Shown: positions 1 through 43,621 of the stretch, piece after piece | How the letters are laid out: every line of letters starts with the position of its first letter | Numbering within the stretch: the stretch's first letter is position 1 | The notes under the pieces: generated by a model | The model's database searches: none | What the model was told of the DNA's origin: nothing | Seen by the model: the letters and a program-made list of their open reading frames with translations, nothing else | NCBI GenBank assembly: GCA_025355805.1 | Contig: JANXYY010000006.1 | Location: 1 to 43,621, forward strand | Length of the DNA stretch: 43,621 nucleotides | Reading direction: 5' to 3' | From: Actinomycetes bacterium | GTDB taxonomy: Bacteria; Actinomycetota; Actinomycetes; Nanopelagicales; Nanopelagicaceae | Translations under genes and position numbers: made by a program

Positions 1-1234
1 GCAAACTACTGCCCCTGCTGGCGCTCTAGAGCGGGTGATCGTTCGTCAGCCCGCTTTTCTCCAAGGACTGTCAACTCTGCTTACCCAAGAACGCCTCGAG
101 CAGTGGCGGCAGTGGCTCAACTGGCGGGTTCTCTCAGGTGCAGCATCATTCCTCCCATCCTCCTTCGATGAAGCGAATTTCGCTTTCTATGAAAAAACTC
201 TGAGAGGGGTACCGGAGCAACGTCCACGCTGGCGCCGTGGCGTTGATTTTGTAAGCGCATCCTTGGGTGACCCGGTGGGTAAAATTTATGTGCAACGCCA
301 CTTTCCACCCTCAGCCAAAACTCAAATTCAAACTCTCGTTAGCAATCTACTCGATTCGTATCGCACCGAAATTGGCGGACTCCCCTGGATGGGCCCAGAG
401 ACTAAAAGTGCTGCCCTTGCGAAGTTAGCTAAATTCACCGTCAAGGTTGGCTACCCCGATAAGTGGCGCAATTACACGAATCTTGAGGTTACGGCTGGAG
501 ACCTACTGGACAACCTGCGCAGCATTGCCATCTTTGAATTTGATTGGAATTTTAGCAAACTTGGAGTTCCGGTCGATCGCTCGGAGTGGGCGATGACTCC
601 GCAGACCGTCAATGCCTGCATCGTGTTTGAACGGAATGAGATTCAATTCCCGGCTGCAATATTGCAGCCTCCATTCTTTGATCCAACGGCCGATGACGCA
701 GCGAATTATGGTGGCATTGGCGCGGTTATCGGTCATGAGATCGGGCACGGATTTGACGACCAAGGATCAAAGTTCGACGGTGACGGAAATCTAGTGAGTT
801 GGTGGAGCGATGCTGATCGATTGGCGTTTGAGAAGTTAGCCGATTCGCTGATTGCTCAATATGGCCTATTGGAACCGTCCGAGACTCCGGGCTCGAAGGT
901 AAATGGTGCTTTGACGGTCGGCGAAAATATTGGTGACCTTGGTGGCCTTCGTATGGCATACCTCGCTTACCAACTCTCACTCAAGGGTGCGCCCGCTCCG
1001 ATAATCGACGATCTCACCGGACCTCAGCGTCTCTTTTCTTCTTGGGCACAAATTTGGCGCACGAAAATCCGACCCGGAGAAGCGCTCCGCCGCTTGGCGA
1101 TCGACCCGCATTCACCAAATGAGTTTCGATGCAATGCCATCGTGAGTAACGTGGACGAATTTTACGAAGCCTTCAATGTGAAGGCAGGCGATGGACACTT
1201 CCGTGAGCCAGCGGAACGCGTAAAAATCTGGTGA
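1..1234 (+). CDS. M13-family zinc metallopeptidase (PepO/neprilysin-like), 5' end outside window
   Basis: The reading frame is open from base 2, so the first in-frame GTG (35) is probably internal and the gene starts upstream. The zinc site HEIGH is encoded near 734, followed by the third ligand in GENIGD (near 920-935). The NEIxFPAAILQPPFF block before the zinc site and the C-terminal RVKIW are typical of M13 peptidases, which are usually about 650-700 residues; only the C-terminal 410 or so are here. Bacterial members cleave oligopeptides. The substrate-binding motif, normally NAYY or NAFY, reads NACI here, so subsite preference may differ. The next gene starts 19 bp downstream on the same strand. 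Confidence 0.93.
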   Translation, partial: QTTAPAGALERVIVRQPAFLQGLSTLLTQERLEQWRQWLNWRVLSGAASFLPSSFDEANFAFYEKTLRGVPEQRPRWRRGVDFVSASLGDPVGKIYVQRHFPPSAKTQIQTLVSNLLDSYRTEIGGLPWMGPETKSAALAKLAKFTVKVGYPDKWRNYTNLEVTAGDLLDNLRSIAIFEFDWNFSKLGVPVDRSEWAMTPQTVNACIVFERNEIQFPAAILQPPFFDPTADDAANYGGIGAVIGHEIGHGFDDQGSKFDGDGNLVSWWSDADRLAFEKLADSLIAQYGLLEPSETPGSKVNGALTVGENIGDLGGLRMAYLAYQLSLKGAPAPIIDDLTGPQRLFSSWAQIWRTKIRPGEALRRLAIDPHSPNEFRCNAIVSNVDEFYEAFNVKAGDGHFREPAERVKIW

Positions 1235-1253
1235 AGCTGTCGAGAGGATTTGT

Positions 1254-2078
1254 ATGACATACAAAGTTTGGTTTATCACGGGAACTTCGCGTGGCTTCGG
1301 ACGCGAATGGGCGATCGCTGCATTGGAACGCGGGGACAAAGTTGCGGCCACGGCTCGAAATCTCGAAAGCCTGACAGACCTTCGTGAGCAGTACGGCGAT
1401 GCGGTTCTCCCTATTCAGTTGGACGTTACCGACAGGGCGGCCGTCTTTGCCGCCGTCGGGCAGGCGCATGCAAATTTTGATCGGCTTGATGTCGTTGTCA
1501 ACAATGCTGGGTACGGACTTTTCGGCATGATCGAGGAAGTGAGCGAAGCCGAGGCACGCGCGCAAATGGAGACCAATGTTTTTGGTGCGCTCTGGGTGAC
1601 GCAAGCCGCGCTTCCTTATCTGCGCGTTCAGCGCAGTGGTCACATCATTCAGGTCTCCTCAATCAGCGGGATTAGTGCGTTCATCAACATTGGCCTTTAC
1701 AACGCTTCTAAGTGGGCGTTGGAAGGCTTTTCTCAGTCGTTGGCGCAGGAGGTTGCGCCTTTTGGAATCCACGTGACATTGATCGAACCCGGCATATTTT
1801 CGACAGACTGGGGTGGGGTCTCGGCCATCCACGCCGCTCCTTTGGCGGCCTATGACGAGGTGAAGGAAATGGCTGTTGCCTTGCGTAAGAGCCGGGTGGG
1901 CAAGTCAGGCGACCCACACGCCACGCGAGCGGCGATCCTAAAGATCGTTGACGCGGCCGAGCCACCTTTGCGGATCTTCTTCGGCGAAGCCCCACTGGCA
2001 ATCGCTAAAGCCGACTACGCAGCCCGCATCGCGACCTGGGAAGCGTGGAATGCGGTCTCTCTGGAGGCGCAGGGTTAA
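1254..2078 (+). CDS. Short-chain dehydrogenase/reductase (SDR)
   Basis: This is a 274-residue classical SDR with a Rossmann fold. Visible motifs are the NAD(P)-binding TGTSRGFG (residues 9-16), NNAG (83-86), catalytic Ser136 and the YxxxK pair Tyr149/Lys153. Arg13 in the glycine motif is often seen in NADP(H)-preferring members. The substrate cannot be told from sequence. The ATG has GAGAGG seven bases upstream, which supports this start. It lies 19 bp after the M13 peptidase and 51 bp before the Nramp-like gene, so the three may be co-transcribed, though no functional link is evident. Confidence 0.92.
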   Translation: MTYKVWFITGTSRGFGREWAIAALERGDKVAATARNLESLTDLREQYGDAVLPIQLDVTDRAAVFAAVGQAHANFDRLDVVVNNAGYGLFGMIEEVSEAEARAQMETNVFGALWVTQAALPYLRVQRSGHIIQVSSISGISAFINIGLYNASKWALEGFSQSLAQEVAPFGIHVTLIEPGIFSTDWGGVSAIHAAPLAAYDEVKEMAVALRKSRVGKSGDPHATRAAILKIVDAAEPPLRIFFGEAPLAIAKADYAARIATWEAWNAVSLEAQG

Positions 2079-2129
2079 CTAGGCAAAAAGAGTTGATTTG
2101 CACGCTGTTCGTGTGAAAACCTGCGCGGC

Positions 2130-3467
2130 ATGGAAAAGGCTGAGAGCCAATCGCAGCCCTCGAAATCCGGCACCGCAGAGGAGCCAAAACCTCGAGGATG
2201 GCGCGGGATCCTTGGGGTCTTGGGTCCTGGGCTCGTTACGGGAGCCTCTGATGACGACCCTTCGGGGATAGCCACCTATTCACAAGCGGGCGCACAATCA
2301 GGTCTCGGATTGTTGTGGGTCTCGTTAGTGACTCTGCCGCTGATGGCCGGGGTGCAGGAAATTTGCGACCGTACGGCGTTGGCGACTGGAAAAGGGCTAG
2401 GCGAACTCGCGGCTCAAAAATTCCAAGGCAAAGCTCGCCGAGTTCTCGCAGTTCTCATAGCGGCTTTGATCGTGGCGAATGCATTGAATATCGCCGCAGA
2501 TTTAGTGGCAATCGGTAGCGGAATGAATCTCCTTCACGCGGGTCCTATCTGGTTATGGGCGCTAATCGCCGGAGGCCTAATCACAATACTTGTCATCCTA
2601 GGTAGTTTCGCTCAACTCGCTCGAATTTTTAAACTGCTCTGCCTAGCCTTATTAACATACTTCGCCGTCATGTTTTCGGTGAATGTGAACTGGGCGCAGG
2701 TCGCTAAGAGCACCTTTATCCCGCACATTTCATTTACGAAAAACTTCATCGCCCTACTCGTAGCAGTGCTCGGCACCACAATTAGTCCGTACCTGTTTTT
2801 CTGGCAATCTGCCCACAGGCTTGAGGACATGCGCGAGGAGCCAGAAGGTGGAGACCGAGCTGTGCCGCTACGAATGCGCAGTAACCGAAACGCCATTTGG
2901 AAGTCACGCACTAGCCGTCTTGATGTGTTTTTCGGAATGACATTCTCGAACCTGGTCATGTTTGCAATCATCGTGTCGGCGGCCTCTACCCTGCATGGCA
3001 AAACCATCAATAGCGCAGCCGACGCTGCAGCCGCCCTTAAGCCAGTCGCTGGCAAATGGGCATCTGATCTCTTCGCTATCGGGTTTATCGGTACCGGCAT
3101 GCTGGCGGTACCCGTATTAGCTGGCGCCGGTGCAGCTGGCATGGCGGGTTTACTCGGAAAGCGTTATGGCTTCTCGCGTTCGGTACGCAAGGCACCGGTT
3201 TTTTATGGCCTCGTCGCGGTAGGAACTCTCGGCGGCGCTATCTTAAGTCTGGTCTCGAGCAATCCGATTCAACTTCTAGTAATTGTTGCAGTTATTAACG
3301 GTGTTGCGGCCGCACCGTTCCTGCTCCTTGTAATGCTCATTTCAAGAGACAAAACTCTTATGGGCGAGTACCGGAATGGTCGACTTGCTTCTTTCATCGG
3401 TTGGGGGACGTTCGTCGTTATGGCGGTCGCGTCTCTTACTCTCTTGGCGCAAGCCGTAGGCCTCTAG
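2130..3467 (+). CDS. Nramp-family divalent metal transporter, divergent clade
   Basis: A 445-residue polytopic membrane protein with the Nramp layout: a charged N-terminus, then hydrophobic helices. The first helix carries DDDPSGIATY (41-50) where Nramp proteins have DPGN, and the sixth carries ISPYLFFW (218-225) where they have the MPH motif. Two residues that bind metal in classical Nramps (Asn of DPGN, Met of MPH) are therefore replaced by Gly46 and Ser219. The aspartate is kept. Mn2+ or Fe2+ uptake is the family default, but with these changes the substrate is uncertain. The start lacks a clear ribosome binding site. The TAG stop shares the palindrome CTAG with the stop of the opposing gene. 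Confidence 0.85.
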   Translation: MEKAESQSQPSKSGTAEEPKPRGWRGILGVLGPGLVTGASDDDPSGIATYSQAGAQSGLGLLWVSLVTLPLMAGVQEICDRTALATGKGLGELAAQKFQGKARRVLAVLIAALIVANALNIAADLVAIGSGMNLLHAGPIWLWALIAGGLITILVILGSFAQLARIFKLLCLALLTYFAVMFSVNVNWAQVAKSTFIPHISFTKNFIALLVAVLGTTISPYLFFWQSAHRLEDMREEPEGGDRAVPLRMRSNRNAIWKSRTSRLDVFFGMTFSNLVMFAIIVSAASTLHGKTINSAADAAAALKPVAGKWASDLFAIGFIGTGMLAVPVLAGAGAAGMAGLLGKRYGFSRSVRKAPVFYGLVAVGTLGGAILSLVSSNPIQLLVIVAVINGVAAAPFLLLVMLISRDKTLMGEYRNGRLASFIGWGTFVVMAVASLTLLAQAVGL

Positions 3468-5074
3468 AAACGATGCATTAGGCGCTTGCGGATGCTTCGT
3501 GCGTCAGGGTCATAAAGAATTCGGTAGATCGGAGATGCCCAAAGGCGCGTCCACCATTTCAATTTCAAGAGGTTGTAAGTACGCAACTGACCGGTCGGGC
3601 GTGCTCCACGGCTTCCGCTGGCATGCCAGGAATCGAGATCCATCGCGGTTTTACGAAATATCTCGAAGGTTTGAATAGGGTCCGCAAGATCCGCCATCGA
3701 CGCGTTACTTCCGAGATGTTCGTGAGCAAGTTCCAGTCGCATCGCCCGTGCCCAAGAGTTGGACGCGTCAGAGCCGATGTGGAGCACAGCGCAACTCAGT
3801 TCGCTGTCGTGCGTCCAGGACCTTCGATTAGCGTTGTCCGACCCGACGCAACCCCAGGTGTCGTCGATCACGCAAGTCTTGGCGTGTACATAGATCGGCG
3901 TCCCAGCGGTATTTTCAAGACTGTATATGGCAACCCTCGGGCCACCCGCCTTCTGCAGTATCTGCATCGCGGCATCGCGTCCGACCAGGTTGGGAGGCAA
4001 GGCACTACCGTCTCGGTCTGGATATCCAGGGATTATGACGATTAGTCGGAGTTTGGGCTCGCGGATAAGGGCGCTTGCGAATACTTTTGCGACGTCGCCT
4101 GACCACAAATACTGGTCCTCGATGTAGACCAACGAGCGCGCCTGTAGCAGCGCTTTCTGGTAGCCACGAGCCACGCTCATTTCGCCTTTCGGGGCGAACG
4201 GGTAGCCAGATACGCGACGCGGGTACGTGCGCAAAAGTTGTGCTGCGTGATCGCCTCGTGGTTCCGGGTCGGGAAGCTGCGGTGGCAGCGGGCGCGCGGT
4301 TCGGACTTCGCCTCGAATTTTGTCCTGGATAAAATGGATTGGGTTGCTGCTGATCGGTGCAGGATCGTTCCATCTTTCGCGGAACACTGTTTCGGCATCG
4401 CCGACGGCAGGTCCCTGCACGGCCAATTGGATATCGTGCCACGGGGGGCGGGATCCATATACCGCGGCCATTTCGACGCTCTGAGGATCACCGAAATGTT
4501 GGTGGTCGTCACGACGCCCGTGGCAAAGATCTATTCCCCCGATGAAGGCAACGTCTCGTTCGGGATGATCTGGGTGTCGCAGAACGACGAGTTTTTGATG
4601 ATGAGATCCCAGCGGACGGACCCGCATATCCAGTAGGCACTGCCCACCAGCTTCATCGATGATTTCGTCGAAGCGCCGGTTCTCGCTAGCGCTGAATTCA
4701 GCATGATCGGAGTGTGATCGCCACAGCAGCCCTCGGACGTCGACGCCGCGGCGAGCCGCGTCTGCAAACACCCCAGCCACTTCCGTTCCCGGTCCATCAA
4801 GGCGCTCATCCGGATCTCCTCGCCAGTCCGTAAACATCAGTAGATCGCCAGCCTTCATAGCTTGAACCGCCATAAAGAGTTCGCGGAAGTAGGTCTGACC
4901 GTCGATGAGGGCTCGCACCTGATTACCCGTGGACCAGGCCATTCCATCGGGGTGGCGAGAGTCCAAAATTGTGTGAGTGTTGCCGCGCTCATTTGCACTG
5001 AGAAACCATTTGTCGGGTGCGTTAAAGACAATATTGGTCATCTGACCAGATGGCTCTTCGACAATGGGTGTCAT
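3464..5074 (-). CDS. Phospholipase D-like protein with two HKD motifs
   Basis: This 536-residue protein carries both catalytic motifs of the PLD superfamily. The first is His159-x-Lys161 followed by a GG-containing block near 179. The second is His397-x-Lys399-x4-Asp404 followed by GSDN (411-414). Members hydrolyse or transfer phosphodiester head groups (phospholipase D, cardiolipin synthase). No signal peptide or membrane segment is obvious, so it is probably cytoplasmic or peripheral; family members of this size occur in actinobacteria. An upstream ATG at 5095 exists, but GGAGGAA sits five bases before the ATG at 5074, which is the better start. It converges with the Nramp-like gene, overlapping by four bases. 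Confidence 0.88.
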   Translation of the reverse strand: MTPIVEEPSGQMTNIVFNAPDKWFLSANERGNTHTILDSRHPDGMAWSTGNQVRALIDGQTYFRELFMAVQAMKAGDLLMFTDWRGDPDERLDGPGTEVAGVFADAARRGVDVRGLLWRSHSDHAEFSASENRRFDEIIDEAGGQCLLDMRVRPLGSHHQKLVVLRHPDHPERDVAFIGGIDLCHGRRDDHQHFGDPQSVEMAAVYGSRPPWHDIQLAVQGPAVGDAETVFRERWNDPAPISSNPIHFIQDKIRGEVRTARPLPPQLPDPEPRGDHAAQLLRTYPRRVSGYPFAPKGEMSVARGYQKALLQARSLVYIEDQYLWSGDVAKVFASALIREPKLRLIVIIPGYPDRDGSALPPNLVGRDAAMQILQKAGGPRVAIYSLENTAGTPIYVHAKTCVIDDTWGCVGSDNANRRSWTHDSELSCAVLHIGSDASNSWARAMRLELAHEHLGSNASMADLADPIQTFEIFRKTAMDLDSWHASGSRGARPTGQLRTYNLLKLKWWTRLWASPIYRILYDPDARSIRKRLMHRF

Positions 5075-5172
5075 GACTGTTCCTCCACACGACATTTTTT
5101 AGTCTAAGCAGATAGGCAACGCGACGAGATATTAGCGCAACTGTGCCGGTTCGCTAGAACAAATCTTTGCTT

Positions 5173-5927
5173 CTACAAAATCCAATGTGCTGGTCGAGTT
5201 AGCGATGGTGGCAACCTCGTCGCCGAGTCGCCCTTGGCTGAGTTGAGTTGAGATTGAGTAAGAAAGAAACTAGATGAGAGGTCCGCACCGCTTAAATTTG
5301 AGTCTCGTAAATCAGCACCGATCAGATCTACCGCACGTAGATCAGCACCAGATAGATCCGCCCCGGACCGATTTTGCGAGAGCGCTTCGACACCTGCACC
5401 TCCGATATCGAACCTGTACGAACGAGTTCGCTAGTTCGCGACAAAATCGCGTTCACCCGTTCTCGATGGGATGCAACATCGACGGAACGAACAAGTTCAT
5501 CGCGAATCGGACGCGCTTCCAGCATTTCAATCGCTTCGTTCAAATACCAGAGCAGTTCATGAAGTTGCCGCATGACCGGCAGAAGGGCGAACATCAGGTT
5601 TCTAGTATCCGGTGCCTGCCGCCAACTTCGCCCCCCGAAACTGACTTGCGAAAGTTTCTGTCCCGCACCGAAACATTCGTACACCGTGCAGCCTTTGAAA
5701 CCGCTTTCTCGAAGACGTGAGTGAATGCCGCAACGAAAATCCTCCTGCAGATTTATACATGGCTCGCCTGCATCTTTGTCGATTGCGAAGTCGGCTGATT
5801 TCTCAAACGCCAAAGCGATGCAACACAATCCGAAGCAGTCGTCGCAATCGGCTTGTAGCAATTCCCGCCTTGCTTCTGGGAGAGATTGAATTTCAGTCAG
5901 CGCTCCTATCGACCTTGCACTGCCCAA
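5173..5927 (-). pseudogene. Pentapeptide-repeat protein gene disrupted by a frameshift
   Basis: The N-terminal part (to residue 190 or so) has the cysteine-rich block of an actinobacterial pentapeptide-repeat family: CDDCFGLCC, FAIDKDAGEPC, FRCGIH, GCTVYECFGAG, then FPVMRQLHE-like helices (here LLPVMRQLHELLWYL). That frame stops at 5328. The expected C-terminus sits in another frame: from about 5395 to the TAG at 5173 it reads GADLSGADLRAVDLIGADL and later FLTQSQLNSAKGD and TRLPPSLTRPAHW. The switch equals loss of one base (or gain of two) near 5385-5415. The start is unclear: TTG at 5927 opens the frame, and CTG at 5900 lies just after an AGGAG. It could be a real pseudogene or a sequencing error; its broken neighbour favours decay. 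Confidence 0.85.
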
Positions 5928-6553
5928 GCTCGCGCAATCAGTGGTATCGAGCCGTCTGAAGACGAGGGTAGTCCGAGTTGTATTCGATCTCGTAGAGCCT
6001 CGCGATGATCGACGTCCAACGACAAGGCCTATCCGGGGGCGGGCGCCTGGCCGCCAAGAAACGGAGTCCAGTAGTCATCGAAATCGCGAAATACCGTGGG
6101 TACGTCAATAAGTTGCGATCTAACGTCAGTGAAACCGGCGTCTCGCCAGATTGATTCAAGCCGTTCAGGGTTACAGATGTCGAAACGACGTCCCTCGTCT
6201 AATTTTGCGGCCCCTGGATCGAGGGCGACAGCTGCGACGATGCCTTTCGGTGCGACTTCAAATATTTCCTGCGGCAGGTTGGTCGCATCGCCGGTGACGA
6301 AGTTGGCGCGAGAATCCTGGATCTGTGCACCTGCCCAGGCCACATACGCCGGCGATGGGTCGACACCGAGTACTGAGGTGGGTTCGCATTGCGTGAGGAT
6401 CGCCGCACTTAGGGCACCAGTTCCGGATTCCACATCCAGCCAACTCTTTTGAGGTGCCAGGTCGGGCCAGTCCAGGAACTTCGTGGCAACGAGGCGGCTC
6501 CACCTTCCGACGTAGGGTTCATAAGCATCGCCGCTCTCCCAAACTTCACTCAT
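5906..6553 (-). pseudogene. Class I SAM methyltransferase gene with internal deletion and premature stop
   Basis: The start ATG at 6553 has GAGGGG seven bases upstream. The N-terminus (SEVWESGDAYEPYVGRWSR) and the block VFRDFDDYWTPFLGGQAPAPG belong to a SAM-dependent methyltransferase family of roughly 255-265 residues. Three defects are visible. Motif I reads DVESGTG instead of DVGCGTG. About 45 residues between the GDATNLP block and LDEGRRF are missing. A TAG at 6029-6031 replaces an expected tyrosine codon. Beyond that stop the same frame continues with family-like sequence (LDVDHREALRDRIQLGLP, then SIPLIARAWAVQG) to a TAG at 5906. The 3' end overlaps the start of the equally broken pentapeptide-repeat gene, suggesting a former two-gene operon. 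Confidence 0.85.
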
Positions 6554-6676
6554 CACAGTTCCCCTCTTTTCATGGACCGCGTAACGCTTCCAGTGCCGTC
6601 GGATTCATTACTGGTCTGTTTTGTAAACAACCATGATCGCCCAACGTGCACTCGCTCAAGGAGGTGAGCCCTTTCT

Positions 6677-7384
6677 TCATTGCGCCAACACGAGACTGAA
6701 GGCAATGAAGCCAGGCTCTCGGTTCAGTGTCTCGAAGTACTCAGGGTAGGGATCGGCCATTTCTTGGATAGGCCGGGGCTCAATGAGTCGCTGTATCACG
6801 AAGCCAGCCTCAGCGAACTCCGCGCACCATCGTTCCAGGGGCTGACGCCACGATTGCACTCGCCAGCCCTGTGACCAGGTCTCTTCCACCTTCGAAATCT
6901 CGAAGTACCCTCCGCCAAGCCGCAGCCAGTCCGACGTTGGGTGAGTGGTGGAGATGAGCAAACGCCCACGAGGCGTCAATACCCGAGCCAGATTGCTTAG
7001 AGCTCTCACGCGGTTGTCGAGGTGTGAGAGAACCAGAGCCATGACGACCAAGTCCTGTGAACCATCCTCGATCCAATCGAGGTCATCTTCCAGAGACGCA
7101 CGACGGACCACGGCTCTATCTCCGAGCCGTAATGAGGCCAGCCGTACCATCTCGGTGCTCTCGTCAAAAGCTGTGACTAGAGCGCCTAGATCCACTAATT
7201 CCTGCGAGTAGAGACCAGGTCCGCAACCAGCATCGAGAACTCTGAGGCCACGCACGTCACCGGCTAGGTCCAGCAGCGCCGGGCGGTCGTAGTAAGCGTT
7301 GTAAGCGCTGTCTTCAGCGTGTACCTCGAATGCCTCCGCGAACAGGTCGTATTGCGCACCGTCATCAGAGCTCGTGGAATCCAT
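6677..7384 (-). CDS. Class I SAM-dependent methyltransferase, substrate unknown
   Basis: A 235-residue cytoplasmic methyltransferase of the UbiE/Methyltransf_11 type. SAM-binding motif I is DAGCGPG (51-57), followed by an acidic strand end (AFDES) and the motif IV/post-I region ending in LLISTTHP. The C-terminal part, with the aromatic-rich WRVQSWRQPLERW, probably shapes the acceptor site. The frame runs up to a TTG at 7441, but the ATG at 7384 has GGAG eight bases upstream and is the better start. Unlike the neighbouring methyltransferase remnant it is intact and only distantly similar. The acceptor cannot be inferred. Confidence 0.87.
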   Translation of the reverse strand: MDSTSSDDGAQYDLFAEAFEVHAEDSAYNAYYDRPALLDLAGDVRGLRVLDAGCGPGLYSQELVDLGALVTAFDESTEMVRLASLRLGDRAVVRRASLEDDLDWIEDGSQDLVVMALVLSHLDNRVRALSNLARVLTPRGRLLISTTHPTSDWLRLGGGYFEISKVEETWSQGWRVQSWRQPLERWCAEFAEAGFVIQRLIEPRPIQEMADPYPEYFETLNREPGFIAFSLVLAQ

Positions 7385-7490
7385 AGTGCCACTCCGACGA
7401 TTTCTGACAACTATTAAGGGCCGGGGCAACTGGTCGTTCAAGCAGCCAACTACCGTTTAGACTTCAAGCCAGACCTTTCCAGGGTTCGAC

Positions 7491-7538
7491 TTTTGTCACG
7501 GGTTTTGTCATGGCTTTTGTCGTACTTTTTGATTGGTC
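7491..7538 (+). repeat. Four tandem 12-bp units upstream of tRNA-Lys
   Basis: Four consecutive 12-bp units each begin TTTTG: starts at 7491, 7503, 7515 and 7527. The first three share TTTTGTC and the fourth is TTTTGAT. The array ends two bases before the tRNA and overlaps its likely promoter. It lies in the 359-bp gap between the methyltransferase start and the next protein gene; apart from this array, the tRNA and the hairpin repeat, nothing else was recognised in that gap. Confidence 0.7.
7505..7533 (+). promoter_or_regulatory. Putative promoter of tRNA-Lys
   Basis: A TTGTCA (7505-7510), 17 bases, then TTTGAT (7528-7533) ending seven bases before the mature tRNA 5' end. The -35-like box is good, the -10-like box is weak. 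It lies inside the 12-bp tandem array, so the match may partly reflect the repeat. Confidence 0.4.
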
Positions 7539-7540
7539 CC

Positions 7541-7613
7541 GGGCCTCTAGCTCAGTCGGTAGAGCAACGGACTTTTAATCCGTGGGTCGTCGGTTCGATC
7601 CCGACGGGGCCCA
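7541..7613 (+). tRNA. tRNA-Lys (anticodon TTT)
   Basis: A full cloverleaf can be drawn: acceptor stem GGGCCTC with GGGGCCC (one T-G pair), D arm GCTC/GAGC, anticodon stem ACGGA/TCCGT with loop CTTTTAA giving anticodon TTT at 7574-7576, and T arm GTCGG/CCGAC with loop TTCGATC. The discriminator is A (7613). The bases after it are CCC, so the CCA end is probably added after transcription. The gene stands alone, with a 12-bp tandem repeat before it and a hairpin-repeat element after it. Confidence 0.97.
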
Positions 7614-7629
7614 CCCTCCTCAATTTTTC

Positions 7630-7674
7630 GGTGAGCGGCGGGTTGCCTCACCTTGAGCGGCGGGTTGCCTCACC
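7630..7674 (+). repeat. Dispersed tandem hairpin repeat, two units (copy A)
   Basis: Two imperfect-palindrome units in direct 22-bp tandem. Unit one (7630-7652) is GGTGAGCGGCGG, then GTTGC, then CTCACC; unit two (7653-7674) repeats it with TTGAGCGGCGG at its start. GGTGA/TCACC and GGC/GCC can pair. The run TTTTTC precedes the array. The reverse complement of a related array lies at 15391-15465. There is no T-run after the hairpins on either strand, so a classical terminator is not supported. Confidence 0.8.
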
Positions 7675-7743
7675 GGGTATCGCTCCCAGTGGCGGCGAGG
7701 TCGTCAAAATGCGTAGGAGCATCCTTCGTGCGACGATCTAGTC

Positions 7744-8910
7744 ATGTCACGTTCCTTGGTCTTGCTTGGTTCAGGTGAGACCAGTCCGACGATGGTCACT
7801 CCGCATCAGCAAATCTTTCAATCGATTGCCGACGATAAACGCAATTCGTCGGTCTATCTCGACACCTCTTTTGGATTTCAAGAGAATGCCGATGAGATAT
7901 CGGAGCGCATCGAAAACTATTTTCTGAATTCAGTCGGCGTGAAGCTGAACCGGGCCAGTCTCAAAACATCCGATGACTCTCCGGCCTCCGTTGCCGAAGC
8001 GTTGGCTGCGGTTCGTGCCGCGCACTGGGTTTTTGCTGGACCTGGGAGCCCAACCTATGCATTGGGCGTCTGGCAACAGAGCGGGATGGCGGCAGCACTC
8101 GAAGACGTGCTTGATCGCGGCGTCGTCGTATTCGCGTCCGCTGCTGCGTTGACCGCCGGTACGCATACGGTGCCGGTGTACGAAATTTATAAAGTGGGCG
8201 AACGACCATCATGGCGTGAGGGCATGGATCTTCTAAGCAAAGCGACCGGACTTAAGGCTGCGGTAATTCCACACTTTGATAATGCCGAAGGTGGTACTCA
8301 CGACACTCGTTTTTGTTACTTAGGTGAACGGCGACTTTCCTTACTTGAAGAACAATTGCCCGTCGACACATTCATTCTGGGGATCGACGAACACACCGGC
8401 CTACGCATAGATCTCGATGAACAACTAGCGCATGTTTTTGGTCGCGGCGGTATGACGGTGCGAATGGGCGGTCATCTTTGGACGGTGCCAGCCGGCGAAA
8501 CGGTTTCCGTCGCAGATATTGCGGCTCATGCAGGCACGCGACTTGCAAATGTAAAAGTCGAATCCGCGGAACGGCTGAACTTGCGACACGTGGAAGAGAT
8601 GATTGAGTCGGGTCGAGTCAATGATGCGGTCGAGGCATTACTTAATTTGGACGAGATAGATCGAGATATTGATACGCGCGCAGTAGTGCACGCACTCATC
8701 ACCCGACTTGGACAGTTAGCCGCGAGCCCTCGAGTCGACGTGCGTTCGATCGTTGGTCCTTATGTGGATGCGCTTCTTGAGGCGCGACAACTGGCTCGTC
8801 AGAACAAACGGTGGGACGAGGCGGATAGCATTCGCGACCGATTAACTGAGTTGAAAGTCATAATCAAGGATGATTCCAACGAGTCTTCCTGGGAAATTGA
8901 ATTGACGTGA
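7744..8910 (+). CDS. Peptidase-S51/cyanophycinase-like protein with CysS-type C-terminal domain
   Basis: The 388-residue protein has two parts. Residues 1-255 resemble the peptidase E/cyanophycinase fold (class I amidotransferase-like): LLGSGETSP at the start, GPGSPTYAL (99-107) in the place of the GGNP motif, a possible nucleophile Ser132 in FASAAAL, PHFD (176-179) and GIDEHT (213-218). The usual glycines around the nucleophile (GCSAGA) are missing. Residues 338-384 match the C-terminal tail of cysteinyl-tRNA synthetases: EARQLARQNKRWDEADSIRD and a closing SSW. This tail is shared with CysS/YqeB C-terminal domain proteins. The function is unknown. It overlaps the next gene, a paralogue, by GTGA. 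The start has no clear ribosome binding site. Confidence 0.8.
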   Translation: MSRSLVLLGSGETSPTMVTPHQQIFQSIADDKRNSSVYLDTSFGFQENADEISERIENYFLNSVGVKLNRASLKTSDDSPASVAEALAAVRAAHWVFAGPGSPTYALGVWQQSGMAAALEDVLDRGVVVFASAAALTAGTHTVPVYEIYKVGERPSWREGMDLLSKATGLKAAVIPHFDNAEGGTHDTRFCYLGERRLSLLEEQLPVDTFILGIDEHTGLRIDLDEQLAHVFGRGGMTVRMGGHLWTVPAGETVSVADIAAHAGTRLANVKVESAERLNLRHVEEMIESGRVNDAVEALLNLDEIDRDIDTRAVVHALITRLGQLAASPRVDVRSIVGPYVDALLEARQLARQNKRWDEADSIRDRLTELKVIIKDDSNESSWEIELT

Positions 8911-9611
8911 ATCCTGGGCCACTTGCGTTGGTGGGATCTGGCGAATATTTGCCGGTAATGCTTGAAATTGAACGCGAGTTGCTTAATGGGCGCCCCAGCA
9001 AATATGTCCAGATTCCCCTTGCTGCTGGGCTCGAAAATGACGAATCGCTTGACTATTGGGTGCGCCTTGGTCAAGTTCAAGCGGAACGTTTAGGCGTCGA
9101 ATCGGTACCGCTTCGCGTCCGTGATAAAAAGGACGCAGACGATCCCGACATTGCGCAACTGGTCAAAGGCGCAGGGCTCATTTATCTATCAGGTGGCAAT
9201 CCCAGCCACCTGGCGAAATCCCTACACGAGACGGCTTTGTGGAGAGCAATCGTCAAGGAGTGGCAGGGTGGAGCGGCGCTCGCTGGTTGCAGTGCTGGCG
9301 CGATGGCGCTCACGGATTGGGTTCCAGCATTTCGCTTACCTATGCAAGAGCCAACGCGCGGCCTTGGCCTTCTACCGCATCTGCGAGTCCTGCCGCATTT
9401 TGATCGCATGTTCACGAGGATTCCCGAATTATTATCACGATTCTCCGACGTGCCAGATGGTGTAATTGTGATCGGGATTGATGAAGATACTGCGATGGTC
9501 GGTGGGCCATATCAGTGGACCGTGCAGGGACGGCAATCTGTTTGGTTGCTCAACGGTTCGCACCGGCAGGAGTTCCGCTCCGGGGATGTAGTTACTACAC
9601 CTAAAATTTAG
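8907..9611 (+). CDS. Peptidase-S51/cyanophycinase-like hydrolase
   Basis: A 234-residue single-domain relative of peptidase E and cyanophycinase. It keeps the full motif set: LSGGNPSHL (94-102), the nucleophile elbow GCSAGA with Ser129, LPHFD, and GIDEDTA. These enzymes are serine hydrolases that cleave Asp-containing dipeptides or cyanophycin; the exact substrate here is unknown. The GTG start overlaps the TGA of the preceding paralogue (GTGA), which points to translational coupling and perhaps a shared complex. With its classical active site it may be the catalytic partner of the upstream protein, whose elbow is altered; that is inference. Confidence 0.85.
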   Translation: MNPGPLALVGSGEYLPVMLEIERELLNGRPSKYVQIPLAAGLENDESLDYWVRLGQVQAERLGVESVPLRVRDKKDADDPDIAQLVKGAGLIYLSGGNPSHLAKSLHETALWRAIVKEWQGGAALAGCSAGAMALTDWVPAFRLPMQEPTRGLGLLPHLRVLPHFDRMFTRIPELLSRFSDVPDGVIVIGIDEDTAMVGGPYQWTVQGRQSVWLLNGSHRQEFRSGDVVTTPKI

Positions 9612-9690
9612 GCACGTAACGACGGCGTAAAGATTGCGAATCGTCTATCTCAATTAGCTACTTTTATCCACGACGTACTTATAGAGGAGG

Positions 9691-9696
9691 TACCTT
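9691..9696 (+). promoter_or_regulatory. Putative -10 box (TACCTT) for a leaderless start
   Basis: TACCTT fits the actinobacterial -10 pattern TANNNT and ends six bases before the GTG of the permease gene, which would place transcription start at or next to the start codon. A GAGGAGG at 9684-9690 is 12 bases from the GTG, too far for a good ribosome binding site. Confidence 0.5.
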
Positions 9697-9702
9697 TCTG
9701 CA

Positions 9703-12054
9703 GTGACAACTTCGTGGTCAGATGCCGGTACTCCACCTGTTCCACTCGCGCCTCATACCCACGCGAAGGACTCGATCAGTTACCGACTCAAACGGAAGCT
9801 ACTCGGATATCCGCTAACAAGGGACGCCCTAGGCCATCAACGGCTCACTAAAGTAACCGCGCTTGGCGTGCTCTCGTCGGATTGCATCTCATCCTCGGCG
9901 TATGGCAGCGAGCAGATTTTAGTCGCCTTGATTCCTTTTTTTGGCGTCGCAGCCTTTGCCATTCTGATGCCCATGACGTTGGTTATTCTTGCGGTGCTTC
10001 TTGTCGTCACCCTGTCATATCGAGAGGTTGTCTCGGTATATACCCACACGGGTGGCTCCTATGTGGTTGCCCGCGATAACTTTGGTCCCATAGTCGCGCA
10101 AGTGGCGGCAGTAGCATTAATGCTTGATTATGTTGTGACGGTCGCAATCCAATCGGCGGCGGGTACCGCAGCCCTTGTTTCAGCTTTTCCCGTATTAGGC
10201 CCGTGGAATCTGACCATAACAATTGGGGTAGTTCTCATTCTCTTTTACGGGAATGTACGCGGCGTTCGAGAGGCAGGAAAAGCCTTCGCATTCCCAACTT
10301 ATTTCTTCGTGGCTTCAATGTCCATCGTTCTGGTCGTCGGCTTGATTAGGGAGGCCACTGGTCATCTAGTTCGATATCCGATCCCCACACATGGCGTAGA
10401 GCACATCGGAACAGCGCACGGACTGCTCGCCTTGGGGTCAATTTTTTACTTACTGCGCGCCTTTGCAAACGGCGGCTCGTCCCTCACTGGTCTCGAAGCA
10501 ATCTCGAATGGGGTTAGCCTTTTTAAGCCGCCTGAAGGCCGAAACGCTCGCAGAACGTTGACCATAATGAGTGCAATTCTCGGTACTCTCGTTCTTGGTG
10601 TGTCCTGGTTTGCTTACAAGACTCATGCTTTTCCATATACCAGTGGGACACCGACTGTGATTTCGCAAATAGCGTCAAATATTTTAGGTCGCGGTGTCCT
10701 TGGTCACTCACTCTATTTGCTCGTACAGCTCGCGACCATGCTTGTGCTCTACACCGGCGCGAACACTCCTTTCAGTGGCTTTCCGTTCTTAGCAAACTTC
10801 ATCGCGGAGGATGGCTTCTTGCCACGGCAGTTAATGAAGCGGGGTCATCGACTCGCATTTTCCAATGGCATTATCGTGCTGACCTCTTTTGCGATTGCCT
10901 TGCTACTCGTCATCGGATCCCACGTAGATAAGCTCGTTGCATTCTATGCAATCGGCGTTTTTGTAGGTTTCACGATGGCTGGTTTCGGGATGGCAAAGCG
11001 TGCTTTTGTTCGGAAAGAAAATGGCTGGCGTCGGCGAATGGCGGTAAATCTTACGTCAGGCATAACGTCGATGATCATCGTCGTTATTTTTGCAGTCTCT
11101 AAATTCACCGAGGGCGCCTGGCTCGTGCTTCTAATCTTCCCAATCGCGGTCATTGGGTTGATTCGTTTGCATCGACAATACGTAAGAGAGAACGAGATTC
11201 TGGCTGTAAACGCGACGGCGGGTGCATCTACGAATATCGCACGACATGACATAACAGTCCTGGTTGATTCAGTTGATTTGGCCACCGCAGGCGCCGTGAG
11301 ATACGCGCGGAGTCTTCGGCCACATTCGCTTCGTGCTGTTCACTTTGTCGTCGATGATCAGCATGCTCAAGTCGTTCAGAAGGCATGGGCGGATTCCATG
11401 TCGGTCAGTGATATTCCTCTGTCTCTGATTGATTGTCCCGATCGACGACTTTCCAATGCTGTTGCGGATTATTCACTCCGAGTTACGGCCAATCAAGGCG
11501 TTGAGTTAACTCTTCTGCTTCCTCGTCGTTCTTACTCGCCCTTCCTGGGAAGACTCCTACACGACAACACCGCTGAAACAATCGCCAGGGGCGTTAGCCA
11601 ATTACCGCGTGTGGTTGCGACGATCGTTCCCTTTGATGTCGAACGGATCCTCGCTGTTTCAGAAGATGCGTCCGTTGCCATAGAGGCACTCGTTCCGACG
11701 GGACCCGTCGTCATTAAGGCGCGCGTCGTGGAGAGCGAGACAGATTGGTCGCCTACTAATACGGGGCCCGAGGGGCAAATTCCGATAGGTGAACTTAGGT
11801 GGCGTAAGCGGGCGATCATCGAGGGCAAGATCTCGGCGATGCGTGTTGCACCACAGGCGTCCTCACCTTCCCTGGAGGTAGAGGTATGGGATAAAACGGG
11901 TGGAATTACGCTTCATTTCTTGGGACGCGAGCGAATCTATGGACTAGCGGTGGGGGCCTCGGTTAGGGCTGAAGGGATGGTCGGCGAACACGATGGCGCC
12001 TTTGCCATTTACAATCCAAGTTACGTCCTACTGCCTGGCGGAACTCCACCGTAA
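9703..12054 (+). CDS. KimA-like APC-superfamily permease with C-terminal OB-fold domain
   Basis: The first 500 or so residues form an APC-type permease with about 12 hydrophobic helices; SSDCISSSAYGSEQIL (58-73), near the first helix, matches the KimA/YdaO-like group of potassium importers. A cytoplasmic part of about 160 residues (from NIARHDITVLVDS) resembles a universal-stress-like nucleotide-binding fold. The last 100 or so residues, starting near IGELRWRKRAIIEGKI, look like an OB-fold domain of a type that is a separate small protein near Trk potassium genes in other actinobacteria. Potassium uptake is the best guess; amino acid transport is the alternative. At 783 residues it is longer than usual family members (600-680). 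Confidence 0.8.
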   Translation: MTTSWSDAGTPPVPLAPHTHAKDSISYRLKRKLLGYPLTRDALGHQRLTKVTALGVLSSDCISSSAYGSEQILVALIPFFGVAAFAILMPMTLVILAVLLVVTLSYREVVSVYTHTGGSYVVARDNFGPIVAQVAAVALMLDYVVTVAIQSAAGTAALVSAFPVLGPWNLTITIGVVLILFYGNVRGVREAGKAFAFPTYFFVASMSIVLVVGLIREATGHLVRYPIPTHGVEHIGTAHGLLALGSIFYLLRAFANGGSSLTGLEAISNGVSLFKPPEGRNARRTLTIMSAILGTLVLGVSWFAYKTHAFPYTSGTPTVISQIASNILGRGVLGHSLYLLVQLATMLVLYTGANTPFSGFPFLANFIAEDGFLPRQLMKRGHRLAFSNGIIVLTSFAIALLLVIGSHVDKLVAFYAIGVFVGFTMAGFGMAKRAFVRKENGWRRRMAVNLTSGITSMIIVVIFAVSKFTEGAWLVLLIFPIAVIGLIRLHRQYVRENEILAVNATAGASTNIARHDITVLVDSVDLATAGAVRYARSLRPHSLRAVHFVVDDQHAQVVQKAWADSMSVSDIPLSLIDCPDRRLSNAVADYSLRVTANQGVELTLLLPRRSYSPFLGRLLHDNTAETIARGVSQLPRVVATIVPFDVERILAVSEDASVAIEALVPTGPVVIKARVVESETDWSPTNTGPEGQIPIGELRWRKRAIIEGKISAMRVAPQASSPSLEVEVWDKTGGITLHFLGRERIYGLAVGASVRAEGMVGEHDGAFAIYNPSYVLLPGGTPP

Positions 12055-12061
12055 TTGACTC

Positions 12062-12067
12062 TAGGCT
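12062..12067 (+). promoter_or_regulatory. Putative -10 box (TAGGCT) for a leaderless start
   Basis: TAGGCT ends six bases before the ATG at 12074 and there is no ribosome binding site, which supports a leaderless start for the PAP2 gene. Confidence 0.5.
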
Positions 12068-12073
12068 GTGACA

Positions 12074-12649
12074 ATGGGCAGCACTCTTTACCTAGATATT
12101 AATAATTTTTCGCGGCATACGTCATGGCTGCATACGCCGATGGCTGCATACGCTAAGTACGGTCTCGGTGTTTTTGCGATCCTGATGCTGATCGCTTGGT
12201 GGTATGCCCGACGCCAACCGGATCGTGTAATGGCGTCTGCACTTCTTGCTCCAGTTCTTGCCGTTCTTGCTTTTGTAATTAACCAGCCGGTGGCTGGTGC
12301 TGTCGGAGAGCAGCGGCCTTACAACAAGATTCCGAATGTCCTTGTGCTGCTAGTGAAAGGTCACGACTGGTCTTTTCCCAGCGATCACGCCATCTTGGCT
12401 GGTGCGGTTACGCTCACGCTGTTCTATGTTTCAAAACGTCTTGGCTTCATCTCGCTCGCGTTCGCCCTGTTAATGGCGTTCGCTCGGGTTTACGTGGGGG
12501 TGCACTATCCACAGGATGTTTTGGTCGGTTTAATCGAAGGAATCGTCATTGCGGCGGTGCTTAGGTTTGTCCTGATCTCCCCGGTGGCTTGGTTCGTCCG
12601 TTGGATGCGTTCGAGCAAATTCAGTTGGGTTTTAATCGCGAGCGATTGA
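12074..12649 (+). CDS. PAP2-family membrane phosphatase
   Basis: A 191-residue integral membrane protein with about five helices and the three PAP2 signature blocks: EQRPY (reduced form of KxxxxxxRP), SFPSDHA (the PSGH block, with the catalytic His) and ARVYVGVHYPQDVL (SRxxxxxHxxxD). Relatives dephosphorylate undecaprenyl pyrophosphate or lipid phosphates at the outer face of the membrane. The substrate here is not certain. A GTG two codons upstream (12068) is also in frame, but the -10-like box directly before it favours the ATG. The stop is nine bases from the mobA start. Confidence 0.87.
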   Translation: MGSTLYLDINNFSRHTSWLHTPMAAYAKYGLGVFAILMLIAWWYARRQPDRVMASALLAPVLAVLAFVINQPVAGAVGEQRPYNKIPNVLVLLVKGHDWSFPSDHAILAGAVTLTLFYVSKRLGFISLAFALLMAFARVYVGVHYPQDVLVGLIEGIVIAAVLRFVLISPVAWFVRWMRSSKFSWVLIASD

Positions 12650-12657
12650 GGCAAGAC

Positions 12658-13479
12658 ATGACATTCAGCGTTGTGGTTCTCTCAGGCGGTAGCGCCCGTA
12701 GATTAGGGCGGGATAAGGCGAGTACCACTATCAACGGAATCTCCATGATTGAAAGAGTCCTGCGTCCCATCTCGGATGAGGTCCAGGTGATTGTGGTCGG
12801 CGAATATTCGGAGAGCAATACCCGCGAAGTCATTATTACTCGCGAAGAGCCGATTGGGACCGGCCCCTTGGCTGCGCTGGCGGCGGGGTTGGGGCACGTT
12901 ACGAATGACAAGTTTTTACTCTTGGCTACTGATATGCCATTCGTCGGCGAATTGGGACTCGATCTATTGAAAATTTTAGATTGTGCTCCAGATGGAATCG
13001 ATGCAATAGTGCCAGTAGATAAACAAGGCAAACTTCAACCACTTTGCGCCGCGTATCGATCACAATCGGTACGGAACGCGTTGGCACGAATCGGTGATCC
13101 GACAAACGGTTCGATGAAACGCCTCGTCGATGAACTGCAATATCAAAGTTATAATCAGCAGGACGGTTGGAATCTCTCAGACGTAGATACTCTGCAGAAT
13201 CTCGAAGATGCGCGAAGGCACGCACATCTTATTGAAGGAGCGATAACGATGGACGATTGGATTATTGAAGTTAAAGCGGCTCTTGACTTGCAGGTCGACG
13301 TTGATGTTGACCTGCTGCTCGATGTGGCTCGCGATGCCGCCCACAATGTGACTCGTCCCGCGGCACCGATAACTACTTACCTTTTAGGCATTGCAGTTGC
13401 CAACGGCGCCGACGTAAAAATTGCCGCAGCGGTAATTCAGCAATTAGCGACGTCGCGGAATAAATCACAAGGGAATTAG
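12658..13479 (+). CDS. mobA: Molybdenum cofactor guanylyltransferase MobA with DUF6457 C-terminal domain
   Basis: Residues 1-190 are a MobA-type nucleotidyltransferase: LSGGSARRLGRDKA (8-21) binds GTP, GTGPLAALAAGL (67-78) follows, and ATDMPF (90-95) supplies the metal-binding Asp. The enzyme adds GMP to molybdopterin to give the MGD cofactor of NarG. Residues 198-266 form a separate helical domain (DDWIIEVKAALDL, then VTRPAAPITTYLLG) matching DUF6457, which is fused to or encoded beside MobA in actinobacteria; its role is unknown. The frame extends up to 12589, but the ATG at 12658 has GAGG seven bases upstream and begins the nucleotide-binding strand directly. Its place next to the nitrate reductase region fits its role. 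Confidence 0.9.
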   Translation: MTFSVVVLSGGSARRLGRDKASTTINGISMIERVLRPISDEVQVIVVGEYSESNTREVIITREEPIGTGPLAALAAGLGHVTNDKFLLLATDMPFVGELGLDLLKILDCAPDGIDAIVPVDKQGKLQPLCAAYRSQSVRNALARIGDPTNGSMKRLVDELQYQSYNQQDGWNLSDVDTLQNLEDARRHAHLIEGAITMDDWIIEVKAALDLQVDVDVDLLLDVARDAAHNVTRPAAPITTYLLGIAVANGADVKIAAAVIQQLATSRNKSQGN

Positions 13480-13504
13480 GCCTTTCATTCCGGCCGCGCG
13501 GGGC

Positions 13505-13510
13505 TACTCT
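13505..13510 (+). promoter_or_regulatory. Putative -10 box (TACTCT) for a leaderless start
   Basis: TACTCT ends six bases before the ATG at 13517 in the 37-bp gap after mobA. No ribosome binding site is seen. Confidence 0.5.
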
Positions 13511-13516
13511 GCTGTG

Positions 13517-14602
13517 ATGACGAGTGCGGAGCGAACTGCGATCAGTAGTGCTGTTGCCACGCTTAATCCCGGTTATTTTGCTCTAGTCATGAGCACTGGC
13601 ATTCTCTCAGTCGGGATGCACAATGAGAATTTGCCTATTCTTTCGACAGTTTTACTCTGGATTTCGATCATCAGTTACCTCGTCCTGGTGGCCCTGAATA
13701 TCTGGCGAGCGATCGCGTTTCCTGCACAACTGCGCATCGATTTTGCAGATCCGCGTAGAGGCTTCGGCTTCTTCACCTTTGTGGCGAGTTCCGATGTGCT
13801 GGGCACCCGACTCGCCCTCGCGGGTGTTCACCGGTTCGCTTTTTTACTTCTCACCGTGGGCTGGCTCAGTTGGCTCGCGCTCGGATACATCGTGCCTTGG
13901 ACAGCACTGCTCGGCCGCGCTGATCGTCCAGTCCTTGCCGGCGCAAACGGGACTTGGTTCATCTGGGTGGTAGCCAGCGAGTCGGTCGCCGTGCTGGCCG
14001 CCAGCCTAGAGCCGACGGTGATTTTCGGACGGCGCGAGTTGGCGCTCCTTGCAGTTCTCTCGTGGTCGGTCGGAATCTTTCTGTACGGTGCTGCTGGCAT
14101 CTTCGTAGGCGCACGGCTGATGCTCTATCCGCTTAGTCCGATCGATTTGAACCCGCCCTACTGGGTGGCCATGGGAGCAACCGCGATAACAGTCCTCGCG
14201 GGAGCACGCATCGTCGAGATGGCCGAAGCTCCAATTGTCGTTGCCACACGTGGACTTATTGCCGGGCTATCGGTTGTCTTCTGGGCGTTCGGAAGTTGGC
14301 TCATACCCGTGCTCGTGGCCGCAGGCTGGTGGCGTCACGTTAAAAACCGGGTTCCGCTCCGCTATGAAGCGACTTTATGGAGCATCGTCTTCCCACTCGG
14401 AATGTACGGTGTCGCGGCGTACTACTTAGGTCAGGCCGATCATCTCCCGATCGTCGCCACAATTGGTCACACTGAAATTTGGGTGGCTCTCGGCGCGTGG
14501 ATTCTGACCTTCGTGGCCATGGTGGTTCACCTACTACGCACTCTGCTCTGGCAGCCGCAAATTTTGTTACCAGAGCAGAGTGCGCCGTTCCAGGCAACCT
14601 GA
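13517..14602 (+). CDS. TDT-family (TehA/C4-dicarboxylate-type) membrane transporter
   Basis: A 361-residue membrane protein with about ten helices. NPGYFALVMSTGILSVG near the N-terminus and the FFTFVASSDVLGTR block match the tellurite-resistance/dicarboxylate transporter (TDT) family, structurally related to SLAC1-type anion channels. In actinobacteria such genes often stand near nitrate reductase genes, so an anion such as nitrite, nitrate or a carboxylate is possible; the substrate is inference. A GTG one codon upstream (13514) could also start it. It converges with the hemerythrin gene at 11 bp, with no room for a terminator. Confidence 0.85.
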   Translation: MTSAERTAISSAVATLNPGYFALVMSTGILSVGMHNENLPILSTVLLWISIISYLVLVALNIWRAIAFPAQLRIDFADPRRGFGFFTFVASSDVLGTRLALAGVHRFAFLLLTVGWLSWLALGYIVPWTALLGRADRPVLAGANGTWFIWVVASESVAVLAASLEPTVIFGRRELALLAVLSWSVGIFLYGAAGIFVGARLMLYPLSPIDLNPPYWVAMGATAITVLAGARIVEMAEAPIVVATRGLIAGLSVVFWAFGSWLIPVLVAAGWWRHVKNRVPLRYEATLWSIVFPLGMYGVAAYYLGQADHLPIVATIGHTEIWVALGAWILTFVAMVVHLLRTLLWQPQILLPEQSAPFQAT

Positions 14603-14613
14603 ATAGAGAGCCG

Positions 14614-15348
14614 TTAGTTGGCGTTGTGCCCGATGCGAACTCGCCATACCTTGGGACCAGATTCGAGATAATTCCAATCGAACTTTCCGGTCTCCTCGGC
14701 CTCGAATTGGTAATAGAGCGGCTTGGGGTCGTGGTCATTCACAAGTACGAAGGCTTCACCGAGTGGCGTTGCTGCATACGTTTGAAAAATCAACTCATGG
14801 CGCGTTGCTGGCGGTTCATTTCGCACGTCTAATTCGTGGTCAGGGCCGGTTGGGGTTGGACCGGCCATTGGCAACAGCCGAGTCGGCTCACGGTAGGCGT
14901 TGAATCGTTCTTCCATAAAAGGAAGCAACGCCACTAGATCAACGTTCGGGTCGGCAGCGAGTGCGGGGAGCAGCAATTCGTTTTCTCGTCGCACGTGTCC
15001 AACAAAAATTTCTCGAATTGCTCGAGCGATTCCGGATGCATCAACGGCCGAAGGTGCCGTCCCCAGTTCTGCAGCGAGCGCAAGCAGAGTTTCATGTTCG
15101 AAGAGCATTCCAGCGACGAGCAAGCGCAACTCTTTGGAGCTCGCCGCCGCATAGAGCACGTCCTCCTCGGCACGTGCGTGCGGCACTATGTCATGAGCGA
15201 GTAACGCTTTAAGCGCAGCCAGTGCAGGTCCTTGTGATTGATCGGCTCGAGCACTCTCGATCACTTCTTCGACCCTAGCCGAGAGCGCGGCTTGCAGTTC
15301 AGTGTGGTGGTCGGTGATGGCACTGACCACGTCAGCGGTAATTGTCAT
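14614..15348 (-). CDS. Hemerythrin-like HHE domain protein with DUF2249 domain
   Basis: This 244-residue cytoplasmic protein has an N-terminal hemerythrin-like four-helix bundle with probable di-iron ligands His14/15, His52/57, Glu61/62, His85 and the pair His118/Glu122. A linker near 155-170 leads to a DUF2249 domain (173-240: LDVRNEPPATRHELIF, LVNDHDPKPLYYQF, WRVRIG). This pairing is found near nitrate and NO genes; roles in O2 or NO binding, or repair of iron centres, are proposed for relatives. AAGGAG seven bases before the ATG is one of the strongest ribosome binding sites in the window. It is probably the last gene of the leftward block from the regulator at 17601, though a hairpin-repeat array separates it from the preceding gene. 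Confidence 0.88.
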   Translation of the reverse strand: MTITADVVSAITDHHTELQAALSARVEEVIESARADQSQGPALAALKALLAHDIVPHARAEEDVLYAAASSKELRLLVAGMLFEHETLLALAAELGTAPSAVDASGIARAIREIFVGHVRRENELLLPALAADPNVDLVALLPFMEERFNAYREPTRLLPMAGPTPTGPDHELDVRNEPPATRHELIFQTYAATPLGEAFVLVNDHDPKPLYYQFEAEETGKFDWNYLESGPKVWRVRIGHNAN

Positions 15349-15390
15349 ATTGATACTCCTTGTGTTTGAGGGATTCTGGATTGGGGTTTA

Positions 15391-15465
15391 GTGAGCGGAG
15401 CCGCCGCTCAAGGTGAGCGGAGCCGCCGCTCACCGAAAAGCAGAGTGAGCGGAGCCGCCGTTCAC
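15391..15465 (-). repeat. Dispersed tandem hairpin repeat, three units (copy B)
   Basis: Three copies of GTGAGCGG-AGCCG-CCGCTCAC type lie at 15391-15410, 15413-15433 and 15445-15465; the first two have a 22-bp period. The middle unit is a perfect eight-base-pair hairpin with a five-base loop; unit three has one mismatch. Read on the minus strand, the order CTTTTCGGTGAGCGGCGG, five bases, CTCACC, TTGAGCGGCGG, five bases, CTCAC matches the array after tRNA-Lys except for the five-base block. It fills most of the 129-bp gap between two leftward genes. Confidence 0.85.
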
Positions 15466-15477
15466 GGAAGGGGAAAA

Positions 15478-15813
15478 TCAATGGGTCCAGCCAAGCAATT
15501 TTTTAGCTTGATCGCTCATGTCGTGTTCGGGGTCCCACGCGGGTGACCACACGACTTCCACCTCGACATTGCTGATGGTCGTGACTTGCCCAAGCAATTG
15601 ACGAATCTCTTCGGTGATGTAAGGACCAAGCGGGCAGGCGGGTGTAGTTAGCGTCATTACGACAAGGACTCCACCATCGGGGGCGATAGAGATATCGCGG
15701 AGCAGCCCGAGGTCGACGATATTGATGCCAAGTTCTGGATCGATTACCTCGTGCAGAAGTTCCGTCAACGTACCTTCCGTCGCCGGTGAGGTGAGTAGTT
15801 CAGTGAGTAACAT
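15478..15813 (-). CDS. MIP18-family (DUF59) metal-sulfur cluster assembly factor
   Basis: A 111-residue single-domain protein of the MIP18/PaaD/SufT group. VIDPELGINIVDLGL (23-37) and TTPACPLG (56-63) with the conserved Cys60 are diagnostic. Members help insert or repair Fe-S clusters in target proteins. Its likely clients here are the cluster-rich NarGH enzyme or the neighbouring regulators; this is inferred from position only. The start codon lies 14 bases inside the end of the upstream membrane protein gene, so translation is probably coupled. Confidence 0.88.
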   Translation of the reverse strand: MLLTELLTSPATEGTLTELLHEVIDPELGINIVDLGLLRDISIAPDGGVLVVMTLTTPACPLGPYITEEIRQLLGQVTTISNVEVEVVWSPAWDPEHDMSDQAKKLLGWTH

Positions 15814-16918
15814 TTTTGCGTCCCTGCGCTACGGCAATACCGGTTGAAGCGATGAAGACGAGTACTGCCAGTTCGTTGAGAATGCCACCGATCTGCCAAC
15901 AGAGGCGGTTGGCGGCGAGGTCGCCACCGATGATCCGGAGTAACAAAGAGAAGTGGAGTAGGAGGAAGTGCCAGTAGAAGCGACTGCGATACGGCACCGC
16001 TGCGTGGAACACGGCCGGAACAATTACAGGCGCATGCGCGAAGACCATGCCCATCACGAATCCGAGAAAAATAGCGTGCAACATTGCATCAAAAGCTGCG
16101 CCATCAGAAAGGTTGCCGAAAGACAACCAAAGAAGGCCGCCGATTGCGAGCCAGGCGTAGCCGGTGAGCAGGCAAACCGCCATGTATCGCGTCAGACCGG
16201 ATTGGCGAACCGTGCGGCGCGCAACGTCGTGCTTAGCAAGCCAAGCCGCAAGCCCAACTAGTCCGACACCGGCGATTCGAACACCGAGCGAGACGGTAGC
16301 CAATGAGAGGGTAACCCCGAAAGCGAAGATCCCTCCGGCAATTACGAAACTGAGTCGAGCTTGGCCGGTAACTCGGATGACGCGAGCTAACTCAAGTCGT
16401 TCCCCTGCGATTGTCAGCACAAGGAAGGCCGCCAACAGTGGGACGAGAAGCGCGACATCTCGTCCGCTTATCCAGGCAAGAACCGCAACAACCCAAGCGA
16501 ATGCACCGACTGTCATAACCGCCATGTGAAGGCTCATCTGTCGAAGCGAAGCAGCGACGTATAGAGCGACGAGTCCAAAGCCAGCCAACGCGAGGAGAGA
16601 TTCTCCGACGATTAAAGGTAAGCCACTTATCAGGGCAACTCCGCCGAGGCCAGACAAAGTCGGTGCTAGGTATCCCGCTCGATAGCCCAGAGCTACGGCG
16701 CGCTCCAAGGTGATCAGAGTTCCAAAAAAGCCCAGGACCATCAGCGGTCCATGTACATCTTCGAAGTGCGCGCGTGGGCTCGCTACGTCAAGTTTGAGCA
16801 GAATCAATCCCGCCCACAAACCGGCAAGAAGCGCCAAAACGCCTAGCCCGCCGAGAAAGAGTCGAGGACGTGAGGTTTTTCGTCGTGACCCAACGGTATT
16901 CACTACCTGGGCGGTCAC
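15800..16918 (-). CDS. Polytopic membrane protein, NnrS-like
   Basis: A 372-residue protein with about 11-12 hydrophobic helices. Histidines recur in the helices: HGPLMVLGFFGTLITLERAV near the N-terminus, then SLHMAV, MLHAIFLGFVMGMVFAHAP, VFHAA and WHFLLLHF. This layout resembles NnrS-type haem/copper membrane proteins linked to nitric oxide tolerance, but the match is by eye and only moderate. The open frame runs to 17053, far inside the upstream regulator gene. The GTG at 16918 overlaps the regulator's TGA as GTGA and is the likely start. With the regulator, Fe-S factor and hemerythrin it forms one leftward block. Confidence 0.72.
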   Translation of the reverse strand: MTAQVVNTVGSRRKTSRPRLFLGGLGVLALLAGLWAGLILLKLDVASPRAHFEDVHGPLMVLGFFGTLITLERAVALGYRAGYLAPTLSGLGGVALISGLPLIVGESLLALAGFGLVALYVAASLRQMSLHMAVMTVGAFAWVVAVLAWISGRDVALLVPLLAAFLVLTIAGERLELARVIRVTGQARLSFVIAGGIFAFGVTLSLATVSLGVRIAGVGLVGLAAWLAKHDVARRTVRQSGLTRYMAVCLLTGYAWLAIGGLLWLSFGNLSDGAAFDAMLHAIFLGFVMGMVFAHAPVIVPAVFHAAVPYRSRFYWHFLLLHFSLLLRIIGGDLAANRLCWQIGGILNELAVLVFIASTGIAVAQGRKNVTH

Positions 16919-17601
16919 GTCGCATCGACCGAAATGATCCGAAGTGCCGCCGTGCATAAATTCGTTTTCACGAATGGCTTTACCGAATCGGCTTCGATTG
17001 GCGCGCCCAACTCGAGCAGAGCGCCTTGCATTAGGCCAAGGTGCAGAGCACATACGACGTTCGTGTGTTTTTCTGCCACTTCTTGGAACGGGCAGTGGTG
17101 GAGAAGCACCTCTACTTTTCCCGCCGTTGTGGTTGAGAATTCGGGCTGAAATCCGATCGCATCGAGCACCCCATGAAGGCTCGCCAAAGCTTGGTCGGCG
17201 CTGATTGATTCTGTGGTCAGGGGGCGCTCAACCAATCGACGTCCCCACGTTCGCCCGACGTCCAAAGACGTTGACACAGCGCCCTCAAGTGAGGAGATCA
17301 GACCGGTGAGCATTTCCGCGAGCAAGCTAAAGCTGCGTGGCCCGCTCATGCCAACTCGAATGGAATACAGAACTCGTGGCCGTCCCGGACCGTCTCGCTC
17401 TTCGATAATTCGGGTCGCAATCCGGTCTCGGACTAGTCCGTCCAGATGAAACCGCGCTGTGTTGAGATGGAGTCCGGTGAACTCTGCGACCTCGGCAACG
17501 CTCAGTGGCTGAGCGTTATCTCGCAACTTCGCGATTACATCACTCCGACTCACGCCAAAGACAGTCTCGACGCTTTGATCGGTCAGGCTGCCGGTTTCCA
17601 T
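16915..17601 (-). CDS. Winged-helix regulator with three conserved cysteines (SufR-like)
   Basis: This 228-residue protein has an N-terminal winged helix (about 18-82; recognition helix region LHLNTARFHLDGL, wing DGPGRPRVLYS). The C-terminal domain holds Cys170, Cys184, His187 and Cys216, arranged C-x13-CxxH-x28-C. Regulators of this build, such as SufR, bind an Fe-S cluster and respond to redox state, iron or NO. A paralogue with nearly the same spacing lies at 19002-19709. It is divergent from narK across a 130-bp gap and heads the leftward NnrS-like/DUF59 block. It probably senses conditions for nitrate respiration; the target is not proven. Confidence 0.83.
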   Translation of the reverse strand: METGSLTDQSVETVFGVSRSDVIAKLRDNAQPLSVAEVAEFTGLHLNTARFHLDGLVRDRIATRIIEERDGPGRPRVLYSIRVGMSGPRSFSLLAEMLTGLISSLEGAVSTSLDVGRTWGRRLVERPLTTESISADQALASLHGVLDAIGFQPEFSTTTAGKVEVLLHHCPFQEVAEKHTNVVCALHLGLMQGALLELGAPIEADSVKPFVKTNLCTAALRIISVDAT

Positions 17602-17731
17602 GTTTCGAATACTTCACCTTGCCGGCAATAAAAACAAGTAATTATCGTTTCAAATGAATTCTCACCCGTCCGATGCGCGGGAGATGAGGTGCAGATCACC
17701 TATTTAATTACAAGCGAAGGGATTAAACCCG
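17602..17731. promoter_or_regulatory. Divergent control region between the regulator and narK
   Basis: This 130-bp gap must hold promoters for both strands. The near-palindrome TTCAAATGAA lies at about 17650-17659 and a TATTTA at 17701-17706 could be a -10-like box. No second copy of the palindrome was found upstream of the other regulator, so operator status is only a suggestion. Confidence 0.35.
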
Positions 17732-18970
17732 GTGAAAATCCAATACGCTCCAGTTGTGACGAACATGGAATTCCAGAGACCGACTTCTTCCACTTCCTCG
17801 GCCACCCCCATCCGCCCAGGTGCCTATCTGCAATTACTGCTGGCAACGATGGGATTTGGTCTCAACTTTTGGGCCTGGGCTTTAATTGGGCCACTCGGGC
17901 CTGCGTATAAAAACTCCCTCGGCCTAACGTCCTTCCAGCAAGCCTTAGTCGTCGCCCTCCCAGTCCTGGTCGGCTCCTTGGGTCGGATCCCCGTGGGTGC
18001 TTTAACCGATCGGTACGGGGCCCGGGTTATGTTCCCGGTTATTAGTTTCTTGACAATGCTCCCACTGCTTTATCTGGCTTTTTTCGGGGAAAGTTTGAAC
18101 CAACTCCTGATCGGCGGGTTCTTCCTCGGACTCGGCGGAACCACCTTCGCGATCGGAATCCCACTTGTAAACAGTTGGTTCCCACCCGAGCGACGAGGAT
18201 TTGCCCTTGGCATTTTTGGCGCTGGTATGGGCGGAACTGCGATCTCTGCATTTACGACGGTGAAGCTGGCCGAGGCGCACACCCGCTCATTCCCATTTTT
18301 GCTGGTCACCGTGGTACTCGCGGTCTACGGGCTTCTTGCGATTATTTTGGTTCGAGATGCCCGGACACCGGGAAAAATTGACGGTGGGTTCTGGAATCGC
18401 ACGTGGACAACGATGCGAATGGGCATCACCATGAGGCTTTCCGCCCTTTATGCAGTTGGATTTGGTGGTTTTGTAGCCTTTAGCGTCTACCTAGTTACCT
18501 ACCTGAAGAATGCCTACGGATTGACCCAGGCGGATGCCGCTTCGCGCACTGCTGGGTTCGTGGTTCTCGCAGTCATCGCTCGACCTATTGGCGGTTGGCT
18601 CTCCGACCGCTTTCATCCGGTTCCGGTTCTCACAGGTTGTTTCACCCTCGTCACTCTTCTCGCGGGGGTGGCCTCCTTTCATCTTGAGCTTGTTCCGCTG
18701 GCGACGCTGGCCTTTCTGGGCATGGCCGCGGGTCTCGGAGCGGCAGCCGGAGCCTGCTTCGCGCTCGTCGCTCGGATGGCCCCAGCCCAATCCGTCGGAT
18801 CAGTAACCGGGGTCGTTGGCGCAGCTGGTGGACTAGGGGGCTTTATACCGCCGCTCGTTATGGGTCTAGTTTTCGGCCGGACTGGAAGTTACACGATCGG
18901 ATTCATCTTGCTCACTGCGGTCGCTCTCTCGGCGGCGATTTATACCTGGTTCGGGATGAGCCACCAATAA
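17732..18970 (+). CDS. narK: NarK-type MFS nitrate/nitrite transporter
   Basis: A 412-residue major facilitator protein with 12 predicted helices. It carries the two substrate-binding arginines of NarK proteins (Arg85 in SLGRIPVG, Arg284 in VIARPIGG), the first nitrate signature IFGAGMGGTA (161-170), the FPPERRG loop and the second signature in GAAGGLGGFIPP. It probably imports nitrate and/or exports nitrite for the NarGHJI enzyme downstream. The GTG at 17732 is used here; an ATG at 17765 is an alternative because the first 25 residues are not conserved in the family. It is separated from narG only by a regulator gene, so one transcript is possible. Confidence 0.93.
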   Translation: MKIQYAPVVTNMEFQRPTSSTSSATPIRPGAYLQLLLATMGFGLNFWAWALIGPLGPAYKNSLGLTSFQQALVVALPVLVGSLGRIPVGALTDRYGARVMFPVISFLTMLPLLYLAFFGESLNQLLIGGFFLGLGGTTFAIGIPLVNSWFPPERRGFALGIFGAGMGGTAISAFTTVKLAEAHTRSFPFLLVTVVLAVYGLLAIILVRDARTPGKIDGGFWNRTWTTMRMGITMRLSALYAVGFGGFVAFSVYLVTYLKNAYGLTQADAASRTAGFVVLAVIARPIGGWLSDRFHPVPVLTGCFTLVTLLAGVASFHLELVPLATLAFLGMAAGLGAAAGACFALVARMAPAQSVGSVTGVVGAAGGLGGFIPPLVMGLVFGRTGSYTIGFILLTAVALSAAIYTWFGMSHQ

Positions 18971-19001
18971 TCACGGTGCAAAACAAATTGATCACAATTC
19001 G

Positions 19002-19709
19002 ATGCTAAGTTCCGGTGCTATGCAGACATTGGGCAGCCGGGCGATCTTGCTTGAGTCGATCCAAGGCCGACGAGAACTCGTGAGTATTCAGGAACTCTCG
19101 CTCGCCTCAAGACTCCATCCAAATACTGTGCGTACTCATTTAGATTCGCTCCTTGCTACCGCTGAGATTGAGCGGGAGCAAGCACCCTCTGCAGGTCGCG
19201 GGCGCCCCATGTGGCTTTACCGAGCCGCCGTGAAGAAACCCTCACCTTATGAGATGCTCGCCGACGCGCTCGTGCATCAACTGGGACAGACCGATGACCC
19301 CGCGCTGATGGATCACGCAGCGAAACGCTGGGCTGATGCCGCCGCGGCAGGTGTCTCAGGAGTTACGCCGTCGGACGGTGATGAGGCTGTTGATCAATTG
19401 ATGAAAGCTTTGCAAAACGTGGGTTTTGCGGTTTCCGGCAATGCTGTCGGTGATGAAATTTCGATTACTGAGTGTCCGTACGCTGCGATCGTTGAAGCGC
19501 AACCACGAGTGTGTGACGTACATGCCGCGCTTGTAACGGAATTACTTTCGCGGTCAACTCAACCTATCACCCTCAAACGTCTTGATGTTTGGGTCAAAAC
19601 AGGAATTTGTGTAGCACACTTGAGTCGAGTCGACCTAACTCCGGCTCGCACAATTGATCCAACAAATATCGCAGGAATCAGCGCAGAACGGATTGATGAT
19701 GAAGAGTAA
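19002..19709 (+). CDS. Winged-helix regulator with three conserved cysteines, paralogue of the narK-divergent one
   Basis: A 235-residue regulator with an N-terminal winged helix (about 12-75; LHPNTVRTHLDSL, wing AGRGRPMWLYR). The C-terminal domain has Cys158, Cys171, His174 and Cys203, spaced C-x12-CxxH-x28-C, almost the same as in the leftward regulator. An Fe-S cluster is therefore likely. Its 3' end overlaps narG by 14 bases (11 if narG uses its second ATG), so it is translated with the nitrate reductase and probably controls that operon. A second ATG at 19020, preceded by TAAGTT at 19006-19011, is an alternative start that begins exactly at the conserved fold. Confidence 0.84.
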   Translation: MLSSGAMQTLGSRAILLESIQGRRELVSIQELSLASRLHPNTVRTHLDSLLATAEIEREQAPSAGRGRPMWLYRAAVKKPSPYEMLADALVHQLGQTDDPALMDHAAKRWADAAAAGVSGVTPSDGDEAVDQLMKALQNVGFAVSGNAVGDEISITECPYAAIVEAQPRVCDVHAALVTELLSRSTQPITLKRLDVWVKTGICVAHLSRVDLTPARTIDPTNIAGISAERIDDEE

Positions 19710-22700
19710 GAATGAATCAAGTCCCGCAGTCGCAGAATTTCTCGTAAAGGCTGGACGGTTCTTTAACGCGGGTGAAACGTCACCGGATCTGCGAACGATC
19801 ACTAAAAAAGGTGGGCGTGATGGTGATGTTTTTTACCGCGATCGATGGAGCCACGACAAGGTAGTGCGAAGCACGCACGGGGTTAACTGCACCGGATCTT
19901 GCTCTTGGAAAGTTTATGTAAAAGACGGAATCATCACTTGGGAAACGCAGCAGACGGATTACCCCTCAATTGGTCCTGACACACCGGAATATGAGCCTCG
20001 AGGTTGCCCGCGTGGGGCAGCATTTTCTTGGTATACCTACTCTCCAACTCGCGTCCGCTACCCGTATATCCGCGGTGTTCTCCTCGATGCATATCGCAAG
20101 GAGAAGGCGAAGGGCCTGGACGCAGTTGACGCCTGGGCGGCTGTAGTGCAGAACTCCGACACCCGTAAGAGGTATCAACGCGCACGAGGTAAAGGTGGCT
20201 TGGTTCGAGTTGGCTGGGATGAAGTCGCTGAGATTATTGCAGCGGCGCATCTCTACACCGCAAAAGAGTATGGGCCCGATCGAATCTTCGGCTTCTCGCC
20301 GATCCCCGCAATGTCTATGGCATCTCACGCGGTTGGCGCACGCTTCATCTCACTCATGGGTGGTGCGATGCTTTCGTTCTACGACTGGTACTGCGATTTG
20401 CCCGTGGCAGCGCCACAAGTTTTTGGTGATCAGACAGATGTTCCGGAATCTGCTGACTGGTGGAATGCCTCTTACTTGATCATGTGGGGCTCGAATGTTC
20501 CGGTGACTCGCACACCCGACGCTCACTTCATGGCGGAAGCGCGTTACCGTGGACAGAAAGTAATTGCGGTATCGCCGGATTATGCAGATAACACAAAATT
20601 TGCCGACGAGTGGATGTCGCCGCACCCGGGGACTGATGGTGCTCTTGGGATGGCGATGGGCCATGTGATTCTGAAGGAATTCTTCATTGATCGTCAGATC
20701 CCGCGTTTCGTCGAATATGTAAAAACGTACAGCGACTTGCCATTTCTGGTGACCCTGCGGGAGAAGAATGGCGCTTGGGTTCCAGACAAATTCGTTACTT
20801 CGGCTGATCTCGGCGATGAGAACGAGGGTGCTGAGTTCAAGACAGTTCTAATTGATTCGCAAACTGGGAAGCCATATGTGCCGAATGGCTCTCTGGGTTT
20901 TAGGTTTAATGAATCAGGTAAAGGGAAGTGGAATCTCGATCTTGAGGGGGTTGATCCAGCACTCTCATTCTTCGGGTCACAAAATTCCGAAACCGCTGAG
21001 GTCTTGCTCCCGCGCTTTGATATTGGACAAGATAAAGACGAGAAAGGCGGCGTTCTTTCACGAGGCGTGCCTGCAGCGCGTCTTGCGACAAAAAATGGCG
21101 AGCGCCTGGTCACCACCGTCTTTGATCTAATGCTCGCGCAGTATGGCGTTAAGCGCGACGGGCTACCTGGTGATTGGCCAAGTGGCTATGACGATCCAAA
21201 GCCCTACACGCCTGCCTGGCAAGAAGAAATCACCGGAGTGCCGGCGGAACAAGCTGCACGTATCGGACGAGAATTTGCGCAGAATGCAGCAGATTCAGGT
21301 GGTCGATCAATGATCATTCTCGGCGCTGGGACAAACCATTGGTTCCACTCCGACACGATTTACCGCACTTTCCTCGCCCTCATCACGCTCACGGGTTGCC
21401 AAGGGGTCAATGGCGGCGGTTGGGCTCATTACGTCGGTCAAGAAAAGGTCCGCCCAGTTACCGGTTGGGCACAGTTGGCCTTTGGTCTCGATTGGTCACG
21501 CCCACCACGCCAAATGATCGGCACTGGATTCTTCTACGTGAATACCAATCAATGGCGCTATGACCAAATAGGTGCGGATGCTCTCGCCTCGCCGTTAGGT
21601 GAAGGACGATTTAAAGATCGCGCACTTATTGACACGCTCGCCCAATCTGCGCGTTCGGGTTGGATGCCCACCTACCCAACCTTTGATGTAAATCCCCTTG
21701 AAATCGCCAAGCGCGCTGAGGATCTAGGCAAAACTCCATCAGACTTCTTGGCCGACGCTCTTCAATCAGGTGATGTTAAGTTTGCAATTGAAGATCCTGA
21801 TGCGCCTGAGAATTGGCCGCGCGTTCTTACGGTATGGCGGGCGAATCTACTTGGCTCCTCGAGCAAAGGGAATGAATACTTCCTTCGACATTTGCTTGGG
21901 GCGGATAACTCGGTTCGGGCTAACGAGAGTGTGCAAGAGGTACGACCTCAGGAAGTCACTTGGCGCGAAGAAGCGCCAGAAGGAAAACTGGATTTATTGG
22001 TCAGCATTGATTTTCGCATGACAAGTACGGGTCTATTCGGCGATATCTTGCTTCCTGCCGCGACTTGGTACGAGAAACACGATCTTTCGAGCACTGACAT
22101 GCACCCATACGTCCACGCATTTTCCCCCGCGATCGATCCACCGTGGGAGACAAAGACCGATTATGAAATTTTCCAGGCGCTTGGCCGGAAAGTGTCAGAA
22201 CTCGCGCCTGGTTATCTGGAATCAGTCACTGATGTCGTCGCGGTGCCGTTGCTTCACGACACTGCGGATGAAATGGCGCTGCCAGGCGGCGTCGTACGCG
22301 ACTGGCACAAGGGTGAAGTCCCACTCATACCGGGCAAGACGGCACCAAAGTTTGTTACCGTCGAACGCGATTACCGCACGATCGGTGCGAAGATGTCATC
22401 GCTTGGACCGCTGGTTGAAAAACTTGGCACGCTGACCAAAGGAGTTCACGTCGATCCAACCATTGAGGTCGGGATCCTTGCGCGAGTAAATGGGGTGATT
22501 AAAGATGGCCCTGCCGCGGGACGACCATCGTTGGTAACCGATACAAATGCTTGTGAGATGATCCTGGCCCTTTCTGGAACCACTAATGGGCGAGTCGCCG
22601 TGGCTGGCTTCGAATTTCTTGAAGAGCGCACTGGTCGACCACTCGCAGATCTGGCACGCGATAACGAAGGGAAGCGAATCACCTTCGCCGATACCCAATC

Positions 22701-23394
22701 TCGACCGGTGCCGGTCATCACGAGCCCTGAGTGGTCAGGGAGCGAGCATGGTGGTCGCAGATATACGGCTTTTGCGATCAACGTTGAAAGACTAAAGCCG
22801 TGGCACACTCTTACTGGTCGTCAGCACTTCTTTCTTGACCACGATTGGATGAGCGAGATCGGTGAATGTTTGCCAACCTTCCGACCTCCGCTGAACATGC
22901 ACAGGATCTATGGTGATCAGGGTCTTGGTGCTGGCAAAGAAGTAACCGTGCGATATTTGACGCCGCACTCAAAATGGTCGATTCACTCCGAGTACCAAGA
23001 CAACTTATTTATGCTCTCACTTTCGCGTGGTGGACCCGAGATCTGGATGAGTCCGCAAGATGCAGAAACTATCGGCGTGAAGGATAACGAATGGATTGAG
23101 GCATATAACCGCAACGGTGTTGTGGTTGCGCGCTCCATCGTTTCGCACCGGATGCCGGCTGGCACCGTATACATGTATCACGCGAAGGATCGGACGATAG
23201 ATGTACCGAGAACCGAGATCACCGGCCTGCGTGGTGGTGTTCACAATTCGCTTACCCGATTGATGATCAAACCAACCCACCTTGTTGGTGGATACGGCCA
23301 ACTGTCCTTTGCATTCAACTATCTAGGACCGACGGGGAATCAACGTGACGAAGTAACTGTTATTCGCCGTCGTTCGCAGGAGGTCGTTTACTAA
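19696..23394 (+). CDS. narG: Respiratory nitrate reductase alpha subunit NarG
   Basis: This 1232-residue molybdoenzyme reduces nitrate to nitrite at the cytoplasmic face of the membrane. The FS0 cluster ligands are His61, Cys65, Cys69 and Cys104 (H-x3-C-x3-C-x34-C), and the molybdenum ligand is Asp230 in SFYDWYCDLP. Length and ends match the family, and no frameshift is visible. The frame opens at 19654, but ATG 19696 or 19699 just inside the end of the regulator gene fits the family N-terminus. The TAA stop shares a base with the narH ATG. MGD cofactor would be supplied through the MobA encoded upstream. Confidence 0.98.
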   Translation: MMKSKNESSPAVAEFLVKAGRFFNAGETSPDLRTITKKGGRDGDVFYRDRWSHDKVVRSTHGVNCTGSCSWKVYVKDGIITWETQQTDYPSIGPDTPEYEPRGCPRGAAFSWYTYSPTRVRYPYIRGVLLDAYRKEKAKGLDAVDAWAAVVQNSDTRKRYQRARGKGGLVRVGWDEVAEIIAAAHLYTAKEYGPDRIFGFSPIPAMSMASHAVGARFISLMGGAMLSFYDWYCDLPVAAPQVFGDQTDVPESADWWNASYLIMWGSNVPVTRTPDAHFMAEARYRGQKVIAVSPDYADNTKFADEWMSPHPGTDGALGMAMGHVILKEFFIDRQIPRFVEYVKTYSDLPFLVTLREKNGAWVPDKFVTSADLGDENEGAEFKTVLIDSQTGKPYVPNGSLGFRFNESGKGKWNLDLEGVDPALSFFGSQNSETAEVLLPRFDIGQDKDEKGGVLSRGVPAARLATKNGERLVTTVFDLMLAQYGVKRDGLPGDWPSGYDDPKPYTPAWQEEITGVPAEQAARIGREFAQNAADSGGRSMIILGAGTNHWFHSDTIYRTFLALITLTGCQGVNGGGWAHYVGQEKVRPVTGWAQLAFGLDWSRPPRQMIGTGFFYVNTNQWRYDQIGADALASPLGEGRFKDRALIDTLAQSARSGWMPTYPTFDVNPLEIAKRAEDLGKTPSDFLADALQSGDVKFAIEDPDAPENWPRVLTVWRANLLGSSSKGNEYFLRHLLGADNSVRANESVQEVRPQEVTWREEAPEGKLDLLVSIDFRMTSTGLFGDILLPAATWYEKHDLSSTDMHPYVHAFSPAIDPPWETKTDYEIFQALGRKVSELAPGYLESVTDVVAVPLLHDTADEMALPGGVVRDWHKGEVPLIPGKTAPKFVTVERDYRTIGAKMSSLGPLVEKLGTLTKGVHVDPTIEVGILARVNGVIKDGPAAGRPSLVTDTNACEMILALSGTTNGRVAVAGFEFLEERTGRPLADLARDNEGKRITFADTQSRPVPVITSPEWSGSEHGGRRYTAFAINVERLKPWHTLTGRQHFFLDHDWMSEIGECLPTFRPPLNMHRIYGDQGLGAGKEVTVRYLTPHSKWSIHSEYQDNLFMLSLSRGGPEIWMSPQDAETIGVKDNEWIEAYNRNGVVVARSIVSHRMPAGTVYMYHAKDRTIDVPRTEITGLRGGVHNSLTRLMIKPTHLVGGYGQLSFAFNYLGPTGNQRDEVTVIRRRSQEVVY

Positions 23395-25028
23395 TGCGTG
23401 TTATGGCCCAAATCGGCATGGTAATGAACCTGGACAAGTGCATTGGCTGTCACACCTGCTCGGTCACTTGCAAACAGGCCTGGACGAATCGTCCTGGGCT
23501 TGAATACGCGTGGTTTAACAACGTGGAGACCCGTCCTGGCCAGGGGTATCCACGCACGTATCAAGACCAGGAGAAGTGGCAAGGCGGTTGGGTTCTAAAG
23601 CGCGGCAAGTTGAAACTGCGCTCGGGTGGAAGACTTTCGCGTCTTGCCAAGATCTTTAGCAATCCGCGTCTACCCGGAATTACGGATTACTACGAACCAT
23701 GGACGTACGACTATGAAACGTTGATCTCGTCCCCACTTGGTGAGCACACACCAGTCGCTCAACCTAAATCGTTACTCACAGGTAAACCAATGAAAATTTC
23801 ATGGTCGGCAAACTGGGACGATGATCTCGCGGGTGGACCCGAACTCGCAGTTGACGATCCGATCTTGAAAAAGATCAAGAATGAGGTTGGAGATCGAGTA
23901 AAGCTCGAATTCGAGCAAGCTTTTATGTTTTATCTGCCACGCATCTGTGAGCACTGCCTAAATCCTGCCTGTGTTGCCGCATGCCCATCTGGTGCTATGT
24001 ATAAGCGGAGCGAAGATGGCATTGTTCTCGTAGATCAAGATGCCTGCCGAGGCTGGCGCATGTGCGTCACCGGCTGTCCCTACAAGAAGGTCTATTTCAA
24101 TCACCGCACGGGCAAAGCCGAGAAGTGCACCTTCTGCTATCCGCGCATCGAGGTGGGCCTACCAACCGTCTGCGCCGAGACATGTGTTGGTCGGCTCCGT
24201 TACATAGGACTCTTCCTATACGACGCAGACAAAGTCACTGCTGCGGCAGCGACTGAGGATCCGCAGGCGCTTTATCAGGCCCAATTGGATCTCATTCTTG
24301 ATCCACATGACCCAGACGTTCAAGCGGCGGCGCTTCGAGATGGGATCGCGGCGGACTGGCTTGAGGCAGCCGAAAAATCTCCGGTCTATCGCTTGGCCAA
24401 GGAATTCAAGGTTGCCCTTCCCTTGCATCCGGAATATCGCACGTTGCCAATGGTCTGGTACATCCCTCCACTTTCGCCAGTCGTTGAAGCACTTCGCGAT
24501 ACCGGGCACGATGCAGAGGAACACGGGAATCTCTTTGGCGCCCTTGATCAACTGCGGATTCCCATCGAGTACCTTGCTGAACTCTTTACCGCTGGCGATA
24601 TCAAACCGGTAATGCACTCGCTCAAGATTCTTGCATCGATGCGCTCATATATGCGCGATGAAAACCTCGGCCGGCAGACCCGTCCAGAAATTCCCGCCAG
24701 CGTCGGTATGAGTGAAACCGAAATTCGTAGCCTTTATCGTCTCTTAGCAATTGCAAAGTACGAAGATCGCTATGTCATCCCCAAGGCTCACGCGGAGATC
24801 GGCCACGAATTGGAAGAGCTCGCATGCTCTGTTAGCGACTCTGTAGGGCCAGACATATACAAGTCGGGGCCATTCGGAGAATCGTCGGGGCGACCAGTTC
24901 CAGTTTCGATCGAATCCTTCCATGCTCTAAAGCAACGTCAGACTTCGGAGGTGATCGTTCCGGTTGAAGATCTGAGCGGACGCGCCAATCTCCTCAACTG
25001 GGATGGAAAAGGGGCTCCAAATGAGTAG
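23394..25028 (+). CDS. narH: Respiratory nitrate reductase beta subunit NarH
   Basis: The 544-residue electron-transfer subunit has four cysteine groups: Cys16/19/22/26, Cys185/188/193/197, Cys218/224/228 with Trp221 in the second position, and Cys245/248/260/264. The tryptophan marks the 3Fe-4S cluster; the others hold 4Fe-4S clusters. It passes electrons from the NarI haems to NarG. The ATG overlaps the narG stop (TAATG) and the stop overlaps narJ by eight bases, so the four nar genes form one coupled operon. The start MRVMAQIGMVMNLDKC fits the family. Confidence 0.98.
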   Translation: MRVMAQIGMVMNLDKCIGCHTCSVTCKQAWTNRPGLEYAWFNNVETRPGQGYPRTYQDQEKWQGGWVLKRGKLKLRSGGRLSRLAKIFSNPRLPGITDYYEPWTYDYETLISSPLGEHTPVAQPKSLLTGKPMKISWSANWDDDLAGGPELAVDDPILKKIKNEVGDRVKLEFEQAFMFYLPRICEHCLNPACVAACPSGAMYKRSEDGIVLVDQDACRGWRMCVTGCPYKKVYFNHRTGKAEKCTFCYPRIEVGLPTVCAETCVGRLRYIGLFLYDADKVTAAAATEDPQALYQAQLDLILDPHDPDVQAAALRDGIAADWLEAAEKSPVYRLAKEFKVALPLHPEYRTLPMVWYIPPLSPVVEALRDTGHDAEEHGNLFGALDQLRIPIEYLAELFTAGDIKPVMHSLKILASMRSYMRDENLGRQTRPEIPASVGMSETEIRSLYRLLAIAKYEDRYVIPKAHAEIGHELEELACSVSDSVGPDIYKSGPFGESSGRPVPVSIESFHALKQRQTSEVIVPVEDLSGRANLLNWDGKGAPNE

Positions 25029-25647
25029 CGAGTTAGCAGCAGCACGACTTGCTTCGGCTTGGCTGCTCTACTACCCGGACGAAGAACTGTTAGCGAAGTT
25101 GGATCTCATCGCTGGCGCGGTTGGGAGCCTTCCTGGGAAGATGCGCATTCCCCTCGAATCGTTTCTTGCTCACCTTCATGACACTCCACTTCGAGATATT
25201 CAGCAGCACTACGTAGGCATCTTCGATATGAAGCGGAAGGCATGCCCATACTTGTCATACTGGACGGATGGAGACACGCGTAACCGAGGACAGGCCATCT
25301 TGCGTTTCAAAGAGGTTTATCGGGACGCGGGGTATGACTTAGACAAGCGCGAACTCGCCGATCACATCGCCGTCGTCCTTGAATTCGCATCCGTTGATCC
25401 GCTAAATGGCGAGGCCTTGCTTCATGAGCACCTGGCCCCGATCGGATTGATGCGCGATGCGCTAATGCAGATGGGATCCGTCTATTTCCACGTTCTTGAT
25501 GCGGTGCTTGCCACCTTGACTGAAATCACGCCCACCGTGCGCGCGCGCATGGCCGAACTAGCTAGCTCGGGCCCGCCCGTGGAAAGTGTGGGACTTGAGC
25601 CATTTAGCATTACTTCGTTTGCCCAAGGATCGGGCGCCCGACGATGA
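25021..25647 (+). CDS. narJ: Nitrate reductase assembly chaperone NarJ
   Basis: A 208-residue helical TorD/NarJ-type chaperone that binds apo-NarG and supports cofactor insertion and membrane attachment. RDIQQHYVGIFDMKRKACPYLSYW-type sequence (about 58-81, containing the motif YVxxFDxxRKxxLYLTYY in altered form) identifies it. The frame opens at 25003, but the ATG at 25021 has AAAAGGGG six bases upstream and lies in the usual overlap with narH. The stop overlaps narI by ATGA. Confidence 0.95.
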   Translation: MSSELAAARLASAWLLYYPDEELLAKLDLIAGAVGSLPGKMRIPLESFLAHLHDTPLRDIQQHYVGIFDMKRKACPYLSYWTDGDTRNRGQAILRFKEVYRDAGYDLDKRELADHIAVVLEFASVDPLNGEALLHEHLAPIGLMRDALMQMGSVYFHVLDAVLATLTEITPTVRARMAELASSGPPVESVGLEPFSITSFAQGSGARR

Positions 25648-26381
25648 ATTCGAACCTGAGCACCCCTGATGTCCTCTTGTGGGTAGCGTTGCCGTACGTT
25701 TCGTTCACCATTTTGGTTGTCGGGTTAATTTTGCGACATCGATATGACAATTTTGGTTGGACTTCACGCTCCAGTGAGCTCTACGAGAAGCGGATCCTGC
25801 GAATCGCGAGTCCCCTCTTTCACTACGGAATGTTGGCAGTTGTTGGTGGGCACGTCGTAGGTTTACTAATTCCCGAATCATTTACGTCCTCGCTGGGATT
25901 GAGTGATCGCCAATATCACCTCACCGCTGTGACAGCGGGTCTTGGCGCGGGCGTGGCCACCATCGTTGGATTACTTCTGCTCATTTACCGTCGTCGGACA
26001 GTCGCTTCAGTCTTTGCGGTCACGACAAAGAACGACAAGGCGATGTACATATTTTTACTTGGTGCCATAGTTCTAGGTGTTCTGACCACGGTATTGGGCT
26101 CGGGCGCAGTAGGCAAGGCGCACAATTATCGAGCTGATGTTTCTCCGTGGTTTAGATCGATTATTTTTCTACATCCGAAGCCTCAGTTAATGAGTGGCGC
26201 CCCGTTGTCTTATCGAGTCCACGTGATCGGCGCGCTGCTGCTCTTCATGATCTGGCCCTTTACCCGGTTGGTACACGCGTTAAGTGCGCCTGCGCAATAT
26301 CTATTTAGGCCCTACGTGATTTATCGGAGCAAGGATTCGCAAGGGCTTGGTAATCGGGAGAGGCAGCGTCGGGGTTGGTGA
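25644..26381 (+). CDS. narI: Respiratory nitrate reductase gamma subunit NarI (cytochrome b)
   Basis: A 245-residue membrane subunit with five hydrophobic helices that oxidises quinol and anchors NarGH. The four haem ligands are in the expected spacing: His60 and His70 in the second helix, His193 and His211 in the last. The C-terminus is basic (NRERQRRGW) and probably cytoplasmic. Translation is coupled to narJ through ATGA. It converges with the DUF1295 gene, the two stops being one base apart, so transcription of the nar operon must end inside the neighbour. Confidence 0.97.
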   Translation: MNSNLSTPDVLLWVALPYVSFTILVVGLILRHRYDNFGWTSRSSELYEKRILRIASPLFHYGMLAVVGGHVVGLLIPESFTSSLGLSDRQYHLTAVTAGLGAGVATIVGLLLLIYRRRTVASVFAVTTKNDKAMYIFLLGAIVLGVLTTVLGSGAVGKAHNYRADVSPWFRSIIFLHPKPQLMSGAPLSYRVHVIGALLLFMIWPFTRLVHALSAPAQYLFRPYVIYRSKDSQGLGNRERQRRGW

Positions 26382-26382
26382 A

Positions 26383-27180
26383 TTATCGCTTGGGCGGCCA
26401 AGGGAAGAATCCGCTGGTTTTTAGAATGTAATCGCGGTAGCCAGGGCGAGTTTGCTGCAATTGGTTTTCGAGCATAGGTTTTCCGGTCTTCTTCATGAGC
26501 AGCCATGACATGAAGATTGGTGCGGGGAGAGTCCAAATGCCTAGCCCATGCTCGGCACCAATTAGGAACAGACCCCACCAAAGTGTGAAGTCTCCAAAAT
26601 AATTTGGGTGACGGGTGTAACGCCATAGTCCGTGATCCATTACTTTGCCTTTATTCTCGGGCCGAGATTTGAATCTACGCATTTGCCAATCCCCGACGCC
26701 CTCAAATGAGAACCCAACAAGAAAGAGGATTATCCCTATCCCACCGACAAGACCGATCTTTCCCTGCGAAACCAAACCGAAGTTAAGCGGGAGTCCGATG
26801 AACAGCAAAGAAACCGTTTGTAATAGATAGATGATCCGAAGGGCGTACCAATCTTCTGAACCTCGCGTCCGCGCCAGCATCGCTGTGTAACGCGGGTCTT
26901 GTGGCAGACCATGATTTCTTACCGCTAGATACGTTGAGAGCCGAAGACCCCAAATGGTCACAAATAAGAGAAGTAACAATCGACGCGCACCATCTCCATG
27001 ACCTTGCGTTGCGAAGGCCGAAGCATAGACAGCAGCTATGAAACCCAGACCCCACATCGTGTCGACGACATCGTGCTTATGAAATCGAACTCCGATTCTC
27101 CAGGTAATCAACGCCACAACTAGGGTCGCTGGTGCGGCGTAAAGCAAAGAGTGGAAAACGAGCGAGAGGGAGGGGTTCAT
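26383..27180 (-). CDS. DUF1295 membrane protein (steroid 5-alpha-reductase-like fold)
   Basis: A 265-residue membrane protein with about six helices. The C-terminal motif GLWRYTRHPNYFGD (184-197) and the following WWGLFL are shared by DUF1295 proteins and the isoprenylcysteine-methyltransferase/steroid-reductase fold, where this region binds a nucleotide cofactor. In other bacteria such a gene accompanies cyclopropane-fatty-acid-synthase-like genes and is thought to reduce or modify membrane lipids. It is the last gene of the leftward lipid operon, starting 10 bases after the CFA-type gene. Confidence 0.85.
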   Translation of the reverse strand: MNPSLSLVFHSLLYAAPATLVVALITWRIGVRFHKHDVVDTMWGLGFIAAVYASAFATQGHGDGARRLLLLLFVTIWGLRLSTYLAVRNHGLPQDPRYTAMLARTRGSEDWYALRIIYLLQTVSLLFIGLPLNFGLVSQGKIGLVGGIGIILFLVGFSFEGVGDWQMRRFKSRPENKGKVMDHGLWRYTRHPNYFGDFTLWWGLFLIGAEHGLGIWTLPAPIFMSWLLMKKTGKPMLENQLQQTRPGYRDYILKTSGFFPWPPKR

Positions 27181-27190
27181 TAGTAAAATC

Positions 27191-28459
27191 CTAGCTAGGG
27201 CGAGCTAAGAGAATTTGCGAGACGTTTAAGTATCGAGATCGGAATCCGGCTTCACTGTACGCCAAGTAGAGGCGCCACATGCGGCGAAAAGTTTCATCAA
27301 ATCCTAAGGCCTCGACGCGCTCTGCAGCTGAATCGAAGCGTTCACGCCATAGGCGCAACGTTTCTGCGTACTGAAATCCGAAAGCGTAATCCTCGATCAC
27401 TCGCATCGAAGTGTTCTTTTCTACATCTTCGCGGATACCACGCCGCGAAGGCAGAAATCCACCCGGAAATATGTACTTTTGAATCCACGTGTAAGTGTTC
27501 GCGGTGACCAGCATCCGCTCATGTGGCATCGTGATGGCCTGGATCCCAGCAAGGCCATTTGGCGCCAGATGTCGATCGATAGTTTGGTAGTACTCGACCC
27601 AGTGTTCTTTACCGACTGCTTCGATCATTTCAACGGATACGATCGCGTCGAACTGACCCTCGGCTTCTCGGTAGTCGCGGACTTGGACTTCGATCAACTC
27701 GCTTAAGCCTTCCGCGGCAATTCGATTCTCAACGTAGGCAGCCTGCTCTTTAGAGAGAGTCAAAGTTGTCACGTTTGCACCTCGTCTGGCGGCGCGGACT
27801 GCGAGTTCGCCCCAACCACTTCCAATTTCTAAAACGCGGCTTCCTGTCCCCACCCGGGTTCGGTCAAGTAATCGGTCGATCTTTCGACGAGATGCGTCGG
27901 CTAATTCATCCCACTCCGCGACCAAGATTGAACCGGGAATCGGTTCTTCTTCAGTGAAAAGTGCCGATGAATAAGTAAGCGTCTCATCCAGAAAAGTTTG
28001 GAATAGTTCGTTAGATAAGTCGTAGTGAGCTTCGATATTTTTGCGCGCGCTTTCAATTGTGTTTACGTGAGTCTCCGGGTGTCGAGGCAAGAAAACGGCA
28101 CGTAGCTTCGCCAACGCGGGTGGAACCAGATTTCCTAGACGTTCCGAGAATCGCCCTAAAGCGGCTGGCAAATCCTCTGAATCCCATTCGCCAGCCATAT
28201 AAGACTCGCCGAGCCCAATTAAGCCCGCATGGCCAAGACGGGTAAAAAAGGCCTTCGGATTATGAATTCGAATTGTTGGTGCCCCGGCCGCCGCGCGCCA
28301 GGCCGAATCTTTATCTCGATCAAGCAAAATGGTCACGCCTGATCTTGACGACGCGACTTTGAAGAGCCGTTCTGCGACGAATGTCCGAATATTTTCGCGT
28401 GGAATGTTGACCACATCTGGCCAAGTCATCGTCGAAGATTCGACCTGTTCGCTGCTCAT
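27191..28459 (-). CDS. Cyclopropane-fatty-acyl-phospholipid synthase-family methyltransferase
   Basis: This 422-residue enzyme uses SAM to add a methylene or methyl group to unsaturated acyl chains of membrane phospholipids. HYDLSNELF (145-153) and motif I VLEIGSGWGE (209-218) are typical, as are VSVEMIEAVGKEHW and YTWIQKYIFPGGFLPS further on. Whether the product is a cyclopropane, a methyl-branched or another modified chain cannot be told. The frame extends to 28498, but the ATG at 28459 overlaps the TGA of the DUF1365 gene as ATGA and fits the family. It lies between DUF1365 and DUF1295 genes in a coupled operon. Confidence 0.92.
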   Translation of the reverse strand: MSSEQVESSTMTWPDVVNIPRENIRTFVAERLFKVASSRSGVTILLDRDKDSAWRAAAGAPTIRIHNPKAFFTRLGHAGLIGLGESYMAGEWDSEDLPAALGRFSERLGNLVPPALAKLRAVFLPRHPETHVNTIESARKNIEAHYDLSNELFQTFLDETLTYSSALFTEEEPIPGSILVAEWDELADASRRKIDRLLDRTRVGTGSRVLEIGSGWGELAVRAARRGANVTTLTLSKEQAAYVENRIAAEGLSELIEVQVRDYREAEGQFDAIVSVEMIEAVGKEHWVEYYQTIDRHLAPNGLAGIQAITMPHERMLVTANTYTWIQKYIFPGGFLPSRRGIREDVEKNTSMRVIEDYAFGFQYAETLRLWRERFDSAAERVEALGFDETFRRMWRLYLAYSEAGFRSRYLNVSQILLARPS

Positions 28460-29160
28460 GGACGGCTCACCACTTTTAATCCTTTTGCCCATAACCAAAC
28501 TCCATGCTTTCTAATTCGAATCCAAACGGGGATCGCCGGAATCAATTGCTTGGCGGCCGACCTAATGAGATTGGGGAAGTTCGCTGGGACACCGCTCCCA
28601 TAGAGCGAGGCGGTGAAGTCTTCCCGTCCCTCTCTCTTGAGCGTGATTTTGAGCTTCAAATCCGGTGCAGGGAATGGCAAGTTCAACTCGTAACTCCCCT
28701 CAACCTCATTGAATGGTGATACGTAGAACGCCTTAGGCAGCACAATTCTTCCGGCTTCGCCCGTCGAATTATCAATGAAGTATGCGTGTTCTCCGCCGTA
28801 GGTGTTGTGGACCTCAGCGATGGTGGCTTTGAGCGTTCCATTGTTGAAACACCAGAAAACGCTCAGTGGATTGAAAACGAGACCAAATGATCGTGGCATC
28901 GAGAGCATGAGGATTTGCGGTGAGGATCCCAGATCGATCCCACGCTCGGAAAGCAGCGTCCGAACATTCTCGGCGATGGGTTTGTTCGGATCTCCGAGAT
29001 GATCTGACGGCTTGAATTTAACTAGGAAGTTGAACCCAGGAAAGGTCGGTAGTTCCTCTACGTCTACAAGCCAGTGGATTGTTGAATAAGTGAAACCGTG
29101 TTGAAATGGATCTTTTCTCAGATGCGTCGTTTTTGCGAAGTAGATTGCGGGAATCACCAT
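28456..29160 (-). CDS. DUF1365 protein
   Basis: A 234-residue DUF1365 protein with the family core MLSMPRSFGLVFNPLSVFWCF and the VHNTYGGEHAYFI block. The biochemical activity is unknown; family members occur beside FAD oxidoreductases and CFA-like enzymes and are assumed to act in the same lipid modification. GGAGGG lies two bases before the ATG at 29160 and five before a GTG at 29157, so the GTG may be the real start. The start overlaps the end of the FAD oxidoreductase gene and the stop overlaps the CFA gene. Confidence 0.88.
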   Translation of the reverse strand: MVIPAIYFAKTTHLRKDPFQHGFTYSTIHWLVDVEELPTFPGFNFLVKFKPSDHLGDPNKPIAENVRTLLSERGIDLGSSPQILMLSMPRSFGLVFNPLSVFWCFNNGTLKATIAEVHNTYGGEHAYFIDNSTGEAGRIVLPKAFYVSPFNEVEGSYELNLPFPAPDLKLKITLKREGREDFTASLYGSGVPANFPNLIRSAAKQLIPAIPVWIRIRKHGVWLWAKGLKVVSRP

Positions 29161-30473
29161 CTCCCTCCAATCGCAATGGCGGCAGCGGCTCCGGATCGCG
29201 CCCCATCTTCATGAAATCCCCACCCGTGGTACGCGCCTGCGAACGCGATTAAAGGTGAATTGAGCGCTGCCAATTCTTTCTGTGCCGCAACAGCTTTCAA
29301 CGTGTAGATCGGGTGTTCATAGATCATTTCACTGATAACTAGCGACGGATCGAAGCGGTTGGGATCGACGAGATCAGAGTTAAGGGTTACGACGTGAGGC
29401 GTTTTACCACCAAGATTCATTAGGCGATTCATGTCGTAACTGACCACCACTCGCTCTGCGCTTGCGCCACATGTTGGAATCGCGTAATTCCAAGAGGCGC
29501 CGGCCCGCTTTGATTTTGGTAGGAGTGCAGGATTGCGATGGAGCGACGTCTGATTTTTGGAATAAGTAAAGGCAGATAAAACTTCTTCTTCTTTTGTTGT
29601 CGGATTGACGAGCATCTGCAGTGCCTGATCCGCGTGGGTTGCAATCACAACCTGATCGAAAAGTTCTAACTCTCCTGACGCGTAGCCAATTTCCACATCA
29701 TGTGTGCCCCGCTTGACCGAAACTACCGGCTGGCCGCTTCGTATCCGAGGCAGACCTTCGGCAATTTTGGAGACATATTGCTGAGAACCGCCAACAACGG
29801 TCCGCCACTTTGGCGAACCAGTCACGCTGAGCATCGCGTGGTTATTAAGAAAAGCAAATAGGTAGCTCGCTGGGTACTCCATGGCTTGGCTTTGGGAACA
29901 CGACCAAACCGAACTTATGAGCGGGACGATAAAATGGTGCTTAAAATAGTTCGAGTATTGTCCGTGCGAAAGAAACTCACCCAGTGAAATTTCGGCATCT
30001 TCAGACCTAGCCAAGAGTTTTTGCGCGGCACGATGGAAGCCTTTGATATCCACCAACATTTTAAGGAAGCGAAAATCTAGAAGTCTCCGTTTTCGAGCGA
30101 AGATCGCCTTGAATCCCGCACCGCCTGCGTATTCGAGACCACATTCCTCGCAAGAGATTGACATGCTCATCTGCGTTGCTTGGGTGAGGACTCCCAACTC
30201 CCTGAAGATCCTCATCAGCGTCGGGTAATTGGCTTCGTTGTGGACGATGAAACCTGAGTCCACGTTCACGGGTTCTAGGGTCAATGGATCGATCAGCTCG
30301 TGAGTGTGGGCATGACCGCCAAGACGCGAGTCCGCTTCGATCAAGGTCACATCGCAGGTTCTTTGGAGAATGTAGGCAGAGGTCAGACCCGCAACACCAC
30401 TCCCGATGACGGCGACCTTAGATCGCACCCCTTCGAGCCTCTGAGCAGGCGGGTTAGAACTTTCTTTGGACAC
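29154..30473 (-). CDS. FAD-dependent oxidoreductase (amine-oxidase/phytoene-desaturase-like)
   Basis: The 439-residue flavoprotein has an N-terminal FAD-binding GSGVAG (24-29) followed by LIEADSRLGGHAHT, and a C-terminal FAD loop around FAGAYHGWGFHEDGARSG. It belongs to the NAD(P)/FAD-binding group that heads lipid operons with DUF1365 and CFA-type genes; a desaturation or oxidation of the acyl chain is plausible. The frame extends to 30593, but the GTG at 30473 is preceded by TATCTT with a six-base gap, indicating a leaderless start. It is divergent from the nickel/cobalt permease gene across 83 bp. Confidence 0.87.
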   Translation of the reverse strand: MSKESSNPPAQRLEGVRSKVAVIGSGVAGLTSAYILQRTCDVTLIEADSRLGGHAHTHELIDPLTLEPVNVDSGFIVHNEANYPTLMRIFRELGVLTQATQMSMSISCEECGLEYAGGAGFKAIFARKRRLLDFRFLKMLVDIKGFHRAAQKLLARSEDAEISLGEFLSHGQYSNYFKHHFIVPLISSVWSCSQSQAMEYPASYLFAFLNNHAMLSVTGSPKWRTVVGGSQQYVSKIAEGLPRIRSGQPVVSVKRGTHDVEIGYASGELELFDQVVIATHADQALQMLVNPTTKEEEVLSAFTYSKNQTSLHRNPALLPKSKRAGASWNYAIPTCGASAERVVVSYDMNRLMNLGGKTPHVVTLNSDLVDPNRFDPSLVISEMIYEHPIYTLKAVAAQKELAALNSPLIAFAGAYHGWGFHEDGARSGAAAAIAIGGRW

Positions 30474-30479
30474 ACGATA

Positions 30480-30485
30480 AAGATA
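30480..30485 (-). promoter_or_regulatory. Putative -10 box (TATCTT) for a leaderless start
   Basis: On the minus strand TATCTT ends six bases before the GTG at 30473 of the FAD oxidoreductase. No ribosome binding site is present. Confidence 0.5.
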
Positions 30486-30544
30486 CGTCCGAGAGTGCCT
30501 GGCTGCATCTTCTGCTAAAAGTGGTAGATGCGAATGGATTGCAA

Positions 30545-30550
30545 TAACCT
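30545..30550 (+). promoter_or_regulatory. Putative -10 box (TAACCT) for a leaderless start
   Basis: TAACCT ends six bases before the GTG at 30557 of the metal permease gene, with no ribosome binding site. The same hexamer at the same distance precedes deoD. Confidence 0.5.
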
Positions 30551-30556
30551 TCCTGC

Positions 30557-31720
30557 GTGACCGCCGCCCTCCAACCGGCAACTGCGCGCCCAAGCCTGCG
30601 CCACGCCCTCAGATTTGACCGGCACGAACTGCCAGCCCTTTTTGGTGTTCTTGGTTTCGTTCTTCTCCTACACGTCCTCGGTTGGGGTTTATTTATTTAT
30701 TACAATTCTCAGCCATCATTTCACGCGCTGACGGATGCCCATGGCGCCCTCATTTACGCCGGCGCGGGTGCTTTGGCCTACGGCTTCGGGCTTCGCCACG
30801 CCTTTGACGCGGATCACATTTCGGCCATTGATGACACGACCAGACTGATGCTAGCCAAAGGCAAGAAGCCGCTTGGAGTTGGCCTCTTTTTCTCACTCGG
30901 CCATTCTTCGATCGTTTTGGCAATGTCGGTGGCCGTGGCATTTGCGGCGAAGAAGGCGATCGAATTTCAAGCCTCATACGCCGATCTCGGTAGCACGATC
31001 GGGGCAAGCGTTTCTGGGTTTTTCCTCTACTTGGTGGGAATTTTGAACCTGATCATTTTGGTCGGGATTATAAAAGTGTGGCGTCAAGCCAAGAGTGGAA
31101 AATTTTCACATGAGCACCTGGACCAGATGCTCAACGATCGTGGCTTAGTCAAGCGCTTGTTTAAAGGAAAATTCGCAAGAGGCTTCGATCATTCTTGGCA
31201 GCTCTACCCCATCGGGCTGCTCTTCGGTCTAGGTTTTGACACTGCAACTGAAGTCGCACTGCTTGCCCTCTCGGCCACAGCTGCCGTTGGAACGGTCGGC
31301 GGTTCATTGCCGCCTTTGGCGATTATTGCTCTTCCCTTGATTTTTGCAGCTGGGATGTCACTCATGGATTCGCTCGACGGTATCTTTATGACCAAGGCAT
31401 ATTCATGGGCCTTTACCAGTCCATTGCGCAAGATCTACTACAACTTGACCACAACGGGTCTATCGATCTTCGTGGCCCTGGTAATCGGCACCATTGAGTT
31501 AGTTAGCGTTTTGGCTAGTAAAACCTCGCTCGGGGCGCACGAGCCCTTCAAGCGCATCGCGGCAATTAACCTCGGTTCGATGGGGTTCTTTATCGTCGCC
31601 TCATTTGTCGGGGCCTGGGTGCTGTCCGTCACAATCTGGAAGATTCGTAAGTACGAGACGCGCTTTGCTTCTGGAATCTCAGAAACCTCGCATGAGCATT
31701 CGGAAATGCATTTGAAATAG
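30557..31720 (+). CDS. NiCoT-family nickel/cobalt permease (HoxN/NixA-like)
   Basis: A 387-residue membrane protein with about eight helices. The signature HAFDADHI (81-88) of the second helix and LGFDTATEVALL in the fifth are the metal-selecting motifs of NiCoT permeases. It imports Ni2+ or Co2+ at low concentration; which one is preferred cannot be read from the motif alone. A histidine-containing tail (SHEHSEMH) ends the protein. No nickel enzyme or cobalamin gene lies in the window, and no cobalamin riboswitch fits in the 83-bp upstream gap. Confidence 0.93.
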   Translation: MTAALQPATARPSLRHALRFDRHELPALFGVLGFVLLLHVLGWGLFIYYNSQPSFHALTDAHGALIYAGAGALAYGFGLRHAFDADHISAIDDTTRLMLAKGKKPLGVGLFFSLGHSSIVLAMSVAVAFAAKKAIEFQASYADLGSTIGASVSGFFLYLVGILNLIILVGIIKVWRQAKSGKFSHEHLDQMLNDRGLVKRLFKGKFARGFDHSWQLYPIGLLFGLGFDTATEVALLALSATAAVGTVGGSLPPLAIIALPLIFAAGMSLMDSLDGIFMTKAYSWAFTSPLRKIYYNLTTTGLSIFVALVIGTIELVSVLASKTSLGAHEPFKRIAAINLGSMGFFIVASFVGAWVLSVTIWKIRKYETRFASGISETSHEHSEMHLK

Positions 31721-31751
31721 TTGGTGGTTTTTGGGTTAGGGTGGGATTACC

Positions 31752-31775
31752 AACGATCACAATGAGGTCATCGTT
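31752..31775 (+). promoter_or_regulatory. Hairpin enclosing the ribosome binding site of the dehydrogenase gene
   Basis: AACGAT (31752-31757) and ATCGTT (31770-31775) are perfect inverted repeats that touch the ATG at 31776 and hold the GAGG ribosome binding site (31764-31767) in a 12-base loop. It could also be an operator. Six base pairs, mostly A-T, make it only moderately stable. Confidence 0.35.
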
Positions 31776-33026
31776 ATGCCTGCAGTGCCTGTCGAAAACC
31801 CACTTACTACCGCGCTCTCCGAATTGCGGAAGGCGGTTGAACATCTGGGCCTACCTGAAGACGAGTGGACAACGCTGTCAACGCCGCGCCGCATATTGGA
31901 AGTCGCGGTTCCACTTAGACGAGACAATGAATCAGTCGAAATGTTTAAGGGTTATCGCGTGCAGTACTCCACCACGCGAGGTCCATCTAAGGGCGGAGTT
32001 CGTTTCCATCCGGATGTTGATCTTGACGAGACAATTGCACTGGCGATGTTGATGACCTGGAAGTGTGCGCTCACTAATCTGCCATTCGGCGGCGCCAAAG
32101 GCGCGGTTGCAGTTGATAGTAAAAAACTTTCTCTGCGTGAAAATGAACGCCTCACGAGACGCTACACAAGTGAAATCCTGCCGATCATTGGTCCAGAGCG
32201 TGACATTCCAGCACCCGATGTCGGCACTGATGATCGCAACATGGCCTGGATGATGGACACGTATTCGGTCAATGCCGGATATTCGGTTCCGGGTGTTGTG
32301 ACGGGCAAGCCGTTGGTTTTGGGCGGATCGCTCGGGCGCAATTCGGCAACTGGCGATGGTGTCGCGATTGCAGCTCGCGAGGCGTTACTGGCGAAGGGGA
32401 TACCCGTAGAGGGCGCTACCGTTGCAATCCAAGGTTTTGGAAAAGTGGGGTACTGGGCCGCCATCGCAGTAGAGAAAATGGGCATGAAAGTCATCGCTGT
32501 GAGCGATGTTGAAGGTGGCGTCACTGGCTTTAACTCACTGGATGACGTATTCAGCCATCTGCAATCCACCGGTTCGGTAGTCAATACACCTGGCGTGGAT
32601 CGGATTACGCAGACTGAATTGCTGCATCTAGACGTTGATGTTTTAATCCCTGCCGCACTTTCCGATTCGCTGACGGCAGCCACTGCACCTGGGGTTAAGG
32701 CTCGGGTCGTCGTTGAAGGGGCCAATGCCCCAACTACTCCTGAGGGAGATGCGGCCCTAGCCGACAACGGCGTCCTCGTCGTGCCTGACATTCTGGCGAA
32801 TAGTGGCGGGGTTGTTGTCTCCTATTTCGAGTGGGTCCAAGACAATCAGGTCTATTTTTGGACCGAGGCTGAAATCGCTGAGCGATTAAATACGCTGATG
32901 TTAAAGGCTATTTTCGAGGTCAGGGAGTACTCTGCCAAACATGGAATTACCTGGCGCGAAGCGGCGAATGCAATCGGCGTTGGCCGAGTCGCCGAAGCAC
33001 ACCGACTGCGAGGGCTCTACCCTTGA
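31776..33026 (+). CDS. Glu/Leu/Phe/Val dehydrogenase (glutamate dehydrogenase type)
   Basis: This 416-residue NAD(P)-dependent dehydrogenase has the catalytic block NLPFGGAKGAV (101-111) with Lys108, the substrate-side GPSKGGVRFHP (69-79), IPAPDVGT and the nucleotide-binding IQGFGKVG (about 213-220). It interconverts glutamate (or another amino acid) with the 2-oxo acid and ammonia. Length fits the NAD-type hexameric enzymes. Its TGA overlaps the TTG start of the acyl-CoA ligase gene, so both are translated together. Glutamate dehydrogenase is the most likely activity, but leucine-type use is not excluded. Confidence 0.92.
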   Translation: MPAVPVENPLTTALSELRKAVEHLGLPEDEWTTLSTPRRILEVAVPLRRDNESVEMFKGYRVQYSTTRGPSKGGVRFHPDVDLDETIALAMLMTWKCALTNLPFGGAKGAVAVDSKKLSLRENERLTRRYTSEILPIIGPERDIPAPDVGTDDRNMAWMMDTYSVNAGYSVPGVVTGKPLVLGGSLGRNSATGDGVAIAAREALLAKGIPVEGATVAIQGFGKVGYWAAIAVEKMGMKVIAVSDVEGGVTGFNSLDDVFSHLQSTGSVVNTPGVDRITQTELLHLDVDVLIPAALSDSLTAATAPGVKARVVVEGANAPTTPEGDAALADNGVLVVPDILANSGGVVVSYFEWVQDNQVYFWTEAEIAERLNTLMLKAIFEVREYSAKHGITWREAANAIGVGRVAEAHRLRGLYP

Positions 33027-34546
33027 GTAGTCGGATCAGCGTTGCTAGCATCCTTGCCGAAAGCGCCAGACGCTACCCGGCTCACGACGCGCTTGTTCTT
33101 GGCGACGTTCGAATCTCATATTCCGTGGCGTGGGAACAGGCTCGTCGCTATGCAGCCGTTCTGCGAGATCGCGGGATCAATCCGGGAGATCGCGTCGCAA
33201 TTTTGATTCCAAACGTTCCGCAATTCGCATTCGCGTATTACGGCATCCTTGCCCTCGGTGCCTGCGTGGTACCGATCCACTCGTTACTGAAGAGTGAAGA
33301 GATCGCCTACGCGTTGAAGGACTCTGATGCCAAGATGTTGATTGCCGCGGCACCCCTGATTGGCGAAGGGCTCCCCGCAGCTCTGGAAGTTGGAGTCGAT
33401 ATTCTTTCGGTTCTCGATGGAGGACCAAGCGAGGTATTGCGCCTTGAAGCACTCGCAGCTGCCATATCACCGATCGAAACTTATTTGTCTCGCAAGCCAG
33501 AAGATGAAGCGGTAGTGCTTTACACCTCTGGCACCACAGGTAAACCCAAGGGTGCAGTGCTTACGCATAACAACATTCTTTGGAATGTGCAGACAATCGC
33601 ATTCGACACAATTGAACTCAAGCACGAAGATGTCTTGATCGGTGCACTTCCACTCTTCCATTCCTTCGGCCAGACCGTTGTTTTGAACGGCGGTTTTAGA
33701 GTCGGCGCCACCATTGCATTGGTGCCAAGGTTCGAAGCCGGTGCCGTCCTAGACCTATTGATGAAAGAGAAGGTAACGGTCTTCGTTGGGGTCCCAACCA
33801 TGTTCATCGGCTTGCTCGAAGCCGCTAAGTCAAATTCGATTCGACCACCCCTGCGAATTGCTGTGAGCGGGGGTTCGGCTTTGCCTGTAACGATCATCGA
33901 AAAAGTAAAAGACGTTTTCGAAATTGATATTTTTGAAGGGTATGGACTGTCAGAGACTTCGCCAGTGGCCACTTTTAATCAGGCGCGCTACGGACGTAAG
34001 CCCGGCACAGTGGGATGCGCAATTTGGGGTGTCGACGTAGAAATCGCGGACATCGAAGTCCTTGAGCGGATTGATTTCATGCCAACGGGAGAACGTGGTG
34101 AAATCGTCATCCGCGGGCACAATATATTCAGCGGATATTTAAACAGACCAGAAGCGACCGCCGAAGCGGTTATCGATGGTTGGTTCAGATCAGGTGATGT
34201 TGGAATTAAGGACGAAGATGGCTTCATCAGCATCGTCGATCGGACTAAGGACATGATCATTCGCGGCGGATTTAACGTATATCCGCGCGAGGTAGAAGAG
34301 GTCGTTAATCGATATCCTGGAGTTAAACAAGTCGCGGTCATCGGTATACCCGACGATGTTCATGGCGAAGAAATTGTTGCGGTGGTCGTTGCCGATGAGG
34401 GCGTAGACGCCGACGAAGTGCGTGAGTGGACTAAAGGCCACATCGGTAGTCACAAGTACCCACGTCGGATCGAATTTGTTGACGAGTTACCTTTAGGACC
34501 AAGTGGGAAAGTTTTGAAGCGAGTATTGGTGGAGCGATTCTCCTAG
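33023..34546 (+). CDS. Long-chain acyl-CoA synthetase-like AMP-forming ligase
   Basis: A 507-residue member of the adenylate-forming family. ATP-binding VLYTSGTTGKPKGAVLTH, the YGLSETSP motif, the hinge block DRTKDMIIRGGFNVYPREVEE and the C-terminal catalytic lysine in SGKVLKR are all intact. It activates a carboxylic acid, probably a fatty acid, to the CoA thioester. The start is TTG at 33023, overlapping the dehydrogenase stop as TTGA, with GAGGG eight bases before it. Its TAG lies in a CTAG shared with the opposing amidotransferase gene. Confidence 0.9.
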   Translation: MSSRISVASILAESARRYPAHDALVLGDVRISYSVAWEQARRYAAVLRDRGINPGDRVAILIPNVPQFAFAYYGILALGACVVPIHSLLKSEEIAYALKDSDAKMLIAAAPLIGEGLPAALEVGVDILSVLDGGPSEVLRLEALAAAISPIETYLSRKPEDEAVVLYTSGTTGKPKGAVLTHNNILWNVQTIAFDTIELKHEDVLIGALPLFHSFGQTVVLNGGFRVGATIALVPRFEAGAVLDLLMKEKVTVFVGVPTMFIGLLEAAKSNSIRPPLRIAVSGGSALPVTIIEKVKDVFEIDIFEGYGLSETSPVATFNQARYGRKPGTVGCAIWGVDVEIADIEVLERIDFMPTGERGEIVIRGHNIFSGYLNRPEATAEAVIDGWFRSGDVGIKDEDGFISIVDRTKDMIIRGGFNVYPREVEEVVNRYPGVKQVAVIGIPDDVHGEEIVAVVVADEGVDADEVREWTKGHIGSHKYPRRIEFVDELPLGPSGKVLKRVLVERFS

Positions 34547-35304
34547 AGGGTTGCTAGATCGATCACTTCGCCCTTTCCGGTTGCCACCTCGACTACCAGA
34601 AGTGATCCGCTGGGTAACTTAATCCCGTTTTTATCGCTGACGCCAGATGACCAGGCTGTTGTAATGCCACCGGCATCTGTCCAATTTAAGTCATAGTAAT
34701 CCCGGTCAGTTCCAGCGGGACGACGTTCTTCGCGATGTTGGCTCAGTACATAAAGGTGCGAGCCAGTTAGTGCAAGGGAGTTGATTGAAGAATAGTTGAA
34801 TGGTTCGACATTTCGGACCGTCTTGGCGAAAGCGGTCACTAAATCACCGCCAGAATGGCGTGCCTGCGTGATCAGCGCTGCAAAGAAGCGCTCAGAGTCG
34901 GTATCTCCTTCGAGTTCCGCGAGCAGGTCTTCATCAATTAGTTCATCAAGTTTGGGCCCTCGGGGGATGCCCCCATTGTGTGCGAAGGCAATTGCACCGT
35001 CAGGTCCTTCTTTGAGAAATGGGTGCGTATTGGGGATACAAACCTGCATCGCCTCTGTAGCCCAGCGTAAGTGAACGATTGCCGCACGACTTCCTACTGT
35101 TGTTGCCGAAGTACGGAAAGTCCCACTTTCAAATGCCGGCAATTCATCCCGTATGAGTCGAACAGAACCATCATCTTCTTGCCAGGCGATACCCCAACCG
35201 TCGCGATGCAATTCACTCAATTTGACGAGGTTATCGCGGTCGGTTCCAAGAGCTTCGTCGAGAGTTAGTGCGGCGGGTGCTGACCAAGCAAAGAGACGAC
35301 ACAT
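34543..35304 (-). CDS. Class II glutamine amidotransferase (EgtC-like)
   Basis: The 253-residue protein begins MCRLFAWSAP, so Cys2 becomes the N-terminal nucleophile after methionine removal. VHLRWAT and FAHNGG are the glutamine-binding blocks of class II amidotransferases. Related stand-alone proteins include EgtC of ergothioneine synthesis, but no other egt gene is here, so substrate is unknown. An upstream in-frame start at 35346 would hide Cys2 and is rejected. TAAGAT at 35312-35317 suggests a leaderless transcript. It shares CTAG stop bases with the acyl-CoA ligase gene. Confidence 0.9.
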   Translation of the reverse strand: MCRLFAWSAPAALTLDEALGTDRDNLVKLSELHRDGWGIAWQEDDGSVRLIRDELPAFESGTFRTSATTVGSRAAIVHLRWATEAMQVCIPNTHPFLKEGPDGAIAFAHNGGIPRGPKLDELIDEDLLAELEGDTDSERFFAALITQARHSGGDLVTAFAKTVRNVEPFNYSSINSLALTGSHLYVLSQHREERRPAGTDRDYYDLNWTDAGGITTAWSSGVSDKNGIKLPSGSLLVVEVATGKGEVIDLATL

Positions 35305-35311
35305 GTCCTCT

Positions 35312-35317
35312 ATCTTA
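35312..35317 (-). promoter_or_regulatory. Putative -10 box (TAAGAT) for a leaderless start
   Basis: On the minus strand TAAGAT ends seven bases before the ATG at 35304 of the amidotransferase gene. It is five bases from the opposing -10-like box of deoD. Confidence 0.5.
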
Positions 35318-35322
35318 GGCGC

Positions 35323-35328
35323 TAACCT
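35323..35328 (+). promoter_or_regulatory. Putative -10 box (TAACCT) for a leaderless start
   Basis: TAACCT ends six bases before the ATG at 35335 of deoD, within a divergent gap of only 30 bp. Confidence 0.5.
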
Positions 35329-35334
35329 CGGGGT

Positions 35335-36039
35335 ATGAGTCTTCACATAGGAGCTGAAAATGGCGAAATTGCTGATCGAGTTCTCCTTCCAGGGGATCCG
35401 CTCAGGGCCGAGTGGATCGCAAAGAAATTTCTGAAAGACCCAATCTGTTATTCACGAATCCGAAATATGTTTGGATTCACCGGCAGTTTCCGGGGTCAGC
35501 GGGTTTCAATCCAAGGCAGCGGCATGGGCGCTCCTTCCATCTCGCTCTACCTTCACGAACTCTTTGTTGATTACAACGTACAAATCGCGATCAGGGTGGG
35601 CACTTGCGGTGCAATCCAAGAATCGCTTCGACCGCGTGACTTGATTTTAGCTATAACTGCTTCAACTGACTCTGCCATCAATCGTCGGGCGCTCAACGGA
35701 TTAGACCTCGCGCCCAACGCCGATTTCGGCCTTCTATCTTGCGCGGTTACGGAAGCCAAGCAGCGCGGTTTAAGTCATGTCGTTGGTGGTGTGGCGTCGA
35801 TGGATTTGTTTTATGACACCACCGATGCTCTTGACCGATTTAAAGAGTATGGAGTTCTTGGGCTTGAGATGGAGACGAGTGCTCTTTACTCCCTAGCCTT
35901 AAGGCACCGACGCCGGGCACTTTCGATTCTCACCGTTAGCGATCAGATTCTTACGGGCGAGAAATTATCGGCAGAGGACCGAGAAAATAGTTTGGCTGAC
36001 ATGGCGGAATTGGCGCTGATGACGGCGATCTCAGCCTAA
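35335..36039 (+). CDS. deoD: Purine nucleoside phosphorylase, DeoD type
   Basis: This 234-residue enzyme cleaves purine nucleosides with phosphate in the salvage pathway. The phosphate-binding LLPGDPLRAE (17-26), RVGTCGA (87-93), the ribose-contacting GLEMETSALY (176-185, Glu180) and the catalytic Asp203 in VSDQ are all present. Length matches the hexameric bacterial DeoD family. It is divergent from the amidotransferase gene and overlaps the PH-like gene at its 3' end by four bases (CTAA). Confidence 0.95.
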   Translation: MSLHIGAENGEIADRVLLPGDPLRAEWIAKKFLKDPICYSRIRNMFGFTGSFRGQRVSIQGSGMGAPSISLYLHELFVDYNVQIAIRVGTCGAIQESLRPRDLILAITASTDSAINRRALNGLDLAPNADFGLLSCAVTEAKQRGLSHVVGGVASMDLFYDTTDALDRFKEYGVLGLEMETSALYSLALRHRRRALSILTVSDQILTGEKLSAEDRENSLADMAELALMTAISA

Positions 36040-36392
36040 CTAGTTTGAATGTTTTTGTTCACCCGTCGCACAATTTTTTCGGATTCATCGCAAGACACAA
36101 TCAGTCGATCAAAGGTTTCATCGCGCAAATAGACCACAACGGCATTCCGGTTCTGGTAGATCGCGCAGAAATCTTTTTTCTTCTTTGCCCTCAGCGTGCC
36201 CAACCTAATAAAACGGCGAATTCCAAGTCCGGGTGCAGGGATCCCACGCAGGATTCGCCATGGCTTCTCTGCAATTTCTGCCTTTATGACGTGGCTGAAA
36301 GGAACCCGAATATCCGCGTGAATTGCACCGAGTTGTTCCCATCCGCTCAAACTTAGATGAAGACCCTCCCGACTTATCAAGAGCCTTGCCAT
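36036..36392 (-). CDS. Small protein, possibly a bacterial PH-like domain
   Basis: A 118-residue soluble protein of unknown function. It alternates short beta-strand-like segments (LHLSLSGWEQLGAI, VPFSHVIKAEI, AVVVYL) with a glycine/proline stretch (RGIPAPGLGI) and a basic run KKKKD near 74-78, and ends in a helix (SEKIVRRVNKNI). This pattern resembles small actinobacterial PH-like proteins, but no catalytic motif is visible. Its ATG lies 16 bases inside the end of the MFS transporter gene, so it is probably translated with it. Confidence 0.7.
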   Translation of the reverse strand: MARLLISREGLHLSLSGWEQLGAIHADIRVPFSHVIKAEIAEKPWRILRGIPAPGLGIRRFIRLGTLRAKKKKDFCAIYQNRNAVVVYLRDETFDRLIVSCDESEKIVRRVNKNIQTS

Positions 36393-37663
36393 TCGTGCTC
36401 ACCAACTTTTCGGCTGTAGCGGGCGATTTGTACGATTCCGATTGCCCAGATCGGAAATTGAACTGCGAAAGCGAGTTTAAATGCATTGAGCGAGTAACTG
36501 CCTTGTAATTGCAAAACTACACCCACCCCGAACATTGCAACCAATGCCGCGAGAAAGCCAGCTCCGTTTATGAAACCATCTGCGGTTCCAATTCGTTCAA
36601 TGGGTATCCAGCGCCTGGCATGGGCAAAGCCAATGAGTGAGCCAGGACCACCGGCAGAGAGCGTGATTAGGAGGATGACGATAAGTGTTGTAGGAATTCG
36701 ACCAGGCCAAAATAGTGTTAAGGACCAGGCCAGGGCCTGAGCAGCCGTAATTGAATACGTCATCTTTGTTAAGTGCATAGGGTGGCGAGAAGTCAGATAC
36801 GCCAGCGTCAGGCCGCCGAGAGCGCCAAAGATTACGATGATTGTTAAGAACATAGAAGCCGCGTATTTCGTGTATCCCTCTGCCTTAACAAGAAACGGAA
36901 CTCCCCAAATTAAGGTAAAAACGCTAGCGGAGAACGGGGTTGTCCAGTGCGACCAGAAGCCAAGCCGCATCGCTGGATGACTCCAGACCGCACGGAGATT
37001 TTCGCTGATTGATTTTTTGGTGGGCCACGAAAGATGCACATTTTTCCCCGGCGATTCGCGCAGAAATAGCAGCGTGATTGCCGCACTGCTCAAGGAGACA
37101 ATGGCCAGTGAATTAAAGGCAGTGTTCCAACCGCGCAAATGCAAGAGCGCGGCGAAGGGGATTGCGCTCAGAATTTGGCCAAACCAGCCGAGAAGACCCG
37201 TGATCTGCGTCATCAACGGAACCCGTCGAGCGGGAAACCATGAAGTTGTAAGGCGAAGGACGGATATAAAACTCATGGCATCACCGAGACCGACGATCGC
37301 GCGTCCGAGAATAGCTGGGACGGCAGAGTGTGAGGTGGCTAGGAGGAGTTGACCAAGAGCCATCAAGATCGCGCCACCCGTGATCATGCGCCTCGGACCG
37401 AAATGATCTATCGCAAGACCAACCGGAAGTTGGGCGAAGGCGTAGACCAAAAGTTGAAGGACGGTGAACAAACTGAGCACCGTTGGCCCGATGTGGAAGC
37501 GATGAGTCGCCTCGATCCCAGCGACCCCAAACGAGGTTCGATTCGTGACGGCACAGATGTAGGCGAAAGCGCCGAGAGCCCAATAAGTGGTTGGCGCGAA
37601 GCGATTCCAATTCCGCGGGTTCCCACGGTGGCCAGTGGTTAGACTGGCATTGGTAGAAATCAC
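36377..37663 (-). CDS. MFS transporter, substrate unknown
   Basis: A 428-residue major facilitator with about 12 helices. The helix 2-3 loop has the family motif GLAIDHFGPRRMITGG, and a related but weaker copy follows helix 8 (AYLTSRHPMHLTK). It resembles the NarK/oxalate-formate-like sugar or anion porters only loosely. The GTG at 37663 is preceded at six bases by TAGGCT on the minus strand, which supports a leaderless start; the GGGAGG in between is too close to serve as a ribosome binding site. It is divergent from the ferric-reductase-like gene over 82 bp. Confidence 0.87.
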   Translation of the reverse strand: MISTNASLTTGHRGNPRNWNRFAPTTYWALGAFAYICAVTNRTSFGVAGIEATHRFHIGPTVLSLFTVLQLLVYAFAQLPVGLAIDHFGPRRMITGGAILMALGQLLLATSHSAVPAILGRAIVGLGDAMSFISVLRLTTSWFPARRVPLMTQITGLLGWFGQILSAIPFAALLHLRGWNTAFNSLAIVSLSSAAITLLFLRESPGKNVHLSWPTKKSISENLRAVWSHPAMRLGFWSHWTTPFSASVFTLIWGVPFLVKAEGYTKYAASMFLTIIVIFGALGGLTLAYLTSRHPMHLTKMTYSITAAQALAWSLTLFWPGRIPTTLIVILLITLSAGGPGSLIGFAHARRWIPIERIGTADGFINGAGFLAALVAMFGVGVVLQLQGSYSLNAFKLAFAVQFPIWAIGIVQIARYSRKVGEHEWQGS

Positions 37664-37669
37664 CCTCCC

Positions 37670-37675
37670 AGCCTA
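37670..37675 (-). promoter_or_regulatory. Putative -10 box (TAGGCT) for a leaderless start
   Basis: On the minus strand TAGGCT ends six bases before the GTG at 37663. The same hexamer at the same distance precedes the PAP2 gene. Confidence 0.5.
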
Positions 37676-37733
37676 GGTCAGGACCCTAAAGCGGCATGGA
37701 GAGCGATCTCAGTTAACTCTCAGGGAAGACAGG

Positions 37734-37739
37734 CAGGCT
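37734..37739 (+). promoter_or_regulatory. Weak -10-like box (CAGGCT) before the ferric-reductase-like gene
   Basis: CAGGCT, one base off TANNNT, ends six bases before the ATG at 37746. No ribosome binding site is seen. Confidence 0.35.
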
Positions 37740-37745
37740 CACGCT

Positions 37746-39092
37746 ATGTCCGCAGGCCACCGCACTCAGCGACGTCTGCAGCGGGGCGGGGATTACTCCG
37801 CCTTGGCTGTTGGCCTTGGGCTTGGCATCACGATTGCAATTCAAATTTCAACAACCACCAGCCACGATTTAAAATCCACGGCTAGCCTCATCACCAGCGC
37901 GAGTCGACTAGCGGCACTTAGCGGCACTTATTTCGCCCTCGTCGGGTTGTTGATGGTCGCTCGAATTCCATGGGTGGAAGGCTCGGTCGGCCATGATCGC
38001 CTTGTTACTTGGCATCGAAAACTTGGTCCTTGGTCGCTTTACCTCATCGGCTTGCACGTTGTACTGGTTGTTCTCGGGTATTCGATGAACGACAAACGTT
38101 TCTATCCACGGGAACTTTGGATTTTGATCACCACTTATCCCTGGATGTTGCCCGCAACCGCCGGCTTCGTTCTGTTGGTCATGGCTGGCGTTACTTCTTA
38201 TAAGAAGGCACGCGCACATATGAGTTACGAATCATGGTGGGTGATTCATCTTTACACTTACCTAGCAGTTGCGCTCTCTTTCATGCACCAAATCCTTACG
38301 GGCGTGATGTTTTTCGGGCATCCATTGAATAAGGCTTGGTGGATTGGCCTGTACACGTTCGTAGGCGCATCGATGGTTGCTTGGCGGATTTTCCTTCCAC
38401 TTTTTCGGTCAATTCGCCATCAACTTGTAGTTGATCGCGTTGTCGTCGAGGGTCCAGGTGTCGTCAGCATTCACATCAAAGGTCGCAAACTAGACAAAAT
38501 CGGAGCACAAGGTGGCCAGTTTTTTGGTTGGCGTTTCTTAACCCGAAACTTCTGGTATCAATCTCACCCCTACTCACTGTCCGCTGCTCCTCACGACAAA
38601 CTGATGCGCATAACCGTTAAAGATCTTGGTGATCATTCTCGATCATTAGCCAATCTGAAGCGAGGAACTCGAGTTTTGGCGGAAGGCCCGTACGGAATTT
38701 TCACGGCTAATCGAGCGGTTAACAAAAATGTTTTACTAGTAGGTGGTGGAGTTGGTATCACTCCGTTAAGGGCGCTATTAGAAGAAGTTCCGCCTGGCAG
38801 TTCCGTCGATGTAATTTATCGAGCTGCAAAGGTTGAAGATTTGGTACTGAAGAAGGAACTCGATTACTTAGCGGAGCAAACCGGCGCTCGGATTCACTAC
38901 ATGGTGGGTCCTCGTGATCAGTTCCCATTAACTCCAAATCACTTAGTGAAAATTATTCCGAATGTGGCCAAGTGCGATGTGTTCGTCTGCGGCCCTGAGG
39001 CTCTCGTTCACCGTATTCGACACTCCGTTGAAGCACTTGGAGTGCCAAGTAGCAGATTCCACGACGAAGCATTTGCTTTCCACTCGATCTAG
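37746..39092 (+). CDS. Ferric-reductase-like transmembrane flavocytochrome
   Basis: The 448-residue protein joins a six-helix ferric-reductase membrane domain to a cytoplasmic ferredoxin-reductase module. His90, His104, His168 and His181 are placed to bind two haems across the membrane. HPYSLS (274-279) binds FAD, GGGVGITP (333-340) binds NAD(P)H, and VFVCGPEAL lies near the C-terminus. It should carry electrons from cytoplasmic NAD(P)H outward. The next two genes encode an exported FMN-binding protein and its flavinyltransferase, so that protein is the probable acceptor rather than iron itself. Confidence 0.92.
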   Translation: MSAGHRTQRRLQRGGDYSALAVGLGLGITIAIQISTTTSHDLKSTASLITSASRLAALSGTYFALVGLLMVARIPWVEGSVGHDRLVTWHRKLGPWSLYLIGLHVVLVVLGYSMNDKRFYPRELWILITTYPWMLPATAGFVLLVMAGVTSYKKARAHMSYESWWVIHLYTYLAVALSFMHQILTGVMFFGHPLNKAWWIGLYTFVGASMVAWRIFLPLFRSIRHQLVVDRVVVEGPGVVSIHIKGRKLDKIGAQGGQFFGWRFLTRNFWYQSHPYSLSAAPHDKLMRITVKDLGDHSRSLANLKRGTRVLAEGPYGIFTANRAVNKNVLLVGGGVGITPLRALLEEVPPGSSVDVIYRAAKVEDLVLKKELDYLAEQTGARIHYMVGPRDQFPLTPNHLVKIIPNVAKCDVFVCGPEALVHRIRHSVEALGVPSSRFHDEAFAFHSI

Positions 39093-39106
39093 TCAGGAGT
39101 AGAGAA

Positions 39107-39574
39107 ATGAAGCGCGCCTTACTCATTGGTGGCGGCACCCTCGCTGGTGTTGCTGCCGTGCTCTCATACTCACCAATAAATTTTGGAAATTCGTCGCAAC
39201 CTCCGCTTACGGCCCCAAGTTTGGGCAGCGGAAATCCTGTTGCGACGACTCCTCCGACACAATTGCCAGGGAACACGGCAACTCCAACGGCGAGTAAGAC
39301 TGCGATGGGGAGCAGTTACTCCGCGTGTGGCTATGGAAATGTCCAAGTTCAGATCACGGTCGCGAACGGGGTCGTCACAAAAGTTGGCGCCATTTCTCTG
39401 CCAAATGCTGATCCGAGGTCGCAAGATATTAATCGCCAGGCAAAACCGTGGCTCGTGCAACAGACGTTGGCCGCAAAAAACAAGGCAGGCATTGCCGGTG
39501 TCGGGGGCGCAACCTGTACGTCGGGCGCGTGGGCTCGTTCGCTGCAATCTGCATTAACTGCCGCTGGAATCTAA
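39107..39574 (+). CDS. Exported FMN-binding domain protein
   Basis: A 155-residue protein with an N-terminal membrane anchor or signal segment (4-20), a Pro/Thr-rich linker (about 31-67) and an FMN_bind domain (70-153). The flavinylation motif, usually SGATxTS, reads GGATCTS with the acceptor Thr136. Cys74 and Cys137 could form a disulfide outside the cell, Cys137 standing where a tyrosine is common. It probably takes electrons from the flavocytochrome upstream. Its TAA overlaps the ATG of apbE (TAATG). Confidence 0.88.
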   Translation: MKRALLIGGGTLAGVAAVLSYSPINFGNSSQPPLTAPSLGSGNPVATTPPTQLPGNTATPTASKTAMGSSYSACGYGNVQVQITVANGVVTKVGAISLPNADPRSQDINRQAKPWLVQQTLAAKNKAGIAGVGGATCTSGAWARSLQSALTAAGI

Positions 39575-40329
39575 TGTTTCGGTTGGTTCACCCGGAAGAA
39601 GTCTGGGGCACCGTGGTGGTGATTGATTTACGTTCTGCAATACATAGTGAACTCGTTCTCGAGTCGGTGCGCGATGAAATCGTCGTCTACCTGCATGAGG
39701 TAGATCGGCTCTTTTCAACATATAAACCAGAGAGCGAAATCAGCGCGCTTCGCACGGGCCAGTTAGCGATACGCGATGCCTCGCTTGTTGTTCAAGAGAT
39801 CTGGCGACTCTGTATGGAGGCTCGGGAGTACACCGGAGGGGCCTTCGATGCCTGGGCTGCGCGGGGTGGTTTTGATCCAAGTGGCTATGTGAAGGGGTGG
39901 GCCGCCGATCGAAGCCTGGATTTGGCCCGCAAAGCTGGCATTGAACATGTGCAGATCAACGCTGGCGGCGATCTCTCATTGCTTGGTGGTTCGGCACAAA
40001 ATGAGCCGTGGAAGATCGGCATTCGCCATCCGGATGATGAGCAGGCGATCGCTCAAGTCGTCACCATTAACGATGGCGCAATCGCAACGAGTGGTACGTA
40101 TGAGCGCGGTGCTCATATCATCGATCCAGCTACCGATTTGCCTGCGCTCGGTGCCCGGTCAGCAACCGTTGTGGGTCCTGATGGAGGCGTCGCAGATGCG
40201 CTCGCGACTGCGCTCGTTGTCGCCGGTCGAGACGGTGCCCACTGGTTCGTCGAGTTGAGCGATTATTCTGCGTGGGTCGTTGATCGCCACGGTGACCAAA
40301 CCTGGGCCATTGGTCCCGCCTTTAGTTAG
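39574..40329 (+). CDS. apbE: FAD:protein FMN transferase (ApbE)
   Basis: This 251-residue enzyme transfers FMN from FAD to a threonine of target proteins. FSTYKPESEIS (47-57), GGAFDAWA (88-95), DPSGYVKGWA (101-110) and NAGGDL (129-134) are family signatures, and AIATSGTYERG holds metal/FAD-site residues. No lipoprotein signal is present at this start, so it may act in the cytoplasm or use an undetected export path. The frame opens at 39448, but the ATG at 39574 overlaps the stop of its likely substrate gene and fits the family. Confidence 0.93.
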   Translation: MFRLVHPEEVWGTVVVIDLRSAIHSELVLESVRDEIVVYLHEVDRLFSTYKPESEISALRTGQLAIRDASLVVQEIWRLCMEAREYTGGAFDAWAARGGFDPSGYVKGWAADRSLDLARKAGIEHVQINAGGDLSLLGGSAQNEPWKIGIRHPDDEQAIAQVVTINDGAIATSGTYERGAHIIDPATDLPALGARSATVVGPDGGVADALATALVVAGRDGAHWFVELSDYSAWVVDRHGDQTWAIGPAFS

Positions 40330-40343
40330 TTGACTTGGTAAGG

Positions 40344-40349
40344 CAAGAT
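40344..40349 (+). promoter_or_regulatory. Weak -10-like box (CAAGAT) before the UPF0303 gene
   Basis: CAAGAT, one base off TANNNT, ends six bases before the GTG at 40356. Confidence 0.35.
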
Positions 40350-40355
40350 GAGTGA

Positions 40356-40835
40356 GTGACCACGGAAAATCTAAAAAGCGCAGAGCTTCTTGCCGACGAG
40401 TTGCTCACAACTCTGAACCAGTTGTCTAACGACGACGCCATCGACCTTGGGCTGCTGACTCTAAAATTTGCCCGGGAGCGGCAACTGCCGATCGCATTCG
40501 AGGTCCACCGATCAGGAAGAATTTTGTTCCGAGCGGCCCTGGCTGGATCGACCCCGGATAACGAACGCTGGTTGGCGGGCAAAGCGCGGGTGGTGGCGAA
40601 CTTTCATCATTCAACTTTGTATGAGCGAGTAAGACACGAAGAGAACGGTAGTGATTTTTACACCGCCACCGGGTTATCCGCTGAGTTGTTCGCGGCACAT
40701 GGTGGAGGAGTTCCACTTGCGATTCGAGGAACCGGGGTAATTGGCGCGCTCATCGTAAGCGGTTTACCCCAAGTAGAGGACCATGCGTTTGCAATCGAAA
40801 TGGTATCCAGATACCTCGCGGGCGAGAGGGCTTAG
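40356..40835 (+). CDS. UPF0303/HbpS-like heme-binding domain protein
   Basis: A 159-residue single-domain protein of the UPF0303 (DUF336-like) group. Helical N-terminus, then IAFEVHRSGRILFRAALAGS, WLAGKARVVANFHHSTL and GGGVPLAIRGTGVIGALIVSGL are family blocks. Some relatives bind or degrade heme (HbpS, GlcG), but this is not shown for this group as a whole. It begins 26 bp after apbE and ends three bases before the kinase gene, so it may be read through from either side. Confidence 0.85.
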   Translation: MTTENLKSAELLADELLTTLNQLSNDDAIDLGLLTLKFARERQLPIAFEVHRSGRILFRAALAGSTPDNERWLAGKARVVANFHHSTLYERVRHEENGSDFYTATGLSAELFAAHGGGVPLAIRGTGVIGALIVSGLPQVEDHAFAIEMVSRYLAGERA

Positions 40836-40838
40836 CAA

Positions 40839-41750
40839 GTGATTGCACCAGTTTGGGTCAGTGGTGAGGCATTAATTGATCTGCTACCGGGTAAAAACTC
40901 TGAGACATTGCGTGCCATCGTCGGTGGAGGTCCGGCCAACACTGCTCTGGCTTTGGCCAGGCTGGCGATTCCAGTTGAATTCGTCAGCGGACTTTCACAT
41001 GATCGATTTGGTCAGCAAATTTCTGAGCAATTTTTGGCTAACGGCGTGGGAATTGAGCTGGCCATCTGGAGTGATTTGCCCACCTGCCTCGCGATTGTTT
41101 CACTCGATGACCAAGGTGGGGCCACCTATCACTTCCACATCAAAGGTACGGCGACTTTTGATTTCGATCCAGCACTTCTACCAGATCCCGCCCTATCACC
41201 ACCGAGCGCCTTGCATGTTGGCACCTTAGCAACGTTGGTTGAACCTGGTGCCAGCCACTTGCTTGAATGGGCGAGTCGGGTCGCGGTTCACGCGCCAGTC
41301 GTTTTTGACCCAAATATTCGTCCATCCGTCCTTTCTGATCGCGCAAAGTATGCGTCATCGGTACAGCGGTGGATTGAGATTGCCAATGTGGTAAAAGTGA
41401 GTGAAGACGATTTACGTTTTCTGTTCCCAGATCGCGATTTCATTACGAGTGCACGCAGTTGGTTGGCGCCATCGCGGCCCTTGGTTGTCGTGACGCGAGG
41501 TGAAGATGGCATCGTCGGAGTAACTTCCGATGAGATCGTGGAAGTTCCCGGAGTACGGGTTGCCGTCGTCGATACTGTCGGTGCTGGAGACACTGTTGGT
41601 GCGGTGATTGTCGAGGCCCTCACGACGAATAATGTTATGAATTTGAAGGGTGAAATCCTACGAACGATTCTTGCTCGTGCTGCGAAAGCGGCCGCGTTAA
41701 CGTGCAGTCGTCAAGGTTGCCAGCCACCAAGCTCGGCCGAATTAGATTGA
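40839..41750 (+). CDS. PfkB-family sugar kinase (fructokinase-like)
   Basis: This 303-residue kinase has the N-terminal PfkB signature GGGPANTALALARL (29-42) and the C-terminal ATP/catalytic signature DTVGAGDT (245-252), with Asp251 as base. FDPNIRPS (156-163) is typical of fructokinases. It phosphorylates a sugar or related alcohol with ATP. The GTG start has GAGAGGG eight bases upstream. The aldose epimerase and MFS genes that follow suggest a small sugar uptake and use operon. Confidence 0.9.
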   Translation: MIAPVWVSGEALIDLLPGKNSETLRAIVGGGPANTALALARLAIPVEFVSGLSHDRFGQQISEQFLANGVGIELAIWSDLPTCLAIVSLDDQGGATYHFHIKGTATFDFDPALLPDPALSPPSALHVGTLATLVEPGASHLLEWASRVAVHAPVVFDPNIRPSVLSDRAKYASSVQRWIEIANVVKVSEDDLRFLFPDRDFITSARSWLAPSRPLVVVTRGEDGIVGVTSDEIVEVPGVRVAVVDTVGAGDTVGAVIVEALTTNNVMNLKGEILRTILARAAKAAALTCSRQGCQPPSSAELD

Positions 41751-41759
41751 GGTTTTGAA

Positions 41760-42560
41760 ATGAAAGATTCGATCACTGTCGCCTCGTCGGATGTAAGCGT
41801 GACCATGGATTTGGCCCACGGCGGGCGTCTTTCGTCGGTGCAGTGGCGCGATCTCGAATTAACGGTCGCCCAACGGCCTGGTCCGTTGTCTTGGGGCTGG
41901 TATGCGATGGCACCCTGGGCTGGTCGCATTAGAGACGGGATACTCAATACACCGCATGGCGCAGAGCAACTCCCGACCAATCTGATGCCGCCTCACGCGA
42001 TTCATGGTTTGCTTTTTGATGCTGAGATTCGCACGGGGGACGTCGGCGATTACGAGGCGATGGTCTGGTGCGATTTGCCTTCGCCATATCAAGGCGGACG
42101 CGTCGAACAGCGGATTGTGGTTGGCGAATCAATGATGACCTGGAGCGTTTCGTATAAGAACAGTGAGCGACCAATGCCCGCGTGGCTGGGATTTCATCCA
42201 TGGTTTCGACGGACCCTTAGTCGTGGCGGTGAAGCCGAGATATTCAACCCCGCCACTTTCATGATGGAACTCGACGATCAGGGCATACCCGTCGGAAATA
42301 TTCATGGAGTTACTCCGCCACCTTGGGATGACACGTTTGGCGGAATGAATGGGGCCCCGTCGGTTACCTGGCCAGGAGCCATAAAGATGACTTGTATTTC
42401 TAAAGAACCGTGGTGGGTTATCTATACACGGGATTCAATGGGAGTTTGTGTCGAACCGCAGAATTCGCCACCCCATGCAGCAGCCCTTGGACTAGCTCCG
42501 ATTCTTGAACCTGGTGAAGAGATACGTGTTGATTACCGGTTCAATTTTGAGGTTGCATGA
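41760..42560 (+). CDS. Aldose 1-epimerase family protein
   Basis: A 266-residue beta-sandwich protein of the galactose mutarotase superfamily. AHGGRLSSVQWRD at the start, MAPWAGRIRDG (50-60), His82 in HAIHGL, His146 in GFHPWF and the general base Glu232 in CVEPQN are the expected active-site parts. It interconverts the alpha and beta forms of an aldose or a hexose phosphate. GAGG is placed seven bases before the ATG. The stop overlaps the next gene as ATGA. Confidence 0.9.
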   Translation: MKDSITVASSDVSVTMDLAHGGRLSSVQWRDLELTVAQRPGPLSWGWYAMAPWAGRIRDGILNTPHGAEQLPTNLMPPHAIHGLLFDAEIRTGDVGDYEAMVWCDLPSPYQGGRVEQRIVVGESMMTWSVSYKNSERPMPAWLGFHPWFRRTLSRGGEAEIFNPATFMMELDDQGIPVGNIHGVTPPPWDDTFGGMNGAPSVTWPGAIKMTCISKEPWWVIYTRDSMGVCVEPQNSPPHAAALGLAPILEPGEEIRVDYRFNFEVA

Positions 42561-43621
42561 GCAACTGGCGCACCCGAAATTTGTGGGCCTTATCGCTTGT
42601 CTCTTTGGCGCAAGATGCCGCGAGCGAATTGCTATATCCACTCATGCCGATCCTCCTGACATCTGTGCTCGGTGCACCCGTGGTGGTTGTTGGCGCAATT
42701 GAGGGCGCCGCAGAAGGTGCAGCCGCACTAACCAAACTCGTTTCAGGGAAGCTCTCTGACCGAATCCGGCGTCGGCCATTGATATTCATCGGTTACGGCG
42801 CAGCGGCTGTCGGCAAGATAATTATTGCACTTGCGTTGGCCTGGCCAGTAGTTCTTCTCGGAAGAGTGATCGATCGATTAGGTAAGGGCGTTCGGTCTGC
42901 GCCTCGAGATGCGTTGCTTGTTGAGAACGTAGCGAGAGAGAATCGAGGAAAAGTAATTGGATTTCACCGAGCAGCGGACACGCTTGGTGCAGTCATTGGA
43001 CCGCTTCTGGGATTACTCGCACTCAGCGCATACCACGGCAATATTCGTAAGGCGGTTTGGATCGCAGTCATTCCAGCCGTACTCTCGGTCGTTTTTGTTT
43101 TCTTTGCACACGATTCGCGGCCCAAAATTAGCAAATCGAAAGACTTTCCAGATCCTGTTCCGCTACCAGCACGACTCAAGCGACTGATTTTGGTCTTAGG
43201 AATATTTGGTCTCGCAAATTTTCCTGATGCGCTGCTCCTGTTGCGCGTTCACGAGGTCGGTTTTTCGGTGACCGGTGTCGTCGTCGCTTACGTGCTTTTC
43301 AATATTTCCTATGCAATTTTGGCCTTTCCTGCGGGCGCTTTGAGCGATCATTTGCCGCGGCACATCGTCTACTCAATCGGCCTGCTCTGTTTCGGGTTTG
43401 CCTATCTAGGTCTTGCACTTACGAAATCCCATGTGGTCGTCATCCTGCTCCTCGTGCTCTACGGCGGGTTTGCGGCTTGCAACGACGCGGTCGGCAAGGC
43501 CTGGGTATCGACCTTGGCTCCCGACAACGCGCAGGGTTGGGCACAAGGACTCTTTCAAGGCGTGACCGGGGGTGCGATTCTGGTGGCTGGGATTTGGGCC
43601 GGCTTAACCTGGAATCTGGGT
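42557..43621 (+). CDS. MFS transporter, 3' end cut by window
   Basis: The frame starts at an ATG overlapping the epimerase stop (ATGA) and stays open for 355 codons to the window edge. The protein begins MSNWRTRNLWALSLVSLAQD and has at least nine hydrophobic segments. Typical MFS loop residues are GKLSDRIRRRP after helix 2 and the helix 4 stretch GRVIDRLGKGVRSAPRDALL, a signature of a clade of drug or metabolite efflux-type permeases. AGALSDHLPRH-like sequence (here GALSDHLPRH) marks the second half. Substrate is unknown; it could serve sugar transport with its neighbours. Confidence 0.88.
   Translation, partial: MSNWRTRNLWALSLVSLAQDAASELLYPLMPILLTSVLGAPVVVVGAIEGAAEGAAALTKLVSGKLSDRIRRRPLIFIGYGAAAVGKIIIALALAWPVVLLGRVIDRLGKGVRSAPRDALLVENVARENRGKVIGFHRAADTLGAVIGPLLGLLALSAYHGNIRKAVWIAVIPAVLSVVFVFFAHDSRPKISKSKDFPDPVPLPARLKRLILVLGIFGLANFPDALLLLRVHEVGFSVTGVVVAYVLFNISYAILAFPAGALSDHLPRHIVYSIGLLCFGFAYLGLALTKSHVVVILLLVLYGGFAACNDAVGKAWVSTLAPDNAQGWAQGLFQGVTGGAILVAGIWAGLTWNLG

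Follow-up and report, generated by a model that had tools for sequence, protein, structure and literature searches.

The window (the whole stretch of DNA analysed, 43,621 nucleotides) contains three consecutive genes encoding a ferric-reductase-like flavocytochrome, an electron carrier of the FMN_bind family, and an ApbE FAD:protein FMN transferase. The genes, together with three codons of the carrier that bear on its flavin site, are as follows:

37746–39092, + strand: flavocytochrome, predicted bis-haem and ferric-reductase-like (MsrQ-like), with a C-terminal FAD/NAD(P)H module (448 residues; Pfam PF01794, PF08022, and PF00175)
39107–39574, + strand: FMN_bind electron carrier (155 residues; Pfam PF04205)
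39326–39328, + strand: Cys74 codon of the carrier (TGT), equivalent to Thr12 of 8P2A
39512–39514, + strand: Thr136 codon of the carrier (ACC), the predicted FMN acceptor within GGAT according to the motif literature
39515–39517, + strand: Cys137 codon of the carrier (TGT), equivalent to Tyr73 of 8P2A
39574–40329, + strand: ApbE FAD:protein FMN transferase (251 residues; Pfam PF02424)

The reading frames are present, and the families that the initial annotation had proposed for them are those assigned by Pfam. PF01794 is found in the flavocytochrome with 55 bits (cut-off 28), with the PF04205 and PF02424 genes adjacent to it; the carrier matches PF04205 with 23.4 bits (cut-off 22) and ApbE matches PF02424 with 142.4 bits. 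The carrier and apbE genes overlap in the sequence TAATG, such that the FMN_bind stop codon TAA (39572–39574) shares a base with the ApbE start codon ATG (39574–39576). The host genome is a 1.83 Mb assembly of 185 contigs, estimated to be 87% complete, in which the flavocytochrome of the trio is the single PF01794 protein.

Six hydrophobic segments are present in the flavocytochrome, whose residues His90, His104, His168, and His181 are kept in all aligned homologues (60–64 rows). The four conserved histidines and the six hydrophobic segments together are consistent with the binding of two haems, as in MsrQ-like cluster proteins. Sequence relatives in the PDB are 8qt6/8qq7 and NOX2.

This gene content is that of the “MsrQ-like” flavinylation clusters, defined by a PF01794 protein with an NAD-binding domain, an FMN_bind protein, and apbE, of which 1797 have been described (Meheust et al., 2021; PMC8238504). 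Such clusters are broadly conserved in Actinobacteria, where the PF01794 protein is usually fused to the NAD-binding domain, and a VIT1-type transporter is linked to some of the systems (PMC8238504). The trio has the same PF01794 membrane protein with a fused NAD-binding domain, the same two partners, and an actinobacterial host; it differs in that its carrier has two private cysteines and in that no VIT1 gene lies alongside, the VIT1-type transporter of the host genome being encoded on another contig. The same three genes occur in the same order in four assemblies (L033, L034, L040, and L042), with 71–73% identity for the flavocytochrome and 68–71% for ApbE. These four are actinobacterial, several bear lake names, and they represent related freshwater actinobacteria. 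More distant trios are found in L037, L038, L039, and L041. A scan of viral contigs for relatives returned two distant matches only. The recurrence of the trio, in order, in independent genomes implies that the arrangement reflects more than chance.

Upstream of the trio, a divergent MFS gene is common to those relatives with a sufficiently long flank (L033, L034, and L040). The genes downstream differ among relatives, which indicates that the unit consists of the three genes alone. In the window, an HbpS/GlcG-like (PF03928) gene at 40356–40835 starts 26 bases past apbE, with PfkB kinase and aldose epimerase genes close behind; these were considered as parts of the system and rejected, since apbE is followed by different genes in close relatives.

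The trio is thus real, well identified, and of a described kind, and the proposal in the initial annotation of a three-gene system for flavin-based outward electron transfer is supported, the arrangement being a published system type (PMC8238504). We consider the trio very probably to be an ordinary actinobacterial MsrQ-like flavinylation cluster for outward electron transfer. A different role for the flavocytochrome, either in oxygen reduction like that of the NADPH oxidases or in methionine sulfoxide repair, with the FMN carrier as an accessory, is suggested by the distant relationship of the family to NOX and MsrQ, and the reduced flavin of the homologue SaFMN3 does react with oxygen (PMC10339131). 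However, no MsrP-like gene is present among the classified genes adjoining the trio, and the constant partners of the flavocytochrome across genomes are FMN_bind and ApbE, such that we regard this alternative as very improbable.

The carrier comprises an N-terminal MKR followed by a hydrophobic segment, a low-complexity linker, and a single FMN_bind domain (about residues 64–155). Its predicted model (pLDDT 94.4) superimposes on the crystal structure of domain 2 of SaFMN3 from Streptomyces azureus (8P2A) with an rmsd of 1.0 Å and TM scores of 0.89/0.95, revealing a matching FMN_bind fold. In 8P2A, Thr72 carries FMN covalently, the flavin is stacked against Tyr14, and Tyr73 makes a side-chain contact with FMN and also binds it via the backbone (PMC10339131). 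The carrier has the same fold, acceptor threonine, and stacking tyrosine as SaFMN3 domain 2, but consists of one such domain where SaFMN3 has three, has Cys137 in place of Tyr73 and Cys74 in place of Thr12, and has alanine and glycine at the motif positions where SaFMN3 has aspartate and serine.

The published motif for FMN attachment is Dxx[S/T]GA[S/T], with FMN on the last residue (PMC8238504, and also a review). Residues 130–139 of the carrier read AGVGGATCTS, in which the GAT core and the acceptor are present; Ala130 and Gly133 stand in place of the motif aspartate and first serine, a departure seen in many relatives too. Thr136 is the last residue of the motif and is equivalent to Thr72 of 8P2A, and is for both reasons the expected FMN acceptor, in agreement with the earlier prediction; the corresponding column is threonine or serine in all 173 homologous domains aligned. 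Thr138 was considered as an alternative site and rejected, because the published motif and 8P2A both place FMN at the Thr136 equivalent. The looseness of the motif (Ala130 for aspartate, Gly133 for serine) might be held against assignment to the MsrQ-like clusters, but the aspartate is present in only 57/173 domains, and an aspartate-to-alanine change in the motif of another protein had only a minor effect (as reported in a review). Glycine occupies the Gly133 position in 55/173 domains, which led us to reject GGAT as a new motif. The suggestion that GGATCTS is special is therefore retained for its cysteine, which is private to this carrier (1/173), but not for the substitution of glycine for serine, which is common.

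The carrier contains exactly two cysteines, Cys74 and Cys137, which the initial annotation had proposed to form a disulfide-linked or redox-switched pair next to the flavin. Conservation was examined in the alignment of 173 distinct homologous domains, drawn from the family, the class, and the phylum. At column 137, cysteine is found in this carrier alone, and 147 of the 173 domains have tyrosine; at column 74, cysteine is again confined to this carrier, the residue being missing or other than cysteine in the remaining 172 domains. None of these 172 thus holds either cysteine. The four closest relatives, 65–66% identical over the domain, have glycine at the 74 site and tyrosine at the 137 site. 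The absence of the cysteines from the closest relatives means that the idea of a conserved switch fails. In one domain only (L102; G322:C1:55900-56450) is there another cysteine near position 74 (GDTCTAGKYG), and that domain lacks a partner at the site of residue 137.

With respect to structure, Cys137 replaces Tyr73 of 8P2A, the side chain of which contacts FMN, and Cys74 sits two residues before Tyr76, the equivalent of the flavin-stacking Tyr14. Since this places both sites next to the flavin of 8P2A, the model suggests that the two sulfurs may lie close together and close to the flavin. A disulfide or a reactive thiol pair formed by Cys74 and Cys137 could then either tether the loop that holds Tyr76 to the beginning of the helix carrying FMN or trade electrons with the flavin, as flavin-disulfide enzymes do, making the carrier a lineage-specific hybrid. 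Cysteine is very rare in the family: the 173 domains contain 6 among a total of 15,387 residues, and 2 of the 6 are in this carrier. This rarity is in keeping with such a pairing, as is the joint gain of both residues, which is the appearance expected of a disulfide. The Poisson chance of two cysteines in one domain is 2.8 × 10^-4, but becomes about 0.05 after counting 173 domains, a marginal value from a post hoc test. Moreover, the cysteines occur in no relative, the nearest included, and the cluster encodes no thiol partner, and we therefore judge a disulfide or reactive thiol pair to be unlikely. That such a pair beside covalent FMN is functional, as a hybrid thiol-flavin shuttle or a redox-gated carrier that is private and was gained once in the genus, we consider improbable. 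A literature search for thiol-flavin FMN_bind carriers found nothing relevant.

Probably, the two cysteines are neutral substitutions or errors of the draft assembly, an explanation that is limited to these two residues and can hold alongside the assignment of the trio to the MsrQ-like clusters. Each TGT codon is one base removed from a codon for a residue that relatives have at the site (GGT for glycine, TAT for tyrosine), the pair is known from one genome of the genus, and that genome has the fragmentation and incompleteness given above. The Tyr73Ala variant of SaFMN3 still contains covalent FMN (PMC10339131), showing that the site tolerates change and implying that the Cys137 substitution need not disturb flavin attachment. 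Against this explanation, it requires that two independent changes to a very rare residue, both beside the flavin, coincide. The cysteine pair remains a peculiarity of a single assembled genome; its residues appear private to this lineage, whether through neutral drift or as a local disulfide, and lie outside the shared mechanism of the system.

The ApbE of the trio has 4xgw, 3pnd, and 6nxi as relatives in the PDB, with which its TSG...HIIDP...ADALATA motifs align. The alignment with solved FMN transferases extends across the catalytic half, where the TSG, HIIDP, and ADALATA segments match 4xgw and 6nxi. Inspection of the N terminus revealed no recognisable signal peptide in ApbE of the trio or of its closest relatives (L004–L034), yet its carrier substrate is hydrophobic at the N terminus and presumably exported. 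The N-terminal segment of the carrier, MKRALLIGGGTLAGVAAVLSYSP, is by inspection hydrophobic, and its type is that seen in the rest of its clade; many related carriers start with KR, KK, or RR ahead of the hydrophobic segment. A signal-less ApbE that modifies an exported carrier would be a loose end in the assignment of the trio to the MsrQ-like clusters. It is plausible, judging from these N termini, that flavinylation of the carrier precedes its export; the export may follow the Tat route, as suggested by the KR/RR start of carriers and by the presence of an encoded TatC in the host genome. However, the carrier starts with KK in several of the closest relatives, an argument against a classical twin-arginine signal.

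One ApbE, that of the trio, was found in the host genome, a count that is a lower bound given the incompleteness of the assembly. A second FMN_bind protein is encoded on another contig of the same genome (L001, 24–650); it has the motif GVSGATYTS and a long linker rich in Ala, Pro, Thr, and Lys. Its 2.1 kb stretch carries no ApbE, and the protein would depend on the ApbE of the trio, as the only one found. Adjacent pairs of FMN_bind genes or domains in L009 and L030 suggest carrier duplication in some relatives.

In the mechanism that we propose for an MsrQ-like cluster of this kind, electrons from cytosolic NAD(P)H would pass to FAD on the flavocytochrome and cross the membrane via the two haems. 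The carrier, N-terminally anchored or exported, would accept them on FMN, attached by ApbE and predicted to be phosphoester-bound to Thr136. The reduced carrier would then donate to an extracytosolic acceptor, for which ferric iron destined for assimilation is the likeliest candidate. The terminal acceptor is absent from the cluster, as the initial annotation had also noted; because no acceptor is encoded nearby, we infer iron from the published VIT1 association and from the ancestry of the family. According to literature descriptions, the flavin-based extracellular electron transfer system of Listeria (PplA/FmnB) likewise employs a flavinylated exported carrier as an outward shuttle in a Gram-positive organism. 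On the same descriptive basis, the trio differs from it in that its electron source is an NAD(P)H flavocytochrome of the ferric-reductase-like type and its ApbE is without a recognisable signal peptide.

The arrangement of the trio is known, and the two cysteines predicted to lie near the flavin, shared by no examined relative, are the one unusual detail, which we regard as mildly notable. Were the cysteine pair functional, it would represent a thiol switch evolving beside covalently bound FMN, of which we found no description in the literature searched. To the described class of outward electron-transfer systems, the trio adds one freshwater-type actinobacterium.
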